Shown here: piece after piece, positions 1 to 64,000 of the stretch | How the letters are laid out: every line of letters begins with the position of its first letter | Numbering within the stretch: the first letter of the stretch is position 1 | Assembly: GCA_030697165.1 (NCBI GenBank) | Contig: JAUYQQ010000003.1 | Span: 1 to 64,000, forward strand | Origin: Acidobacteriota bacterium | GTDB taxonomy: Bacteria > Acidobacteriota > Vicinamibacteria > Vicinamibacterales > UBA2999 | Direction: 5' to 3' | Length of the DNA: 64,000 nt | Program-made: the position numbers and the translations under genes | The notes under the pieces: generated by a model | What the model was told of the DNA's origin: nothing | What the model saw: only the letters and a program-made list of their open reading frames with translations | The model's database searches: none

Positions 1-312
1 CAGGGTCTGGTTGATGACCACGCGGACGCCGTCGCGCTTCACATTCTGGAAGCCGGCGAGCTCGAAGTTGATCTCGTAGGTGCCCGGAGGCAGGGCGAGG
101 AACCGGAACGAACCATCGCCGCCGGTGACCTGCACCTGCGGTTGAATCATCGACGGGCTCGTCGCCGTCACCGTCACGCCGGGCAGAATTGCGCCGGTGT
201 TATCGGTGACCGTGCCGTTAATTCGGCCTCGAAAATCCTGAGCCACGGCCGGGCTCAGGCCGCCGGCTAGCACACACACGCCGATCACTAGGATCGCCTT
301 CAGCATTCGCAT
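1..312 (-). CDS. Oar-like TonB-dependent receptor, N-terminal fragment
   Basis: Only the first 104 codons lie in the window; the gene continues past base 1. It opens with a signal peptide (hydrophobic core about residues 5-22, likely cleaved after AVA) followed by a carboxypeptidase-regulatory-like beta-sandwich. GRINGTVTD, GAILPGVTVTAT and LPPGTYEINFELAGF are the hallmarks of the plug-side domain of Oar-type outer-membrane receptors. ATG at 312 is preceded by GGAGGA about 5 nt upstream. It is divergent to, and clearly paralogous with, the receptor at 653-3502. The substrate is unknown; uptake of large ligands or export roles are both known in the family. Confidence in the family is high, although the beta-barrel lies outside the window. 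Confidence 0.85.
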   Translation of the reverse strand, partial: MRMLKAILVIGVCVLAGGLSPAVAQDFRGRINGTVTDNTGAILPGVTVTATSPSMIQPQVQVTGGDGSFRFLALPPGTYEINFELAGFQNVKRDGVRVVINQTL

Positions 313-652
313 TCATTCCTCCAATGGGGACCGCCCCTAGAACAAGTCAGACCAATCGCGGGCGACGTACGTAACGGGTTGTACCGCGCGGGGCTGAGCA
401 ACACAATCCGGTCTCACCCCCCTGGAAACTCATGCCTTTCCGGGATACGGCGTTCGCGGGCGCGGGCGCATCCAGACAAGTCTGTAGTTTTCAGAACGCG
501 CTCTCCGGATTGTGCCGGTAGGTCACGCGAGGTACAAGTGCGCCCCATGTTGTGTCGAGTTGTCTTGGCTGCGTGCCGAGCCGATTCGGTGTTGTGTTTG
601 CAATTCGCCGGCGGTGCTCGTCGATCGCGCCCGCTGCAGGAGGAAAATAGGA
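313..652. other. Intergenic region between two divergent receptor genes
   Basis: This 340-base gap holds the Shine-Dalgarno sites of both flanking genes (GGAGGA for the leftward gene; AGGAGG at 638-643 for the rightward gene). An open frame extends upstream from 653 to 512, but it lacks a signal peptide at its start and its composition looks non-coding. I see no convincing sigma-70 promoter, RNA gene or repeat. Confidence 0.5.
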
Positions 653-3502
653 ATGAAGCTCCCCAGACTCACAGGCTGGCTGGTGGCCTTGGCGCTGATG
701 GTAGCGACCACGGCCTTCGCGCAGGGCGGCGGCGCCAGCAGCACCGGCACCATTCAGGGCCGCGTCAGCGACTCGCAGGGCGCGGTTCTGCCGGGCGTAA
801 CGGTGACGGCGACCAGTCCGTCCATGCCCGGTGTGCAGACGGCCGTGACGTCCGAAACCGGCAACTACCGTTTTCCGGCCATCCCGCCGGGCACCTATGC
901 GCTCACGTATGAACTGTCGGGTTTCAACAGCCTGAAGCGCGATGGCGTCGAAATTCGGCTGGGCTTCACGGCGAACGTGAACGTGGAGTTGGCCCTGGCC
1001 ACCCTCCAGGAGACCGTGACGGTGAGCGGCGCCTCGCCCATCATCGACACCACCACGACCCGCACGGTGCAGAACTTCAAGCTGTCCGAGTTGCAATCGA
1101 TCCCGAACGGCCGCGACATGTGGTCGCTGCTGGCGGTGACCCCGGCGGTGCAGATGTCGCGCATCGATGTCGGCGGCAACCGCGCCGGCACGCAGACCGG
1201 CTACACCGCCTACGGCTTCACCGGCCAGGTGCGCGTGCTGATCGAGGGCATCAACACCACGGAAGGCACCGGCGGCGCCGGCTTCTACTTCGACTACTCG
1301 TCGCTCGAGGAAGTGTTCCTGGGCACCTCGGGGCAGTCGGCCGAAATGCCGAACCCGGGCGTGCAGAGCCAGTTCATCGCTAAGTCCGGCGGCAACACCT
1401 TCGCCGGTGAGGCCTATCTCGACTGGTACAACAACGCGCTGCAGGGCACCAACATCCCCGACTCGTACACCGCGCCGACCGCGTTCAACAACAGCCCGAT
1501 CCGTGCGCACAGCAACGAGATCGACAAGTACTGGGACACGGCGCTTAACATCGGCGGCCCGATCGTGCGCGACAAGGTGTGGTGGTTCGGCACCTACCGC
1601 AAGCAGCACAACGCGGTGGCGCAGCCCAACTTCAACTTCGATTCGACGTTCGACACGACGCTGTGGAACGCCGTCGGCAAGGTCACCTACCAAGCCAACC
1701 AGAAGAACAAGTTCGTCGGCTATTACCAGTGGGGGCAGAAGCTGCAGCCCACCCGCCTGCCGTTTGGCGCCTACACCTACAACTCGGCCGAGCCCACCTT
1801 CAAGCAGGACTCGGGCAGCTGGGTGTGGAAGGGCGAATGGAACGGCACGCTCAGCGACAAGCTGTATGTCGAGGCGCGCTTCGGTGACTTCGGCTACTAC
1901 TTCCCGACCCTCGCCAACAGCGACGAAGCCTACTTCTGGCGCGACTCCGGCACGCTGGCCATTGAGGGCGGACACCGCAAGTGGCAGCTCGATCGCGACC
2001 GCAAGCAGGCGACCGCTGCGGCCACTTACTTCCTCGACACCGCGGCCGGCAGCCACACCTTCAAGTTCGGTGGGGAGATTCTCCAGGAAGTCGGCTGGGA
2101 AGGCTTCCTGCAGGGCGTCGGCGGCAACATCGAGCACGTCTACAACAACGGCCGCTCGAACCAGGTGATCTTCCGCATCCCGACGGCCACCGACTCCGGC
2201 AAGCTCGGTCTCGGCAAATCCGGAGCGCTGACCGCGTCGTCGGCCATCGACGTGCAGAGCTTCTTCGCCAACGACACCTTCAGCCGCGGCCGCTTCACGG
2301 TGAACGCCGGCGTGCGCTACGACCGCTACAAGGCCTTCCTGCCCGAGCAGCAGCAGCTCGCCGGCACGGTTGGCCCGGTGACGGTGGCCGCCAAGACCTT
2401 CGCCGAGCAGCAGATGTTCACCTGGAGCGGGTTCGCACCGCGCGTTGGCGTGGTGTTCGACCTGACCGGTAACGGCCGCACCGTGCTGAAGGGCAACTAC
2501 GGCTACTTCCTGCACAATCCCGGTGTCGGCGTGGCCAGCCCCGCCAATCCCAACACGGCGGCCAAGCAGGCCACCTACCAGTGGAACGACATTAACGGCG
2601 ATCGCCGCTGGCAGCAAGGCGAGCAGGGCAACTTGCTGACCCAGGCACTGGAAGGCGGCGTGCGGCTGCAGGACGGCATCGAGCAGCCTTACACCCACGA
2701 AGCCAGCATGTGGATCGAGCGCCAGCTCACCGACACCATGGGTGTGCGTGGCGGCTTCGTCTACAAGACCGAAGACGACCTGGTCGACACCGGCTATCAG
2801 CCGTTCCGCAACTCGGCTGCGTTCACCGTCCCGTTCACTTACGTCGACATCGGTCTCGACGGCCGCCGCGGCACGTCCGACGACGTCAACCTCACCATGC
2901 TGGGCCTGCCATCGGCGCAAGCCGGCAACTTCCCGACCACGGTGGTGGTGTCCAACGCCGGTTCCTACTCGCGAGCCAAGACCGTCGAACTCTCGGCCAA
3001 CCGCCGCTACAGCAACCGGTGGTCGGCGTCGATCGGCGGCGCCTACACGATGCTGAGCGACTTCCCGAACGGCTTCCCGAACAACCCGAATGAACCGGGG
3101 TTCGAGGATCGCACCACGTGGAACCTCAAGGCCACCGGCAGCTACGACGCCGCGTGGGGCATCCGCCTGTCGCCGGTGCTGCGTCACCAGTCGGGCTCCA
3201 ACTATGCCCGGACCGTGTCGATCTCGGTCCCGGCCGGGTCCGGACTGATCGCCAGCGGCACCGCCTACGTCGAGCCGATGGATTCCAACCGCGAAGACAA
3301 CATCTGGGTGTTCGACATTCGCGCGGAGAAGACCGTGAACTTCGGGTCGCGCACGCGCGCCCGGCTGTTCTTCGACCTCTTCAACATCGCCAACAGCCAC
3401 TCGTCAGAGACCATCAGCCGGGCCACGGGCCTGGGCTACCAGAAGCCGTCAGCCATTCTCGCGCCTCGCACGGGGCGCGTCGGCTTCCGCTTCCTCTGGT
3501 AA
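653..3502 (+). CDS. Oar-like TonB-dependent outer-membrane receptor
   Basis: 949-residue outer-membrane protein. A signal peptide (residues 1-23, ending AFA) is followed by a carboxypeptidase-regulatory-like domain (about 28-115; GRVSD, GAVLPGVTVTAT, PPGTYALTYELSGF). A plug-like region (about 120-240) and a long beta-barrel follow, with the family signature GGPIVRDKVWWFG near residue 303. The chain ends in FRFLW, the terminal aromatic expected for BAM-dependent insertion. ATG 653 was chosen over the longer open frame from 512 because AGGAGG lies 9 nt upstream and the signal peptide starts there. A strong terminator follows. Such proteins are thought to move oligosaccharides, peptides or metal complexes using TonB energy; the ligand here cannot be predicted. 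The divergent neighbour at 1-312 is a paralogue. Confidence 0.9.
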   Translation: MKLPRLTGWLVALALMVATTAFAQGGGASSTGTIQGRVSDSQGAVLPGVTVTATSPSMPGVQTAVTSETGNYRFPAIPPGTYALTYELSGFNSLKRDGVEIRLGFTANVNVELALATLQETVTVSGASPIIDTTTTRTVQNFKLSELQSIPNGRDMWSLLAVTPAVQMSRIDVGGNRAGTQTGYTAYGFTGQVRVLIEGINTTEGTGGAGFYFDYSSLEEVFLGTSGQSAEMPNPGVQSQFIAKSGGNTFAGEAYLDWYNNALQGTNIPDSYTAPTAFNNSPIRAHSNEIDKYWDTALNIGGPIVRDKVWWFGTYRKQHNAVAQPNFNFDSTFDTTLWNAVGKVTYQANQKNKFVGYYQWGQKLQPTRLPFGAYTYNSAEPTFKQDSGSWVWKGEWNGTLSDKLYVEARFGDFGYYFPTLANSDEAYFWRDSGTLAIEGGHRKWQLDRDRKQATAAATYFLDTAAGSHTFKFGGEILQEVGWEGFLQGVGGNIEHVYNNGRSNQVIFRIPTATDSGKLGLGKSGALTASSAIDVQSFFANDTFSRGRFTVNAGVRYDRYKAFLPEQQQLAGTVGPVTVAAKTFAEQQMFTWSGFAPRVGVVFDLTGNGRTVLKGNYGYFLHNPGVGVASPANPNTAAKQATYQWNDINGDRRWQQGEQGNLLTQALEGGVRLQDGIEQPYTHEASMWIERQLTDTMGVRGGFVYKTEDDLVDTGYQPFRNSAAFTVPFTYVDIGLDGRRGTSDDVNLTMLGLPSAQAGNFPTTVVVSNAGSYSRAKTVELSANRRYSNRWSASIGGAYTMLSDFPNGFPNNPNEPGFEDRTTWNLKATGSYDAAWGIRLSPVLRHQSGSNYARTVSISVPAGSGLIASGTAYVEPMDSNREDNIWVFDIRAEKTVNFGSRTRARLFFDLFNIANSHSSETISRATGLGYQKPSAILAPRTGRVGFRFLW

Positions 3503-3531
3503 ACGCGCTCGACTCCTGTGGGGGAGTCCGT

Positions 3532-3571
3532 AGGGAGGGCACACCAGCGCCTGGGTGCCCTCCCTTTTTTC
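3532..3571 (+). terminator. Rho-independent terminator after the receptor gene
   Basis: A perfect 11-bp stem (3532-3542 AGGGAGGGCAC with 3555-3565 GTGCCCTCCCT) encloses a 12-nt loop and runs into six T residues. It lies 30 nt after the receptor stop codon and before the kinase gene, so it should separate the two transcription units. Confidence 0.85.
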
Positions 3572-3613
3572 CTTCTTCAGCCCGTATTCCGCCGGGAGTA
3601 GAATGAACCCGCC

Positions 3614-4981
3614 GTGACGAGACGCGCCCCCCTCGAACGTCTCTCGATCCGCGCCGCCCTGGGGCTCGGCATCCTCGTCACGCTCGGCCTGTGGTTGTTC
3701 ACGAGCTACACGTTCACCCGGCGCATCGCCGACGTCGAACGGCAGGCGGCGGGCGTCGCCAGCCGCTACACCCGTGCGCAAGAGTTGTTGTCGACCGTCC
3801 GCGCCCAGTTGCTCGTGAGCTCGGTCCGCGTCCGCGACGCGCTCCTCAATCCGGATCCGTCCTTAACGGCCGGCTATCGCGCGCAGTTGGAGGACATTCA
3901 ACGCGTCATCAACGCGGCGCTTGACGCCTACGAACCCGTCCTGGAAACTGCGCCAGGGCAGGACCACGTTCGCAGCCTGCGCGTCGAGGTCGATCAGTTT
4001 CATCAGACCAGCCTGGCCGTGCTGGCCGACCTGGGGACGCCGTCCAACGCGACGGTCAGGGACTTGCTGAATCGGCGCATCATTCCCAGGCGCGAGGCGG
4101 CGGTGAAGATTTCAGAGGACATCCAGGGCCTGAACCGGATGGCCTACGTTCGCCAGCAGGCCGACATTGCGGCGATCCATCGCCTGGCGGAAGCGCAGAG
4201 CTGGCGGCGTCTTGGACTGGCGCTGGCAACCAGCCTCGCGGTGCTGCTGCTGGCCGCCACCTACGCCGGCCGCCTCGAGAACCGCTTGCGGCGGCAACTG
4301 CAGCGCGATTCGCAGATGTCCCGGGACTTGCACGGCGCCACGGTCAAGCTGCTGGGCGCGCAGGAAGACGAGCGCCGCGCCATCGCCCGGGAGTTGCACG
4401 ATGAGGTCGGCCAGGTCTTGACGGCGCTGCAGGTCGAGCTCAGCCTGGCTCATCGGCGCCTGGCGGAGGCCGGTGTTTCGGTTGATCCGTTGAAAGAGGC
4501 GCAGACCCTGGCCGACGGCGCGTTGACGACCGTGCGCGATCTCTCGCAGTTGCTGCGGCCGGCGGCGCTCGACGACCTCGGCTTGCCGGCGGCGATCGAC
4601 GCGTCGTTGCGCGGCCTGGCGCGTCGCCACGAGATCAAGGTGGAGCTGTTGCAGAGCGGCATGGCCGACCGGCTGGCGCCCGAGACCGAGATTGCGGCCT
4701 ACCGCATAGTCCAGGAAGCCCTGACCAACGTCGCCCGCCATGCCGACGCCGCGCACTGCCGCGTCCGCCTGATGCGGCTGCCCGAAACGCTGCGCGTGGA
4801 GATTGAAGACGACGGCGATGGGTTCGATCCCGACCTTGACCGGCCGGCGTCGCAGAGCGTCGGCCTGATCGGGATGCGCGAACGCGCGGCGATGCTCGGC
4901 GGCAGCCTTCGGGTGCTGAGCGCACCCGGCGCCGGGACCCGGCTGTTCATCGAGTTGCCGACAGGTGCCGCCCGTGCCTAA
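3614..4981 (+). CDS. Membrane-bound NarL-family sensor histidine kinase
   Basis: 455 residues from a GTG start. One membrane segment near residues 14-34 and another near 197-217 bracket a helical periplasmic sensor of about 160 residues that resembles four-helix-bundle sensors. A HisKA_3 dimerisation domain follows, with its H-box at ELHDEVGQ (His262), then a HATPase_c domain (N-box EALTNVARHA, G-box DDGDGFDPD, then GLIGMRERAAMLGG). This is the NarX/DegS/UhpB-type class of kinase. Its 3' end overlaps the response regulator gene by 17 nt, so the two are translationally coupled and form a cognate pair. The signal sensed is unknown. Confidence 0.93.
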   Translation: MTRRAPLERLSIRAALGLGILVTLGLWLFTSYTFTRRIADVERQAAGVASRYTRAQELLSTVRAQLLVSSVRVRDALLNPDPSLTAGYRAQLEDIQRVINAALDAYEPVLETAPGQDHVRSLRVEVDQFHQTSLAVLADLGTPSNATVRDLLNRRIIPRREAAVKISEDIQGLNRMAYVRQQADIAAIHRLAEAQSWRRLGLALATSLAVLLLAATYAGRLENRLRRQLQRDSQMSRDLHGATVKLLGAQEDERRAIARELHDEVGQVLTALQVELSLAHRRLAEAGVSVDPLKEAQTLADGALTTVRDLSQLLRPAALDDLGLPAAIDASLRGLARRHEIKVELLQSGMADRLAPETEIAAYRIVQEALTNVARHADAAHCRVRLMRLPETLRVEIEDDGDGFDPDLDRPASQSVGLIGMRERAAMLGGSLRVLSAPGAGTRLFIELPTGAARA

Positions 4982-5624
4982 CTTGCGATTGTTGATTGGC
5001 GACGACCACACTCTGGTGCGGCAGGGCTTTCGCAAGATCCTCGAAGAGCGGCCCGAATGGGAAGTCGTCGCCGAAGTCGGCGACGGCCGTGAGGCCGTCA
5101 AGAAGGCCATTGCCCTCAAGCCCGACGTCGCCATTCTCGATGTCGGCATGCCGCAGTTGAACGGCATCGACGCCACCCAGCAGATTGTTCGCAAGGTGCC
5201 ACACACCCGGGTCCTGATCCTGAGCATGCATTCAGACGAGGCGTACGTGACGCGGGCCCTCCAGGCCGGCGCCACCGGATACATGCTCAAGGACTCGGCC
5301 GGCAAGGACTTGCTGAAGGGGGTGGCGACGGTCGCAGCGGGCCAGTCCTATTTCAGCCCGGCGGTGGCGCGGCTGATGTTGGACGACTATGTGCGACGGG
5401 TGTCGGGGACACAGGTCGCCGATCGGTACGATTCGCTCTCGGAGCGGGAACGGGAGATTTTCCAGTTGGTGGCGGAAGGGCGGACGAATCGGGAAGTGGC
5501 CGGGTTGCTGCAGATCAGCCCCGCCACCGTCGAAACCCACCGCGCGCATATTCTGCAGAAGCTCGACATTCACAACACGGCGGAACTCGTCCTTTACGCC
5601 GTCCGTCGTGGCGTGATTTCCTGA
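4965..5624 (+). CDS. NarL/FixJ-family response regulator
   Basis: 219 residues from GTG 4965; a second in-frame GTG at 4974 is an alternative start. The receiver domain (about 1-125) has the acidic pair GDDH, phospho-acceptor Asp59 in AILDVGMP, the Ser of LILSMHSD and the Lys of GYMLKDSA. A LuxR-type HTH lies at about 150-215 (LSEREREIFQLVAEG, then TVETHRAHILQKL). It should be phosphorylated by the overlapping upstream kinase and regulate transcription. No target can be named; the downstream peptidase gene seems to have its own promoter. Confidence 0.94.
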   Translation: MPPVPNLRLLIGDDHTLVRQGFRKILEERPEWEVVAEVGDGREAVKKAIALKPDVAILDVGMPQLNGIDATQQIVRKVPHTRVLILSMHSDEAYVTRALQAGATGYMLKDSAGKDLLKGVATVAAGQSYFSPAVARLMLDDYVRRVSGTQVADRYDSLSEREREIFQLVAEGRTNREVAGLLQISPATVETHRAHILQKLDIHNTAELVLYAVRRGVIS

Positions 5625-5640
5625 CTCGGCTGCGAAAATC

Positions 5641-5646
5641 TATACT
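5641..5646 (+). promoter_or_regulatory. Possible -10 element of a leaderless M20 peptidase transcript
   Basis: TATACT (5 of 6 matches to TATAAT) ends 6 nt before the ATG at 5653, so transcription would start at or next to the start codon. No good -35 is visible 16-18 nt upstream, and no Shine-Dalgarno sequence precedes the ATG. Confidence 0.35.
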
Positions 5647-5652
5647 CCAGTC

Positions 5653-6924
5653 ATGACGCAATCTGCCATTCGCCTCGCTTCAGCATTCGCATTCGCCCTC
5701 GTTTTTGTCGCGGCGCTGCCGGCGGCCGCGCAGCAGGAGGCGACCGACATCGGCGCCCGGCTCATGGCCGACGCCGCGGTGAAGACCGCGGTCGAAGCGA
5801 TCAAGGCCGCCGAGCCGAAGACGATCGAAGATCAGATTGCGCTATGCGAGGTCGAGGCGCCGCCGTTCAAGGAACAGAAGCGCGCCGAGCTCTACGCCCG
5901 CATGTTCCGCGAGGCCGGCCTGCAGAACGTGCGCATCGACAAGGAAGGCAACGTGCTCGGCGATCGCCCCGGCGCGCAGCCGCGCCCGCGCCTGGTGTTT
6001 AGCGCGCACCTCGACACCGTGTTTCCCGAAGGGACCGACGTGAAGGTGAAGCGCGATGGCCAGATCCTGCGCGGTCCCGGCATTGGCGACGACTGCCGCG
6101 GCCTGGCCGTGGTGCTGGCGGTGATTCGCGCGATGAACCAGGCCAAGGTTCAGACCGCCGGTTCGATCACCTTCGTCGGCACGGTGGGGGAGGAAGGCCT
6201 GGGCGACCTGCGCGGCGTGAAGTACCTGTTTAACGAAGGGATGAAAGGGCAGATCGATCGCTTCGTCTCAGTCGACGGCACCGGTCTCGGCATTACCCAC
6301 ATCGCGGTGGGGAGCCTCCGTTACCGGGTCACGTTCAAGGGGCCCGGCGGCCACAGCTACGGTGCCTTTGGCTTGTCGAACCCGCTGCACGCGCTCGGAC
6401 GCGCCGTGGACACCATTTCCCAGTTCGAGGTCCCGAGCGATCCCAAGACGACGTTCAACGTCGGGCGGGTTGGTGGCGGCACGTCGGTCAACGCCATTCC
6501 GTTCGAGTCGTGGTTCGAGATGGACATGCGCTCGGCGAGCCCGTCGGCGCTGCAGGCGCTTGACGCCAAGTTTCATCGCGCCGTCGATGACGCGGTGAAA
6601 GCCGAGGACGCGCGCTGGAAGAAGAGTGGGCTGACGGTGGACAAGGCGCTCGTCGGCAACCGGCCGGCCGGCCAGACCGCGGCCACCTCGCCGATGGTGC
6701 AGGCCGCCGTTTCGGTGACGCGCGCGCTTGGCTTCCCGGTCACGCTGGACGAGGGCTCGACCGATTCCAACATCCCGATGAACCTGGGCATACCGGCGAT
6801 CACGATCGATGGCGGCGGTCGCGGGACCGGCGCGCATGCGCTGGATGAAGCGTTTGATCCGACCAACTCGTGGCAGGGATCGCAGCGCGCGTTGCTCGTC
6901 GCGATTGCGCTCGCGCAGCAGTAG
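5653..6924 (+). CDS. Secreted M20-family metallopeptidase
   Basis: 423 residues with a signal peptide (1-26, ending AAA before QQEA), so periplasmic or secreted. The M20 dinuclear zinc site is complete: SAHLDTVFP near residue 119, the bridging Asp in GIGDDCRG near 147, catalytic Glu and ligand Glu in VGEEGLGD near 180, an Asp in SVDGTG, and the distal His in GTGAHALDE near 394. The lid domain contains the dimerisation His in GGHSYGAF. The architecture is closest to M20 di/tripeptidases and carboxypeptidases of the peptidase T/CPG2 type. Likely role: trimming peptides for nutrition. It is probably monocistronic. Confidence 0.9.
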   Translation: MTQSAIRLASAFAFALVFVAALPAAAQQEATDIGARLMADAAVKTAVEAIKAAEPKTIEDQIALCEVEAPPFKEQKRAELYARMFREAGLQNVRIDKEGNVLGDRPGAQPRPRLVFSAHLDTVFPEGTDVKVKRDGQILRGPGIGDDCRGLAVVLAVIRAMNQAKVQTAGSITFVGTVGEEGLGDLRGVKYLFNEGMKGQIDRFVSVDGTGLGITHIAVGSLRYRVTFKGPGGHSYGAFGLSNPLHALGRAVDTISQFEVPSDPKTTFNVGRVGGGTSVNAIPFESWFEMDMRSASPSALQALDAKFHRAVDDAVKAEDARWKKSGLTVDKALVGNRPAGQTAATSPMVQAAVSVTRALGFPVTLDEGSTDSNIPMNLGIPAITIDGGGRGTGAHALDEAFDPTNSWQGSQRALLVAIALAQQ

Positions 6925-6937
6925 GTCCGCCTACCCA

Positions 6938-6993
6938 ATGTGGAGTCCGGCTTCTTGACTCGCCGTAGCCTTGGCGAAGGCAGTTAGCCGGAC
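6938..6993. repeat. TTTA-loop palindrome family, long variant 1
   Basis: The outer arms GTCCGGCT (6945-6952) and AGCCGGAC (6986-6993) enclose an inner hairpin around CGCC...GGCG. The same long form recurs at 56942-56997 and short forms occur elsewhere. The stop codon and last residues of the leftward gene 6984-7538 fall inside the element. Confidence 0.8.
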
Positions 6994-7538
6994 TTATGTA
7001 GCGCCCGGAACTGCTCCAGTTCTGCGGTCCTCTGCCTGCGCATGGCGCGGTCGGCGTGGAACAGCCAGACCGTGAACGCGAGGTGAGGCACGCCGAGCGC
7101 GGCCAGCTCTATCGGCGTCGCTGGCGGTTGAGCCAGCAGGACCGGAAGGGTATTCCCCACGGTGGCGAGAAAGAAAACTGGGACGAACAGGGGATGGCCG
7201 CCCGTGCCCGGAACCGCGCTCAACCTCATCGCGACCCGTTCCCACGCGGGGGTCTCAGATAGTGAACGCTCCGGCTGGCCGGCTTCCTCGTAAAACACCT
7301 GCAGGTAACGCCCCAGGCGCTCCGCGCCGAAGTGTAAAGGCCTTATTACCTCGAAGGTTACGAGCAGAACCAGCAGCGGAATAACCGCCGCCATGGGGTA
7401 GGGAATCCAGGCCAGCACCGCCGTCAGAATCACGGCCCACACGGCCAGCCCGGCCAAGGCAAGGACCGGCCGGAGGCTCCCCCGGGCGGCAATGGTGTCC
7501 CTAAGGACGTGGTACTCGGTTGCAGCCGGTCTTTCCAT
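6984..7538 (-). CDS. Integral membrane protein of unknown function
   Basis: 184 residues. Hydrophobic segments near 23-43 and 45-63, then about 117-137 and 145-162, suggest four membrane helices. The middle cytoplasmic or periplasmic stretch contains FGAERLGRYLQVFYEE, and the charged tail contains ADRAMRRQRTAELEQ. I do not recognise a family. The last codons (HKSG and TAA) are read from the palindromic element at 6938-6993, so the original C-terminus may have been replaced. It is convergent with the M20 peptidase and divergent from the carboxypeptidase gene. The ATG at 7538 is the first in frame. Confidence 0.7.
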   Translation of the reverse strand: MERPAATEYHVLRDTIAARGSLRPVLALAGLAVWAVILTAVLAWIPYPMAAVIPLLVLLVTFEVIRPLHFGAERLGRYLQVFYEEAGQPERSLSETPAWERVAMRLSAVPGTGGHPLFVPVFFLATVGNTLPVLLAQPPATPIELAALGVPHLAFTVWLFHADRAMRRQRTAELEQFRALHKSG

Positions 7539-7575
7539 TAGGGGTTTAGCTTAACCCAAGGAACGATAAACCCTA

Positions 7576-7604
7576 TTGATTCTTGGGGATAGTGTGACTA
7601 CAAT
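7576..7604 (+). promoter_or_regulatory. Sigma-70-like promoter of the D-Ala-D-Ala carboxypeptidase gene
   Basis: TTGATT (7576-7581) and TACAAT (7599-7604) are separated by exactly 17 nt. The predicted transcription start is about 7611, giving a leader of fewer than 10 nt before the start codon. Confidence 0.55.
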
Positions 7605-7619
7605 GCCCGCAAGTTGCTG

Positions 7620-8720
7620 ATGCCGAAGCCTAACCGCGTCACGAAACTGGCAGTGTGCCTGGCGTTTGTCGCCACGGCCATCGTCGCTCTTCCGATGCCA
7701 GTTGACGCTGCCCGGGCGCAAGCCAAGCAGTCGAAGCCCGCGGCCAAGGCGCCATCTACCAAGGCGACCACGCCGAAGGCCGCGCCGGCGCGGAGCACCC
7801 CCAAGAAGAAAGCGTATTCTGCGACCACTGCGAAGGCCCGTCGCCAGCAGTTGGCGAAGGCCCGCGCTGCGGCGGCGGCGCGCGAGTTGCGCGAGCTGCA
7901 GACGCCGCGCTTCCGCGTCGACGAGTTCGGCCGCGAGGTGCCGGACGTGCGCGCCGAAGCCGCCATCATTTACAACCCGACCACCGGCGAAGTGCTGTGG
8001 GAAGATCACGCGCAGGATCAGCGGTCGATTGCCAGCATCACCAAGGTGATGACGGCGCTGGTGTTCCTCGAGAGCGGCGCACCGCTCAACCAGCCGGAGA
8101 CCGTGGTGCGCACCGACGTGACCCGCGCCTCGACGACTTACCTGCGCAGCGGCTTCAAGCTGACCGCCGAGGACCTGCTGAACCTGTTGCTCGTCGGCTC
8201 CGACAATGCCGCCGCTCGTGCGCTGGCCCGCATTTCACCGTACGGTGCCCAGGGGTTCATCGCCAAGATGAACGAGAAGGCGCTCGAGCTCGGACTCGTC
8301 AGCACGCGCTACGCGGATCCGTCAGGCCTGCTGGCCGACAACGTGTCGTCCGCGTATGACCAGGCCCGGCTGATCGCGCACGCTTCGGCCGACGAACGTG
8401 TCGGCGGGATCATGCGCAAGCAGACCTATTCGACCAAGTCGGGCAAGCAGGCCATTACCGCCCGCAGCACGAACCACATCGTTCGCAGCGGCGACATCGA
8501 TGTCGTCGGCGGCAAGACCGGGTTCATCAACCGTTCCGGGTATTGCCTGGCGACGCTCCTGCGGCTCCCGTCCACCGGCGAGCAGGTGGCCGTGGTGGTT
8601 CTCGGCGCCAAATCGAACGCCAGCCGCTTCTGGGAAACGCGTCACCTGTTCAACTGGATGACCGCGCGCACCAAGACCGTTGCTGACGGCGAAGCGCAGC
8701 AACAACAGCAACAGCATTAA
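7620..8720 (+). CDS. Serine-type D-Ala-D-Ala carboxypeptidase (S11, PBP5/7-like)
   Basis: 366 residues from ATG 7620; TTG 7614 in the same frame is an alternative. An N-terminal hydrophobic signal is followed by a Lys/Ala-rich stretch (about 30-90) that could bind wall polymers. The peptidase domain has all three active-site motifs: SITK (Ser139, Lys142), SDN (194-196) and KTG (299-301). It trims or cleaves peptidoglycan stem peptides in the periplasm. The C-terminal beta-domain and amphipathic anchor of PBP5 are absent; the chain ends in a short polyglutamine tail, which favours a PBP7/endopeptidase-like role. A promoter lies directly upstream. Confidence 0.92.
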   Translation: MPKPNRVTKLAVCLAFVATAIVALPMPVDAARAQAKQSKPAAKAPSTKATTPKAAPARSTPKKKAYSATTAKARRQQLAKARAAAAARELRELQTPRFRVDEFGREVPDVRAEAAIIYNPTTGEVLWEDHAQDQRSIASITKVMTALVFLESGAPLNQPETVVRTDVTRASTTYLRSGFKLTAEDLLNLLLVGSDNAAARALARISPYGAQGFIAKMNEKALELGLVSTRYADPSGLLADNVSSAYDQARLIAHASADERVGGIMRKQTYSTKSGKQAITARSTNHIVRSGDIDVVGGKTGFINRSGYCLATLLRLPSTGEQVAVVVLGAKSNASRFWETRHLFNWMTARTKTVADGEAQQQQQQH

Positions 8721-8793
8721 CAAGAGCTCAAGAGATAAAGAGTTAATTCTTCTCCTGATCTCCTTACCTCCTGTAACCTCTTTATCTCGCTCT
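8721..8793. repeat. Degenerate polypurine/polypyrimidine inverted repeat
   Basis: GAGATAAAGAG near 8732 is the inverted complement of CTCTTTATCTC at 8778-8788, with a CTCCTGATCTCCTTACCTCC-like run between them. A related block lies at 13700-13779. It provides the stop codon of the leftward fdhE-like gene and could act as a hairpin between the two convergent genes. Confidence 0.6.
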
Positions 8794-9603
8794 TCGCATC
8801 ACCGCCGCGTCCAGCGGCAGCGTCACAATCGGATCAGCATAGGGCAGTAGCGGGCGCGACGACTTCCGGGCGTCGAGCGCCTTGAGGTAGCGGCCGCACG
8901 GCTGGCAGATGGTCACGCGGTAGACGCCATCGGCCGTGGCCATCGAGGTGATGGTCGACCGGTCGCGATTGCCGCAGTAGGGACAGTCGGTGGCGGCAAA
9001 GGCCCAGCGGACCAGGCAGCGTCCGCACACCAGTTGGCGTTCGCCGCTGGTCGTAATCACCGCAAACTCCGGCTCGCCGTTGCAGACCGGGCACGTGGCG
9101 CGGCGCCAGCCGTCGAAGTTCACGCGCTGCTGCAAGACTTCGGCGGTGCGCTGGACGTACGGCCGCGCCGCCCACATCAGCACCTCGTCGAGCATCTCGA
9201 TATCGGGTGACGGCGTGCCATTGAACCAGGCGCGCATGCGCGCCGGCAGGTCGTCGGCCCGCCCGGCGTTGTGCAAGGCAATGACCCCGTCGGCGTCGAT
9301 GGCGTCGTAGCGGCGCAGGATGTCGGCGATCTGGCGAATCAGCAGCCGCACGTCGTTCCACTCGAAGAGGATCTGGTCGAACTCGAGCAGCGACTGGCCG
9401 CGCGCCAGGCGGGCGGTCAGCTCTTCGGGAGTGGCTTCAATCCACGGCGTGGTCAGGCGTCCCTGGACCCGGCGCACGGTTTCGATGAGGCTGACCTGTA
9501 ACTGGGCGGCCGACGCCAGTTCGGGCTGGCGCTCGGCGAGCGCCTTCAGTTCGGCGATGTCGCGCGGCAGGCCCCGCGCGCTGCTCGGGGAGGAGCCAGA
9601 CAC
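8782..9603 (-). CDS. FdhE-like formate dehydrogenase accessory protein
   Basis: 273 residues from GTG 9603; TTG 9651 is a possible upstream start but lies in a minisatellite. The N-terminal half is helical. The C-terminal half carries four CxxC pairs (CPVC, CGRC, CPYC, CQPC), the paired rubredoxin-like zinc or iron sites typical of FdhE. In Escherichia coli FdhE helps mature the periplasmic formate dehydrogenases, apparently at the twin-arginine export step. No formate dehydrogenase catalytic gene is in this window, so it is an orphan here; it might serve an enzyme encoded elsewhere. Its stop codon lies in the repeat at 8721-8793. Confidence 0.8.
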   Translation of the reverse strand: MSGSSPSSARGLPRDIAELKALAERQPELASAAQLQVSLIETVRRVQGRLTTPWIEATPEELTARLARGQSLLEFDQILFEWNDVRLLIRQIADILRRYDAIDADGVIALHNAGRADDLPARMRAWFNGTPSPDIEMLDEVLMWAARPYVQRTAEVLQQRVNFDGWRRATCPVCNGEPEFAVITTSGERQLVCGRCLVRWAFAATDCPYCGNRDRSTITSMATADGVYRVTICQPCGRYLKALDARKSSRPLLPYADPIVTLPLDAAVMRRAR

Positions 9604-9615
9604 GACTGAATCATA

Positions 9616-9704
9616 CCGGGAACCGGGAGTCGGGAGTCGGGAGTCGATCAATCAGGCGCGCATTCCCGATTCCCGACTCCCGACTCCCGACTCCCGACTC
9701 CCGG
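9616..9704. repeat. Heptanucleotide minisatellite in inverted arrangement
   Basis: About three copies of GGGAGTC (9625-9645) are followed, after a short spacer, by four copies of the complementary GACTCCC-type unit (9662-9704). Together they could form a long hairpin between the divergent fdhE-like gene and glgA. The upstream TTG candidate start of the former lies inside it. Confidence 0.85.
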
Positions 9705-9728
9705 CAGGTGGTGCAATACTGGACGAGC

Positions 9729-11264
9729 ATGGCAAAAGCGGCGAAGCCCAAGGCCAAGGCGAGTCCCGGCCCGCTCCGTGTCTTGATGATCGCGTCCGAG
9801 GCGCAGCCGTTCTCGAAGACAGGTGGCCTGGCCGACGTCGTCGCGGCCCTGCCCAAGGCCCTGGGCCGGCTCGGTCACCAGGTGACGGTGATCACGCCCC
9901 GCTATCGCGGCGCACCCGACGGCCCGGTGGCGGGCACCGTCGCCCTGGAGGTGGCCGGCCATCGCTTCCGGGCGCGGCTGCTGGAGCAGGTAACGGGTCC
10001 CGGCGCGCGGGTGCTGCTGCTCGATTGCCCGGAGTTGTACGACCGCGGCGGCATCTACTACGAGGGTGGGGTCGATTACCCGGACAACCCGATTCGCTAT
10101 GCGTTCCTGTCGGCGGCCGCCCTCGACTTCGCCGCGCAGCAACGTCGGCCAAGTGCCGACGGGCCCGAGCCGTTCGACATCATCCACACGCACGACTGGC
10201 AGGGCGGCCTCGCGCCCGTCTACGCCCGCACCCTAGGCACCTTAGGCACCCTAGGCACCGTACTAACCATCCACAATCTCGCCTACCAGGGCATCTTCGA
10301 CAAGGGCTGGGTGCCGCGGCTCGGACTCGGCTGGCAAGACTTCACGATGCATGGCTTCGAGTTCTTCGATCGGCTCGGGTTCCTGAAGGCGGGCATCAAC
10401 TTCGCCGATGCCATCACGACGGTGAGCCCGACCTACGCCGACGAGATCCAGCGCCCCGAGTACGGCCATGGGCTGGACGGCGTGATCCGCTCGCGTCGCG
10501 ATCGGCTGACCGGCATCCTCAACGGCATCGACCACGACGAGTGGAACCCGGCGGCCGACCCCCACTTGCCGGAGCCCTTTGATGCCGATCGGCTGGCGGC
10601 CAAGGGCGCGTCCAAGCGCGCCCTGCTGGAGCGCTTTGGGATTCCGGTGACTGAGGAGACGCTGGCGCGGCCGATTGTCGGCATGGTGTCGCGCATGGTG
10701 GATCAGAAGGGCCTCGACCTGATTGCGGCGGTGGCCGCGGCCGGCGCGCTCGCTTCACTGGACGCGACGTTTACGATTGTCGGCACCGGCGAGCCCCGCT
10801 ACCAGGACATGTGGCGCTTCCTTGCGCAGCGTCACGCGGATCGCATCGGCGTGTTCATCGGCTTCGACGAGCAGCGTGCGCACTTGGTGGAGGCGGGCGC
10901 CGACATGTTCCTGATGCCGTCGCGCTTCGAGCCGTGCGGCCTCAACCAGATGTACAGCCTCCGCTATGGCACGGTGCCGATTGTCCGTGCGGTCGGTGGC
11001 CTGGTGGATACCGTGCGGCCGTACAACCCGAAGAATGGGCAGGGCAATGGGTTCCTGTTCTCGGACTACGAGCCTGGGGCGATGCTGCGGACGCTCGAGG
11101 CGGCGCTGGCGGCGTTTGCCAACAAGAAGATTTGGAGCCGGCTCCAGAAAAATGGCATGCGCGCCGACTTCTCGTGGGACCGCTCGGCGGCCGAGTATGT
11201 CAAAATATACAGACGACTGCGCCCCGCGCGTACCACGCGCCGGGCACCGGCATCCAAAGGGTAG
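9729..11264 (+). CDS. glgA: Glycogen synthase (ADP-glucose type, GT5)
   Basis: 511 residues from ATG 9729, chosen over GTG 9708 because the latter borders a minisatellite. The fold is GT-B. The N-domain has the ADP-glucose-binding loop SKTGGLADV (Lys30), HTHDWQGG and TIHNLAYQG. The C-domain has NGIDHDEWNP, VSRMVDQKGLDL and the catalytic RFEPCGLNQMYSLRYG. It elongates alpha-1,4-glucan from ADP-glucose in the cytoplasm. Three 9-bp repeats at 10232-10259 insert a TLGTLGTLGT stretch just before TIHNLAYQG. No other glg gene is adjacent; thioredoxin follows 10 nt later. Confidence 0.95.
   Translation: MAKAAKPKAKASPGPLRVLMIASEAQPFSKTGGLADVVAALPKALGRLGHQVTVITPRYRGAPDGPVAGTVALEVAGHRFRARLLEQVTGPGARVLLLDCPELYDRGGIYYEGGVDYPDNPIRYAFLSAAALDFAAQQRRPSADGPEPFDIIHTHDWQGGLAPVYARTLGTLGTLGTVLTIHNLAYQGIFDKGWVPRLGLGWQDFTMHGFEFFDRLGFLKAGINFADAITTVSPTYADEIQRPEYGHGLDGVIRSRRDRLTGILNGIDHDEWNPAADPHLPEPFDADRLAAKGASKRALLERFGIPVTEETLARPIVGMVSRMVDQKGLDLIAAVAAAGALASLDATFTIVGTGEPRYQDMWRFLAQRHADRIGVFIGFDEQRAHLVEAGADMFLMPSRFEPCGLNQMYSLRYGTVPIVRAVGGLVDTVRPYNPKNGQGNGFLFSDYEPGAMLRTLEAALAAFANKKIWSRLQKNGMRADFSWDRSAAEYVKIYRRLRPARTTRRAPASKG
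10232..10259. repeat. In-gene 9-bp minisatellite in glgA
   Basis: Three tandem copies of a CTAGGCACC-type 9-mer (variants with CT or TT at the start) keep the reading frame and encode repeated Leu-Gly-Thr around residue 170 of glycogen synthase. Confidence 0.8.
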
Positions 11265-11274
11265 AGGGACGTTA

Positions 11275-11598
11275 ATGGCATCCGAGCATGTGAAGGCACT
11301 GACCGACGCGAATTTCGGCGAGTCAGTGAAAAAGGGCGTCGTGCTGGTGGATTTTTGGGCCACCTGGTGCGCGCCGTGCCGGCGCATTGCGCCGATTGTC
11401 GACCAGCTGGCCGATGAATACAGCGGCCGCGCTACCGTGGCCAAGGTCGACATCGACGAGAATCCAATGACGCCCAGCAAGTTCATGGTGCGCGGCATTC
11501 CCACGCTGCTGCTGTTCAAGGATGGCGATCTCAAGGAGACCGTGGTCGGCCTGGCCAACAAGGACGATCTCGCGAAGATGATCGACAAGCACCTCTAA
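11275..11598 (+). CDS. trxA: Thioredoxin
   Basis: 107 residues, the usual thioredoxin length. The active site is WCAPC (the common form is WCGPC) in VDFWATWCAPCRRIAP. The cis-proline loop GIPTLLLFKDG and the buried Asp of VLVDFWA are present. It is a cytoplasmic general disulfide reductant. ATG 11275 follows a GTAGAGGGACG purine stretch. It lies 10 nt downstream of glgA and 64 nt upstream of thioredoxin reductase, its expected electron donor, so the two probably work as a pair. Confidence 0.96.
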   Translation: MASEHVKALTDANFGESVKKGVVLVDFWATWCAPCRRIAPIVDQLADEYSGRATVAKVDIDENPMTPSKFMVRGIPTLLLFKDGDLKETVVGLANKDDLAKMIDKHL

Positions 11599-11662
11599 TG
11601 GTGGTCAAGTTCGAACACCCAAGGTTGGGCGCCGTTGGCGCCCAACGCAAGGCGGCTCGCCA

Positions 11663-12616
11663 GTGACTGCTGAGCGACAAGTCATCATTATCGGGTCCGG
11701 CCCCGCCGGGCTCACGGCGGCCCTCTATGCCGCGCGCGCCAACCTGAAGCCGCTGGTCATTGAAGGCATCGAGGCCGGCGGCCAGCTCATGCTCACCACC
11801 ATGGTCGAGAACTGGCCGGGCTATCGCGACGGCATCATGGGGCCCGACCTCATGGCCGAATTGCGGGCGCAGGCCGAACGCTTCGGCGCCGAGATCATCC
11901 AGGGCGATGTCTCGTCCGTGGACCTGTCGCAGCGGCCGTTCACCGTGTCGATGGGCAAGACGCAGTACCTGGCGCAGACGCTAATCGTCGCGACCGGCGC
12001 GTCCGCCAAGTGGCTCGACCTGGGCGTCGACAAGAAGCTGTCGGGCCGCGGCGTGTCGACCTGCGCGACCTGCGACGGGTTCTTCTTCAAGGGCCGCCCG
12101 GTCGCCGTCATCGGCGGCGGCGACACCGCCATGGAAGAGGCGATCTACCTGTCGAAGCTCGCGACCTCGGTCACCGTCATCCATCGCCGCGACAGCCTGC
12201 GCGCCTCGAAGGTGATGCAGGACAAGGCCATGTCGATGCCGAACATCTCGTTCATCTGGAACACCGAGGTGACCGACATCAAGGACGTCGACAAGGGCGA
12301 GGTCACGTCCCTGGTGCTGAAAAACATACAGACCGGCGCCGTCAGCGAACTGGCGGTGGACGGGGTGTTCATTGGGATCGGCCATGTGCCGAACACGGCG
12401 CTGTTCAAGGGGCAGCTGGCGCTGCACGACAACGGCTACCTGAAGACCCACGACGGGTCACGCACGAGCGTCCAGGGAGTGTTTGCCGCCGGTGATGTGC
12501 AGGATCACATCTACCGCCAGGCGGTGACCGCGGCGGGATCCGGCTGCATGGCCGCGATCGACGCCGAACGTTTCTTGTCGGGAACCCTACACGAGGCGAC
12601 CGCGGCGCACGCCTAG
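11663..12616 (+). CDS. trxB: Thioredoxin reductase (NADPH)
   Basis: 317 residues from a GTG start, the normal length for low-Mr bacterial TrxB. The FAD site is IIGSGPAGLTAALYAAR. The redox pair is CATC in STCATCDGFFFKG near residue 135. The NADPH site is VIGGGDTAMEEA followed by HRRDSLRAS, whose arginines favour NADPH. The second FAD motif is GVFAAGDVQD. It transfers electrons from NADPH to the adjacent thioredoxin. It is convergent with mnmA, with two bases between the genes. Confidence 0.96.
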   Translation: MTAERQVIIIGSGPAGLTAALYAARANLKPLVIEGIEAGGQLMLTTMVENWPGYRDGIMGPDLMAELRAQAERFGAEIIQGDVSSVDLSQRPFTVSMGKTQYLAQTLIVATGASAKWLDLGVDKKLSGRGVSTCATCDGFFFKGRPVAVIGGGDTAMEEAIYLSKLATSVTVIHRRDSLRASKVMQDKAMSMPNISFIWNTEVTDIKDVDKGEVTSLVLKNIQTGAVSELAVDGVFIGIGHVPNTALFKGQLALHDNGYLKTHDGSRTSVQGVFAAGDVQDHIYRQAVTAAGSGCMAAIDAERFLSGTLHEATAAHA

Positions 12617-12618
12617 CT

Positions 12619-13692
12619 TCAGTCGATCCAGCCACCGCCGAGCACTTCGTCTCCGTCATAGAAGACCACCGCCTGGCCCGGCGTCACCGCTGTCTGGGGC
12701 GCGTCGAACTGGAGTTCGGCGCGCCCTTCGTCGTTGGCGCGCACGCGCGCCGGCGCCGCGGCATGGCGATGGCGAATCTGCGCCGAAATCCGGAGCCAGT
12801 CGTCCGGCGGCACGCCGCTGACCCAGTTGACCGAGGACGCCGTCAGGGCGGTGCGGCCGAGCGACTCCTTCGGTCCCACCACGACCTGTGCCGCGTCCGG
12901 CTTGATCGCCAGCACGTATAACGGCTCGCTGGACGACAGCCCCAGGCCCTTGCGTTGGCCGATGGTGAACCGGTGCACGCCGCCGTGCATGCCGAGCACC
13001 TTCCCGTCGCCATCGACCACGGTCCCGGCGCGCAGCGCCTCAGGCGCCTGGCGTTCCACGAAGGCGGCGTAGTCGCCGTCGGGCACGAAGCAAATCTCCT
13101 GGCTGTCGGGCTTGGACGCCACCCGCAGCTTCAGGCGGTGGGCGTGCGCGCGCACCGTGTCCTTGTCGAGATGGCCCACCGGGAACGCCGCCCGCGCCAA
13201 CTGGTGCTGGGTCAGCGAAAAGAGGAAGTAGGTCTGGTCCTTCGTATTGTCGGCGCCGCGGTAGAGATGGTAGCGGCCCGACGCGTCCCGCTCGATGCGC
13301 GCGTAATGCCCGGTCGCGAGCTGGTCGGCGTCGTAGGCCTTGGCGCGATCGAGCAGCTCGGCAAACTTCAACTCGCTATTGCAGTGCGAGCAGGGAATCG
13401 GGGTGCGCCCCGAGACGTACTCGCGCACGAAGTTCGAGACCACGTGCTCGCCGAACTGCGATTCGAAGTTCACGATGTAGTGGGGAATACCAATCGTGGC
13501 GGCGACGCGCCGCGCATCGTAGAGGTCGTCGATCGTGCAGCAGGTGCCGAAGGCCTTCTGGCCCGAGGCGGTGGTTTGCCCCTGGTCATACAACTGCATC
13601 GATACACCGATCACGTCGTGACCCTGCTCGGCGAGCAGGGCCGCGGCGACCGATGAATCCACGCCGCCCGACATCGCTACGACAATCCGCAT
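12619..13692 (-). CDS. mnmA: tRNA-specific 2-thiouridylase MnmA
   Basis: 357 residues. The PP-loop SGGVDSS near residue 9 binds ATP for adenylation of U34. Two catalytic cysteines are visible: PCSHCN near 106 and SQEICFVPDG near 202. The tRNA-binding loop and C-terminal beta-barrel (FTIGQRKGLG, then PGQAVVFYDGDEVLGGG) are intact. MnmA makes s2U34 in tRNAs for Lys, Glu and Gln. The cysteine desulfurase gene lies 85 nt upstream on the same strand and is the likely sulfur source, making this a two-gene thiolation unit. Confidence 0.96.
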   Translation of the reverse strand: MRIVVAMSGGVDSSVAAALLAEQGHDVIGVSMQLYDQGQTTASGQKAFGTCCTIDDLYDARRVAATIGIPHYIVNFESQFGEHVVSNFVREYVSGRTPIPCSHCNSELKFAELLDRAKAYDADQLATGHYARIERDASGRYHLYRGADNTKDQTYFLFSLTQHQLARAAFPVGHLDKDTVRAHAHRLKLRVASKPDSQEICFVPDGDYAAFVERQAPEALRAGTVVDGDGKVLGMHGGVHRFTIGQRKGLGLSSSEPLYVLAIKPDAAQVVVGPKESLGRTALTASSVNWVSGVPPDDWLRISAQIRHRHAAAPARVRANDEGRAELQFDAPQTAVTPGQAVVFYDGDEVLGGGWID

Positions 13693-13699
13693 AACTGAA

Positions 13700-13779
13700 A
13701 CAGGAGGTCAAGAGATCAGGAGGACGCTTTTCAAAATGCGCACCCAAGAAATAGCTCTTAAACTCCTTATCTCCTGTCT
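13700..13779. repeat. Degenerate polypurine/polypyrimidine repeat, second copy
   Basis: The block contains CAGGAGGTCAAGAGATCAGG-like and CTCCTTATCTCCTG-like runs that resemble, in part as inverted copies, the block at 8721-8793. It fills the spacer between the desulfurase stop codon and the mnmA start. Confidence 0.5.
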
Positions 13780-14941
13780 ATTTTCTTCCGCTGACGGTGG
13801 TGAGGCTGCGCAGCTTCGCGACGAGCGGCGGCAGCACGGCGATCACGTGATCGATGTCCGCGTCGGTATTCGAGGTGCCCAGACTGAAACGGATCGAGCC
13901 CAGCGTGCGGCCGTGCGAGAGGCCCATGGCCTTGAGCACGTGTGACGGCTCGAGCGTGCCCGACGAACAGGCGGAGCCTGACGACACGGCAATGCCGGCC
14001 AGGTCGAGGCCGATCAGCAGCGACTCCGACTCGACGCCTTCGATGCTGAGGTTGGTGGTGTTCGGCACGCGCGGACTGGCGGCGCCGTTACGTGCGCTGC
14101 CCGGCACGGCGGCCAGAATGCCGGCTTCGAGACGATCGCGAAGTGCGCCCAGTCGATCGGCTTCGCTGGCGAGCTTGCGGTTCGCCACGTCTGCCGCGAC
14201 CCCCAGGCCGACGAGCGCCGGCACATTCTCGGTACCCGCGCGCCGGTTGCGCTCCTGCCGGCCGCCGGTCATGGGTGGGATCAGCCGCACCCCGCGCTTC
14301 AGCCACAGCGCGCCGGTGCCCTTGGGGCCATAGAACTTGTGGCCGGCGATCGAGAGCAGGTCGACGCCGAGGCTGCGGACGTCGAGCGGCAGCTTGCCGG
14401 CCGACTGCACGGCGTCGGTATGGAACAGGGCGCCGCGCTCGTGCGCGAGGGCCGCCAGTTCGGCGATGGGCTGAACGGTACCGATCTCGTTGTTGGCGTG
14501 CATCACCGAGACGAGCGCGGTGTCATCCGTCAGCGCCTCGCGCAGGCGGTCTGGCGCGAGAATACCCGACGCGTCGACGGGCAGAATCGTCACGCGCGCG
14601 CCGCGCTTGGCCAACGCCTTCATGGTGGTGAGGACGGCTTCGTGTTCGATGGCGCTCGTAATCAGGTGCCGGCGGCCGCTGGCCTCGAGGGCCTCGGCGG
14701 CGCCGCGAATGGCGATGTTGTCGCTTTCGGTTCCGCCGCACGTGAAGACGATCTCGGAGGCGTCGGCGCCCAGCAGGCCGGCGACGGCTCCCCGGGCTTC
14801 GTCCAGGGCCGCTTTGGCCTGTTGCCCGAAATGGTGCACGCTGGAGGCGTTGCCCCAAACCTCTCGGAAGGCCTGGGCCATCCGCTCGGTGACCAGGGGG
14901 TCGGGCGGGGTCGTCGCGTTATGGTCCAGATAGATCCGCAT
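13778..14941 (-). CDS. Cysteine desulfurase (IscS/NifS family)
   Basis: 387 residues from ATG 14941 (MRIYLDHNATTP, the canonical family start); an in-frame upstream start at 14965 adds only eight residues. The PLP lysine lies in SIAGHKFYGPKG. The persulfide cysteine is in SSGSACSSGTLEPSHVL, with the class I long-loop consensus. It converts cysteine to alanine and hands sulfane sulfur to acceptors. The position before mnmA suggests tRNA thiolation. No iscU, iscA or fdx is adjacent, so iron-sulfur assembly need not be its job. Confidence 0.93.
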   Translation of the reverse strand: MRIYLDHNATTPPDPLVTERMAQAFREVWGNASSVHHFGQQAKAALDEARGAVAGLLGADASEIVFTCGGTESDNIAIRGAAEALEASGRRHLITSAIEHEAVLTTMKALAKRGARVTILPVDASGILAPDRLREALTDDTALVSVMHANNEIGTVQPIAELAALAHERGALFHTDAVQSAGKLPLDVRSLGVDLLSIAGHKFYGPKGTGALWLKRGVRLIPPMTGGRQERNRRAGTENVPALVGLGVAADVANRKLASEADRLGALRDRLEAGILAAVPGSARNGAASPRVPNTTNLSIEGVESESLLIGLDLAGIAVSSGSACSSGTLEPSHVLKAMGLSHGRTLGSIRFSLGTSNTDADIDHVIAVLPPLVAKLRSLTTVSGRK

Positions 14942-14993
14942 GGCTGCAAAACGTGATCGTAACATTCCTGCTAACTCGCAGCAATAAAAGGAC

Positions 14994-15023
14994 TAGACAA
15001 CGGTTTGCAGGGGCTTCTATACT
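14994..15023 (+). promoter_or_regulatory. Sigma-70-like promoter upstream of the bactofilin gene
   Basis: TAGACA (14994-14999) and TATACT (15018-15023), each 5 of 6 to consensus, are spaced by 18 nt. The resulting leader would be about 90 nt, ending in a strong GGGGGAGG ribosome site before ATG 15120. Confidence 0.6.
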
Positions 15024-15119
15024 GGCAGGACTCCATCACCGAAGCCCACTTCCCCGGGTTTCAAGAAATTAATTGGGCACCCTCGAACGGGCTTTCCGAC
15101 AGAGGGGGAGGTTTCAGCG

Positions 15120-15638
15120 ATGTGGAAGCGGGATGAGTCGGTCAAGCCGGCCACGCCACCGGCGCACACGCCGGCGGCGACACCCTCGGCACCAGGAGCC
15201 GCTGCGCCGGCTGCCAGCGAGCCGCGTACCCAACTTGGGAGAGATAACGTGAATATCGGAAAGTCCGTCATCATCAAAGGTGAGTTGAGCGGGAGCGAAG
15301 ACCTGACGATCGAAGGCCACGTCGAGGGCCGGATCGATCTGAAGGACAACGTCCTCACGATTGGCCCGAACGGCAAGATCAAGGCCGAGGTCTTTGCGAA
15401 GGCCGTGGTCGTCCTTGGCGAGGTCACCGGCAACGTCACCGCGTCAGAGAAGGTTGACATTCGCGACAACGGCTCGGTCGATGGCGACATCGCCTCGCCG
15501 CGCGTCGCCATTGCCGAAGGCGCGCACTTCCGTGGCGCCGTCGACATGCAGCGTGCCGGCGCCAAGGCGCAGGCAAAGCCGGCGGCGCCTGCCGCCCCGG
15601 GGCAGGCTCAGCCGCAGACCCAGAAGGTCGGCGCGTAA
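15120..15638 (+). CDS. Bactofilin (polymer-forming cytoskeletal protein)
   Basis: 172 residues. A short cationic N-terminus and a Pro/Ala-rich linker (about 8-38) precede the right-handed beta-helix core (about 45-140). The core shows the repeating pattern VIIKGELSGSEDLTIEGHVEG, VLTIGPNGKIKAEV and VDIRDNGSVDGDI, with a hydrophobic residue at every other turn. A Pro/Ala/Gln tail follows. Bactofilins self-assemble without nucleotide into membrane-associated filaments that position wall enzymes or chromosome machinery. No M23 peptidase, a frequent partner, is adjacent. GGGGGAGG precedes the ATG, and a promoter is visible at 14994-15023. Confidence 0.92.
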   Translation: MWKRDESVKPATPPAHTPAATPSAPGAAAPAASEPRTQLGRDNVNIGKSVIIKGELSGSEDLTIEGHVEGRIDLKDNVLTIGPNGKIKAEVFAKAVVVLGEVTGNVTASEKVDIRDNGSVDGDIASPRVAIAEGAHFRGAVDMQRAGAKAQAKPAAPAAPGQAQPQTQKVGA

Positions 15639-15660
15639 CGACAGCCGTTCAGACTCTGTC

Positions 15661-16341
15661 ATGGCTGACGCCAGATCGCTGACCGACCTGTTCGGAATCC
15701 TCGGCCCACGCCGGGGGAGCGAGACCGCTGCCGTTACCGATACCTCCGTGACCCAGGTCACGGAGGTATCGTATCCAACCAAGGCGCTCCAGAAATTCCT
15801 CGGTTGCCTGCAGGGCGCCGACAACCCCCTCATCCTCGATCTTGGTCCCGTCGTTGGCAGCAACGTGACGTTCTTCGGCGAACATCTCGGTTGCCGCATT
15901 CGCGTCGAAGACGTCGCCGCCGACATCGATCGCCACGTGAAAGAGGGCAAGCTCGAACTGTTGCCCGAGTACTTTGCCGGCCGGTTCACCCAGGCGCCAG
16001 GCTCGGTCGACGGCATCCTGTGCTGGGACGTTCTCGATTACCTGGATCGCCCGGCTGCGCAGGCGCTGGCGACGGCGCTCTGCCGGCTGCTGAAGGCCGA
16101 CGGGTGCCTCCTCGGGTTGTTCAGCACGGCCGAGACGGGCGAGCAGGTCTATACGAAATACGTGGTGGTGGACGAAGCCACGCTGCGGTATCGCACCTAT
16201 CCCGCCTTGCGACAGCGGCAGCGCAGCCTGTTGAATGGCGACATCATCAAGTTGTTCAAGGACCTGCGCGTTTCCGATTCCTTCCTCATGAAGAGCAAGC
16301 TCCGCGAGATGCTCTTCCGCAAGCCCGCGCCACGGGTCTAG
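15661..16341 (+). CDS. SAM-dependent methyltransferase-like protein
   Basis: 226 residues from ATG 15661. Motif I is loose (LILDLGPVVGSNVTFF near 62-75), followed by an acidic RVEDVAADI that would bind the ribose. Motif IV is DGILCWDVLDYLDRP near 115, and motif VI is ADGCLLGLFS. The overall pattern is class I methyltransferase, but the glycine-rich loop is degenerate, so activity is uncertain and the substrate unknown. It starts 22 nt after the bactofilin stop and is probably co-transcribed. A perfect 15-bp inverted repeat lies in its N-terminal codons. The SAM-hydroxide adenosyltransferase gene follows 13 nt later. Confidence 0.7.
   Translation: MADARSLTDLFGILGPRRGSETAAVTDTSVTQVTEVSYPTKALQKFLGCLQGADNPLILDLGPVVGSNVTFFGEHLGCRIRVEDVAADIDRHVKEGKLELLPEYFAGRFTQAPGSVDGILCWDVLDYLDRPAAQALATALCRLLKADGCLLGLFSTAETGEQVYTKYVVVDEATLRYRTYPALRQRQRSLLNGDIIKLFKDLRVSDSFLMKSKLREMLFRKPAPRV
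15739..15770. repeat. Perfect 15-bp inverted repeat inside a coding region
   Basis: GATACCTCCGTGACC (15739-15753) is followed by two bases and its exact complement GGTCACGGAGGTATC (15756-15770). It is read through in frame as DTSVTQVTEVS in the N-terminal region of the methyltransferase-like gene. Confidence 0.9.
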
Positions 16342-16354
16342 GGTCCGGGCATTC

Positions 16355-17149
16355 ATGGCCCGACCGATCGTTGCCTTCCTCAGCGATTTCGGCACGCGCG
16401 ATCATTACGCCGGTACCCTGAAAGCGGTCGTGCTCGGGGTGTGTGCCGAAGCCACGCTGGTCGACATCGGTCACGACATTCCGGCACACGACGTGATGGC
16501 GGGGGCGCTCGAACTGGCGGCGTGCTATCGGTATTTCCCTCATGGCACGGTGTTCCTGGTGGTGGTCGATCCCGGCGTGGGATCGTCGCGCCGCGGTATT
16601 GCCGCCGAGGCCGGCGGTTACCGCTTCGTGGCGCCCGACAACGGCGTGCTGTCGGCGGTGTTCCGCGAGTCGCCGCCGAAGAAGGTCGTCGAGCTTACCG
16701 AACGCAAGTACGCTCGCCCCACCGTGAGCCGCACGTTCGAGGGCCGCGATCGGTTCGCGCCGGCCGCGGGCTGGCTGGCCAAGGGCATTGCCCTGGCGTC
16801 GCTCGGCAAGGGCATCGGCGACTGTCACGTGCTCGACCTGCCGAAACCAGAGACCGATGCCGGTGAGATTCGCGGGGAAGTGGTGCGGGTGGATCGCTTC
16901 GGAAACCTGATTTCCAACATCGAACGCCGGGCGTTCGAACAACTGGCCGCGACGGGCGCTATTGCCGTGCGGGCGGGTGACCACGACGTGGCCCGGGTGG
17001 TCGCGACCTATGCCGAGGCGCCGCCCGGGGAGCTGTGCGCGCTGTTTGGCAGCACCGACCACCTCGAGATTGCCGTGAACGCCGGTGACGCGGCGTCCCA
17101 GCTGGCCCTGGGCCGCGGCGCCGCCGTCACCGTGCGCCTGACACCATAA
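16355..17149 (+). CDS. SAM hydroxide adenosyltransferase (DUF62 family)
   Basis: 264 residues matching the DUF62/fluorinase superfamily along its length. It starts with IVAFLSDFGTRDHYAG (the conserved Asp of the SAM site) and continues through DIGHDIPAHDV, VVVDPGVGSSRRGIA and FVAPDNGVLSAVF. The C-terminal domain has RVDRFGNLISNI. Members that lack the halide pocket hydrolyse SAM to adenosine and methionine using activated water. It may limit SAM or salvage it. It follows the methyltransferase-like gene closely, an association that could be functional or simply operon sharing. Confidence 0.9.
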   Translation: MARPIVAFLSDFGTRDHYAGTLKAVVLGVCAEATLVDIGHDIPAHDVMAGALELAACYRYFPHGTVFLVVVDPGVGSSRRGIAAEAGGYRFVAPDNGVLSAVFRESPPKKVVELTERKYARPTVSRTFEGRDRFAPAAGWLAKGIALASLGKGIGDCHVLDLPKPETDAGEIRGEVVRVDRFGNLISNIERRAFEQLAATGAIAVRAGDHDVARVVATYAEAPPGELCALFGSTDHLEIAVNAGDAASQLALGRGAAVTVRLTP

Positions 17150-17178
17150 AACTGATACGATTTGCTGTTTGCCACGGG

Positions 17179-17269
17179 CCCAATCGCAAATCTCCAAATC
17201 TCCAAATCCAAATCACCAAATCCCGTAGCCCAAATCACCAACTCACCAAATCACGAGATCACCAAATCC
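17179..17269. repeat. AAATCACC-type degenerate minisatellite before glpX
   Basis: Tandem imperfect units AAATCTCC, AAATCACC and ATCACCAA fill the 120-nt gap between the SAM-hydrolase gene and glpX and end at the ATG. A related run, in the opposite orientation, lies inside a glycosyltransferase gene at 28464-28502. Confidence 0.8.
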
Positions 17270-18259
17270 ATGGAATCTGACCTCTCCCTCGAGTTCCTAC
17301 GCGTCACCGAGCAGGCGGCCATTGCCTGTGCGCACACCATGGGCCAGGGTGATCGCCACGGCTCCGACCAGGTCGCGGTCGAGGCCATGCGGCGCGAGAT
17401 GGATACCGTGCCGATTGACGGCACCATCGTGATAGGCGAGGGCGAGCGCGACGAAGCGCCCATGCTCTACATTGGCGAGAAGGTCGGGCTGGCGCACAAG
17501 GACCAGACCAACCGGCGCGCCTGGGACGAAGTGGACATCGCCGTTGACCCACTCGAAGGGACCAACCTGTGCGCGACTGGCGCTGCGAATGCCATTGCCG
17601 TGCTGGCAGCGTCCGAAAAGGGCGGGTTGCTGCACGCGCCGGACATGTACATGGAGAAGCTGGTGGTCGGGCCGGCGTCGAAGCACCTGGTTGACCTGGA
17701 CGCGCCCGTACGCGACAACCTGCGTGCCATCGCCCGGAGCCTCGGCCGCCAGGTCGATGAGTTGACGGTGGTCGTACTCGACCGGCCGCGCCACGAAAAG
17801 CTGATCGCCGACATTCGCGAAACCGGGGCGCGCATTCGCCTGATTGGCGACGGCGATCTGTCGGCGGGCATCTCCGCGGCGGTCTCCGGCACCGGCGTCC
17901 ATGCCGTGATGGGCACCGGCGGCGCGCCCGAAGGGGTGCTGACCGCTGCCGCGATGCGTTGCTTGAATGGCGAGATTTTCGCGCGCCTGGTTGTGGCCAA
18001 GCCCGGCGACGAGGAGCGGGCCACGGCCATGGGGATCAAGGACATCAAGAGGATCTACAAGTCCGAAGACCTGGCGTGCGGCAAGGACATTGTGTTTGCC
18101 GCGACCGGCGTGACCGATGGCTCGCTGATGAAAGGCGTGCAGTTCTTCGGCGCCGGCATCCGCTGCAGCTCGGTGGTGATGCAGACCAACCCGCATCGTA
18201 TCCGGTTCATCGACAGCATCCAGGTGCATCCCGGTCCGTCGGTCAAGATCCGATTCTGA
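17270..18259 (+). CDS. glpX: Class II fructose-1,6-bisphosphatase
   Basis: 329 residues from ATG 17270; an upstream in-frame start would read through a minisatellite and is unlikely. The metal-site motifs of the GlpX class are present: [17 protein letters not shown] near 50 and AVDPLEGTN near 90. [18 protein letters not shown] near 215 is also typical. It performs the gluconeogenic dephosphorylation of fructose-1,6-bisphosphate in the cytoplasm. No obvious Shine-Dalgarno sequence is present because the repeat occupies that position. Its TGA is directly followed by the TTG of the MFS gene. Confidence 0.95.
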
Positions 18260-19462
18260 TTGGACCAACGCCAGTCGAGGAGAAACGTCTTTGCCGCGGC
18301 CGCGGCCGGCGGCATCGGTTTCACCGGCTTCACGCTGGTCATGCCGTTTCTCCCGCTCTACATCGCCGAGTTGGGCGTCACCGACCTCGGCGAGATCGCG
18401 ATGTGGACCGGCCTGACCCTCGGCGCCACGCCGACGGTGACCGCGATCAGCGCTCCGCTCTGGGGCCGGGTCGGTGACAAGTACGGCAGCAAGCTCCTCG
18501 TCATCCGGTCACTGACCGCATTCATCCTCACCAAGGCGGCCATGGCGTTCGTAACGGCGCCCTGGCAGCTGTTTGCGCTGCGCGCCCTGCTCGGGGTGTT
18601 TGCCGGGTACGGCGCCCTCACCATTTCAATGGCGGCGCAGTCGGTGCCACGCGATCGCATGGCGCGGGCCATTGGCACGGTGCAAACCGGCCATCGGCTG
18701 GGGCCCGCGGTTGGTCCCGTGATCGGCGGCCTGCTGGCGCCGTTGGTCGGCTTGCGCAGTTCGTTCCTGTTCGCCGCCGCGTTCTACGCCGCGGCCATGG
18801 TGCTGGTGCTCGTTCTTTACAAGGATCCGCCGCGGCCGCCCGCCGCCGCCTCCCGGCGGGGCGGTTGGGACGTGTTCGCGCACTTGTTGCGCCTGCCCGG
18901 GTTCGTGCTGGCGCTGTTTGTGATCTTCGGTCTGCAGACGGTCGACCGTAGCTTCGGGCCCGTCCTGCCGCTGTTTGTGGCGCAGGTGGGCGTGGCGCCC
19001 GACCGGATCCCGCTGGTCTCGGGCATCCTGTTCTCGCTTGGCGCGGTCTCGGCGGCGCTTGGTTCGCAGTTGGCCCCGTGGCTGCTGAAGCGCCGGCCCG
19101 CGAAGGGGGTCATCGTCGCCGGGACCGGGGTCGCCGCGCTGGCCATGGCCGCCATCGTCATTGCCCCTGAACTGTGGATGGTCGGCGTGGCGATGGCCGC
19201 GGTCGGCCTGGCGATTGGTGTCGCCACCACCACCATTTACTCGGTGGCCGGCGCGTTGCTGCCGGCCGATGCCCATGCCACCGGCTTCGGCGTCATGACC
19301 ACGGCGTCGCTGATCGGCCTGGCGGTCAGTCCGGTCGTCGCCGGATTCATCGGCGGTTCGGGGCTACGGATCGTGTTCGTGGCCGACGTCGCACTGCTCG
19401 TGGTGCTGGCCGTCCTGGTCGCGAGACGCCTGCAGCCCGCGACAGCGGTCTCCGAACCCTAG
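18260..19462 (+). CDS. Major facilitator superfamily transporter
   Basis: 400 residues, about 12 membrane helices in two six-helix halves. Motif A lies in the loop between helices 2 and 3 (LWGRVGDKYGSKLL), and a motif C-like GHRLGPAVGPVIGG lies in helix 5, which favours the drug/H+ antiporter (DHA) branch. The TTG start at 18260 abuts the glpX stop with no gap, indicating coupled translation; no other in-frame start precedes helix 1. The substrate is unknown. It ends in a 4-nt convergent overlap with the antiporter gene. Confidence 0.88.
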   Translation: MDQRQSRRNVFAAAAAGGIGFTGFTLVMPFLPLYIAELGVTDLGEIAMWTGLTLGATPTVTAISAPLWGRVGDKYGSKLLVIRSLTAFILTKAAMAFVTAPWQLFALRALLGVFAGYGALTISMAAQSVPRDRMARAIGTVQTGHRLGPAVGPVIGGLLAPLVGLRSSFLFAAAFYAAAMVLVLVLYKDPPRPPAAASRRGGWDVFAHLLRLPGFVLALFVIFGLQTVDRSFGPVLPLFVAQVGVAPDRIPLVSGILFSLGAVSAALGSQLAPWLLKRRPAKGVIVAGTGVAALAMAAIVIAPELWMVGVAMAAVGLAIGVATTTIYSVAGALLPADAHATGFGVMTTASLIGLAVSPVVAGFIGGSGLRIVFVADVALLVVLAVLVARRLQPATAVSEP

Positions 19463-20892
19463 ACCCAGCGGAACATCGCGGCGGACACGAGGGTGGGGAT
19501 GGCGGCGGCCATCAAGAGTTTCAGGGGGTTGATGGCACCGCCGAAGAACCGGCTGAGCAGTGCCTGTCCCGCCGGGTTGGGGGCGTTGGCAATCACGGTG
19601 AGGCCGCCGCCGGTGACCGCGCCTTCGACCACGGCCACCTTGAGGCTGTCGCTCAGTGGCACGAGGGTGGCGAGGTAGGTGATCAAGGCGTTGTCGTTGA
19701 ACGCTGTCAGCAGGGTCGCGCTCCAGAACAAGGGCTCTTCTGTGAGCCTGCCGAGGACGGGCCCAATCCACCAGCCCTGCAATCCGCCGTGCACCACGAG
19801 GCCGGCCAGGAAGAAGCCCACCAGCAGCGGCGTCTTGATGTCGACGGTCGTCTGATAGGCGGCGGTGGCGACCGAGAAGCCCAGGAAGAACAGGAAGCCG
19901 CCAATCAGCAACGCCGGGTAGTGGAGGTTGAAGACCGACCACGCCATGAACGCGAGGTGGACCATGGTCACCCACCACGGGATGGGCAGCAGCTGGCGGC
20001 CGTCGACGGCCTCGACGGCGGGAATTTCATCCTCCGGCACCGCCGCACGGGTGCCGAGGGTGACGAATTCACGACGGAAGACCAAGGCATACGCAAACGT
20101 CGAGATCAGAATGGCGATGGTCGCGCGGGTGCCGAAGTGTCCCAGCATGAACGGCGTGTCCCATCCCCAGGGACCCGCCACCATCAGTACCGGCGGCGCC
20201 GCGAAGTGGGTCAGGGTGCCGCCGATCGAGACGTTGACGAACAGCAGCCCCAGCGTGGCGTAGCGCAGCGTCGGCGACGGCTGCAGATCAAAGAACTGTC
20301 GGGCCAGCAGGAGCGCGCCGATGGTCATGGCCGCGGCCTCGGTGATCAGGGAGCCGAGCAGCGGCGCGACAATCAGGATGGTCATCCACCAGGCGGCCGG
20401 CGTGCAGCCACCCAGGCTGGCGATGCGGCGAAGAATGGTCTCGGCGAGCTGAACCACCGGGCGGGTGGCGGCGAGCGCCATGATCACCACGACGAACATC
20501 GCCTCCTGATAGTTGACCGTGTCGTTCAGGTAGACCACGGCGGAGTGCCAATCGCGCGACGCCGCGATCGCCACGAGCAGCGGCACGCCCCATAACGCGA
20601 AGATCACTTCCACTTCGCCGAGGAAGTGCAGCAGCTCGGCCTTGACGCTTGGCAGGGGCGGCACACCGGCGGCGCGGCTGGCCGCGTCGTGGTGTTCCTG
20701 CGCGTGGTGCGCGGCCGCCTTGAACCGCGCGGCGAAAAAGGTGTGGGTGACCGCCAGCAGAAAGATCACCGTCGCGACCGCATTGAGGGGCTCGGCCTCA
20801 ATCCGGGCTGCCAGGATGTCCCACAGTGGTTGGCCGTCAGTGGATGGATACGAGCTCAGCGCTCGCGGAAATTCGGAAGGCAGCTCCGGCAT
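19459..20892 (-). CDS. Putative Na+/H+ antiporter family membrane protein
   Basis: 477 residues from ATG 20892. A cytoplasmic His-rich loop (AAAHHAQEHHDAA) near residue 58 precedes about 11-12 membrane segments. VAPLLGSLITEAAAMTIGALLL, GGTLTHFAAPPVLMVA and LLTAFNDNALITYL resemble the ion-transporter superfamily pattern, with broken helices carrying Asn/Asp. NAPNPAGQALL near the C-terminus is also characteristic. The closest match I recognise is the putative Na+/H+ antiporter family formerly known as DUF1504. Transport of sodium is inferred from the family name only. A perfect TATAAT lies 11 nt before the ATG. Confidence 0.78.
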   Translation of the reverse strand: MPELPSEFPRALSSYPSTDGQPLWDILAARIEAEPLNAVATVIFLLAVTHTFFAARFKAAAHHAQEHHDAASRAAGVPPLPSVKAELLHFLGEVEVIFALWGVPLLVAIAASRDWHSAVVYLNDTVNYQEAMFVVVIMALAATRPVVQLAETILRRIASLGGCTPAAWWMTILIVAPLLGSLITEAAAMTIGALLLARQFFDLQPSPTLRYATLGLLFVNVSIGGTLTHFAAPPVLMVAGPWGWDTPFMLGHFGTRATIAILISTFAYALVFRREFVTLGTRAAVPEDEIPAVEAVDGRQLLPIPWWVTMVHLAFMAWSVFNLHYPALLIGGFLFFLGFSVATAAYQTTVDIKTPLLVGFFLAGLVVHGGLQGWWIGPVLGRLTEEPLFWSATLLTAFNDNALITYLATLVPLSDSLKVAVVEGAVTGGGLTVIANAPNPAGQALLSRFFGGAINPLKLLMAAAIPTLVSAAMFRWV

Positions 20893-20902
20893 CGGTCTCC
20901 CG

Positions 20903-20908
20903 ATTATA
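20903..20908 (-). promoter_or_regulatory. Consensus -10 element (leftward) between antiporter and hflX
   Basis: The minus strand reads TATAAT at 20908-20903, 10 nt before the ATG at 20892, so the leftward transcript would be almost leaderless. No good -35 is visible. TATAGT on the plus strand (20905-20910) overlaps it and could serve hflX, so the divergent promoters may compete. Confidence 0.35.
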
Positions 20909-20933
20909 GTTGTGGAGTAGACTCGATCCAGCA

Positions 20934-22235
20934 ATGAGTGCTCGTCGTCCCGTGCTCGTCGAACGAGCGGCGCTAGTTGGCCTGGTCACGGGCGGCGCGC
21001 GGCGAGTCGACGCCGAACATTCCCTCGAAGAGTTGGGCGGCCTCGCCGAGGCCGCGGGTGCCCGCGTCGTGCTGCGCGTGCTGCAGGAGCGGCCCAAACC
21101 CGACTCGGCCACGTTCCTGGGCAGCGGCAAGGTCGAGGTGCTGGCCGCGGCCAGCGCCGAGGCCGACGCCGACGTCGTGATCTTCGACAACGAGTTGTCG
21201 CCGGCGCAGCTGCGCGAGCTCAGCAAGCGCCTGGATCGCAAGGTCGTCGACCGCACCCAGCTGATTCTCGACATTTTCGCCCGGCGTGCCCGCACCCGCG
21301 AGGGCAAGCTGCAGGTCGAACTGGCCCAGCTCAAGTACCTGTTGCCCCGCCTGGTCGGCGCCACCGCCGGCCTGTCACAGCAAGGGGGCGGCATCGGCAC
21401 TCGCGGCCCCGGTGAAACCAAGCTCGAAGCGGATCGCCGGCGCATTCGGGTGCGCATGAAGGTGCTGTCCGACGATATCGATGTCGTCCGCCGCCGGCGC
21501 ACGCAGTTGCGGGAACGGCGCCAGAAGATGGATGCGCCGACCGTGGCGCTGGTCGGCTACACCAATGCCGGCAAGACGACGCTGTTCAACCGGCTGACCA
21601 AGTCTGACGCCGAGGCGTCGGATGCGCTGTTCGTGACGCTCGATCCGCTGGTGCGCCGCGTCTCGCTGCCCGACCGGCGCGAGCTGTTGATGAGCGATAC
21701 CGTCGGCTTCATCGACCGCCTGCCGCACACGCTGGTCGCCGCGTTCAGGGCCACGCTCGAGGAGACGGCCGATGCCGACCTCGTCCTCCACGTGATTGAT
21801 GCCGCCAATCCAGAGCACGAACGGCACATGGCCGCGGTCACGCGAGTGCTCGAAGAAGTGGGCGCACACCTGGTTCCGCGGATCGAGGTCTACAACAAGG
21901 TCGATCAACTGTCGGCGGACGAGCGTCGCCGCCTGCAAGAAACGGATCCCTCAGCGCTGCTGATTTCGGCCGCGACCGGCAAGGGCTGTGACGCCCTGCT
22001 CGAAAGCGTGGCCTCGCGTCTGGCGCTGGATCAGCAGCGTGTCACCCTCGACCTGGATCTCTCGGATCCGGCGCAAGCCGAGCGCCTGGCCTGGGTCTAT
22101 CGCCATGCCACCGTGCACAGCCACGCGACCATGGGTGATCACGCCACGTTGGAGGTGGATTTGCCCCGCCGCCTGCTGCCGAAGGTTGGAATGGCGACAC
22201 CGGTGGCGCCGAAAGCGCGAGGACGCCGTGCGTAG
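20934..22235 (+). CDS. hflX: Ribosome-associated GTPase HflX
   Basis: 433 residues from ATG 20934. The N-terminal HflX domain includes SATFLGSGKVEVLA and FDNELSPAQLREL. The family signature GGGIGTRGPGETKLEADRR sits near 156-174. The G domain carries G1 GYTNAGKTT, G3 DTVGF and G4 NKVD, with the SA(A) loop LISAATGKG. A C-terminal domain follows. HflX splits stalled or hibernating ribosomes during stress. The stop codon overlaps the start of the next gene by 8 nt. Confidence 0.96.
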   Translation: MSARRPVLVERAALVGLVTGGARRVDAEHSLEELGGLAEAAGARVVLRVLQERPKPDSATFLGSGKVEVLAAASAEADADVVIFDNELSPAQLRELSKRLDRKVVDRTQLILDIFARRARTREGKLQVELAQLKYLLPRLVGATAGLSQQGGGIGTRGPGETKLEADRRRIRVRMKVLSDDIDVVRRRRTQLRERRQKMDAPTVALVGYTNAGKTTLFNRLTKSDAEASDALFVTLDPLVRRVSLPDRRELLMSDTVGFIDRLPHTLVAAFRATLEETADADLVLHVIDAANPEHERHMAAVTRVLEEVGAHLVPRIEVYNKVDQLSADERRRLQETDPSALLISAATGKGCDALLESVASRLALDQQRVTLDLDLSDPAQAERLAWVYRHATVHSHATMGDHATLEVDLPRRLLPKVGMATPVAPKARGRRA

Positions 22236-23631
22236 GACAAATGCATTTCACTGGAACACGGAAACACCGAAGCACGGGTCATTCGGTTGGCGGGTTGCCG
22301 TGGTTCTGTGTTTCTGTGCTTCCGTGATCGCATTTGGCGCGGCCTGCGCGCCCAAGGCGCCGCCGGCCGTCGTCGGTGCGCCGAAGCATCCTGACTTCAT
22401 GTTTCCGGTGGCGCCCGAGGGGACGCTCCCGGCGCAGGTGTCGCGGCTCGACCGCGGCTGGCAGTACTTGCAGATCGACGACACGCGCAACGCTGAGCGG
22501 GAGTTCCTGGCCGCGATCAAGCAGCAGGCCGCGTTCTATCCGGCCGACGCGGCTCTCGGATACGTCGCCCTGGCACGCGGCCACGAGGCCGACGCCGTGG
22601 CACGGTTCGATCGGGCGCTCGCGACCGAGGCGACCTACGTCCCCGCGCTCGTCGGACGAGGCCGGGCCTTGCTGGAACTGGATCGCGTCGGCGAAGCCCT
22701 GGTCAATTTCGAGGCGGCGCTCGCCGTGGATCCGACGCTCGTTGACCTGAAGGGGCGCGTCGATGTGCTGCGCTTCCGCGCGACCCAGGACATGCTGGGC
22801 CGCGCCAAGGCCGCGACCGACGGCCGGCGATGGGACGAGGCAAAGGCGGCGTACCAGCAAGCGATTGCGGCCTCGCCCGAGTCGGCGTTTCTCTATCGCG
22901 AACTGGCATCGGTGGAGCAGCAGGCCGGCGACCCGGCCGGGGCGCTCGAACATTACCGCAAGGCGGTGGAACTCGACGCGAGTGACGCGCGCTCGTGGGC
23001 GGCCATCGGCGGGCTGCTCGAAGTCAACGATGATGTCGTGGGTGCGTTGACGGCTTATGAACGGGCGAGAGCTGTCGATCCGGACGAGGTGCCCGAGGCA
23101 GCGGTCACCCGGGTACGCGACCGCGCCGCCTTGCTGAAGCTGCCGGCCGAGTATCGCGCCATTCCCGCCAACCCCGGCATCGCGCGAGGCGAGGTCGCGG
23201 CCCTGATTGGCATTCGGCTCGACACGCTCGTCGCGCGGGCGCGGCCGCGCCAGTTGATCATCACCGACACTCGCGGCCACTGGGCGCAGCAGTGGATCAA
23301 CGCCGTGGCCAGGGCCGGCATCATGGATCCGCTGCCCAATTACGCGTTCCAGCCTGCCCAGCGGGTCCGCCGCGGTGAACTGGCCCTCACCGTGTCGCGG
23401 CTGCTGGCGCTGATTGGCGCCGGCAGGCCCGGGCTGCAGAAGAAATGGCAGGCGGCCAAGGTGCCGGTGGCCGACGTCCCGGCCAGTCACCTCAGTTATC
23501 CCTACGTCTCGCAGGCCGTGGCCGCCGGCGTCATGTCGCTCACCAACGGCAACTTCGACCTGCTGCGCAACGTGAGCGGCGCGGAGGCTTACGAAGTGAT
23601 CAGCCGGCTCGAGGCACTGGCCCGGCCATGA
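22228..23631 (+). CDS. Putative lipoprotein with TPR and SLH-like domains
   Basis: 467 residues from GTG 22228, overlapping the hflX stop. A hydrophobic segment (AVVLCFCASVIAFGAAC) ends in a possible lipobox cysteine, but its core is encoded by one arm of the inverted repeat at 22253-22323. About five TPR-like helical pairs span roughly 75-300 (ALGYVALARGHEADAVARF, AGDPAGALEHYRKAVELD). Two SLH-like modules close the chain: ITDTRGHWAQQWINAVARAGIMD near 345 and the one ending ASHLSYPYVSQAVAAGVMS. SLH domains usually bind wall or outer-membrane-linked polymers, so an envelope scaffold role is likely. pgsA overlaps its end by 4 nt. Confidence 0.75.
   Translation: MRRTNAFHWNTETPKHGSFGWRVAVVLCFCASVIAFGAACAPKAPPAVVGAPKHPDFMFPVAPEGTLPAQVSRLDRGWQYLQIDDTRNAEREFLAAIKQQAAFYPADAALGYVALARGHEADAVARFDRALATEATYVPALVGRGRALLELDRVGEALVNFEAALAVDPTLVDLKGRVDVLRFRATQDMLGRAKAATDGRRWDEAKAAYQQAIAASPESAFLYRELASVEQQAGDPAGALEHYRKAVELDASDARSWAAIGGLLEVNDDVVGALTAYERARAVDPDEVPEAAVTRVRDRAALLKLPAEYRAIPANPGIARGEVAALIGIRLDTLVARARPRQLIITDTRGHWAQQWINAVARAGIMDPLPNYAFQPAQRVRRGELALTVSRLLALIGAGRPGLQKKWQAAKVPVADVPASHLSYPYVSQAVAAGVMSLTNGNFDLLRNVSGAEAYEVISRLEALARP
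22253..22323. repeat. Imperfect inverted repeat at the lipoprotein gene start
   Basis: GGAACACGGAAACACCGAAG-type sequence (22253-22277) reappears as its inverse complement at 22298-22323 with about three mismatches and one gap. Both arms are read as coding sequence in the upstream region of the TPR-SLH gene; the right arm encodes the hydrophobic core of the signal. Confidence 0.75.
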
Positions 23632-24185
23632 CCACGCAGGTCTTCACGCTGGCCAACCAGCTCACCATGCTGCGCATGTTGCTGGTGCCGGTGTTCGTGC
23701 TGCTGATGCTGTACGGCCGGTTCGGCTGGGCGCTGCTCACGTTCATGTTCGCCGGCATGACCGACCTGCTCGACGGACTCGCCGCGCGCAAGACCGGCGG
23801 CCAGACCGACCTGGGCGCGTGGCTCGACCCGATCGCCGACAAGCTGCTGATCGGGGCGACCTTCATCGTGCTGACGCTGCCGAACATCGGCCTCGTCAAC
23901 CGCCTGCCCTTGTGGCTCACCGTGACGGTGATTAGTCGCGACGTCGGCATCCTGTTGACCGTCGCCATCGTCAGCCTGGCGATGGGTCCGCGCACGTTCC
24001 GTCCGTCGCCACTGGGCAAGCTCGCGACCGCGATTTTCGTGGTGGCGTGCGTGGTGGTGATGTTCTTCAACTACCTCGGGTACGCGTCCGTGTGGGTCGA
24101 GGTCGCGATCTGGGTGTCGCTGGCCGTCACGCTGGCCTCGTGGGTCGATTACGTCTGGCGGCTGGCGCGAATCATCAACAAGTAG
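23628..24185 (+). CDS. pgsA: CDP-diacylglycerol--glycerol-3-phosphate 3-phosphatidyltransferase
   Basis: 185 residues, usual for PgsA. The CDP-alcohol phosphotransferase signature DGxxAR(x8)GxxxDxxxD is complete: DLLDGLAARKTGG followed by DLGAWLDPIADK near residues 47-72. About five to six membrane helices surround it. It makes phosphatidylglycerophosphate in the inner membrane for phosphatidylglycerol and cardiolipin synthesis. Its ATG overlaps the upstream TGA (ATGA). Another CDP-alcohol enzyme is possible, but position and length favour PgsA. Confidence 0.9.
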   Translation: MTTQVFTLANQLTMLRMLLVPVFVLLMLYGRFGWALLTFMFAGMTDLLDGLAARKTGGQTDLGAWLDPIADKLLIGATFIVLTLPNIGLVNRLPLWLTVTVISRDVGILLTVAIVSLAMGPRTFRPSPLGKLATAIFVVACVVVMFFNYLGYASVWVEVAIWVSLAVTLASWVDYVWRLARIINK

Positions 24186-24186
24186 G

Positions 24187-24206
24187 GGCGGGTCTTTAGA
24201 CCCGCC
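24187..24206. repeat. TTTA-loop palindrome between convergent genes
   Basis: GGCGGGTC (24187-24194), loop TTTA, then GACCCGCC (24199-24206). It is placed between convergent pgsA and the helicase gene. The loop matches that of the GTCCGGC-TTTA-GCCGGAC family elsewhere in the window. There is no T tract, so it is not a canonical terminator. Confidence 0.75.
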
Positions 24207-24216
24207 TGGGGCGGCG

Positions 24217-26520
<2,304 letters not shown>

Positions 26521-26521
26521 G

Positions 26522-27961
26522 CTACGCGGCCCCGCGATTAGGGGTGAGGACGCGGAGCAGGGTCAGCCACATAATTTTGATGTCCAGGGTTACCGACCAG
26601 TTCTCGATGTAATACAGGTCGTACTCGATGCGTTTCTCGAGCGAGGTGTTGCCGCGCCAGCCGTTGACCTGGGCCCAGCCGGTGATGCCGGCCTTCACCT
26701 TGTGGCGCAGCATGTACTGCGGAATGCGGTGCTTGAACTGCTCGACGAAGAACGGCCGCTCCGGCCGGGGGCCGACAATCGACATCTCGCCGACCAGCAC
26801 GTTCCAGAACTGCGGCCACTCGTCCAGGTCGTGGGCGCGCAGCCAGGCGCCGATGCCGGTGGCGCGCGGGTCGTTCTCGTCGCCCCACACCGGCCCCTCG
26901 GGTTCGGCATCGATCGGCATGGTCCGGAACTTGTAGACGTGGAACTGCTTGCCGTCGAGGCCCATGCGCTCCTGCGTGTAGAACACCGGACCGGGCGAGT
27001 TGCGCTTGATCAGCCACGAGATCAGCAAGCCCGGCAACGCCATGACCGCGAGCGCCCCGGCGGAAATCACGATGTCGAGGGCGCGCTTGATGAACGCGCT
27101 CAGGCCCTGGTGCGGGACGTCGTTCAGGTTGATGACGGGCACGCCGTCGAGGTCTTCGAGTCGCGCCCTGAGCGCAATGAATTGCAGCAGGTCGGGCACC
27201 ACCTTGATGTCAACGCCCTCGCGGCTGGTTGACTCGACCAGGTCGAGCAGCTTCATGTGCTCTTCGAGCGGCAACGCGACGTAGAGGTCGTCGATCTTCT
27301 CGTTGGCGACAATCTCGGCCGCCTCGCTGAGCGAGCCGAGCAGCGGCAGGCCGCGATAGCCCAGGTGATCGCCGCCGGCCTTGTCGTCCACGAATCCGAC
27401 GAGCTGGTATCCCAACTCGCGATGCTCGAGCATGCGGTCGGCGACGACGCGGCCGAGCTCGCCGGCGCCCGCGATCAGGATCCGCCGCAGCCCAACGCCC
27501 GCCAGCCAGCGCCGTTCAAGCGCCTCGCGAATGAACTTGCGCGACAGGTAGCCGAAGGCGATGTTGCAGCCGAGGAACAGGCCCCAGACCAGGCGCGATA
27601 CTTCAAACGCGCCAATGTCGCGCTGCGCGTTCGACGCGTAGTAGGCCTGGAAATACAGCGTGCTGACAATGCCGAGCACCACCGCGAAGATGCTGCCGAC
27701 CAGCACGTTGAAGAAGTCGTCGATGCGCGAGCGGCCCCGGCGCAGCCGGTAGAGGCCCTGGAAATGGAACCCGATCGGGACCACCAGCGCCACGAACGGC
27801 AGGACGCCAAAATACTGCTCGATCGGCGGCTGACCACGGGTGATCTCGAACAGGGCCGATTCGAAGCGCAGGACGTAGGCCAGCAGGAACGCCACCATCG
27901 CCAGGACGGCATCGGTGGCCACGTGAAACGCCACCAGCAGGCGGTTGTGTCGCCTTACCAC
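26522..27961 (-). CDS. Polyprenyl-phosphate hexose-1-phosphate transferase (WcaJ-like)
   Basis: 479 residues from GTG 27961, which overlaps the upstream stop codon (GTGGTAA). Four N-terminal membrane helices (about 10-150) are followed by a Rossmann-like CoA_binding_3 domain ([18 protein letters not shown]). A fifth helix leads into the catalytic bacterial sugar transferase domain ([73 protein letters not shown]). It transfers a hexose-1-phosphate from UDP-sugar to undecaprenyl phosphate and so starts exopolysaccharide repeat synthesis at the inner membrane. Confidence 0.93.
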
Positions 27962-29112
27962 CGGGTGCCTGCCGGGGCGCGCATGGTGTCGTCCACGACG
28001 TGCTCGATCGCGGCGACGAATCGCTGCCGGGAGAAGGTTTCCGCGTGGGCGCGAATGCGCGCCGGGTTCCACCGCGTCGCCGCGGCGCGCTGTAACCCCG
28101 CGGCCAGCGACGCTACCGTCGGCTCGCCGAACAGCACGCCGGTCTCGCCCTCGATCACCGTGTCGAGCGCGCCGCCGCGGCCGAGCGCCACCACCGGGCG
28201 GCCGCAGGCCTGGGCCTCGACCGGGACGATGCCGAAGTCTTCTTCGCCGGGGAGGATCGCCGCGGTGCAGGTTCGATACAAGTCCCGGATCTCCTCGTCC
28301 GTTCGCCAGCCGGCCAGCTCGATGCCGTCGCCGGTGAGGCGCTCCAGGCTCTGCCGTTCGGGGCCGCTGCCGACGACCGTGAGCCGCACACCGGCCTGGC
28401 GGGCGGCCATCATGGCCAGGTCGACGCGCTTGTACGGCACCAGTGCAGACACCACCAGGAAATGTGGTGAATTGGCGATCTGGTGATTTGGTGATTTGGT
28501 TGACGGCACGGCTGTCACCGCCTCGTCCGAGGCGGGGCTGTAGAACTCAGTGTCGACCGGTGGATGAACAAGGGTCGACTGACGATTATAGTACAGCGCG
28601 ATCCTCCGCGCAACATATTGAGAGATAGCGAGATAGCGGTGTACCCGACCCTCGGTGGCCCGGTCCCAGCGGGCCAGACCGGCCAGCACCGGCCGCAGCA
28701 GGGCGCTTGGCACCTTGCCGACCCGATCCGGGCCGAAGTAGGCATCGAACTGGTCCCACGCGTAGCGCATGGGCGTCAGGCAATAGCAGAGGTGCCGCGC
28801 CCGGCCCGTGACCACCACCGACTTGGCGGCGCAGTGGCTGGTGCTGATCACCAGGTCGTAGCCGTCGAGGTCGAACTGCTCGACCGCCATGGGGAAGAGC
28901 GGCAAGTACTGCCGATAGAGCGTGCCCGCCATCGGCAGCCAGTGGATGGGTGATTTCTTCACCAGCCGCTTCTCGATGACCGGCGTGACCGTGCCCTTCA
29001 GATAGACCAGCGTGAACAGGTCGGCGGCGGGGAAGAGCTCGCAGAACACCTCGAGCGCCTTCTCCCCTCCGCGCATACCAGTGATCCAGTCGTGGATGAG
29101 TGCGACGCGCAC
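27955..29112 (-). CDS. Glycosyltransferase family 4 protein
   Basis: 385 residues from GTG 29112 (VRVALIHDWITGMRGGEKALE). The GT-B fold is evident: N-domain acceptor loop near the start, C-domain LVVSALVPYKRVDLAM, VVGSGPERQSLERL and the EX7E-type region GEEDFGIVPVEAQACGRPVVA. It adds a nucleotide-sugar-derived residue to the growing lipid-linked glycan. A TKSPNHQIANSPHF stretch at about 205-218 is encoded by the AAATCACC-type minisatellite and probably forms a surface insertion between domains. It is the first gene of the operon with the sugar-phosphate transferase and decarboxylase. Confidence 0.88.
   Translation of the reverse strand: MRVALIHDWITGMRGGEKALEVFCELFPAADLFTLVYLKGTVTPVIEKRLVKKSPIHWLPMAGTLYRQYLPLFPMAVEQFDLDGYDLVISTSHCAAKSVVVTGRARHLCYCLTPMRYAWDQFDAYFGPDRVGKVPSALLRPVLAGLARWDRATEGRVHRYLAISQYVARRIALYYNRQSTLVHPPVDTEFYSPASDEAVTAVPSTKSPNHQIANSPHFLVVSALVPYKRVDLAMMAARQAGVRLTVVGSGPERQSLERLTGDGIELAGWRTDEEIRDLYRTCTAAILPGEEDFGIVPVEAQACGRPVVALGRGGALDTVIEGETGVLFGEPTVASLAAGLQRAAATRWNPARIRAHAETFSRQRFVAAIEHVVDDTMRAPAGTRW
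28464..28502. repeat. AAATCACC-type minisatellite inside a glycosyltransferase gene
   Basis: Units of GGTGATTT and related octamers (the minus strand reads CCAAATCACCAAATCACC) are translated in frame as a Ser/Pro/Asn/His-rich insert. They resemble the block at 17179-17269. Confidence 0.75.
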
Positions 29113-29260
29113 CTCGGGATCATAGCCCACGCGGGAGCACACTTCGCATTTGTGGTAACTGCGGATGGCTTGTGGGGAGCCTCGGCGTGCAGTCGCCGTC
29201 TGGGCGCCTGATGGAGTGGCCCATCTCTTGCTCTTGTGAGGTGTTGGAGGACATCAACAC

Positions 29261-29725
29261 ATGACCACAAACGCACCACACAAGACGCCAGGCGCGGCGA
29301 CCGACTCGCTCAGCCGGACAGGGAACGGCCACGACAAGAGCGGAGTGATGAGCGGCATACAAGAGACGGTCGCTCAGCGAGTGGACCAGGAGAAGAAGCG
29401 CGCGGCCCAAGGGATCGGCAGTATCGCCGACGTGATTCACCAGGCCGGCGATGGGTTGCGCGAGCAGAACGAAGGCCTGGCCACGCTCGTCGAGGGTGCC
29501 AGCACTCAGCTCAGGCAATTCGCCGAGCACATCCGCACGCGCGGCGCCGGCGACCTCGTTGAGGACGTGGCGGTGTTTGGACGGCGCCGGCCCGCGCTCT
29601 TCATTGGCGGCGCCCTGCTCCTCGGACTGGGCCTCGCGCGCTTCCTGAAGAGTTCCGCGCCCACGAGCCGCCAGCCTTACCAGGATCGCGCCGGCGCGGC
29701 CTTCGGCGACGCCGGCCAGTACTGA
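29261..29725 (+). CDS. Small single-helix membrane protein, YqjD-like position
   Basis: 154 residues. A hydrophilic, helical N-terminal two thirds (EKKRAAQGIGSIADVIHQAGDGLREQ) is followed by one membrane helix (PALFIGGALLLGLGLARFLKSS, about 110-130) and a short tail. GGAGG lies 9 nt before ATG 29261. I recognise no domain, but the topology and the following YqjE-like and DUF3618 genes match the ribosome- or membrane-associated stress proteins YqjD/ElaB. It begins a three-gene operon with 12-nt spacing to the next gene. Confidence 0.65.
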   Translation: MTTNAPHKTPGAATDSLSRTGNGHDKSGVMSGIQETVAQRVDQEKKRAAQGIGSIADVIHQAGDGLREQNEGLATLVEGASTQLRQFAEHIRTRGAGDLVEDVAVFGRRRPALFIGGALLLGLGLARFLKSSAPTSRQPYQDRAGAAFGDAGQY

Positions 29726-29737
29726 CGGGAGGCAATC

Positions 29738-30133
29738 ATGGATGCGTCACGTTCTGAACAGTCGCTCGGCAGCCTGTTGTCGGATCTGTCTCAACAGACG
29801 GCCGACCTCGTTCGGCAAGAGACTCGATTGGCCAAAGCGGAGCTGGGCCAAAAGGTCACGGAGCTGAAACGGCCCGCCCTGCTAATCGGGGCCGGTGCTG
29901 CCGCCGGGCTGACGGCGTTGATGACGACGGCGATGGCGCTGACGCTGTTGCTGATCGAACTTGGCGTCACCCCGTGGGCCGCGGCGGTGATCTGCACGGC
30001 CATTCTGGCCCTCACGGCCTTCGCACTGGTCCAGACCGGCCTGTCGGCTTTCGCGGGCCGCAGCCTGGTGCCCGACCAGACGATTCATTCAATCAAGGAG
30101 ACGACCCAGTGGCTGAAGAACGAAACCCGGTGA
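29738..30133 (+). CDS. Holin superfamily III / YqjE-like membrane protein
   Basis: 131 residues. An amphipathic helical N-terminus (LLSDLSQQTADLVRQETRLAKAELGQKV) precedes two membrane helices (about 46-70 and 78-100). This arrangement is the conserved pattern of the actinobacterial Holin-X/YqjE family, whose members are membrane proteins of unknown cellular role despite the phage name. GGGAGG precedes the ATG. It is the second gene of the trio and overlaps the DUF3618 gene by 25 nt. No phage genes are nearby, so lysis is unlikely. Confidence 0.82.
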   Translation: MDASRSEQSLGSLLSDLSQQTADLVRQETRLAKAELGQKVTELKRPALLIGAGAAAGLTALMTTAMALTLLLIELGVTPWAAAVICTAILALTAFALVQTGLSAFAGRSLVPDQTIHSIKETTQWLKNETR

Positions 30134-30963
30134 CGGGAACGGTCGCTGGCGAGACGGGGGCGATCCGAAATGAGATCGCCCGCACGCGCAGCGAGATGAG
30201 CAACACGATTGGCGAAATTCAAGACCGGCTGAAGCCCGAGCACCTGATCCAGCAAGCCAAGGACAGTGTGCAGGAGGCGGCCGCAGTAAAGATGAGGACC
30301 ATTATGCATTCTGCAAACCACGCCGCGGGAGCCGTGGCCGGGACCACGCGAAGAGCGGCCGACCAGGCCACCGACTACGTCAAGCACCACCCCGTGCAAT
30401 TCGCCTTGGTGGCGGCCGGAGTCACGTGGCTGCTGACGCGCAACAATCGCCACGAGTGGCGGGGCACGCGCGGCTACAACGTCGCCAACGACTGGCAGGG
30501 ATCGGACGCGGCGGAGGGGTACGTCGCACAGGCGAAGGATAAGACCCGCGAAGTGGTCGACCAGGTGCGCGACGCCGCCTCGACCGCCAGCGCCCAGGTG
30601 CGCGACGCCGCGTCGACCGCCACCGACCAGGTGCAGCAGAGTTGGCAGCGTGCTGGCCACACCTCGCAGCGATGGCTCACCGAGAACCCGCTGGCCGTTG
30701 GTGTCGCCGCCGTCGCGGCCGGTGTCGCGCTTGGCTTGGTGGTTCCGGGCACCCGGCTCGAGGATCGAACGCTCGGCGAAACCCGTGATTCGATGGTCGA
30801 AAAGGCCGGCGAGGCCGCGCGTGATCTGCGCGACGCCGTCGCGGTGAAGGCGAAGGACGTAGCCGCGGAGGTGATGGGTGAAGTGGCGCCGGCCGCAACG
30901 CCGCCCGCCGCGCAATCCGCAGCGCTACCCAGGAGCTCGGCCGGCAGCTATCGACCGACCTAG
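30109..30963 (+). CDS. DUF3618-domain membrane protein
   Basis: 284 residues from GTG 30109, with AAGGAG about 8 nt upstream. The DUF3618 helix pair is near residues 12-45 (IRNEIARTRSEMSNTIGEIQDRL). A weak hydrophobic segment near 95-110 and a stronger one near 200-222 suggest two membrane contacts. Between them are coiled-coil-like repeats with a duplicated VRDAASTA. The Ala-rich tail resembles YqjD- or CsbD-type stress proteins. The family is common in envelope-stress clusters but has no assigned activity. Overlap with the holin-like gene implies coupled translation. Confidence 0.78.
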   Translation: MAEERNPVTGTVAGETGAIRNEIARTRSEMSNTIGEIQDRLKPEHLIQQAKDSVQEAAAVKMRTIMHSANHAAGAVAGTTRRAADQATDYVKHHPVQFALVAAGVTWLLTRNNRHEWRGTRGYNVANDWQGSDAAEGYVAQAKDKTREVVDQVRDAASTASAQVRDAASTATDQVQQSWQRAGHTSQRWLTENPLAVGVAAVAAGVALGLVVPGTRLEDRTLGETRDSMVEKAGEAARDLRDAVAVKAKDVAAEVMGEVAPAATPPAAQSAALPRSSAGSYRPT

Positions 30964-31000
30964 CTCTCAGGCACAACGCTTCAACGCGAACCGGTCGCCC

Positions 31001-32113
31001 CTACCGGTTCGCGACTTCCATGTAGATCTGGTGAATCTTGCCCACGCTCTGCTTCCACGAGAAATCGTGGGCGCGGGCGAGGCCCTTGGCGATCAGGTCA
31101 GTGCGCAAGGTCTCGTCGGTCACGGCGCGGACAATCCCGTCGGCAATCGCCTCCGACTCGTGCGGGTCGACCAGCAGCGCCGCGCCGCCGGCCACTTCGG
31201 GCAGCGACGACACGTTGGAGGTCACGACCGGCGTGCCGCAGGCCATGGCCTCGAGCGGCGGCAACCCAAATCCCTCGTAGAGCGACGGGAACACGAACGC
31301 GCGGGCCAGGCGGTAGAACGCGGCCAGCGTCTCCTGCGGCTGAAAGCCCAGGAACCGGACGTGCTTGTCCAGCTTGTGGCGGTGCACTGACTGCCGCAGC
31401 ACGGGATACTTCGACAGTTCGTCGCCGATGATGATCAACTTCAAGTTGTCAGGGCCGCTGCGCTGGGCGATCGCGAAGGCTTCCACCAGCCGCTCGATGT
31501 TCTTGTGCGGCTTGATATTGCCGACGTACAGCACGAAGGGGTGGTCCAGCTGGTAGCGCTGGCGCGTCAGATCCATGCGGTGCAGATCGGCCGGCCCGAG
31601 AAATCGCTCGTCGATGGCGTTGTAGATGACCTCGACCTTCTCGGGTGGGATGTCGAAGAACCGCAGGATGTCGCGCTTCGACGCCTCCGACACCGTCAGC
31701 ACCCGGTCGGCCTTCCGGGTCGCGCTCCACATCGAACCCTTCGCGTACACGTAGGCCAGCTTGCCGGGCAGGTACTGCGGGAACATCAGGTGAATGCAGT
31801 CGTGAATGGTTACGACCGAGCGGCAGCGAATCGCCGGCGGCAGCACGTAGTGCGGTTCGTGCACCATCGCCACGCGTTCGCGCGCCAGCGCCAGCGGAAT
31901 GCGGACCTGTTCGGCGATCGAGTAGGTCGGCGCGGTCTCGGGGACCATCCGGAAGTTGCGCCCAAGCACGTCGCCGGCATCCACGTCGTCGGGCCGGCAC
32001 AGCACGACGTATTCGGTGGCCTGGTCGAGCCGCGACAACTCGATCAGGATGTTGCGGATGTACGTGCCGATGCCGAAGTCGCGAAGCTTGCGCGCGTCGA
32101 TCGCGATCCGCAT
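31001..32113 (-). CDS. Glycosyltransferase family 4 protein (mannosyltransferase-like)
   Basis: 370 residues from ATG 32113, two bases after the upstream stop. The start MRIAIDARKLRDFGIGTYIRN is typical of GT4 enzymes that build exopolysaccharides. The C-domain has VLYVGNIKPHKNIERLVEAF, GFQPQETLAAFYRLA and the EX7E region PSLYEGFGLPPLEAMACGTPVV. HDCIHLMFPQ near residue 105 is conserved in the subgroup. It is the last gene of a four-gene leftward glycosyltransferase operon starting at 35162. Confidence 0.9.
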   Translation of the reverse strand: MRIAIDARKLRDFGIGTYIRNILIELSRLDQATEYVVLCRPDDVDAGDVLGRNFRMVPETAPTYSIAEQVRIPLALARERVAMVHEPHYVLPPAIRCRSVVTIHDCIHLMFPQYLPGKLAYVYAKGSMWSATRKADRVLTVSEASKRDILRFFDIPPEKVEVIYNAIDERFLGPADLHRMDLTRQRYQLDHPFVLYVGNIKPHKNIERLVEAFAIAQRSGPDNLKLIIIGDELSKYPVLRQSVHRHKLDKHVRFLGFQPQETLAAFYRLARAFVFPSLYEGFGLPPLEAMACGTPVVTSNVSSLPEVAGGAALLVDPHESEAIADGIVRAVTDETLRTDLIAKGLARAHDFSWKQSVGKIHQIYMEVANR

Positions 32114-32115
32114 GG

Positions 32116-32946
32116 TCAGTGTCCGGCCGTCTTGCCGGTCAGCTTGAGATAGACGCGCAGCACGCCGGCCCACCGCGGCAGGTGCTTCTCGTAGTATGCC
32201 AGTTGGCTCTGGCGATAGCGCCGCTCGGTTTCGGGATTGCGGGCGGCCGACTTGCCGCGATGGTGCAGCACTTCCGCACCCGCGACATACAACACGGTCC
32301 GGCCGCGCTTGGCCATCGCCACGCACAAGTCGACGTCCTCTGTGTACATGAAGTACCGCTCGTCGAGCAGCCCCACGGCTTCGAGGTCCGGCCGGCGAAT
32401 CACCATGCATGCGCCGCTGACCCACGCCACCTCGCGCGCCTGGCGGCTCAGCTTGTCCACCTTCCGGACAATGCGCCGCACCTTGCGGTAGTAGAGGCCG
32501 GAAAACAGCTTGCGCTTCAACTCGTTCCACGGCCCGATCGGCTCACCCCACGACAGTTCGGGAAAGCCGCGTTCGCTCAGCAGCCGCGCGCCGGCGATGG
32601 CGGCATCGGGGTGCGCGGCGAGCCCGCGCACCAGCGTCTGGATCGCGCCCGGCGGCGCCACGGTGTCGGGATTCATCAGCAGCACGTAGTCACTGGTGGT
32701 GGCCCGAATCCCCAGGTTGTTCGCCCGCGAGAAGCCAACGTTGGTGGGCGACTCGATCACCTGCACGTCGGGCCAGCGGCCGCGCACCAGTGCCGCCGTG
32801 CCGTCGGTCGAGGCGTTGTCGACGACCGTGATCGTGGTGGGAAACGGCGCCGTGTGCCCGACCAGCGAGTCAAGGCACGGCCCGATCTCGGTGGCGGAGT
32901 TGTAGGTGACGATGATGATCGTCAGCGATGAGAGGTTATCGGCCAA
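32116..32946 (-). CDS. Glycosyltransferase family 2 protein (rhamnosyltransferase-like)
   Basis: 276 residues from TTG 32946, overlapping the upstream stop by 11 nt. The GT-A motifs are TIIIVTYNSATEIGPCLDSL at the N-terminus, VVDNASTDGTAAL, NVGFSRANNLGI, the DxD-equivalent NPDTV, and GACMVIRRPDLEAVGLLDERYFMYTEDVDLC. This set is typical of WsaE/WbbL-type GT2 enzymes that transfer rhamnose or similar sugars. It acts at the cytoplasmic face of the inner membrane. The TTG start is supported by context only; no strong ribosome site is visible. Confidence 0.88.
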   Translation of the reverse strand: MADNLSSLTIIIVTYNSATEIGPCLDSLVGHTAPFPTTITVVDNASTDGTAALVRGRWPDVQVIESPTNVGFSRANNLGIRATTSDYVLLMNPDTVAPPGAIQTLVRGLAAHPDAAIAGARLLSERGFPELSWGEPIGPWNELKRKLFSGLYYRKVRRIVRKVDKLSRQAREVAWVSGACMVIRRPDLEAVGLLDERYFMYTEDVDLCVAMAKRGRTVLYVAGAEVLHHRGKSAARNPETERRYRQSQLAYYEKHLPRWAGVLRVYLKLTGKTAGH

Positions 32947-34051
32947 TCGCCGCCCCTTCAATCGCCGCGAGCGTGCGTGCGGCGGTCGTCGCCCAGTCGT
33001 AGCGTGCCAGCACCGCGGGGGCGTGGTCGCGCAGGCGGTGCCGCAGGGGCCCATCGGTCAGGGCCGCCACGAGCGCCGCCGCCACGGCATCATCGCCGGC
33101 CGAGGCGGACACGTAGTGCGCCGCCGGACCGGCGGTCTCGCGGGCGACCGGCGTATCCAGTAACACCGGCGTGACGCCGGCGGCCAGGGCCTCGAGCGGC
33201 GTCAGGCCAAACCCCTCGTACTCCGACAGGAACGCAAACACCGAGGCTTGCGCGTACAGCCCGGCCAGGGTGTCGTCGTCCACGTACGCGCGCAGGTGGA
33301 TCCGGTCGCGATGACGCGAGCGCTGGCGCACGGCGTCGAGATCGATCCGCGGCCGCCGGGTGCGGTTCTCGCCGACAATTTCGAGCTGCGCCGACGGCAC
33401 CCGATCTGCCACCGCGTCAAATGCCGCCATCAATCGATCAACCCTTCGCCTTTCGAACACCGAGCCAACGTATAGCACGATTGGTTCCCGTCCCGCGGTT
33501 CTGCCGCCTTCGGGCAATGTGGCGTCCGGCTTCAGCCGGACCATTTGGCGCATGCCCAGCGGAATAACCTGGATCCGGGAGGCCGGCAGCCCGATGTGGC
33601 GGGCAATCTCCCCCTGCGAGTAGGCGGTATCGGTCAATACGGCCTTCGCCCTGCGGGCCGACCAGGCCGTGAGCAGCCGCCGCCGCCGGCCTTCGCGGGC
33701 CGAGAACCATTCGGGGTGGGCAAAGAACGAGACGTCGTGGATCGTCAGGACGACCGGCGCTGCCGCCGTCAGCGGCGCCGAATACGCGGGCGCGAAGACG
33801 ACATCGGGACGCCGTGCGGCCAGCGCGCGCGGATACGACCATTGCTCCCAGATCGATCCGCCGCCACCGTCAACCACCTGCACGGCTGATCGCCACGCCG
33901 GCGGGACACGCGGCGTCGCGTGGGCGTACAACGTCCAGTCGTGCCGCATCGCCGCGGCGTTGGCCGCCCATTCGGTCAGCAGCTCGCTCAAGTACCGCCC
34001 GACTCCGGTGGGGTGGCCGCAGAGTTCGCGCGCGTCAACCGCGATGCGCAT
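32936..34051 (-). CDS. Glycosyltransferase family 4 protein with repeat-derived insert
   Basis: 371 residues from ATG 34051 (MRIAVDARELCGHPTGVGRYLSEL). The GT-B domains show HDVSFFAHPEWFS, PIVLYVGSVFERRRVDRLMAAFD, and the EX7E region LSEYEGFGLTPLEALAAGVTPVL. Between the two Rossmann domains, near residues 170-178, the chain contains VRLKPDAT, encoded by a dispersed palindrome at 33517-33542; the following LPEGGRTAGRE may also be added sequence. The inter-domain linker is a tolerant site, so activity is probably kept. It overlaps both neighbours in the operon. Confidence 0.88.
   Translation of the reverse strand: MRIAVDARELCGHPTGVGRYLSELLTEWAANAAAMRHDWTLYAHATPRVPPAWRSAVQVVDGGGGSIWEQWSYPRALAARRPDVVFAPAYSAPLTAAAPVVLTIHDVSFFAHPEWFSAREGRRRRLLTAWSARRAKAVLTDTAYSQGEIARHIGLPASRIQVIPLGMRQMVRLKPDATLPEGGRTAGREPIVLYVGSVFERRRVDRLMAAFDAVADRVPSAQLEIVGENRTRRPRIDLDAVRQRSRHRDRIHLRAYVDDDTLAGLYAQASVFAFLSEYEGFGLTPLEALAAGVTPVLLDTPVARETAGPAAHYVSASAGDDAVAAALVAALTDGPLRHRLRDHAPAVLARYDWATTAARTLAAIEGAAIGR
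33517..33542. repeat. TTTA-loop palindrome family, short copy in a glycosyltransferase gene
   Basis: ATGTGGCGTCCGGCTTCAGC is followed by CGGACC. It is a palindrome with a TTCA loop, read on the minus strand as VRLKPDAT in the glycosyltransferase linker. Confidence 0.9.
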
Positions 34052-35162
34052 GGACCTCCATCGCCGACGCGTACGCCTGCCGCGCCGCCACCGCGCAGGC
34101 GGCCCAGCTGTACTGCGAGGCCTGCAGCAGGCCTCGCTGCGCCGCCGCCTTCGCGTGGTCATCGTCGAGGAGCGCGCGCATGGCGGCCGCTAAGCCTTCG
34201 GCGTCATCCGGATCGACCGGCGCCGCGGCGCCGCCGGCGACCTCGGGCAGCGAGCCGCGCGACGAGACGACGACCGGGACGCCGCACGCCATGGCTTCGA
34301 GCACGGGCAAGCCAAAACCCTCTTCGTACGACGGCAGCACCAGCATGCGCGCGCCGGCGAACAGCTCGATGCGCCGGGCGGTGTCAACGTAGCCGGTGAT
34401 CGTGACGTGTCCCGCGAGCGGCGCGGCGTTGGCCCGTGCTTCCCAGCGCGCCGAGGCGGTCGTGGTGTGCCCCGCCAGGATCAGCGCCGGCGCGTCGGCC
34501 ACCTGGGCGCGCAGGCGGGCGTAGGCTTCGAGCAGGGTGCCGACGTTCTTGCGCAGGTTCAACGTGCCGAGGAACAGGATGTGCTTGCCGCGCTCGGCCG
34601 CCTGGCGCGCCGCCACCGCGGCCGACCAGTCGGGGCGTCCGGGCGGGCAGACATGCACGCGCGATCGGCTTACGCCCAGTTCCCGCGTCACTTCGCCGGC
34701 GGCGTACTGCGACGACACGACGATCGCGTCGGCGCGGGCCGCGTGTGAGCGCGCCAGCCGCGGGTAGTCGCGGCGGATCTCCGCGGCCATCTGATCGGGA
34801 TGGCGCAAGAAGTCGAGGTCGTGAATCGTCACCACCCGCGCGGCATGGGTAGTCGGAATCAGCATGGGACTTTGGCTGTGGACCACGTCGTGCTCGCCGG
34901 CCAGCCATTCGACCGGCGGCCATTCGAGACGGTTCCAGCCCCAGACGAGGGCGCGGACGGGGACGTGGACGTCGGCGAGCTGGGCACCCGGCATCTCGGC
35001 GGCCAACGAGGGCGCCAGGCGGTCTTTCCACGAACTGCTGAAGAGGGTGACCGAGTCGGCCGGCCCGGTTCGGGCACACAACGCCGTGGCCAGCCCGTGC
35101 ACGAACTCACCGACGCCCGTCCGTTCGCGTAGCGCCGGACGGTAATCGACCAGGATCCGCAC
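34035..35162 (-). CDS. Glycosyltransferase family 4 protein, first gene of operon
   Basis: 375 residues from GTG 35162 (VRILVDYRPALRERTGVGEFVHGL). GT-B motifs: HSQSPMLIPTTHAARVVTIHDLDFL in the N-domain, ILFLGTLNLRKNVGTLLEAY, and the EX7E region PSYEEGFGLPVLEAMACGVPVVVS. The upstream 95 nt carry a 10-bp inverted repeat shared with the divergent ugd promoter region, so expression may be co-regulated with UDP-glucuronate synthesis. Its 3' end overlaps the next glycosyltransferase gene by 17 nt. Confidence 0.89.
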   Translation of the reverse strand: MRILVDYRPALRERTGVGEFVHGLATALCARTGPADSVTLFSSSWKDRLAPSLAAEMPGAQLADVHVPVRALVWGWNRLEWPPVEWLAGEHDVVHSQSPMLIPTTHAARVVTIHDLDFLRHPDQMAAEIRRDYPRLARSHAARADAIVVSSQYAAGEVTRELGVSRSRVHVCPPGRPDWSAAVAARQAAERGKHILFLGTLNLRKNVGTLLEAYARLRAQVADAPALILAGHTTTASARWEARANAAPLAGHVTITGYVDTARRIELFAGARMLVLPSYEEGFGLPVLEAMACGVPVVVSSRGSLPEVAGGAAAPVDPDDAEGLAAAMRALLDDDHAKAAAQRGLLQASQYSWAACAVAARQAYASAMEVHAHRG

Positions 35163-35172
35163 GGGAAAGAGG

Positions 35173-35203
35173 GTACCACAAGACCGGCAAGTCCTTGTGG
35201 TAC
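35173..35203. promoter_or_regulatory. Candidate operator: 10-bp inverted repeat between divergent sugar genes
   Basis: GTACCACAAG (35173-35182) and CTTGTGGTAC (35194-35203) are perfect arms separated by 11 nt. The site lies 11 nt upstream of the glycosyltransferase start and 6 nt upstream of the -35 of the ugd promoter. One bound dimer could affect both directions. No regulator gene is adjacent. Confidence 0.5.
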
Positions 35204-35209
35204 AGTATG

Positions 35210-35238
35210 TTGACAGCCTACCACCCGGATGATAGGCT
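35210..35238 (+). promoter_or_regulatory. Sigma-70-like promoter of ugd
   Basis: A perfect TTGACA (35210-35215) is followed after 17 nt by TAGGCT (35233-35238, 3 of 6 to consensus). The start codon is at 35258 after a GGGGGG ribosome site, giving a leader of about 13 nt. Confidence 0.55.
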
Positions 35239-35257
35239 TTTTGGTTTTGGGGGGCGA

Positions 35258-36556
35258 ATGAAGATCGCAGTGGTGGGGACCGGGTACGTAGGACTCGTGC
35301 TCGGCGCATGCATGGCCGAGTCGGGCAACGACGTCATGTGCGTCGACAAGGATGCCGCGAAGGTCCGCATGCTTCGGCGCGGCAAGGTGCCCATCTACGA
35401 GCCTGGCCTCGAAGAGATGGTCAAGCGCAACAAGACCGAAGGCCGGTTGTCGTTCACGACCGAACTGCCTAAGGCGGTCCGCGCCGCCGAGGTGGTCTTC
35501 ATTGCGGTCGGCACTCCGCAAGGCGAAGACGGCTCCGCCGACCTGCGTCACGTGATGGGGGTCGCGCGCGAGATTGCCCGCGCCATGAACGGCTACAAGG
35601 TGATCGTCAACAAGAGCACCGTCCCGGTGGGCACCGCCGAGAAGGTGCGCGAGGTGGTCCGGCGGGAGACAACGCATCCGTTCAGCGTGGTCAGCAATCC
35701 CGAGTTCCTGAAGCAGGGCGCCGCGGTTGACGATTTCATGAAGCCGGATCGCGTGGTGATTGGCGCCGAGGACCCGCGCGCCGCCGAGCTGATGGTCAAG
35801 CTCCACCAGCCGTTCACGCGCACCGGCGCGCCGATCATGGTGATGGATTGCCCCAGCGCCGAACTGTCGAAATACGCCTCCAATGCCTTCCTGGCGACGA
35901 AGATCTCGTTCATGAACGAGATTGCCAACGTCTGCGACCTGTTCGGCGCCGATGTCGATCGGGTGCGGCAGGCGGTCGGCTCCGACCGCCGGATCGGGAC
36001 GTCGTTCCTCTTCCCGGGCGTGGGCTACGGCGGCAGCTGTTTCCCGAAAGACGTCAAGGCCGTGACGAAGTTCGCCGCCGACAAGAAGTACGACTTCAAG
36101 ATCCTGAAGGCGGTGGACGCGGTCAACGAGAACCAGAAGCGCGTGCTGGTGAAGAAGATCGAGGCCCACTTCGGGGCCGGCCTGAAGGGCAAGACCATCG
36201 CGGTGTGGGGCCTGGCGTTCAAGCCCAAGACCGACGACATGCGCGAGGCGCCGGCCATTCCCATCATCGAGGCCCTGCTCGCCAAGGGCGCCAAGGTGCA
36301 GGCCTACGATCCGGAGGCGATGAAGGTGGCCAAACAGTTGTTCGGCAACCGCGTCACCTACGCCACCCGCAACTACGACGCCCTCAAGGGGGCCGACGCG
36401 CTGGCGGTGATCACCGAGTGGCAGGAATTTCGTGAGCCCGACTTCGCTCGCATCAAGAAGTTGATGCGCGCGCCGGTGGTGTTCGACGGCCGCAACATCT
36501 ATCAGCGGGATGATATGAAGGCGCTCGGCTTCACCTACTTCTCGATCGGACGGTAG
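35258..36556 (+). CDS. ugd: UDP-glucose 6-dehydrogenase
   Basis: 432 residues from ATG 35258 (MKIAVVGTGYVGLVLGACMAE, the NAD-binding start). Conserved sites: TPQGEDGSADL, NKSTVPVGTAEKV, NPEFLKQGAAVDDFMKPDRVVIG, and the catalytic cysteine in GVGYGGSCFPKDVKA near residue 260. The C-domain has WGLAFKPKTDDMREAP. It oxidises UDP-glucose to UDP-glucuronate with 2 NAD+. The product feeds the decarboxylase at 25582-26520 or is used directly. It starts a rightward run with galE, the ABC exporter and housekeeping genes. Confidence 0.95.
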   Translation: MKIAVVGTGYVGLVLGACMAESGNDVMCVDKDAAKVRMLRRGKVPIYEPGLEEMVKRNKTEGRLSFTTELPKAVRAAEVVFIAVGTPQGEDGSADLRHVMGVAREIARAMNGYKVIVNKSTVPVGTAEKVREVVRRETTHPFSVVSNPEFLKQGAAVDDFMKPDRVVIGAEDPRAAELMVKLHQPFTRTGAPIMVMDCPSAELSKYASNAFLATKISFMNEIANVCDLFGADVDRVRQAVGSDRRIGTSFLFPGVGYGGSCFPKDVKAVTKFAADKKYDFKILKAVDAVNENQKRVLVKKIEAHFGAGLKGKTIAVWGLAFKPKTDDMREAPAIPIIEALLAKGAKVQAYDPEAMKVAKQLFGNRVTYATRNYDALKGADALAVITEWQEFREPDFARIKKLMRAPVVFDGRNIYQRDDMKALGFTYFSIGR

Positions 36557-36558
36557 CC

Positions 36559-37560
36559 ATGGCTCGCGTTGTCGTGACCGGGGGCGCGGGCTACATCGGC
36601 AGCCACGCGGTGCGCGCCCTGGTGGATGCGGGCCACGCGGTCGCCGTGCTCGACGACCTGTCGGCCGGGCACCCGGAAGCGGTGCCGGTCGGCGTGCCGC
36701 TCGTGCGCGCCGCCATCCACGACGTGGCCGCCGTGCGCCAACTGCTGGTCGACCATCGCGCCGATGCGGTGATGCACTTCGCGGCCTGGCTGGCCGTGGG
36801 CGAGTCGGTGCAGAAGCCGCTCGAGTACTACCAGAACAATGTGGCCGGCACCCTCGGCGTGCTCGCGGCCATGCGCGATGCCGGCGTGAAGCGGTTCGTG
36901 TTCTCGTCCACGTGCGCGGTGTACGGCGAGCCCGAGCGCGTGCCGATTGTCGAGTCGCTGGCCACCCGGCCGATCAACGCCTACGGCGAAACCAAGCTGA
37001 CCATCGAGCGGGCGCTGCCGCACCTGGAGCGCGCGTTTGGGTTGAAGTGGATGGCGTTGCGCTATTTCAACGCCGCCGGCGCGCATCCCGATGGTTCCAT
37101 CGGCGAGGATCACGCGGTGGAAGTGCACCTCATTCCGCTCGCGATCCAGGCGGCGATCGGCGGCCAGCCGCTGAAGGTGTTCGGCGAGGACTACCCGACC
37201 CCCGACGGCACCTGCCAGCGTGATTACATCCACGTGTGCGACCTGGCCGAGGCGCATTTGCGCGCGCTCGCCGCGCTCGAGCAGGGCGCCCCGTCGGCGG
37301 CCTACAACATCGGCACCGGCACGCCCCAGTCGGTGCGCGCCGTCATCGACACCGTCAGCCGCATCGTCGGCAAGCCGGTGCAGTGGGAAGCCGCGCCCCG
37401 GCGCCCCGGGGACCCCGCCCAGCTGTATGCGGCGAGCGATCGCGCGCAGGCGGAGTTGCAGTGGACGCCGCGTTTTGCCGATCTCGAGGTCATTGTGCGC
37501 CACGCCTGGCAGTGGCATTCGACCCATCCGAGAGGGTATAGGGTGTCTGACACCCGCTGA
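36559..37560 (+). CDS. galE: UDP-glucose 4-epimerase
   Basis: 333 residues. NAD-binding GGAGYIGSH at the N-terminus, then HFAAWLAVGESVQKPLEYYQNN, the Ser/Tyr/Lys triad in SSTCAVYGEPE and AYGETKLTIE, and RYFNAAGAHPDGSIGEDH. It interconverts UDP-glucose and UDP-galactose. It starts two bases after the ugd stop and overlaps the ABC transporter start (TGATG). The last residues (GYRVSDTR) are encoded by a small palindrome GGGTGTC-t-GACACCC, so the C-terminus may be locally altered. Confidence 0.94.
   Translation: MARVVVTGGAGYIGSHAVRALVDAGHAVAVLDDLSAGHPEAVPVGVPLVRAAIHDVAAVRQLLVDHRADAVMHFAAWLAVGESVQKPLEYYQNNVAGTLGVLAAMRDAGVKRFVFSSTCAVYGEPERVPIVESLATRPINAYGETKLTIERALPHLERAFGLKWMALRYFNAAGAHPDGSIGEDHAVEVHLIPLAIQAAIGGQPLKVFGEDYPTPDGTCQRDYIHVCDLAEAHLRALAALEQGAPSAAYNIGTGTPQSVRAVIDTVSRIVGKPVQWEAAPRRPGDPAQLYAASDRAQAELQWTPRFADLEVIVRHAWQWHSTHPRGYRVSDTR
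37541..37555. repeat. Small palindrome at the galE 3' end
   Basis: GGGTGTC (37541-37547), one T, then GACACCC (37549-37555). It encodes the final residues of GalE and lies 5 nt before the ABC exporter start. Confidence 0.7.
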
Positions 37561-39368
37561 TGAACCCCTTTCTGCGCCTCCTTCGCTACGCGACCCCCCA
37601 CAAGGCGGTCATGGCCGGCGCGGCCGTGGCGATGATTGTGTATGGCGCCGCTTCCGCGGCGCTGGCGTATCTGATCAAGCCGATCATCGACGACGTGCTG
37701 ACGACGCAGGACAACCTGGCGTCGATCACGGCAGCGATCCTGCTGGTGTACCTGTTGAAGGGCCTGGGCTCGTATTTCTCGACCTACCTGATGGAGGGCC
37801 TTGGGCACCGGGTGGTGATGGTGGTGCGCAACCAGTTGTTCCGCCACCTGCTGGATCAATCGGCGGCGTTTTTCTCACGTCGCACGGCGGGGCAACTGCT
37901 GTCGCGGATCAGCAACGACGTCGGCATGGTGCAGCGGGCCGTGTCGGAAACCGTCGGCGACCTGGCGCGCGAGTCGCTCACGCTGGTCGGCTGCGCCGGC
38001 CTGTTGTTCTACTACGACGCCAAACTGGCGCTGGTCTGCATGACCGCGGCGCCGCTGGTCGTCTATCCGATCGTTCGCCTCGGCAAGCGCGTGCGCACGG
38101 TGTCGCGCTGGAGCCAGGAGGCGCAGGAACACATGTCGCATGTGGCTGGTGAAGCCTTTACCGGTCACCGGATCGTCAAAGCCTTTGGCGCGGAGGGCCG
38201 CGAAGCGACCAGGTTCGAGCGGGCCTCGGCGACGTTGTTCCGCACCAACCTGAAGGTGACGCGCGTGTTGGCCACCCTGCCGCCGCTGATGGAGTTCCTG
38301 GGCGGCGTCGCCATTGCCGGCGCATTGTGGTACGGCAGCCGCGAGATTGCCCAGGGCCGGCTCACCGCCGGCGAGTTCACCTCGTTCCTGGCGGCGCTGC
38401 TGCTGATGTACGGGCCGGTCAAGAAACTGTCGCGCGTCAACGCCAACCTGCAGCAGGCGATGGCGGCCTCGGACCGCATTTTCGAACTGCTCGACACGCA
38501 CACCGAAGTGACGGAGCGCGCGGGTGCGGCGGCGCTGCCGCCGTTTGCCGGGGTGATCGAGTTCCGCGACGTCAGCTTCGGCTACGAGGACGGCCATGGC
38601 CGCAGCACGCTGCGCGGCGTGTCGTTCTCGGTCCAGGCCGGCCAGATGGTGGCGATCGTCGGCAGGAGCGGCGCCGGCAAGACGACGCTGGTCAACCTGT
38701 TGCCGCGTTTCTACGACGTCACGAGCGGCGCGATCACCATCGACGGCCACGATCTGCGCGACATTACCCTGGCCTCGCTGCGCGCGCAGATCGGCATGGT
38801 GACGCAGGAAACCGTGTTGTTCGACGACACCATTGCCGCCAACATCGCGTACGGCACGCCAGGGGCGGAGCTGCCGGCGATCGAGGCGGCGGCGCGCGCC
38901 GCGCACGCCCACGATTTCATCGCGGCGCAGCCGCACGGCTACAAGACGCGCATCGGCGAACGCGGGCAGCGGTTGTCGGGCGGGCAGCGCCAACGGCTGG
39001 CGATCGCCCGCGCGCTGCTCAAGAACTCGCCGCTGCTGATCCTGGACGAGGCCACGTCGGCTCTCGATTCCGAGTCGGAGCGGCTGGTGCAGCAGGCGCT
39101 GGCGACGCTGATGATGAACCGCACGTCGTTCGTGATCGCGCACCGCCTGTCGACGGTGCAGAAGGCCGATGCCATCATCGTGCTCGAACGCGGCCGCGTG
39201 GTCGAGATCGGCAAGCACGACGAGTTGGTGGCGCGGCCCAACGGCGCGTATGCCAGGCTGAACGAGCAGCAACTGCTCGAGGCCAGGCCCGACGCGAAGG
39301 ACCGGACCGACGGCCCGGTCACCGAACTGAGGACCAGCCGGCGGTTGAAGGCCGAGAGCACCCTATGA
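37560..39368 (+). CDS. MsbA-like lipid/polysaccharide ABC exporter (fused TMD-NBD)
   Basis: 602 residues, usual for half-transporters. Six membrane helices span about 15-310. The nucleotide-binding domain has Walker A GRSGAGKTT near 367, Q-loop VTQETVLF, signature LSGGQRQRLAIARAL, Walker B LLILDEATSALD and H-loop AHRLST. In MsbA homologues the dimer flips lipid A core or other lipid-linked saccharides across the inner membrane. Here, directly after galE, it may carry lipid A or the polysaccharide intermediate. It overlaps both neighbours by 1-4 nt. Confidence 0.88.
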   Translation: MNPFLRLLRYATPHKAVMAGAAVAMIVYGAASAALAYLIKPIIDDVLTTQDNLASITAAILLVYLLKGLGSYFSTYLMEGLGHRVVMVVRNQLFRHLLDQSAAFFSRRTAGQLLSRISNDVGMVQRAVSETVGDLARESLTLVGCAGLLFYYDAKLALVCMTAAPLVVYPIVRLGKRVRTVSRWSQEAQEHMSHVAGEAFTGHRIVKAFGAEGREATRFERASATLFRTNLKVTRVLATLPPLMEFLGGVAIAGALWYGSREIAQGRLTAGEFTSFLAALLLMYGPVKKLSRVNANLQQAMAASDRIFELLDTHTEVTERAGAAALPPFAGVIEFRDVSFGYEDGHGRSTLRGVSFSVQAGQMVAIVGRSGAGKTTLVNLLPRFYDVTSGAITIDGHDLRDITLASLRAQIGMVTQETVLFDDTIAANIAYGTPGAELPAIEAAARAAHAHDFIAAQPHGYKTRIGERGQRLSGGQRQRLAIARALLKNSPLLILDEATSALDSESERLVQQALATLMMNRTSFVIAHRLSTVQKADAIIVLERGRVVEIGKHDELVARPNGAYARLNEQQLLEARPDAKDRTDGPVTELRTSRRLKAESTL

Positions 39369-40255
39369 TCAAGAGCATGACCGGGTTTGCTTCACTCACG
39401 AGCGACGATGAGCGCGGCACGATCGGGGTGACCATTCGCGCGGTCAATCACCGCTTTCTCGACCTGCAGTTGCGGCTGCCGACGCCGCTGGCCGCGCTCG
39501 AGCCGCCGCTGCGCGCGCTGGTGCAGAAGCGCCTGGCGCGCGGCCGGGTCGAGATTGGCGTGTCGCTGCAGACCCGGCAGGCGTCGGCGCCGCGCGTCGA
39601 GCTGAACGCCGCGTTCGCGCAGGCGCTCGCGGCGGTCATGGAGCAGGCCCGGTCGCAGGGCCTGGTCAGCGGCGCGTTGACCCCTGGTGACCTGCTGCGG
39701 CTGCCGCAGGCGCTGACCATCCAGGACCAGATGCCCGATTCCGGCGGCCTGGCCGAGGCCTTGGGCGCGCCGGTGACGTCGGCGGTGGACGCCGCGATCG
39801 AGCAGCTCGAAACCATGCGCGTGCGCGAAGGGCAGCACTTGCGTGCGGATCTCGACATGCGCAAGGCGATGCTGGCGGACTTGATCGTCCGCATTGCCGA
39901 CGCGGCCGACACCGGGCGCGTGGAGCTGGAGGCGCGGCTGCTGGAACGCGCGCGTGAACTGGCCGGCGCGCTGCCGATCGACCAGGCCGCGCTTGCGCAG
40001 GAGGTGGTACGCGTGGCACAGCGCTCGGACATCACCGAAGAAGTGACCCGCTTTCACGGCCACCTGGCGCACTGGGACGCGCTCTCGGATAGCGCCGAGC
40101 CGTGCGGCCGCAAGCTCGACTTCCTGCTGCAGGAGATGAACCGCGAGATCAACACCATTGGCTCCAAGGCCGACGGGCTGCAGGTGTCGGAGGTCGTGAT
40201 CCAGGCGAAGGCCGAGTTGGAGAAGATGCGCGAGCAGGTCCAGAATGTTGAGTAA
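39365..40255 (+). CDS. YicC/YloC-family endoribonuclease
   Basis: 296 residues, normal for the family. It begins MIKSMTGFASLTSDD and has the conserved EIRxVNHRFLD-like segment TIRAVNHRFLDLQLRLP, with the C-terminal EEVTRFHGHLAHW, GRKLDFLLQEMNREINTIGSKA. The E. coli YicC protein is now known to cleave RNA, including the sRNA RyhB. The position before guanylate kinase is conserved in many phyla. It overlaps the ABC gene by 4 nt (ATGA). Confidence 0.95.
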   Translation: MIKSMTGFASLTSDDERGTIGVTIRAVNHRFLDLQLRLPTPLAALEPPLRALVQKRLARGRVEIGVSLQTRQASAPRVELNAAFAQALAAVMEQARSQGLVSGALTPGDLLRLPQALTIQDQMPDSGGLAEALGAPVTSAVDAAIEQLETMRVREGQHLRADLDMRKAMLADLIVRIADAADTGRVELEARLLERARELAGALPIDQAALAQEVVRVAQRSDITEEVTRFHGHLAHWDALSDSAEPCGRKLDFLLQEMNREINTIGSKADGLQVSEVVIQAKAELEKMREQVQNVE

Positions 40256-40264
40256 CGGCCACTG

Positions 40265-40900
40265 ATGACACAGCTGACGCAGAACACCGATCGGGGACTG
40301 CTGTTCATCGTCTCGGCCGCGTCGGGTACCGGCAAGACGACCCTGGCCGAGCGGCTGGTGCAGATTCTGCCCAACCTGCGGATGTCGCGGTCCTTTACGT
40401 CGCGTCCGGCGCGGGCCGGCGAGCGCGACGGCGTCGACTATAATTTCGTCTCACGGCCCGACTTCGAAGGCATGATCGCGCGCCACGACTTCCTGGAGTG
40501 GGCCGACGTGTTCGGGAACCTGTACGGGACCTGCCGGTCCGACACCGAGGCACTGCTCGCCTCGGGCCAGGACGTGGTGCTCGTGATCGACGTGCAGGGC
40601 GCCCGGCAGGTGAAGACGACCGGGGTCGATCACACGGCGATTTTCGTGTTGCCGCCGTCGTTCCAGATTCTCGAGCGGCGGCTGCGCGGCCGCAGCGCCG
40701 ACAGCGAAGAGGCCATGCAACGGCGGCTGGCCGCGGCGCGCGCCGAGGCGGGTGCCTACGTCGATTACGACTACGTCGTGATCAACGATCAGCTCGAGCC
40801 GACGGTGGTGCGGCTGCAGGAGATCATCGCCGCGGAACGGTCGCGGACCCATCGCATGACCCCGATCGCGGAAGAGATCATCAAGTCGTTTGAGAAGTAA
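40265..40900 (+). CDS. gmk: Guanylate kinase
   Basis: 211 residues. The P-loop is SAASGTGKTT (a Ser/Ala variant of the usual GPSGAGKST). The GMP site has SRSFTSRPARAGERDGVDYNFVS and FLEWADVFGNLYGT. DVQGARQVK and RGRSADSEEAMQRRL complete the family pattern. It phosphorylates GMP to GDP in the cytoplasm. rpoZ, which follows gmk in many bacteria, is absent; coaBC follows directly after 21 nt. Confidence 0.95.
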   Translation: MTQLTQNTDRGLLFIVSAASGTGKTTLAERLVQILPNLRMSRSFTSRPARAGERDGVDYNFVSRPDFEGMIARHDFLEWADVFGNLYGTCRSDTEALLASGQDVVLVIDVQGARQVKTTGVDHTAIFVLPPSFQILERRLRGRSADSEEAMQRRLAAARAEAGAYVDYDYVVINDQLEPTVVRLQEIIAAERSRTHRMTPIAEEIIKSFEK

Positions 40901-40921
40901 CCAGGAACGAAGAACCCAGGC

Positions 40922-42154
40922 ATGGCATTCATCGCACTCGGCGTGACCGGCGGCATCGGCGCCTACAAGGCGGTGGAGATCGCGCGCGGACTCCAGAAGA
41001 ACGGCCACGAGGTCGTGGCGATCATGACCCGCGCGGCCACCGAGTTCGTCGGCCCGCTCACCTTCGAGGCGATTACGCGGCGCGAGGTGATCACCGACCA
41101 GTGGAAGACCGGCGCCAACGCCGATATCGAACACATCTCGATTGCCTCGACCATCGACCTGCTGCTGGTGGCGCCGGCCACCGCCAACACGGTGGGGAAG
41201 TTTGCCAACGGCCTGGCCGACGACTTTCTCTCGTCGCTGTTCGTCGCGACCAAGGCGCCGGTGCTGATCGCGCCGGCGATGAACACCAACATGTTCGAGC
41301 ACCCGGCCGTGGCGAAGAACCTCGAGACCTTGATGACGCGCGGGGTGCACGTGGTCGACCCCGGCTCCGGCTACCTGGCGTGCGGCTGGATTGGCAAGGG
41401 CCGGCTGGCCGAGCCCGAGGCCGTGGTGGCCGCGGCGGAGATGGTGCTGGCGTCGAAGGGCGGAAGTACTCTCCTCGGCCGGCGCGTCCTGGTCACCGCC
41501 GGACCGACGTTCGAGGACATCGACCCGGTGCGCTTTGTCGGGAACCGATCGAGCGGGCGCATGGGCTACGCGCTGGCGGCCGAAGCGCTGCGCCGCGGCG
41601 CCGCCGTGACGCTAATCAGCGGTCCGACCCATTTGACCGCGCCGAACGGTGCCGCGGTCGTGGCCGTCCGCAGCGCGGCCGAGATGCACGCCGCGGTGAT
41701 GTCGCGGAGCGACGGACAGGACGCCGTGATCATGGCCGCGGCCGTGGCCGATTACACGCCGGCGGCGCCGTCGGCAGGCAAGGTCAAGAAGGCCGAGGGC
41801 GACCTGACGATCACGCTCAACCGCACCAAGGACATCCTGGGCGACCTGGGCCGCTTGCCGTCGCGCGCCCAGGGCGTGCCGGTGCTGATTGGTTTTGCCG
41901 CCGAAACCCACGACGTCGTGAAGTACGCGCAGGGCAAGCTCGAGAAGAAGGCCGTCGACCTGGTGGTGGCCAACGATGTCTCGCGGGCCGATGCCGGCTT
42001 TGATGTCGACACCAACGCCGTGTCGCTGGTCACGGCGGCCGGCGTGGAAGACGTGCCGCTGCAGAGCAAGGCCGCAGTGGCCGCGCGCATTCTCGATCGC
42101 GTGGAGCAGTTGCTGATCGCCGTGCCGGTCCGTAACGCTGCCGCCAAGGCGTAG
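40922..42154 (+). CDS. coaBC: Bifunctional phosphopantothenoylcysteine decarboxylase/synthetase
   Basis: 410 residues. The CoaC half (about 1-180) has GVTGGIGAYKAVEI for FMN binding, ASTIDLLLVAPATANTVGKFANGLADD, and PAMNTNMFEHPAV with the PxMNxxMW-type substrate clamp; the catalytic Cys lies in GYLACGWIGKGR. The CoaB half (about 185-400) has TAGPTFEDIDPVRFVGNRSSGRMG and AAAVADYTPAAPSAGKVKK. It makes 4'-phosphopantetheine for coenzyme A in two steps, with CTP use expected for bacteria. Confidence 0.95.
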   Translation: MAFIALGVTGGIGAYKAVEIARGLQKNGHEVVAIMTRAATEFVGPLTFEAITRREVITDQWKTGANADIEHISIASTIDLLLVAPATANTVGKFANGLADDFLSSLFVATKAPVLIAPAMNTNMFEHPAVAKNLETLMTRGVHVVDPGSGYLACGWIGKGRLAEPEAVVAAAEMVLASKGGSTLLGRRVLVTAGPTFEDIDPVRFVGNRSSGRMGYALAAEALRRGAAVTLISGPTHLTAPNGAAVVAVRSAAEMHAAVMSRSDGQDAVIMAAAVADYTPAAPSAGKVKKAEGDLTITLNRTKDILGDLGRLPSRAQGVPVLIGFAAETHDVVKYAQGKLEKKAVDLVVANDVSRADAGFDVDTNAVSLVTAAGVEDVPLQSKAAVAARILDRVEQLLIAVPVRNAAAKA

Positions 42155-42155
42155 G

Positions 42156-42190
42156 CCACAGATTCACACCGATTGACACCGATTAAACAG
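42156..42190. repeat. Short ACACCGATT-type tandem repeat before the uracil-DNA glycosylase gene
   Basis: CACAGATTCACACCGATTGA followed by CACCGATTAAACAG: about three imperfect copies of a 10-mer in the 50-nt spacer between coaBC and the glycosylase gene. Confidence 0.6.
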
Positions 42191-42204
42191 ACGGACTCCT
42201 AGCC

Positions 42205-42939
42205 ATGTCTCGCGAAATTGCCGACCACTTGCGTTACTACGCGGACATGGGCGTTACCGGCCTCAGCCGCGATCCCGCCTGGCGCGAGCGCGCGGACAAG
42301 GGACCTGACGATGTGGTGTCTGGCCTTAGCCAGGCCGACTCGGTCCGGCTAAAGCCGGACGCTACATCTGCGGTTGCGGTCGAATCGCTCGATGACATCA
42401 GGACCGACCTCGGCCCGGCGTGCATGCGGTGCAAGCTGTGCTCACTCGGCCGGACGCAGGTGGTGTTCGGCATGGGGCACACGAAGGCGCGGCTGATGTT
42501 AGTGGGCGAAGCCCCGGGCGAGGAAGAAGACCAGCGCGGCGAGCCATTCGTCGGTCGTTCCGGACAATTGCTGACCAAGATCATCGAGGCAATTGGCCTG
42601 TCGCGCGAGCAGGTCTACATTGCCAACGTGATCAAGTGCCGCCCGCCTGAGAATCGCAATCCCGAACCCGACGAAGTGGCGGCGTGCGAGCCGTACCTGT
42701 TCCGGCAGATCGACGTGATCCGGCCCGCGGTGATCGTGCCGCTCGGCAAGTTCGCGGCGCAGTGCCTGCTGAAGACGACCGATCCCATCACGCGGCTTCG
42801 GGGGCGGCGTTTCGACTACCGCGGCACCACGCTGGTTCCGACGTTTCATCCCGCCTACCTGCTGCGCAACCCGTCGGCGAAGCGCGAAGTGTGGGAAGAC
42901 ATGAAGCTGGTTCGCGCCATCCTCCAGGGCGACGCGTAG
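42205..42939 (+). CDS. Family 4 uracil-DNA glycosylase ([4Fe-4S])
   Basis: 244 residues. The cluster ligands C73, C76, C145 and C161 have the spacing (3, 69, 16) seen in Thermus UdgA. Motif A is GEAPGEEEDQRGEPFVGRSGQLL; the C-terminal catalytic/Leu loop is HPAYLLRNPSAKRE. It removes uracil from DNA at the start of base excision repair. The N-terminal extension (about 20-60) is longer than usual and contains two palindromic elements in tandem (42311-42367), the second encoding SVRLKPDATS. This lies outside the conserved core. Confidence 0.93.
   Translation: MSREIADHLRYYADMGVTGLSRDPAWRERADKGPDDVVSGLSQADSVRLKPDATSAVAVESLDDIRTDLGPACMRCKLCSLGRTQVVFGMGHTKARLMLVGEAPGEEEDQRGEPFVGRSGQLLTKIIEAIGLSREQVYIANVIKCRPPENRNPEPDEVAACEPYLFRQIDVIRPAVIVPLGKFAAQCLLKTTDPITRLRGRRFDYRGTTLVPTFHPAYLLRNPSAKREVWEDMKLVRAILQGDA
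42311..42367. repeat. Paired TTTA-loop palindromes, facing each other, inside the glycosylase gene
   Basis: GATGTGGTGTCTGGCCTTAG with CCAGGC is a degenerate copy. It is followed by GGTCCGGCTAAAGCCGGAC and GCTACAT in the reverse orientation. Together they form an inverted doublet translated in frame. Confidence 0.85.
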
Positions 42940-42946
42940 GCCCGCC

Positions 42947-45292
42947 TTGAGCGAACGTCTCGTGTCTGTCGCGGTGCCGGTGCCCGCGCTCGGCCTGCTC
43001 ACGTATCGCGTGCCGCCCGACCAGGCCATGCCGGAGCCGGGCGCGCGCGTGGTCGTGCCGCTCGGGCCTCGCCGGCTGACCGGTGTCACCGTCGGGCAGG
43101 TGAGTGCTGCCGACAGCTCGTTCAAGCTCAAGGACATTATCCAGGTGCTGGACGCCGGGGCGTTCGTCCCGCCCGATGTGGTGAAGCTGACGCAGTGGGT
43201 CTCGGAGTACTACCTCGCGGGACCTGGCGCCGCGCTGGCCGCGGCCTTGCCGCCATATGGGCTCTCGAACCGGGTCGATCGATTCAAGACGGTGCGCGTC
43301 GTGGCGCTGACGGCAGAGGGATGGGTCCGGCTAAAGCCGGACACTACATCGTCGTCTGGGATGGTCGGGCTAAAGCCGGACGCCACATCGTCGTTTGGGA
43401 TGGTCCGGCTAAAGCCGGACGCCACATTGGAGTCCGATGTAGCGTCCGCCTTTAGGCGGACCTCGCTAGGGGCGAAGCAACTGCACGCCCTGCAACTGTT
43501 GTCTGACGCTCCCGACGGCGTGAGCGCTCCGGCGCTCGCCGAGCGGGGCATTGCCGCCGCCACCATCACGCGCCTCGCCGGTCTCGGCTACGTGTCGATT
43601 CGCCACGACCGTGTCGATCGCGATCCGTTCGAGCACGCGGTCACCGCGCACACCCCTTCGGTGGCCGCATCGCCGCGGGCCTTGACCAGCGAGCAGGACG
43701 CGGCCATGTCGCACCTGTCGCCGCTCGCCGCCGCCGGCGCCTTTCACGTGGCGCTGGTGCACGGCGTGACCGGCAGCGGCAAGACCGAGGTCTACTTGCG
43801 GCTGGCCGACGCCGTGCGGCAGCGCCGGCGTGGCGTGTTGATGCTGGTGCCCGAGATCGCGCTCACGCCGCAAGTGGCGGCGCTGTTTCGCGCGCGCTTC
43901 GGCGCGGCGGTCGCCATCCAGCACAGCGGCCTGTCCGACGGCGAGCGCCACGACCAGTGGCATCGCATTCGCCGCGGCGATGTCGATGTCGTGATCGGCA
44001 CGCGGTCGGCGGTGTTCGCGCCGCTGGCCAATCCGGGGCTGATCATCGTGGACGAGGAGCACGACACCTCGTACAAGCAGGACGAGACGCCGCGCTATCA
44101 CGGGCGCGATGTCGCGATCATGCGGGGCAAGTTCACCGGCGCCCTGGTGGTGATCGGCTCGGCCACGCCGACCCTCGAGTCGTATACCAACGCGCTCGAC
44201 GGCCGCTACTCACTGGTCACGCTGCGCCGGCGGGTGCTCGACCGCCCGATGGCGCAAGTGCAGGTCGTCAACATGCGCGAAGAGATTGCGGCTGCCGGCG
44301 CCGAGGTGGTGCTGAGCCGCGCGCTGGCCGACGCCATTGCCGCGAGGTTGGCCGAAGGGCAGCAGTCGCTGATTCTGCTCAACCGCCGCGGGTTCGCCAA
44401 CTCGGTGCTGTGCCGGCAATGTGGCGCCAGCCTGGAGTGCCCCAACTGCAGCGTGACCCTCACCGTGCATACGCAGGGGCGCGATGATTACCGGGGCCGC
44501 TGTCACTACTGCAACTTCACGAAGATGGTGCCAAAGGCGTGCGAGAAGTGCGCCGCGCCGTACATGGAACGCATTGGCTTCGGGACCGAGCGCGTCGAGG
44601 CCGAGGTGCGCGCGGCGTTTCCCGCCGCGCGCGTGGCGCGCGTCGATCGCGACACCGTGCGGCGGAAGGGCAGCCTCGTGGAGATCCTCGAGCAGGTCGC
44701 CCGGCGCGAGGTGGACGTGCTGATCGGCACGCAGATGATCGCCAAGGGCCACGATTTTCCCGAGTGTACGCTGGTCGGCGTGATCTCGGCCGACGTCGGC
44801 CTTGGGCTGGCCGACTTCCGCTCGGCCGAGCGCACTTTCCAGTTGCTGACGCAGGTCGCCGGCCGGGCCGGCCGGGGCGAGACGCCGGGACAGGCGATCA
44901 TCCAGTCGCTGGTGCCCGAACACTACAGCGTGAAGCTGGCGTGCGATCAGGATTACCGCGCGTTCTACGACAAGGAGATCGAGTTCCGTCGCGCCATGCG
45001 CTACCCGCCACAGGTGGCGATGGTGAACGTCGTGGTGCGCGACCAGACCTTCGAGGGCGCGATGGCCGGCGCGCAGGCACTCGCCGGCGCCATGCGCGGC
45101 ACGGCGGGCTTTGTCGTGCTGGGTCCGGCCCCGGCGCCGCTCACCAAGCTGCGCGGCGAGCATCGCGTGCAGTTGTTCCTGAAGGGCACCAGCCGCAAGG
45201 CCATGCGCGAAAGCCTGCAGCTGGCGCTGTCGCGGATCACGAAGATGTCGAAAGCCGTCGCCGTCGACGTCGATCCGTTATCGATGCTGTAA
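42947..45292 (+). CDS. priA: Primosomal protein N' (replication restart helicase PriA)
   Basis: 781 residues from TTG 42947; GTG 42962 is an alternative. The 3'-end-binding domain (about 1-105) is followed by an insert (about 125-172) made of repeats (three VxLKPDxT units and an inverted DVASAFRRT unit). The helicase core has GVTGSGKTEVYLRL, DEEHD, GSATPTLES, and GTQMIAKGHDFPECTLVG with QVAGRAGRG. The two zinc sites are CRQC, CPNC, CHYC and CEKC near 485-535. PriA reloads the replisome at stalled forks. The insert falls between the DNA-binding domains and the core, so function is probably kept. Confidence 0.94.
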   Translation: MSERLVSVAVPVPALGLLTYRVPPDQAMPEPGARVVVPLGPRRLTGVTVGQVSAADSSFKLKDIIQVLDAGAFVPPDVVKLTQWVSEYYLAGPGAALAAALPPYGLSNRVDRFKTVRVVALTAEGWVRLKPDTTSSSGMVGLKPDATSSFGMVRLKPDATLESDVASAFRRTSLGAKQLHALQLLSDAPDGVSAPALAERGIAAATITRLAGLGYVSIRHDRVDRDPFEHAVTAHTPSVAASPRALTSEQDAAMSHLSPLAAAGAFHVALVHGVTGSGKTEVYLRLADAVRQRRRGVLMLVPEIALTPQVAALFRARFGAAVAIQHSGLSDGERHDQWHRIRRGDVDVVIGTRSAVFAPLANPGLIIVDEEHDTSYKQDETPRYHGRDVAIMRGKFTGALVVIGSATPTLESYTNALDGRYSLVTLRRRVLDRPMAQVQVVNMREEIAAAGAEVVLSRALADAIAARLAEGQQSLILLNRRGFANSVLCRQCGASLECPNCSVTLTVHTQGRDDYRGRCHYCNFTKMVPKACEKCAAPYMERIGFGTERVEAEVRAAFPAARVARVDRDTVRRKGSLVEILEQVARREVDVLIGTQMIAKGHDFPECTLVGVISADVGLGLADFRSAERTFQLLTQVAGRAGRGETPGQAIIQSLVPEHYSVKLACDQDYRAFYDKEIEFRRAMRYPPQVAMVNVVVRDQTFEGAMAGAQALAGAMRGTAGFVVLGPAPAPLTKLRGEHRVQLFLKGTSRKAMRESLQLALSRITKMSKAVAVDVDPLSML
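43323..43462. repeat. Cluster of four TTTA-loop palindromes inside priA
   Basis: Three copies of GGTCCGGCTAAAGCCGGAC (start 43323, 43362, 43401; strict 39-bp period; the second has GGTCGGGC) are followed by an inverted variant GTCCGCCTTTAGGCGGAC at about 43444-43461. All are multiples of 3, so the priA frame is kept. Confidence 0.95.
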
Positions 45293-45311
45293 GAAAGACC
45301 GTGGCTGAAGA

Positions 45312-46337
45312 TCAGGGCGCGCCGAGGAAGGGCCCAATCGGCGCGGGCGTGAAGCAGACGATCAGGATCGCCAGGGCGACGCCCGCCAGCACCAGCCGTC
45401 CGCGATCCAAAGGCTCATCGTCGTTCAGGGTCGGTGGATGCCGCGGGCCCATCAGCGCAATCATGATCACCAGCAGCACCGTCCAGGCGATCCAGCTGGA
45501 TGAGACGTAGGTCAGGCCAACGGCGACGCCCACCATCACGATGGTGATGGCCGTGGCGCGGTGGCCGAACACCGCATAGGCAATGTGACCACCGTCCAGT
45601 TGTGCGATCGGGAAAAGGTTGAGGGCCGTGGCGAGCAGCCCGAACCACGCCGCAAACGCCATCGGATGCATGTTGATGGAGTAGCCGTCGCCGACGTCGC
45701 CCCAGATCAGCCACGCCGCGAACCGGAACAGCAGCGGCTCGCCCAGTTCGATCAGGTTCGAGGCGTCGGCGGGCAGCCGATCGACCCGCGAGAGCCAGAC
45801 CCCGATGAACAACGCCGGCACCGCGACGACGAAGCCGGCCAGCGGGCCGGCGATGCCAATATCGAAAAGGGCAATCTTGTTCGGGATGCGCGTTCGGATC
45901 CGGATAAAGGCGCCGAGCGTGCCGGTGAGGAAGACGGGCGCCGGCAGGAAGTAGGGACGCGTTGCCTCCACGCCGTAGCGCAGGCACGCGATGTAGTGCC
46001 CCATCTCGTGGCAGCCGAGAATGGCCAGGATGGTGAGGCTATACCAAAGGCCGCGGACCCAGAACATCGGCTCGGCAAAGATGGAACTCGCGGCGGGATC
46101 AGCCGGCAGGTCATTGACCGTCGCCAGGTCGATCGAGAAGCTGTAGTAGTGGCAACCGCCGGCCAGCGTGGTCGTGACGAGTGTTGCGGCCAGCAAGGCG
46201 AGTTGGACCCACAGCCTGCCGTGGTCGGGTGGTGGCAGCTCGGCCGGCACGAAGACCGGCACGAAATCGTCGTACCGATCGACCGGATCTGGAATGGGCA
46301 AAGACGAGGGACCTGGCGGCCCCGGGGGCGGGTGCAC
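45312..46337 (-). CDS. Site-2 protease-like M50 zinc metallopeptidase
   Basis: 341 residues from GTG 46337. A Pro-rich cytoplasmic N-terminus is followed by about eight membrane helices. The zinc site is complete: HEMGH (His110, Glu111, His114) and NLFPIAQLDGGH (Asp248), each in a membrane helix. FDIGIAGPLAGFVVAVPALFIG is also conserved in the family. The lack of a PDZ domain resembles the EGY/AtEGY-like group of intramembrane proteases. Its substrate is unknown, possibly an anti-sigma factor. It lies five bases downstream of the HU gene and is convergent with priA. Confidence 0.88.
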   Translation of the reverse strand: MHPPPGPPGPSSLPIPDPVDRYDDFVPVFVPAELPPPDHGRLWVQLALLAATLVTTTLAGGCHYYSFSIDLATVNDLPADPAASSIFAEPMFWVRGLWYSLTILAILGCHEMGHYIACLRYGVEATRPYFLPAPVFLTGTLGAFIRIRTRIPNKIALFDIGIAGPLAGFVVAVPALFIGVWLSRVDRLPADASNLIELGEPLLFRFAAWLIWGDVGDGYSINMHPMAFAAWFGLLATALNLFPIAQLDGGHIAYAVFGHRATAITIVMVGVAVGLTYVSSSWIAWTVLLVIMIALMGPRHPPTLNDDEPLDRGRLVLAGVALAILIVCFTPAPIGPFLGAP

Positions 46338-46342
46338 GGGCC

Positions 46343-46612
46343 TTAACCGATGTTCTGCAGTTCCTTGCCGGGCTTGAAGCGAATGGTCCGGCCCGGCGGG
46401 ATGCGCACTTCCTTGCCGGTCCGGGGATTGCGGCCAATCCCGCGCTTTCTGGGCTTTACCTGAAACACGCCAAACCCCCGCAGCTCAATGCGTTCGCCGC
46501 GCTGCATCGAGTGACGCATCGCTTCAAATACCGCATCCACTGCCAGCTCGGCCTTCACCTTGGTGACGTCTGCCACCCGCGAGACCTCGTTCACGATGTC
46601 GACCTTGATCAT
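46343..46612 (-). CDS. HU/IHF-family nucleoid protein
   Basis: 89 residues, the expected length. Dimerisation helices (MIKVDIVNEVSRVADVTKVK) are followed by the beta-arm signature GFGVFQVKPRKRGIGRNPRTGKEVRIPPG with the intercalating proline. It bends and compacts DNA as a dimer. The GRNPRTG arm is closer to HU/IHF-beta types and does not by itself separate HU from IHF. ATG 46612 follows AGGGAG; a promoter with perfect -35 lies upstream. Confidence 0.95.
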   Translation of the reverse strand: MIKVDIVNEVSRVADVTKVKAELAVDAVFEAMRHSMQRGERIELRGFGVFQVKPRKRGIGRNPRTGKEVRIPPGRTIRFKPGKELQNIG

Positions 46613-46643
46613 GCTCCCTGGTCGCTCCTCGATCAGTGTAACT

Positions 46644-46672
46644 AGCTTAAATCAGGGCACTTACGCTGTCAA
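46644..46672 (-). promoter_or_regulatory. Sigma-70-like promoter of the HU-M50 operon
   Basis: On the minus strand TTGACA (46672-46667) is followed after 17 nt by TAAGCT (46649-46644). The -35 is perfect and the -10 weak. The leader to ATG 46612 would be about 25 nt. Confidence 0.5.
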
Positions 46673-46775
46673 ACGGATAAGTGCTTTGTCTGGATGTATT
46701 TATCGGCAGCCGCGTGCAGGGCTGTAGGGGAGAGTCCGCCGCAAGCCCTTTTAAACCTGTAAGATAGAGGGAATC

Positions 46776-48533
46776 GTGTCACAGAAGCCCTTGCCCCGCG
46801 TCGTGCTGGTCGGCCGGCCAAATGTCGGTAAGTCGACGCTGTTCAATCGCTTGAGCGGCGCCCGGCGGTCGATCGTCACCTCCATTGCCGGGACGACGCG
46901 CGACGTCATTACCCATCCGGTCACGTGGGGCGACGCGCGGTTTGACCTGACCGATACCGGCGGCCTGTTCGGGGCCAGTGAAGATCCGCTGCACGAACTG
47001 GTGGTCGAGCGGGGACAACGCGCGCTCAAGTCCGCCGAGCTCATCATCTTCGTCGTCGATGGCCGCGAGGGCCTGATTCCCGGCGACCAGGAGATTGCCG
47101 CCGCCGCCCGTGAAACCGGCGTGCCCGTGATCCTGGCCATTAACAAGATGGATGACCGCCGCGGCCGCGACGGCGCGCTCGAGTTGTACAAGATGGGTTT
47201 CGACTCGGTCGTCGAAATCAGCGCCGAGCATGGGCAAGCCGTCGGCGACCTGCTCGAGGTGATCGTGGCGATCCTTCCGCAGACCCGGTCGAGGGCGGTG
47301 GAGCCGGAGCCTGTCATTGATGACGAAGCCGCGGTTGAGGCCGCCGACGATACCCCCGTCGAAACCGCCATCGCCATTGTCGGCCGGCCCAACGCGGGCA
47401 AGTCGTCGCTGGTGAACCGGCTGCTGCGCGAGGAGCGCATGATCGTGTCCGAGATGCCGGGCACCACGCGCGACTCGGTGGATTCGGTACTGATGTGGCA
47501 TCGCCGGCAGTTCCGCATCGTCGACACCGCCGGCATTCGCAAGCCCGGTAAGGTTTCGAAGTCGGGGCAGGTCGAAACCCTCAGCGTGATGCTGGCCAAG
47601 CGCGCCATCGAGCGCGCCGACGTCGTCGTGCTGGTGATCGATGCGACCGTCGGCCCCACCGACCAGGACGGCGCCATTGCCGGCGCCGCGAAGGATGCTG
47701 GCCGCGGCGTGATTGTCGCCGCCAACAAGTGGGACCTCATGAAAGAGCAGGGACCCGAGGCGGCGAAGGTGTTCGACGAGAACCTGCGGTATCAACTCAA
47801 GTTCCTCGACTTCGCGCCGATCCTGCACATCTCGGCCGCCACCGGCGAGCGCACGCCGAAACTGCTGGAGATGGTGGACAAGGTTTACGCCGCGACGCGC
47901 AAGCGGGTGCCCACCGGTGAACTGAATCGCTTCATCGAGAAGATCACGAGCGCCGCGCCCCCGGTCACGGCGAGCCGCCGCAACATGCGCGTCATGTACG
48001 CCGCGCAGGCGGCCGTGGCGCCGCCGACGTTCATCCTGTTCACCAACAGCCTCACGAAGCTGCACTTTTCGTACGAGCGTTTTCTCGAGAACCGCCTGCG
48101 CGAGGAATACCAGTTTCTGGGCGCGCCGATCCGCATCCAGATTCGCGGCCGCGCCGAGCAGCGCGGCGACGATGCGCGCAAGACGGCGCGAGAGCGTGCG
48201 CCCGAGCGGCGCAGCCCGGTTCGCAAGGGGCCCGGCTCGAAGCGCTCCAAGCACGAGCGCTTGAAGGCGGCTAGTAAGGCGGGTGGGGCGGGTAGGGCTG
48301 GTAAGGCAGGTAAGGCGGGTGGGGCCTGGGACAAGCCTGTTCACGACCGAGCCAGGGTGGGTAAGGCGGGTGGGGCTGGTAAGGCGGGTGGGGCTGGTCG
48401 GGCGGGTGAGGCGGGTAAGGCGGGTAAGGGGAAGAGCAAGCCCGTGTCGGCGAAGCAGAAGTCGCGCGCGGCGCAGCCGAACTTGTCGAAGAAGTCGCGC
48501 GCCGGCAAGGGGCCGCGGCGGTCGGGCCGCTAG
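46776..48533 (+). CDS. der: Ribosome biogenesis GTPase Der (EngA) with long basic tail
   Basis: 585 residues from GTG 46776. Two tandem G domains: GRPNVGKST, DTGG, NKMD in the first and GRPNAGKSS, DTAGI, NKWD in the second. The KH-like C-terminal domain ends near residue 459 (LGAPIRIQIRGR). The remaining 126 residues are a Lys/Gly/Ala/Arg-rich tail, part of it encoded by 9-bp minisatellites (48274-48432), giving GKAGG/GRAGK repeats. Der helps assemble the 50S subunit. Canonical Der ends soon after the KH domain; a basic tail could bind rRNA but is not conserved in the family. Confidence 0.95.
   Translation: MSQKPLPRVVLVGRPNVGKSTLFNRLSGARRSIVTSIAGTTRDVITHPVTWGDARFDLTDTGGLFGASEDPLHELVVERGQRALKSAELIIFVVDGREGLIPGDQEIAAAARETGVPVILAINKMDDRRGRDGALELYKMGFDSVVEISAEHGQAVGDLLEVIVAILPQTRSRAVEPEPVIDDEAAVEAADDTPVETAIAIVGRPNAGKSSLVNRLLREERMIVSEMPGTTRDSVDSVLMWHRRQFRIVDTAGIRKPGKVSKSGQVETLSVMLAKRAIERADVVVLVIDATVGPTDQDGAIAGAAKDAGRGVIVAANKWDLMKEQGPEAAKVFDENLRYQLKFLDFAPILHISAATGERTPKLLEMVDKVYAATRKRVPTGELNRFIEKITSAAPPVTASRRNMRVMYAAQAAVAPPTFILFTNSLTKLHFSYERFLENRLREEYQFLGAPIRIQIRGRAEQRGDDARKTARERAPERRSPVRKGPGSKRSKHERLKAASKAGGAGRAGKAGKAGGAWDKPVHDRARVGKAGGAGKAGGAGRAGEAGKAGKGKSKPVSAKQKSRAAQPNLSKKSRAGKGPRRSGR
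48274..48432. repeat. 9-bp minisatellite in the der tail
   Basis: Units of GGTAAGGCG, GGTGGGGCT, GGTCGGGCG and GGTGAGGCG run in two blocks separated by about 40 nt of unique sequence. In frame they encode Gly-Lys-Ala, Gly-Gly-Ala and Gly-Arg-Ala triplets. Confidence 0.9.
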
Positions 48534-48570
48534 GGCCTGCGTGCTATACTCCCCGCTGGATATTGCCTCG

Positions 48571-49026
48571 ATGGCTGCACCCAAGCGCGAGCTATTCAAG
48601 GCCGCGGACGTCTGCGAAGTGGTGCAGGTTCAGCCGTACGTATTGCGGTCCTGGGAAGCCGAGTTCCCGCAAATCGGCCAGGTGCCGGCCGGCGGCGGCC
48701 CGCGCCTCTATCGCCGCTCGGACGTCGAGCTGGTCCTCCGCATCAAGCAGCTCGTCTTCGATGAAGGCCTGACCTTGTCGGGCGCCCGCAGGCGCCTGGA
48801 CGAAGACGGCGAAGGCCCCGACAGCGGCGCGGCGGCGATGCTGGTGGAAGAGGTCGTCGGCGATCGCGTGCTGGACCGCCTGCGGCACGTGAAGACCGGG
48901 CTGCAGTCGATCCTGCAGATGCTCTCCAAAGACGGTGTCGAGGCCGCAGAGCTGCAATTGGTGCCTCCGCCTGCGCCCGCCGAGGCGAAGAAGAAGACAG
49001 TAGCGAAAGCCGCCAAGAGAAAATAG
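48571..49026 (+). CDS. MerR-family transcriptional regulator
   Basis: 151 residues from ATG 48571. The winged HTH is near residues 6-70 (LFKAADVCEVVQVQPYVLRSWEAEFP, then RLYRRSDVELVLRIKQLVFDEGLTL). The rest is a short helical segment and a Lys/Ala tail; no effector-binding domain or metal cysteines are visible. It most resembles the small MlrA/HspR-like MerR regulators found next to ihf and pheT in many genomes. TATACT at 48545 may be its -10. tRNA-Pro follows 39 nt after the stop. The targets are unknown. Confidence 0.85.
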   Translation: MAAPKRELFKAADVCEVVQVQPYVLRSWEAEFPQIGQVPAGGGPRLYRRSDVELVLRIKQLVFDEGLTLSGARRRLDEDGEGPDSGAAAMLVEEVVGDRVLDRLRHVKTGLQSILQMLSKDGVEAAELQLVPPPAPAEAKKKTVAKAAKRK

Positions 49027-49065
49027 AATCGATTTACCCCTGAAGTCCGTCAGCGCAAGTCTGGA

Positions 49066-49142
49066 CGGGATGTAGCGTAGCCTGGTAGCGCGCCTGCTTG
49101 GGGTGCAGGAGGTCCCGAGTTCGAATCTCGGCATCCCGACCA
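49066..49142 (+). tRNA. tRNA-Pro(GGG)
   Basis: A complete 77-nt cloverleaf with encoded CCA. Acceptor CGGGATG (49066-49072) pairs with CATCCCG (49132-49138). The anticodon stem CCTGC/GCAGG encloses loop TTGGGGT with anticodon GGG. The T loop is GTTCGAATC. The C1-G72 pair is characteristic of bacterial tRNA-Pro. Confidence 0.97.
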
Positions 49143-49145
49143 ACC

Positions 49146-50210
49146 TTGAAACTCTCCGCAAAGACTCTCCTTCAACTGACACCGATCGCCATCGCGGCGA
49201 TTCTTGCTGGCTTTCCGCCCGCGCCGGTAACCGTGGAACGGTTCTACGCGCGCTGGCTGTATCCCGCGCTTCAAGCCAACCTGACGGCGTTCTCGAATCG
49301 CGCGGCGTGGCCGCTGTTTGATTTCACTCTCGGCATCGTCATCGCGCTGCTGATCGGCGGCTGGATCTACTGGCTGCGCCGTATTCGTCGCGAGCGGTGG
49401 TTTAAGCCGATTGGCCGCGGCTTGTTCGCGACGCTCGCTGGCGCCTCGATCGTCTACCTGTGGTTCGTCGCTGCGTGGGGGCTGAACTACGTGCGTCCGC
49501 CGCTCGAGTCGGTCATGTCTTTCGACGAGTCGCGCATCACGCCAATCGCCGTGCGCTTGCTCGCGGAGCACGCGGTTCGCGAGGCCAACCGCACCTACGC
49601 GGCGGCGCATGCCGCCGGGTTCCCCGGGATTCACGACCGGCCGTCGGCACTGGCCGACGCGCTGCACCAGGTGGAGCGCGAACTGGGACGTCCACGTCCG
49701 ACCCTGCTGGCGCAGCCCAAGTCGTCGATCCTGTCGCCGTTCTATCGCGCTTCCGGCGTCAGTGGACAACTCGCGCCGTTCTTCCTCGAGACGCTGCTCA
49801 ATCCGGACCTGACCGGCCCCGAGCGGCCGGCGGTGCTCGCGCACGAGTGGGCGCACTTGTCGGGCTTCGCTCCTGAATCGGATGCCAGCTTCGTCGGCTA
49901 CCTCGCGGCGCTGCGTGCGGGCCCCGCCGCGGAATATAGCGTGTGGCTGGACCTGGTGTCGGAAGCCTCGAACCAGCTGCAGCCGGTGACGCAGCGGCTG
50001 GTGCTCGAGCCGTTGGCAGAAGGGCCGCGCCGGGATCAGCAGGCGATTCGTGAACGGCTGAAAGCGCTGGTGCAACCCGTCGAACGCGTGGCATGGTCCA
50101 CGTACGATCAGTTGCTGAAGTCGCAAGGGGTCGAAGAAGGTGTGCGAAGCTACAGCCGCGTGATCCAACTCCTGATTGGTAGTGATGCCTTGAAGATTCC
50201 GAGCCAATGA
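49146..50210 (+). CDS. DUF3810-like membrane protein with HExxH motif
   Basis: 354 residues from TTG 49146, only three bases after the tRNA CCA; any earlier start would lie in the tRNA. Three N-terminal membrane helices (about 8-25, 55-77, 96-118) precede a large extracytoplasmic domain containing AHEWAHLSGF (HEWAH near residue 235) and AEYSVWL. This matches DUF3810, a family of predicted membrane metallopeptidases that are not characterised. SILSPFYRASGVSGQL upstream of the motif is also conserved. Its end overlaps tsaC by 4 nt. Confidence 0.8.
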   Translation: MKLSAKTLLQLTPIAIAAILAGFPPAPVTVERFYARWLYPALQANLTAFSNRAAWPLFDFTLGIVIALLIGGWIYWLRRIRRERWFKPIGRGLFATLAGASIVYLWFVAAWGLNYVRPPLESVMSFDESRITPIAVRLLAEHAVREANRTYAAAHAAGFPGIHDRPSALADALHQVERELGRPRPTLLAQPKSSILSPFYRASGVSGQLAPFFLETLLNPDLTGPERPAVLAHEWAHLSGFAPESDASFVGYLAALRAGPAAEYSVWLDLVSEASNQLQPVTQRLVLEPLAEGPRRDQQAIRERLKALVQPVERVAWSTYDQLLKSQGVEEGVRSYSRVIQLLIGSDALKIPSQ

Positions 50211-51280
50211 AGACCCGTGTCCTGAAAGTCGATCCCAGCCAGCCCGATCCCGGCGTCGTGGAGGAAGCGGCGCAGGCCATTCGCGACGGCAAGCTCGTGG
50301 CGTTTCCGACCGAGACCGTCTATGGCCTTGGCGCCAACGCGCTGGATCCCGCGGCGGTGGCGAAGATTTTCGAGGCCAAGGGGCGGCCCGCTACCGATCC
50401 CCTCATCGTGCACATTGCCCACATCGGGCAACTGTCCATGTGCGCGTCGCAGGTGCCGCCGGCGGCGCGGAAGCTGGGCCTGGCCTTCTGGGCAGGGCCG
50501 CTCACGATCATCCTGCCGAAGAAGCCGCAGATCCCCGACAGCGTGACCGCCGGCTTGCCCAGCGTCGCGGTGCGGGTGCCCTCGCACCGGGTCGCGCGCG
50601 CGCTGATGGAGATGGCGGGAGTGCCGGTGGCAGCGCCGAGCGCCAACCGGTTCTCGCGGCCGAGTCCCACGACCGCCGCGCACGTGCTCGCCGATCTCGA
50701 CGGCCGGATCGATGTCGTGCTCGACGGCGGCGCCACCGACATCGGCGTCGAGTCGACCATCGTGGACTTCACCGTGGACCCGCCCGTGATGCGCCGGCCC
50801 GGTGGATTGACGCTCGAGCAGATCCGCAGCGTGGTGCCGGAAGTGGTGGCCGTCAACGATCAGGGCAGCGCCGGGGTGGCGCAGGTTGCGCCCGGTCAAC
50901 TGACGCGGCACTATGCGCCGCAAGCGGAATTGACCCTCTATCTGGGCGCCGCCCACCTGGCCGTGGCTCGAGTGGCCGCCGATACCAGGACGCTGACCGC
51001 CAGGGGCGCGCGCGTCGGCATCCTCGCGCCCGAGGAGGATCTCCGTGCTCTCGCGCCGGAGCTGGCTCCGTTGGCGGCAACGGGGCGCGTGGAAGTGCAG
51101 CCCTATGGGTCGCGAAGCGATCCGGAGCGGTCGGCGCGGGAGTTGTTCGCCGGGTTGAGGGCGCTTGATGCCTGCGGCGTCTCCTATATCCTGGCGACCG
51201 CCACCGACGCCGGCGGTCTAGGGCTCGCCGTCGTGGATCGGCTCACGCGTGCGGCCGAGGGGCGAGTCCGCAGGGTCTAG
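50207..51280 (+). CDS. Threonylcarbamoyl-AMP synthase (Sua5 type)
   Basis: 357 residues, the two-domain Sua5 length, not the shorter TsaC. The YrdC-like domain (about 1-215) has the KxR...SxN substrate site: PTETVYGLGANA, AKGRPATDPLIVHI, FWAGPLTIIL, VAVRVPSHRVARAL, APSANRFSRPSPTTA, VESTIVDF and RPGGLTLEQI. The linker PGQLTRHYAPQAEL and the Sua5 C-domain follow. It makes threonylcarbamoyl-AMP from threonine, bicarbonate and ATP for t6A37 in tRNA. tsaB, tsaD and tsaE are not in the window. Confidence 0.94.
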   Translation: MKTRVLKVDPSQPDPGVVEEAAQAIRDGKLVAFPTETVYGLGANALDPAAVAKIFEAKGRPATDPLIVHIAHIGQLSMCASQVPPAARKLGLAFWAGPLTIILPKKPQIPDSVTAGLPSVAVRVPSHRVARALMEMAGVPVAAPSANRFSRPSPTTAAHVLADLDGRIDVVLDGGATDIGVESTIVDFTVDPPVMRRPGGLTLEQIRSVVPEVVAVNDQGSAGVAQVAPGQLTRHYAPQAELTLYLGAAHLAVARVAADTRTLTARGARVGILAPEEDLRALAPELAPLAATGRVEVQPYGSRSDPERSARELFAGLRALDACGVSYILATATDAGGLGLAVVDRLTRAAEGRVRRV

Positions 51281-51288
51281 TCCAGTCT

Positions 51289-51302
51289 TGAACGTTCGTT
51301 CA
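51289..51302. promoter_or_regulatory. Candidate operator upstream of the molybdenum hydroxylase operon
   Basis: TGAACG-TT-CGTTCA is a perfect 6-bp inverted repeat with a 2-nt centre, in the style of TetR-family operators. It lies 83-96 nt before the ATG at 51385. TATCAT (51352-51357) may be the -10. No TetR gene is adjacent, so the role is inferred. Confidence 0.35.
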
Positions 51303-51384
51303 GGTTGAATCTACGACCGCAGTCGGCGTATTCCATCGGAACAGTTGGTGCTATCATGCGCAGAAATTCTGGGGGGATGGCTCA

Positions 51385-52020
51385 ATGAGTCAAGAAGGTA
51401 TGACAGGCGTTCCGGGCCCACAGCCCGGCCATTCGCGACGGAACTTCATCAAGGGTGTGATCGCAGCTGGCGCGACCGTTTCTGCGTCGGCATACCTCTT
51501 CCGCACCACCATCATGGGCCAAAACGATGGCATGGCGGGTGCGGTCGAACGTCTCATCACGCTCGACGTCAACGGCCAGCAGCGCCGTGTGGACGTGCTG
51601 AAGAACGAGACGCTCTCCAACACCTTGCGCTACAAGCTCGGTCTGACCGGCACCAAGCTCGGTTGTGACCGGTCGGAGTGTGGCGCCTGCACGGTGCTGG
51701 TGGACGATGTGCCGCGGTATGCGTGTTCAGTGCTGACGCACAGCGTGCGCGGCAAGAAGATTCAGAGCATTGAAGGACTCGCGGCTCCCGATGGCACGCT
51801 GCACCCGGTGCAGCAGGCCGTGGTCGATGGCCAGGGCTTCCAGTGCGCCTTCTGCATGCCGGGCTTCGTTATGGCCACGGTGGGCTTCCTCAAGACCAAT
51901 CCCACGCCGACGCGCGAGCAAATGGCGCACGGCATTTCCGGCAACCTGTGCCGGTGCGCCGATTACAACAAGATCCTGGATGTCATGATGGTGGCAGCCG
52001 ACAAGTCGAGGGGGGCGTAA
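51385..52020 (+). CDS. Tat-exported [2Fe-2S] subunit of molybdenum hydroxylase
   Basis: 211 residues. The twin-arginine signal is SRRNFIKG (17-24) followed by a hydrophobic stretch. The plant-type ferredoxin domain has cluster ligands C94, C99, C102 and C114; the helical domain has C154, C157, C189 and C191 (CAFCMPG, NLCRC). Each binds one [2Fe-2S]. The subunit passes electrons from the molybdopterin subunit and its Tat signal probably exports the folded partner, as for PaoA of E. coli. It is the first of five overlapping or closely spaced genes. Confidence 0.94.
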   Translation: MSQEGMTGVPGPQPGHSRRNFIKGVIAAGATVSASAYLFRTTIMGQNDGMAGAVERLITLDVNGQQRRVDVLKNETLSNTLRYKLGLTGTKLGCDRSECGACTVLVDDVPRYACSVLTHSVRGKKIQSIEGLAAPDGTLHPVQQAVVDGQGFQCAFCMPGFVMATVGFLKTNPTPTREQMAHGISGNLCRCADYNKILDVMMVAADKSRGA

Positions 52021-52023
52021 ACC

Positions 52024-54669
52024 ATGGCTGAACAGCAGAGGCCGGTCGCGCCGGCTACACCCGTCGCGCCGGCCAAGCCCGTCGAGCCGCCCAAGAAGAT
52101 GGAGTTCCGGCTCCTCGGCAAGAATTACGTCACCGCCGACCTGGTCGCGAAGGTCACCGGCAAGGCCAGGTACGCCGAAGACTTTCGTGCCGAGGGCATG
52201 GTCTTCATCAAGTTGATGCCGAGCCCGCGCCCGCATGCGCGCGTGATCAACATCGACGCCTCGGCCGCCCTGGCCATGCCGGGCGTGCACGGCATCCTGA
52301 CCGCCAAGGACTTGCCGGCACCGCCGCCTCCGCCCACACCGCCTCCGGCGGCCGCTCCTCCGGCCCCGGCCGCAGGCGCCGCTCCCGCTGCCGGTGCCGC
52401 TCCGGCTGCTGGCGCCGCTGGCGCACCTGCTGCCGCTGCTGCGGCCGCGCCGCCTTCGCCGCCCATGCCCCCCGAGTTCGCGCTCACCGACGAGCCGGTC
52501 TACGAGGGTGAGCCCATTCTCGCGGTCGCGGCCGACAGCGAAGAGCTGGCCTCCGCTGCGATCGACAAGATCGTCGTCACGTTCGAGCCGCTGCCGTTTG
52601 TGATCGATCCGCTCCAGGCCCTGCGGCCGGGCTCGCCGAACGGTCGCACGCAGGGCAACGTGTTCGTGGGCCCGAGCATGCGCACGCTCAAGTGGACGGC
52701 CGACGACATGGCCATTGTCGATTCCGGCAAGTTCCCCGTGAACGCCGAAGCCACCGAGACCACCGTATTCGGCGATGTCGCGAAGGGCTTCGCCGAAGCC
52801 GATCTCATCGTCGAGCGCGACATGTACCAACAGACCACGTCGCACCAGCCGCTTGAATCGCGGTCGGCCATGGCGTACTGGCAGAACGGCAAGTGCTACA
52901 TGCACGTGTCGACGCAGAGCCTGGCGCGCACGGTGGCGGCAGTGGCCAACTGGGTGGGCGTGAAGCCCGAAGAGCTCGTGCTGATCAGCGAGTACACGGG
53001 CGGCGGTTTCGGCAGCAAGATTCCGGGCGCGCAGTCGATGGCGATTCCGGCGCTGATGTCGAAGAAGCTCAATGGCCGCCCGGTGATGATGCGCATTTCG
53101 CGCGCCGAAGAGACCTACATCGGCCGCACGCGTCCCGGCTATCAGGGCTGGATCAAGATGGGCTTCAAGAAGGACGGCCGCGTCACCGCGATCGACACCT
53201 TCATCGTCGAAGCCGCCGGTCCGTATCGCCGCCAGGGCGATCACGCCACCACCGCGAACCTGGGCTCGTTGTTGTTCCAGGCGCCGAACATGCGCTTCCG
53301 CGGCCTCTCGGTCGCGACGAACACGCCGCCGGGCACGTCGCAGCGGGCGCCGGGCGGGTTGCAGGCCTCGGTCTGGTTCGAGCCGTTGGTGCATGAAGCC
53401 GCGAAGAAACTGGGCATCGACCAGGTCGCGATTCGACGGATGAACGCGCCCGAAGGTCAGGCACTGTTCGGCCTCGTCGCGCCAGACACACCACCGGGAC
53501 GTCCGCGCAACAAGCTGACCAGCTGCTTCGTGAAAGAGTGCCTCGACCAGGGCGCCGAGCTGTTCGGGTGGGAAGCGCGCAAGGCCAACAGCGGCAAGCG
53601 CACCGGCAGCAAGGTGCGTGGCATCGGCGTCGGGACGGGCGCCTACACCGCCGGTTCGATCGGTGTTGACGGCCTCTGCATCCTGCGGCCTGACGGCAAG
53701 CTGGAGATTCACCAGGGCATCGGCAACCTCGGCACGCACTCGGTGATGGACACGGCGCGCGTCATCGCCGAGGTCTCGAATGTGCCGTGGGAAAACTGCG
53801 AAGTGGTCTGGGGCGACACCTCGAAGGGCCTGCCGTGGTCCTCGATCCAGGCGGGCAGCCAGACGACCTACGCCCACACCCGCGCCAACTTCGCGACGGG
53901 CAACGACCTGAAGAAGAAGCTGACCGAGATCGCTGCGAAGGACTTTGGCGGCACCCCGGATCAGTACGACACCAATGCGCAGGGCGTCATCCGCAAGGGC
54001 GGCGGTCTCCGGCTGACCTGGGCCAAGGCGGCCGAACGCGCGATTGCGCTCGGCGGGATCTATGACGGCACGGAAGTGCCGAAGGAACTGAACGCCATGA
54101 CCAAGGCGGCCGCGGCGGCGCACAAGGGCCGGGGGTTGATGGGCGTGGCCCGCGACAACCTGCCGCGTGATGGCCAGACCTACGGCTTCATGTCGGCGTT
54201 TGCCGAAGTCGAGGTCGACGTCGAAACCGGCGTCTGGACCATCGTTGACTTCGTCGGCGTCGCCGACGTCGGCACGGTGATTCACCCGAACTCGCTCGGC
54301 GGCCAGATCAACGGCGGCAGCTTGCAGGGCATCGGCCACATCCGCAGCCAGAAGCTGGTCTACGACCCGCAGTACGGCGCGGGCCTCTCGGGCCGCATGT
54401 ATAACAACAAACCGCCGACGATGCTGGATGTCCCCACCAATGCCAGGTGGGCCGCCGTGGGGCTGCCGGATCCGACCAACCCAACCGGCGCCAAGGGCAT
54501 CGGCGAGCCGTCAACCGTCGCGGCAGCCGGCGCGGTGCTGGCGGCGCTGGCCGACGCGGTCGGCGACGACATCATCCGGCGCACACCGGTGCTGCCGGAA
54601 GACATCGCCGCGACGTTGGCCAACGGACGCAAGTCGATGATGGCCAACCCGCTTCAGGCGTTCATCTAA
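52024..54669 (+). CDS. Molybdopterin-binding subunit of xanthine dehydrogenase family enzyme
   Basis: 881 residues, no signal peptide. The hammerhead domain (about 30-190) is interrupted at 99-150 by a Pro/Ala-rich insert. The cofactor domains have YTGGGFGSKIPG, TSQRAPGGLQASV and GNLGTHSVMDTARV. The active-site Glu is in KGIGEPSTVAAAG near residue 828. Substrate class is uncertain: aldehydes and N-heterocycles are both possible. It likely uses molybdopterin cytosine dinucleotide, as PaoC does, and is exported with the small subunit. A Pro/Ala N-terminal lead of 25 residues precedes the fold. Confidence 0.92.
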   Translation: MAEQQRPVAPATPVAPAKPVEPPKKMEFRLLGKNYVTADLVAKVTGKARYAEDFRAEGMVFIKLMPSPRPHARVINIDASAALAMPGVHGILTAKDLPAPPPPPTPPPAAAPPAPAAGAAPAAGAAPAAGAAGAPAAAAAAAPPSPPMPPEFALTDEPVYEGEPILAVAADSEELASAAIDKIVVTFEPLPFVIDPLQALRPGSPNGRTQGNVFVGPSMRTLKWTADDMAIVDSGKFPVNAEATETTVFGDVAKGFAEADLIVERDMYQQTTSHQPLESRSAMAYWQNGKCYMHVSTQSLARTVAAVANWVGVKPEELVLISEYTGGGFGSKIPGAQSMAIPALMSKKLNGRPVMMRISRAEETYIGRTRPGYQGWIKMGFKKDGRVTAIDTFIVEAAGPYRRQGDHATTANLGSLLFQAPNMRFRGLSVATNTPPGTSQRAPGGLQASVWFEPLVHEAAKKLGIDQVAIRRMNAPEGQALFGLVAPDTPPGRPRNKLTSCFVKECLDQGAELFGWEARKANSGKRTGSKVRGIGVGTGAYTAGSIGVDGLCILRPDGKLEIHQGIGNLGTHSVMDTARVIAEVSNVPWENCEVVWGDTSKGLPWSSIQAGSQTTYAHTRANFATGNDLKKKLTEIAAKDFGGTPDQYDTNAQGVIRKGGGLRLTWAKAAERAIALGGIYDGTEVPKELNAMTKAAAAAHKGRGLMGVARDNLPRDGQTYGFMSAFAEVEVDVETGVWTIVDFVGVADVGTVIHPNSLGGQINGGSLQGIGHIRSQKLVYDPQYGAGLSGRMYNNKPPTMLDVPTNARWAAVGLPDPTNPTGAKGIGEPSTVAAAGAVLAALADAVGDDIIRRTPVLPEDIAATLANGRKSMMANPLQAFI
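52318..52473. repeat. Low-complexity Pro/Ala-coding insert
   Basis: GCC/GCT/CCG-rich sequence with repeats such as GCTGCCGGTGCCGCTCC encodes APPPPPTPPP and AAGAAPAAGAAPAAG-type runs. It interrupts the hammerhead domain of the molybdopterin subunit (residues 99-150). Confidence 0.85.
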
Positions 54670-54682
54670 AGGGGAAACGAAG

Positions 54683-55696
54683 ATGCCACCGATTCGTGAC
54701 GTAATGTCGGCATTTGAGCTCTTCCAACCCGCGAGTGTGGGTGATGCGCTCGGAATTCTCGACCGCCATGGCGCCGACGCCTGGGTGATGGCCGGCGGGA
54801 TGGATACCTTCGACTGGTTGAAGGATCGCATCAAGCAGCCGAAGGTCGTCGTTGACCTCGGCATGGTCGATGAACTGCGCGGCATCAAGGACGCCGCCGG
54901 CGGCCTCGAGATCGGCGCCATGACGACGCTGACGACGGTTGCCAACGACCCGTTGGTCAAGGAGCGGTTCCCGCTGCTGGCCGAGGCGGCGTTGATTGTC
55001 GCCTCGCCGCAGATTCGCAACCAGGGCACCGTCGGCGGCAACGTGTCGCAGGACGCGCGCTGCTGGTACTACCGCGCCGGCTGGCCGTGTTATCGCGCCG
55101 GTGGCAACATCTGCTACGCCGACACGCCTACGGCGCTCAATCGCGAGCACGCGATCTTCAACGCCGACCGGTGTGTCGCGGTGAACCCGTCCGACACGGC
55201 CCCAGCGCTCGTCGCGCTCGATGCCGAGTTCGTGATCAGGCGCGGCTCGGCCGAGCGCGTCGTGCCGGCCCGCGAGTTCTTCATCGGCCCCGGCATCGAC
55301 ATCACCCGGCTCACGGTGCTGCGACAGGGCGATTTGCTTACCGCGATCCGCATCCCGGCCACGTGGGCAGGGAAGGCGCACTACTTCGAGAAGGTGCGCG
55401 ATCGCCAGGTGTGGGACTTCGCGCTGGTCAACATTGCCGCCTCGCTGAACATGTCGGGTTCGACCATCAGCGAATCACGCATGGTGATCAACGGCGTGTC
55501 CGCCGAACCGATGCGGCTCGACGCGGTCGAGGCCGCCATCAGGGGCAAGGCCCGCGACCAGGCCACGGCCGACCTCGCGGCCGACCTCGCCGTGCAGGGC
55601 GCGGTGCCGCTCAAACACAACGCGTACAAGATCCCGCTGGTCAAGGCGCTGGTGAAGCGCGCCATTCGTGGAGAGGCTGAATGGACAACTTCGTAG
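54683..55696 (+). CDS. FAD-binding (and probably [4Fe-4S]) subunit of molybdenum hydroxylase
   Basis: 337 residues. The FAD-binding PCMH-type fold has MAGGMDTFDWLKD and QIRNQGTVGGNVSQDARCWYY. Four cysteines follow in a loop (RCWYYRAGWPCYRAGGNICYAD...RCVAV in pieces), the pattern that binds an additional [4Fe-4S] in PaoB and 4-hydroxybenzoyl-CoA reductase. NPSDTAPALVALDA is typical. The subunit links the [2Fe-2S] chain to an acceptor. It lacks its own signal peptide. Its 3' end overlaps the cytochrome b gene by 16 nt. Confidence 0.92.
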   Translation: MPPIRDVMSAFELFQPASVGDALGILDRHGADAWVMAGGMDTFDWLKDRIKQPKVVVDLGMVDELRGIKDAAGGLEIGAMTTLTTVANDPLVKERFPLLAEAALIVASPQIRNQGTVGGNVSQDARCWYYRAGWPCYRAGGNICYADTPTALNREHAIFNADRCVAVNPSDTAPALVALDAEFVIRRGSAERVVPAREFFIGPGIDITRLTVLRQGDLLTAIRIPATWAGKAHYFEKVRDRQVWDFALVNIAASLNMSGSTISESRMVINGVSAEPMRLDAVEAAIRGKARDQATADLAADLAVQGAVPLKHNAYKIPLVKALVKRAIRGEAEWTTS

Positions 55697-56514
55697 AATG
55701 GGCGCGCAGCCCGTGGGGTGAGTCGGTTCTCGTCCACATCTCATGGGATCTGTTCTGGGCGGCGCTCGTTGGCGGCCTGTTGTTCCTGCTCGCGCACGCT
55801 GGCTACATGCTGTTCTCGCAGCACCACAAGCGCGAGGCGTCCGAGGTGGATCGCATGGAGGCCGACATGAAGGGTCTCCCGGCGAACATCCTGCGCCACA
55901 GCTTCGTGTCGCGGGTGTTCCACTGGGTGATGGCGTTTGCCATGCTGACCCTGTTGATCACCGCGTTCCTGCCCATCGTCGGGGTCCAGTTCGCGTGGGT
56001 CTACTGGCACTGGATGGCCGGCATCCTGCTGACCGCGTCGATCATGTTCCACATCGTGCACGCCACCTTCGTCCTCGACTTCTGGTCGATCTGGGTGGGG
56101 CCGCGGGACATCCCGGAGTTCAAGGCCGAGATGCTGCGTGAAGTGGGCATCGACGCGCCGGGGCCCAAGCCGGGCAAGTATCCGCTCGGCAACCGCCTCT
56201 ATCACCTCGCGGTGATGGTGGCTGGGCTGGCGGTGATCGCGACCGGCATCCTGATGATGTGGCGCGTGCGTACCGGGATCGTCGAACGCAACCCATACAT
56301 CCTGAGCGACGCCACGTGGGGCATCACCTACGTCGTGCACGGCTTGATGGGCGTCGGCTTCGTCGGCCTGGTCATCGCGCACATCTACTTCGCGCTGCGG
56401 CCCGAGAAGCTCTGGATCACCAAGTCGATGATCTTCGGCACCATCTCGCGCCGGCAGTACCTCGAGCACCACGATCCGGATCGCTGGGTCGCCGACAAGT
56501 CCGGTTCCAATTGA
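55681..56514 (+). CDS. Formate-dehydrogenase-gamma-like membrane cytochrome b
   Basis: 277 residues, about five membrane helices (near 25-45, 75-95, 105-125, 170-192, 218-240). Helices carry His residues suited to two b-type haems (HSFVSRVFHWVMAF, YWHWMAGILL, FHIVHATF, VVHGLMGVGFVGLVIAHIYFAL). SRVFHWVMAFAMLTLLITAFLPI is typical of FdnI/cytochrome b561-type subunits. It could pass electrons from the periplasmic hydroxylase to quinone. PaoABC lacks such an anchor, so this gives the enzyme a respiratory link. The TTG of the next gene overlaps its stop. Confidence 0.88.
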   Translation: MDNFVEWARSPWGESVLVHISWDLFWAALVGGLLFLLAHAGYMLFSQHHKREASEVDRMEADMKGLPANILRHSFVSRVFHWVMAFAMLTLLITAFLPIVGVQFAWVYWHWMAGILLTASIMFHIVHATFVLDFWSIWVGPRDIPEFKAEMLREVGIDAPGPKPGKYPLGNRLYHLAVMVAGLAVIATGILMMWRVRTGIVERNPYILSDATWGITYVVHGLMGVGFVGLVIAHIYFALRPEKLWITKSMIFGTISRRQYLEHHDPDRWVADKSGSN

Positions 56515-56942
56515 GTTCGGGGAACCTGACGCCCGAGGCGGCACGCGAGGAGCTGGCCCGTCGCGCCGACGCGATTGAAGGCGGCTACGAACTGATGCTG
56601 GGCTACGCGGCCCAGGGGATACACAGCGATCAAGGAGCTGCCAACAGCGGGCAGCTCCGCGATCACCTCACCCGCTTCGATACCGCGCTCACCGGCCTGG
56701 CCGACACCTATCGGGCGTGCGCGACCGCCCTCGGCGTGGGTCCGGCCGACGCCCTCAACGGCTTCCTGGAAGTGCTGGCGCGCGACGCCGCGGCGACGCA
56801 GGCCGCCATTCGGTTGTTGCTTGGCCAGCCGGGCATCAGCTCACAGATGGTGGATAACGTGAATGCCTCGATCCACGTGCGCGCCCTCCTGACGGACGTG
56901 TTCGTGGTGGATGAGATCCTCAAAGGCTCAAAAAGCGCTTGA
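56511..56942 (+). CDS. Helical protein of unknown function in the hydroxylase operon
   Basis: 143 residues from TTG 56511, overlapping the cytochrome stop (TTGAG). It is predicted to be all-helical: PEAAREELARRADAIEGGYELMLGYAAQG, DHLTRFDTALTGLADTYRACATALG and DAAATQAAIRLLL. There is no signal peptide, metal motif or membrane helix. I do not recognise a family. Its position in the operon suggests a chaperone or maturation factor for the molybdenum enzyme, but nothing in the sequence proves this. Its stop codon is at the edge of a palindromic element. Confidence 0.65.
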   Translation: MSSGNLTPEAAREELARRADAIEGGYELMLGYAAQGIHSDQGAANSGQLRDHLTRFDTALTGLADTYRACATALGVGPADALNGFLEVLARDAAATQAAIRLLLGQPGISSQMVDNVNASIHVRALLTDVFVVDEILKGSKSA

Positions 56943-56997
56943 TGTGGCGTCCGGCTTCTTGACCGCCGAAGCCTCGGCGAAGGTGGTTAGCCGGACC
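56942..56997. repeat. TTTA-loop palindrome family, long variant 2
   Basis: ATGTGGCGTCCGGCTTCTTG, then CGCCGAAGCCTCGGCG as an inner hairpin, and TTAGCCGGACC as the outer arm. It matches the long element at 6938-6993 and starts at the last base of the upstream gene's stop codon. Confidence 0.85.
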
Positions 56998-57024
56998 TGT
57001 CAGTGCGTGACTGAAGTCCCGCCT

Positions 57025-57681
57025 CTACGCCGGCCGCCAGAGTTCTGGCAACGCCGCTACCGACTGGACCAGATGTGTATGCGGCGAGCGCGCGAGCGCG
57101 TCTCGCCCGTGCGCCCCTGACAACACCCCGATATTCCAGCCCACACCCGCAGCCGCGCCTGCCTCCAGGTCCAGCGTCGTATCGCCCACGGTAGCGACCG
57201 TCGTGGGACGGGTCACGCCGGTCTCGGCCATCGCCCGCAGGATCAGATCCGGTGCCGGGCGGCCCTGCGCCACATCATCACCGCACACGATGGTGTCGGC
57301 GACGTCCTGCCAGGACAGCGCCGCAATCAACAGGTTGGTGATGTCGCGGTCGAAGCCGGTCGTCAGCGCCACCCTGGCGCCCGCGTGGCGCAGTGCCTGG
57401 AAGCACTCGGCCGCCCCGGGGATGGGATTGACACGATCGGCCTCAAACCGCGCGGCCAACGCCAACTGAAATGCGGCATAGACCCGGGATGCCTCGGCGT
57501 CGCTGGCGACAAACGCCCGGATGGCCTGTCGCTTCGATGCGCCACGCACCCGCGTGATCTGCTCGGCGGTGGCGACAATGCCATGCGCCGCGAGGGCCGC
57601 GGTGAAGGCCGCCGGCACCTGGCCGCGATCCTCGATGGTGGTGCCGGCCAGGTCGAACACGACGAGGGCCGGTAACGTCAA
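57025..57681 (-). CDS. HAD-superfamily hydrolase (phosphonatase-like)
   Basis: 218 residues from TTG 57681, which overlaps the upstream stop codon (TTGA). Motif I is VVFDLAGTTIEDRG (nucleophile Asp10), with the AGTT form common in phosphonoacetaldehyde-hydrolase-like HADs. A helical cap (about 18-85), motif II LTTGFDR, motif III GRPAPDLI and motif IV VGDTTLDLEAG follow. It likely dephosphorylates a small metabolite. No phosphonate genes are nearby, so a true phosphonatase role is unsupported. Confidence 0.85.
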   Translation of the reverse strand: MTLPALVVFDLAGTTIEDRGQVPAAFTAALAAHGIVATAEQITRVRGASKRQAIRAFVASDAEASRVYAAFQLALAARFEADRVNPIPGAAECFQALRHAGARVALTTGFDRDITNLLIAALSWQDVADTIVCGDDVAQGRPAPDLILRAMAETGVTRPTTVATVGDTTLDLEAGAAAGVGWNIGVLSGAHGRDALARSPHTHLVQSVAALPELWRPA

Positions 57682-58112
57682 GACTTGGCGTCCGGCCGCG
57701 TTTCCGATGTGGCGTCCGGCTTTAGCCGGACCAAATCCGGCATCAGGAATGTTCGTTTCGCCAGGTCGGACGACAGCAGCGCCTTCGAGTAGTAGCGATC
57801 GAGAATGGACGGCTGCCACGTCAGCAGATCCTGATTAGCGGCGGCAAATGCCGGCCAGGTCGCTTGCGGGTCGCGCGCCTGGCGCTCGGCGATGATCAGC
57901 AGGAACGCCCACGTGATGGTCTCGTGGTACAGCCCGTGCGCCCCCTTGGCGGCGGCGAAGCGCTTGAGGGCCTCGCTGAACTCGCCGAGAGCCGCAGGCA
58001 TGCTGTGCTGCTGGACGAACAGCCATGCCATGTGCACGTGCTGCCGGTGATGAAATTGATCGGCGGGCAGGGACGTGTCGAGAAAACTGTCGCAGAGTTC
58101 ACGCTCGGTCAT
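57678..58112 (-). CDS. Conserved hypothetical protein with repeat-derived C-terminus
   Basis: 144 residues. A helical protein with His-rich FHHRQHVHMAWLFVQQHS near residues 20-37, GLYHETITWAFLLIIAERQ near 60-78 and a tail containing LDRYYSKALLSSDLAKRTF. The conserved His residues resemble a small family of uncharacterised proteins I cannot name. The final 18 residues (LVRLKPDATSETRPDAKS) and stop codon come from the palindromic repeats at 57683-57732. It starts at ATG 58112 and precedes the HAD gene, whose start overlaps its stop. Confidence 0.7.
   Translation of the reverse strand: MTERELCDSFLDTSLPADQFHHRQHVHMAWLFVQQHSMPAALGEFSEALKRFAAAKGAHGLYHETITWAFLLIIAERQARDPQATWPAFAAANQDLLTWQPSILDRYYSKALLSSDLAKRTFLMPDLVRLKPDATSETRPDAKS
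57683..57732. repeat. TTTA-loop palindrome, one full and one partial copy
   Basis: GATGTGGCGTCCGGCTTTAG then CCGGACC (57706-57732) is the full copy. CTTGGCGTCCGGCCGCG (57684-57700) is a partial one. Both are read on the minus strand as the tail of the hypothetical gene 57678-58112. Confidence 0.9.
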
Positions 58113-58221
58113 GGCGGGTCCCTATCATGACAGGACCCGACGGCGTGGCACACGGATCTGCAGCGGGTGAGACGCGTGGGCCACGTACCCGGTCGCCGGT
58201 CCGGGCCCACGCATTGTCAAG

Positions 58222-60498
58222 CTATCTCCGTGCGACCGACGTACCGGGCTGCTGTGGCGCCACCGCTGCCAGTGCCATCGCCGCCCAGGCAGTGCCGGCG
58301 GTCGAGATGAACTGGTCGCGTCCATACGGGAAGCCGCTCTCGAAGTACGGCTGCAGCCAGATGGCTCGCGTTTGCACGTGCCAGGTTCCGTCCGCCGCCT
58401 GCGTCCTCAGCAGGTAATCGATACCCTTTTGGACGGCCGGGTCGGTCGAGGGTAATTTGCCGGCAATCAACAGGGCGAAAAGCGCCTGCCCCGTGGCATA
58501 GGCGTCGGCCGGCATCCCGGGCAGCTGCTGCCAACCGCCATCCGGCTGCTGCAGCGCAATGAGCGCGCGGGCGGAGCTCTTCGCGTTTTCGGCCCCGTCG
58601 TTCGCCCAGGCGAGCGCCAAAGCATGGAACGCGCGGTCCTGTGTCGTGCGCGGGGTCGCGGTTTCCAACCACCGCACCGCGCGCGCGATCGCCTCGCTAC
58701 CGCGGGTGGTCATGCCCGCGGGCGTGTAGTGCTTCAGCGCGAAGATGCACACCGCCGCCGACTGGAAGTCGCCGGCGTTCATCGGCGGTCGCCGGCTCTC
58801 GTTGCCCGACCAGCTGCCATTGGCCGACTGCATCGACAGAATGGCGCGCGCCGCGCCGTCGGTGAACGCGCTCTTTGGCACCCCGTTCATGCCGAAGTCC
58901 ACCAGTTCCCACGCGATGCTCGGCGCGCTGATGACACCGCTCAGGTCCATCAACCGGTCTGGCGAGGGCAGCATTGACTGCGGCAGCTGCGGTATGTCGT
59001 GCGCGATGCGCAGCCCTCGGCTGCGTGCGTAGCCGACGACGGCGGACGGCAGGTCCTGGGAGTGGCACGAGTTGCAGCCGCCCACGCGGATGAAGGTGTG
59101 GCTTTGCGTGACAATCATGGCGAGTGCCTGAGAAATGGCGTCGGCAATTGGGCGTCGCGTGCCAGCACCGACCGAGAGGTGCGATGCCACCGCGGCAACC
59201 TGGGCGGGCGTGACGCCGCCAAGGAGGCGGGTGACCTCGGTGTCGCCGCGCCGGCTGGCCATGTCGCGCGCCGTCTCGTCGTAGTCGCCAACGAAGCTCG
59301 TATCGGCGCCCTTGGCGAGCAGCGTCTTGACGACGCCGGCCGGGACCGCGTCGGAGCTGGCGGCCAGCAACAACGGCGAGTACCCGCGGACGTTACGGAC
59401 GTTCACCTCGGCGCCATGCTCGAGCAGCAGATCGACGGTGCCCTCGACGCCCGCCGTGCTGGCGTTGCCGAGGGCTGTTTCATTCCGTTTCGTGCGGGCC
59501 TGCACGTCCGCGCCTTTTTCAATGAGGAACCGGACCGCGGCCGGTGACCCGTCGCCCGAGGCCAGGATCAGCGCGGTTTCGCCGGCGCCGTTTCTGGCGT
59601 CGACGGTCGCGTTCGCGGCCACGAGCATGCGCATCACCTCGAGGTCGCCGCGCTGGGCGGCCGCCATCAGGGGCGTGCGCCCGTTGGCCATCGCCAAGTT
59701 CGGATCGGCGCCGGCCGCCAGCAGCTGCTTGACGACGGAGTGCGTGTTCGACATGGCGGCGGCTTGATAGAGTGGCGTGCGCCCCTCGACCTGCTTCACG
59801 TTGACGGCTGCGCCGCGAGCAATGAGTAGCCGCACTTTCGCCTCGTTGTCGATGCCCCAGTGCAGCGGGGTCGAGCCGCGACGGTTCTTCGCGTTCACCT
59901 CGGCCCCTGCGTCGAGCAGCATCGTCATCGTGTCGATCGTACCGAAGCCGGCCGCGTGATGGAGCAACGTCGATCCCCCCGGGTCCGCGCTCCTGGCCGA
60001 ATCACGACTGGCGGCGAGGAGCGGTTTCACCTGGGCCTTCGATGTTGTCCGCACGGCAGTGATCAGGGCGGCCAGCATTGGATCGATGGGCCTGGGCGGC
60101 GCTTCGTCGGCCACCTCGTTGACAAATTCCGCGCCCTGATCGACCCAGGCGCGCAGCAGGCCGACCTCTTCCGCGAGCAGCGCACCGGTCGGGGGCATCT
60201 GCATGCCGCCATCGCCGCCAACCAGGCGGTGAATCAGCTTGCTCTCCGTGCTCTTCCCGGGGACGATCACCGGGCCGTAGTCGCCGCCCCGCAGCGCGTT
60301 CTGCCGCAAGTCAAGACGGAGGCCGGCCTGCTGCACCTCGGGCCCATGGCAGCTGTAGCAGTTCTGCTGCAACAGCGGTTTTACGTCTTTCGTGTAGTCC
60401 ACCTTCGTCGTGGCCGCGGGCGGCAGCTGAGCCTGCGCCGCGGCCAGCATCGGCACCGACAGTACCGAGACGAACGCCACCGATTGAACGAATCTCAT
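58222..60498 (-). CDS. Secreted cytochrome c-ankyrin-alpha/alpha-toroid fusion protein
   Basis: 758 residues. A signal peptide (1-22, ending AQA) precedes a cytochrome c domain with CYSCH (Cys47, Cys50, His51) and a candidate axial Met at 99 or 101 (MQMPP), similar to PSCyt1 domains. About seven ankyrin repeats span 175-430 (STLLHHAAGFGTIDTMTMLL, GRTPLMAAAQRGDLEVMRML). A second haem site CNSCH (475-479) follows. The C-terminal 545-745 has toroid repeats like prenyltransferases and cyclases (QSANGSWSG, QQPDGGWQQLP, TQAADGTWHVQ). A periplasmic redox scaffold is likely; the enzymatic role, if any, is unknown. GGAGGA precedes ATG 60498. Confidence 0.85.
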   Translation of the reverse strand: MRFVQSVAFVSVLSVPMLAAAQAQLPPAATTKVDYTKDVKPLLQQNCYSCHGPEVQQAGLRLDLRQNALRGGDYGPVIVPGKSTESKLIHRLVGGDGGMQMPPTGALLAEEVGLLRAWVDQGAEFVNEVADEAPPRPIDPMLAALITAVRTTSKAQVKPLLAASRDSARSADPGGSTLLHHAAGFGTIDTMTMLLDAGAEVNAKNRRGSTPLHWGIDNEAKVRLLIARGAAVNVKQVEGRTPLYQAAAMSNTHSVVKQLLAAGADPNLAMANGRTPLMAAAQRGDLEVMRMLVAANATVDARNGAGETALILASGDGSPAAVRFLIEKGADVQARTKRNETALGNASTAGVEGTVDLLLEHGAEVNVRNVRGYSPLLLAASSDAVPAGVVKTLLAKGADTSFVGDYDETARDMASRRGDTEVTRLLGGVTPAQVAAVASHLSVGAGTRRPIADAISQALAMIVTQSHTFIRVGGCNSCHSQDLPSAVVGYARSRGLRIAHDIPQLPQSMLPSPDRLMDLSGVISAPSIAWELVDFGMNGVPKSAFTDGAARAILSMQSANGSWSGNESRRPPMNAGDFQSAAVCIFALKHYTPAGMTTRGSEAIARAVRWLETATPRTTQDRAFHALALAWANDGAENAKSSARALIALQQPDGGWQQLPGMPADAYATGQALFALLIAGKLPSTDPAVQKGIDYLLRTQAADGTWHVQTRAIWLQPYFESGFPYGRDQFISTAGTAWAAMALAAVAPQQPGTSVARR

Positions 60499-60989
60499 TC
60501 TTCCTCCAGCGAGGTGAATCGATTGACGAGTGGAACGGAAAACGACGGACCTGAAAAGAAACGACGGCGGTGGTGCGTACGAGGCGTACGGCGAGGCAGT
60601 CCCGAATTAACGGCGGTAGCATACACCTTTCAGGCTCGCAGCCGTCCATTATTTAGGTCGAGCCAGCGGGGGGGGGCGTCCCCTTCGGGCAGTCGTTATC
60701 CGTGGTGGCGGGGCCGACGCTCTACGTAACGGCGCGCGAGGCCGGCCCGCTGCCGACGATAGTGATCGCGACCGACCACGTGGTCGCGGCGCGGCGCGTT
60801 TGCGCGCGCCTTGGACCCAGTGCGACCGTGGTGACGATCATGTGCGACTCCGGGCTGCGGTATCTGAGCACCGACGTGTTCCGCTGATCGGGTGTCGTGA
60901 GCGCTGAGGGCAGGCCGGGGCCCTGACCTGCGGCCTGAGGGGTTCTCGTACCGCGAGCAAGTCGGCAATCGCCTTCGCGACGGCTGCGC
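60499..60989. other. Non-coding gap with a cysteine synthase remnant
   Basis: This 490-base gap holds a run of nine G residues at 60668-60676, the gene remnant at 60774-60887 and otherwise no convincing coding sequence. I see no terminator, RNA gene or intact promoter. Confidence 0.5.
60774..60887 (+). pseudogene. Cysteine synthase (CysK/CysM-like) C-terminal remnant
   Basis: The plus strand encodes VVAARRVCARLGPSATVVTI then MCDSGLRYLSTDVFR and a stop. This matches the C-terminus of PLP-dependent cysteine synthases, where GPxxTVVTxxCDSGxRYLS is conserved. Nothing upstream in this or the other frames resembles the PLP domain, so the gene has lost more than 85% of its length. It is a degraded relic, probably from a deletion or rearrangement. 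Confidence 0.7.
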
Positions 60990-61718
60990 CTACCGGTCGT
61001 CGTACCAGTATTGCCGGGCCAGAGTGCTGCCCGAGGCGCGGGCGCGGAGCGTGCCCGCCACCAGCATCGGCATCATCGTCAGGTAGTGCCAGTCGCCATA
61101 GCGATCGAACTTGCGGACCGACGCGATCGCCTTCACCGGCCGCAGCCGCGTCAGGCGCTGGCCGCGCGACCAGCCCAGGCGCGTCAGCTTCCACAGGAAG
61201 TCGACATCCTCGGCGAAGTGGCGGGTTTCGCTGTAGCCACCCACGCGGGCGAAGTCCTCGCGTCGACAGAACACGACCCCCGTGTCCATGCGCGTGAGCC
61301 ATACCATCGGCAGCAGCATCGCGTAGGTGCAGGCAATTCCCACGGACCAGCGCTCCATGGTCACGCCGGTTGCGCCGCCGGCGATGCCCGGATCGGCCAT
61401 GGCCGTGGCGATCGCGTTGAAGGTGTCGGGATGCACCTGCATGTCGGCGTCGACGAAACAGATGACCGGTGCGGTCGCGAGGGCCGCGCCGCCATTTCGA
61501 GAGGCGCCGATCATTCGCTTCTCGACCCGCGCCACTCGGCAGCCGCGCGCTTCAGCAAGTGCAGAAGTCTGGTCAGTGGAGCCGTTGTCGGCGACCACGA
61601 TGTCGATGGCCCCGGCCCCGCCGGCGTAACGCGAACGTGCCACGTCCACGGTGTCGAGCAGGCGCGGCAGAAGCGCCGCCTCGTTGTAGGCCGGGACGAC
61701 CAGCGACAGGTGCTTCAT
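60990..61718 (-). CDS. Glycosyltransferase family 2 protein
   Basis: 242 residues from ATG 61718, overlapping the kinase stop (ATGA). GT-A motifs: LSLVVPAYNEAALLPRLLDTV, VVADNGSTDQTSALAEA, CFVDADMQVHPD (the DxD) and FAEDVDFLWKL. One hydrophobic segment near residues 131-148 (VGIACTYAMLLPMVWLTRMD) is weak for a membrane anchor. The acceptor and donor are unknown. Co-location with a two-component pair in one leftward run may mean it belongs to a regulated glycan pathway, but no other sugar genes are adjacent. Confidence 0.87.
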   Translation of the reverse strand: MKHLSLVVPAYNEAALLPRLLDTVDVARSRYAGGAGAIDIVVADNGSTDQTSALAEARGCRVARVEKRMIGASRNGGAALATAPVICFVDADMQVHPDTFNAIATAMADPGIAGGATGVTMERWSVGIACTYAMLLPMVWLTRMDTGVVFCRREDFARVGGYSETRHFAEDVDFLWKLTRLGWSRGQRLTRLRPVKAIASVRKFDRYGDWHYLTMMPMLVAGTLRARASGSTLARQYWYDDR

Positions 61719-63040
61719 GTTTCGATTGGCAGCGTCAGCCGGGCCCGGCAGCCGCGGGTATCCTTGCGGTTCTCGAGGGTCAACGAGCCGCCGTGGCCCT
61801 CGGCGATCTGCCGGCACAGCACGAGACCGATACCCGAGCCGCCCGGCTTGGTCGTGAAGAACGGCACGAACAGGTTCGAGGTGTTCGAGAGACCGGGGCC
61901 TTCGTCCTCAACGAAGATCTCGAGCCCGGCGCGCGTGCGCCGCCAGCCGGCGGTGACGGTCGTCCCGCCCACCTCGAGGCAGGCATCGGCGGCGTTGCGC
62001 AGCAGGTTGATCAGCAACTGTTCGAGTTGGTCGGCGTCGGCGTCAACGGTCACGTCGGGCCCGGGCTTGACGAGCACCGGCACCCGCGTATCGAAGCCGG
62101 CCACGCGCTGCAGCAGCGGCTTGAGCACGAGCGGCGCCAGCCGGGGCGCCGGCAGGCGGGCGAGCCGCGCGGAAGCGCCGGTGAAGCGGCTCAGCGAATC
62201 GGTGCGCGACGCGATCACCTGCAGGCCGCGGGTCATGTCTTCGCGCCAGTCGCTCGGCGGCGGATCGCGGTGGAGCAGGGTTTCGAGCGTGCCGGCGATC
62301 GACTTGATCGGGCCGAGCGAGTTGCCCAGCTCGTGGCCGATCACGCGGATCAGCCGCTGAAAGGCCTGCCGCTCCTGCTCGCGCAAGGGCCGGCTGACGT
62401 CCGAGAGGACGAGCAGGTCGTGGCGCAATCCGCCCAGCCGGAACGTTGTCTTGCGCACTTCCCATCGGCCCGGTCCGCCGCCGGGAGGGGAGATGTCGAC
62501 GACCCGGGGGGCGTCGCCGAACCAGTCCGCCAGCTGCAGTTCATCGGCGGTGCGGCCGAGCATATGCTCCATGCTCTTGCCCATCAGCCGCTCGCCGGTG
62601 CGATTGACCATGCGCAGGCGTTGTTCCGGATCGAACGCGAATACAGCGACGTCGATCTGCTCCATCACCGTGCGTAGCAGGGCGGTCGCCTCGACCGCGC
62701 CCAGCCGTTGTTCGTGCAGCGTTTCGGCGAGCGCGTTGACTTCAATCAGCGCGGCGCCCATGGGGTCGTCGGGATTATTGGTGCGGGCGCGAATGGAGAA
62801 GTCGTCTTCGCGCAGCGCCGCCAACAGGTTCGCCAGCGTCTGCAGCGGCACCACCACCCGGGTGCGGACCGAGGAGGCCAGGCCAAACAGGGTCGTCAGG
62901 ATGAGGGCGGTGAGCGTCCATTGCACTTTGGGGGTGTAAGCCTCGGTCCAGAGAATCCACAGCGCGGTGACGGCGCCTGGCACACCGGCGCCGAGGGCGA
63001 GGAGAAAGATCTGCTGGTCGAGGCGAAGGCGCCGCCACAC
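61715..63040 (-). CDS. NtrY-like sensor histidine kinase
   Basis: 441 residues. Two N-terminal membrane helices (about 10-30 and 40-58) flank a very short loop, so there is almost no periplasmic sensor. A HAMP-like segment (VVVPLQTLANLLAALREDDFSIR), a PAS domain (about 122-220; VFAFDPEQRLRMVNRTGERLMG) and the kinase core follow. The H-box is VIGHELGNSLGPIKSIA, and the ATPase motifs are LLINLLRNAADA, VEDEGPGLSN, PFFTTKPGGSGIGL. The H-box is typical of NtrY. Its partner is the sigma-54 activator gene directly upstream (two bases between). Confidence 0.93.
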   Translation of the reverse strand: MWRRLRLDQQIFLLALGAGVPGAVTALWILWTEAYTPKVQWTLTALILTTLFGLASSVRTRVVVPLQTLANLLAALREDDFSIRARTNNPDDPMGAALIEVNALAETLHEQRLGAVEATALLRTVMEQIDVAVFAFDPEQRLRMVNRTGERLMGKSMEHMLGRTADELQLADWFGDAPRVVDISPPGGGPGRWEVRKTTFRLGGLRHDLLVLSDVSRPLREQERQAFQRLIRVIGHELGNSLGPIKSIAGTLETLLHRDPPPSDWREDMTRGLQVIASRTDSLSRFTGASARLARLPAPRLAPLVLKPLLQRVAGFDTRVPVLVKPGPDVTVDADADQLEQLLINLLRNAADACLEVGGTTVTAGWRRTRAGLEIFVEDEGPGLSNTSNLFVPFFTTKPGGSGIGLVLCRQIAEGHGGSLTLENRKDTRGCRARLTLPIET

Positions 63041-63042
63041 GG

Positions 63043-64000
63043 CTAAAGCTTATATCGTTCGAGACGGCGGTATAACGCGCTGCGGGACAGGCCGAGGGCT
63101 CGGGCGGCGTGGCTGACGTTGCCGTAGCGGGCCATCGCCTTCTTGATCAGGAACGCCTCGACTTCTTCCAGGCTCATGTCTTCGAGCCGGGCCGACGAGC
63201 CGCCCTCGACTCTGAGCCCGAGGTCACCGGCCCGAACGGTGGCGCCCTGCGACATCAGCACCGCGCGTTCGACCGAGTGGTCCATCTCGCGGACGTTGCC
63301 GGGCCAGCGATGGTCCATCAGCACCTGCATGGCCGCCGGGTCGAAGCCCGACAACGACTTGCGATAGCGCTGGGCGTGCTGGCGCAGGAAGTGCTTCGCG
63401 AGCAGCGGAATGTCTTCGCGCCGGTCGCGCAGTGGCGGCAGGTGAATTTCGATGGTGTTGAGGCGGAAGTACAGGTCCTGCCGGAAGCGGCTGGCTTCGA
63501 CTTCGGCGTTGAGATCGGCGTTGGTGGCCGAGATCAGGCGCACGCTGACCTTGCGGGTCTTCGACGATCCGAGACGTTCGAACTCGCCGGTCTCGATCAC
63601 GCGCAGCAGTTTCTGTTGCTGGGTCATCGGGACGTTGGCGATCTCGTCGAGGAACAACGTACTGCCATCGGCCAGTTCGAACCGGCCCACGCGATCGGCC
63701 TTGGCGTCGGTAAACGCGCCCTTGAGGTGGCCGAACAGTTCCGACTCGAACACGCCCTCGGCCATGCCGCCGGCGTTGACGGTCACCATGGGGCGGCCGG
63801 CCCGCGGCGAGACGCCGTGGACCGCCTGGGCCACCAGGCTCTTGCCGGTTCCGTTCTCGCCGGTGATCAGCACGTTGGCATCCGACGGCCCGACCCGCGC
63901 GATCATCTCCAGGACCGGCCGCATCGCCGCCGACTCGGCGAGAATCGGTGATCGGCCGTCTGACTGCAGCGCCTGGTTGGCGGCCTCGAGCTGACGGCCG
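63043..64000 (-). CDS. NtrC-family sigma-54-dependent activator, C-terminal part
   Basis: The gene runs past base 64000 with no stop upstream in frame, so its N-terminal domain is outside the window; 319 codons are visible. The AAA+ domain has Walker A GENGTGKSLVAQAVH, a GAFTDA loop (GHLKGAFTDAKADRVGRFE) in place of the usual GAFTGA, Walker B STLFLDEIANV and the arginine finger region FRQDLYFRLN. A Fis-type HTH ends the protein (NVSHAARALGLSRSALYRRLERYKL). It activates sigma-54 promoters, probably under control of the adjacent NtrY-like kinase. Confidence 0.93.
   Translation of the reverse strand, partial: GRQLEAANQALQSDGRSPILAESAAMRPVLEMIARVGPSDANVLITGENGTGKSLVAQAVHGVSPRAGRPMVTVNAGGMAEGVFESELFGHLKGAFTDAKADRVGRFELADGSTLFLDEIANVPMTQQQKLLRVIETGEFERLGSSKTRKVSVRLISATNADLNAEVEASRFRQDLYFRLNTIEIHLPPLRDRREDIPLLAKHFLRQHAQRYRKSLSGFDPAAMQVLMDHRWPGNVREMDHSVERAVLMSQGATVRAGDLGLRVEGGSSARLEDMSLEEVEAFLIKKAMARYGNVSHAARALGLSRSALYRRLERYKL

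Follow-up and report, generated by a model that had tools for sequence, protein, structure and literature searches.

A CxxCH motif with a downstream methionine is the pattern of His/Met electron-transfer c-type cytochromes. Bacterial cytochrome c peroxidase, MauG and RoxA contain one electron-transfer haem and one catalytic haem. According to the available part of PMC5615132, some Verrucomicrobia contain many PSCyt proteins, which are of unknown function. The same part describes PSCyt domains combined with PSD, with carbohydrate-binding domains or with domains for protein interaction, WD40 among them, again with function unknown, and suggests a role for PSCyt proteins in carbohydrate metabolism. 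In the available sections of PMC7567364 and PMC9426514, the ankyrin proteins AnkB and Cj1386 are reported to help catalase, probably by way of haem.

Here, we describe a protein in which a PSCyt1 domain, ankyrin repeats and a toroid share one chain. The gene lies on the reverse strand of the window (58222..60498), as do all of its features given below. By window, we mean the whole 64,000-nucleotide stretch of Acidobacteriota DNA that was analysed. The open reading frame (ORF) begins with ATG and encodes 758 residues. Approximately residues 1-23 (60430..60498) are a predicted Sec signal peptide, as judged by eye. In Pfam searches, the 758-residue protein matched PSCyt1 (PF07635) at residues 47-105 with 64.5 bits, against a cut-off of 22, and Ank_2 with 187.5 bits; tandem 33-residue repeats are present. 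The C-terminal part scored 29.3 bits for SQHop_cyclase_N, above the cut-off of 26.2, and 25.9 bits for SQHop_cyclase_C, barely below the cut-off of 26.1. Four of the five cysteines sit in two CxxCH motifs, CYSCH at residues 47-51 and CNSCH at 475-479. When the residues were shuffled 100,000 times, two CxxCH motifs never appeared and one appeared in 40 shuffles. A full-length AlphaFold2 model, made from an alignment of 55 sequences including the window's own, had a mean pLDDT of 85.4 and a pTM of 0.86. The first-pass annotation had read one secreted chain with a PSCyt1-like CYSCH haem site, ankyrin repeats, a second site at CNSCH and an alpha/alpha toroid. Profiles and models confirm this architecture in a single, apparently exported ORF, with haem itself predicted at both motifs. 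The annotation knew of no described function for the combination. No characterised homologue with the PSCyt1-ankyrin-toroid architecture was found in the open-access literature.

Relatives were collected by scanning 84,980 species, one genome each. Two patterns, DAYATG... and E-S/T-G-F/Y-P...Q, were used for the scan; the toroid CxxCH is part of neither. At least 592 stretches matched. Relatives are encoded by at least 545 of them, of which the best 80 loci were analysed. Because the scan used residues 665-674 and 720-729, conservation there is partly selected. The best 80 of the at least 545 loci are nearly all from metagenome bins, and their proportions are not those of the whole family. By record title, these 80 are mostly Acidobacteriota, with relatives from Planctomycetota (L097, L103, L108 and L115), Verrucomicrobiota (L044, L053 and L077) and one bin labelled Acidimicrobiia (L116). 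The three Verrucomicrobiota bins hold close relatives of the window protein; two of them, L044 and L053, are placed among Acidobacteriota in the tree, by gene transfer or mis-binning.

When 297 genomes were sampled evenly across the phylum, 13 of them, the protein's own among these, were positive at E 1e-20. Hence, the family is patchy in the phylum. Among 60 own and related genomes, at least ten, again counting the protein's own, have matches extending into the toroid. The gene is present once in the own genome. In genome G002, from the same genus, the copy (L080) is a toroid remnant of 200 residues that lacks the haem motif; decay of the gene is thus possible in close relatives. One scan of viral contigs gave 53 pattern matches, none of which was confirmed as a relative. 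Among plasmids, 188 records matched, none over more than 80% of the query, and the five matches listed span mainly the ankyrin part.

The PSCyt1 domain covers residues 33-125 (60124..60402). Its CYSCH motif (residues 47-51; 60346..60360) has C47, C50 and H51 in place. Met101 (60196..60198) probably serves as the distal ligand to the first haem, a role that we presume from general knowledge of c-type cytochromes. We aligned the protein with 54 relatives chosen for having two CxxCH motifs 380-450 residues apart (alignment A2, in which L077 and L092 have a cut C-terminus). The PSCyt1 profile matches all 55 rows (E 0.001) and Met101 is unchanged in all 55. Since the relatives were picked for having the first CxxCH, its invariance in A2 is not independent. 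Among the best 80 of at least 545 loci, the profile matches 68 ORFs in 64 loci. Of these ORFs, 67 contain CxxCH and the single miss, L075, is cut by a contig end. Met-Pro occurs in 66 of the 68, the two misses being weak matches to other ORFs. The predicted His51/Met101 ligation would fit electron transfer between haems. The own genome has eight PSCyt1 matches and two matches to a cytochrome c assembly family. Several of this genome's ankyrin and PSCyt1 matches are grouped on contig C23 (G000) at 227-304 kb.

Residues 140-429 (59212..60081) form the ankyrin spacer, assigned from Pfam Ank families and AlphaFold2 helices as approximately eight repeats and an N-terminal helical pair. The first-pass annotation counted about seven repeats. 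The repeats are real and the number was slightly low; AlphaFold2 places eight ankyrin-like helical pairs from residue 178 and one further pair at 140-163. Full-length Foldseek matches listed are ankyrin proteins and complexes. At least two ankyrin repeats were found in the same ORF in 64, and in an adjacent ORF in 7, of the best 80 of at least 545 loci. The remaining nine failed this test, four of them being cut or truncated. Ankyrins follow the toroid, the reverse of the order in the window, in L020, L021, L131, L132 and probably L113, which sit on separate tree branches. In the best-80 set, all 54 relatives' ORFs that hold both CxxCH motifs have them 411-432 residues apart, and no ORF with two motifs fell outside the 380-450 range used to pick A2. 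This spread is smaller than one ankyrin repeat. Hence, the number of repeats is fixed.

All of the best 80 of at least 545 loci contain a toroid ORF. By the PSCyt1 profile, PSCyt1 and toroid share one ORF in 55 loci, PSCyt1 occupies a separate same-strand upstream ORF in 9, and 16 have no PSCyt1. Two of the nine, L043 and L104, resemble broken frames. The true split pairs number seven (L087, L091, L094, L095, L096, L098 and L118). In these, a PSCyt1-ankyrin gene is followed by a haem-toroid gene that has its own signal-like N-terminus, as judged by eye. The two genes are separated by 3, 9, 12 or 42 bp, or overlap by 4 bp (three pairs). When 82 toroids were placed in a tree, the split state required five changes, at least four of which are forced by well supported branches. 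The tree labelled L075 as without PSCyt1, although it was counted as fused on a 33-residue piece at the contig end; L044 and L105 begin close to contig ends. Together, these labels inflate the changes between fused and PSCyt1-less states; changes of the split state are unaffected. The unit has thus repeatedly changed between a single fused gene and a pair of neighbours, so the PSCyt1-ankyrin and toroid halves very likely work together. This repeated fusion and splitting is the strongest evidence for joint action. Among the 16 loci with no PSCyt1, four run off the upstream contig end (L070, L083, L106 and L120), three begin near a contig end (L044, L105 and L114) and one is truncated (L080). 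Eight appear really to be without PSCyt1 (L093, L099, L100, L102, L110, L113, L115 and L116). Hence, as uncut relatives such as L093 and L099 indicate, the toroid can do without PSCyt1.

The haem-toroid module spans residues 450-746 (58261..59151). AlphaFold2 modelled the toroid by itself with a pLDDT of 87.7 and a pTM of 0.88 (47 sequences), and structure matches to class II terpene cyclases bear out the alpha/alpha toroid proposed in the annotation. VIA-align gave Z 23.1 to drimenyl diphosphate synthase (7xqz; 262 residues, rmsd 3.5, 17% identity). Among the matches listed, squalene-hopene cyclases reached Z 21-23, oxidosqualene cyclases 19-23, and sugar-active toroids such as GH105 and GH88 18.6-20.6. 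By helix order in the model, the CNSCH motif (residues 475-479; 59062..59076) is carried by the first toroid loop leading from an outer helix to an inner one. The annotation had named loss of CxxCH in close relatives as evidence against its reading. Intact copies keep it: the toroid motif is present in 78 of the best 80 of at least 545 loci, the misses being the truncated L080 and L083, which is cut by a contig end. We also prepared a 75-row toroid alignment, which leaves out L070, L077, L080, L083, L092 and L120. CxxCH is found in 75/75 rows and the residue before its second Cys is always small (72 S, 2 A and 1 G). A cytochrome c555 profile matched weakly over CNSCH (E 6.6e-6 for the whole sequence, with no single stretch passing). 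Beyond H479, no Met or His is invariant in the 75 rows. M741 (Met in 64/75) or H707 (His in 50/75) might be the distal ligand in most members. Five distant toroids (L126-L130) have CxxCH at the same profile position, 5/5, pointing to a wider haem-toroid superfamily. In their ORFs, no ankyrin or PSCyt1 was seen.

We assigned the two toroid faces by helix order in the AlphaFold2 model, assuming regular alternation. In the 75-row alignment, 31 of 83 positions in loops of the haem-motif face are conserved at 90% or more, and 17 of these are invariant. The equivalent figure for the other face is 1 of 42, with none invariant. Among helices, 24/87 inner and 8/84 outer positions are conserved to this level. 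With the scan peptides removed, the counts are 26/76 for haem-face loops (15 invariant), 1/42 for other-face loops, 16/74 for inner helices and 8/84 for outer helices. Since inner helices are also conserved, part of the signal may be packing. Three motifs stand out. The RPP motif (residues 570-572; 58783..58791) is in a haem-face loop outside the scan patterns, with R570 and P572 in 75/75. DAYATG (residues 665-670; 58489..58506) is on the same face, with D665 in 75/75, partly selected by the scan. The stretch from R711 to S732, containing QPYFESGFPYGRDQFIS (58303..58368), covers part of the haem-motif face and the beginning of the last inner helix, with P717, P724, Q729 and S732 in 75/75. Outside the scan peptides, the conserved residues include R570, P572, Q650, R711, Q716 and P717, all in haem-face loops, together with S732, in the last inner helix; the peptides themselves contain D665, D728 and Q729. 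Scan-pattern bias and the choice of rows lower the weight of some counts. The asymmetry between faces and the pairing of genes stand. Because the CNSCH loop shares its face with this conserved polar cluster, we take that face, haem included, to be the functional site. The annotation's further suggestion, that the toroid may bind a hydrophobic ligand, is unsupported: the conserved residues of the haem face include R570, Q650, D665, R711 and Q716, and the cyclase DxDD motif is missing in 75/75.

Our leading interpretation, given tentatively and at a little short of an even chance, is that of an exported two-haem redox protein in which PSCyt1 passes electrons and the toroid haem is a binding or catalytic site. 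Briefly, the signal-like start, seen by eye, suggests that the protein would be exported to the periplasm or surface. The N-terminal PSCyt1 domain would bind a His/Met haem and relay single electrons. The ankyrin arc would be a fixed-length scaffold, positioning the two haem modules or docking a partner. The second haem would be covalently attached in the first loop of the C-terminal alpha/alpha toroid. Since there is no invariant second protein ligand, the most plausible state of this haem is five-coordinate or weakly ligated, which would leave it free to bind a small molecule or substrate. Its use would most likely be catalytic, peroxidase- or oxygenase-like.

The genes around these loci bear on the alternatives. 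By ORF clustering of the best 80 of at least 545 loci, no neighbour is shared by more than nine, place and strand vary, and no neighbour gene indicates a pathway. Small sets of loci do share a neighbour; L052, L056, L058 and L062, for example, all closely related in the tree, have the same downstream gene on the opposite strand. In the window, a same-strand glycosyltransferase gene lies approximately 490 bp upstream and, 109 bp downstream on the same strand, a 144-residue ORF overlaps a HAD-type hydrolase gene. The hydrolase (57025-57819) scores above the NCBIfam threshold of a PhnX-like, phosphonatase-like family (231.1 bits, against a cut-off of 218.9). Further away, four plus-strand genes (51385-56514) encode a TAT-signal 2Fe-2S subunit, whose TAT profile match is below the cut-off, molybdopterin and FAD subunits, and a cytochrome b561-type membrane protein. 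The product is probably a molybdenum hydroxylase that is exported and has a dedicated electron acceptor in the membrane. A promoter and terminator search found nothing promoter-like and two terminator-like sequences, against 1.9 expected by chance.

The absence of a shared enzyme neighbour in the ORF clustering would suit a two-haem protein that binds or senses without catalysis. In such a protein, the toroid face would bind a ligand or protein partner, and redox state would be reported or relayed by the haems. The toroid Foldseek matches listed also contain complement thioester domains, in which the toroid does not act as an ordinary enzyme, and this too agrees. However, a conserved polar cluster near an apparently open haem would resemble an active site more than a docking surface. 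We consider non-catalytic binding or sensing somewhat unlikely, though a serious contender.

Alternatively, the protein may be a helper that delivers haem to a separate haem enzyme, or protects it, as AnkB and Cj1386 do with catalase. Catalase activity or the supply of haem indeed depends on ankyrin proteins in the cases that PMC9426514 and PMC7567364 describe in the sections available; those sections, however, mention no covalent haem site in the catalase helpers. Furthermore, the catalase matches of the own genome are on contigs C19 (full) and C9 (partial), away from the gene on C3, and no widely shared neighbour emerged from ORF clustering of the best 80 of at least 545 loci. A helper role is improbable on this evidence.

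The toroid CxxCH could instead bind zinc, with D665 as the fourth ligand. Lanthipeptide cyclases (LanC) and protein prenyltransferases have zinc sites in toroid folds. Farnesyltransferase is in the list of toroid Foldseek matches, and D665 is present in 75/75 rows, partly through selection by the scan. Against zinc are the small residue ahead of the second Cys in 75/75, the cytochrome partner in most of the best 80 of at least 545 loci, and the weak cytochrome c555 match across CNSCH. We regard zinc binding as very improbable. Least credible of all is a class II terpene cyclase or hopanoid-modifying enzyme: the best structure matches and the SQHop_cyclase_N score above its cut-off fit such an enzyme, but identity to class II cyclases is only 13-19%, sugar-active toroids follow at Z 18.6-20.6, and cyclase identity was set aside because DxDD is missing in 75/75.

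A bolder form of the redox protein interpretation is that the haem-toroid defines a new class of haem enzyme. It would use a cyclase-like fold that has no DxDD, with a covalent haem on the barrel's loop face beside a conserved Arg/Asp/Gln cluster, fed by PSCyt1 through an ankyrin ruler of fixed length and encoded as a fusion or a gene pair. We think this unlikely as a complete description. To our knowledge, such use of the terpene-cyclase fold is not known from elsewhere, if haem at CNSCH is true. In this family, PSCyt1 is linked to a specific partner for which a functional face is predicted. That the PSCyt1-ankyrin-toroid unit is widespread, and split into adjacent genes, goes beyond what one sequence could reveal. 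The natural two-gene versions also let each half be made and assayed apart.

Compared with described systems, the protein has the same N-terminal cytochrome c domain, with CxxCH and Met, as the PSCyt1 proteins (PF07635) of Planctomycetota and Verrucomicrobiota. Its pairing with ankyrins and a toroid is not named among the PSCyt architectures in the available part of PMC5615132. Like the class II terpene cyclases, including squalene-hopene cyclase and drimenyl diphosphate synthase, it has an alpha/alpha toroid with QW-type loops (VIA Z 19-23). Unlike them, its toroid has a CxxCH in the first loop and no DxDD, at 13-19% identity. It shares with AnkB and Cj1386 a link between a bacterial ankyrin protein and haem (PMC7567364 and PMC9426514, available sections). 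In contrast to those catalase helpers, the ankyrin arc here connects two haem-motif modules, and the catalase gene is elsewhere. Cytochrome c peroxidase, MauG and RoxA are absent among the profile and structure matches listed, so the likeness to them is a functional analogy only: a predicted division between a His/Met haem and a haem with no fixed second ligand.
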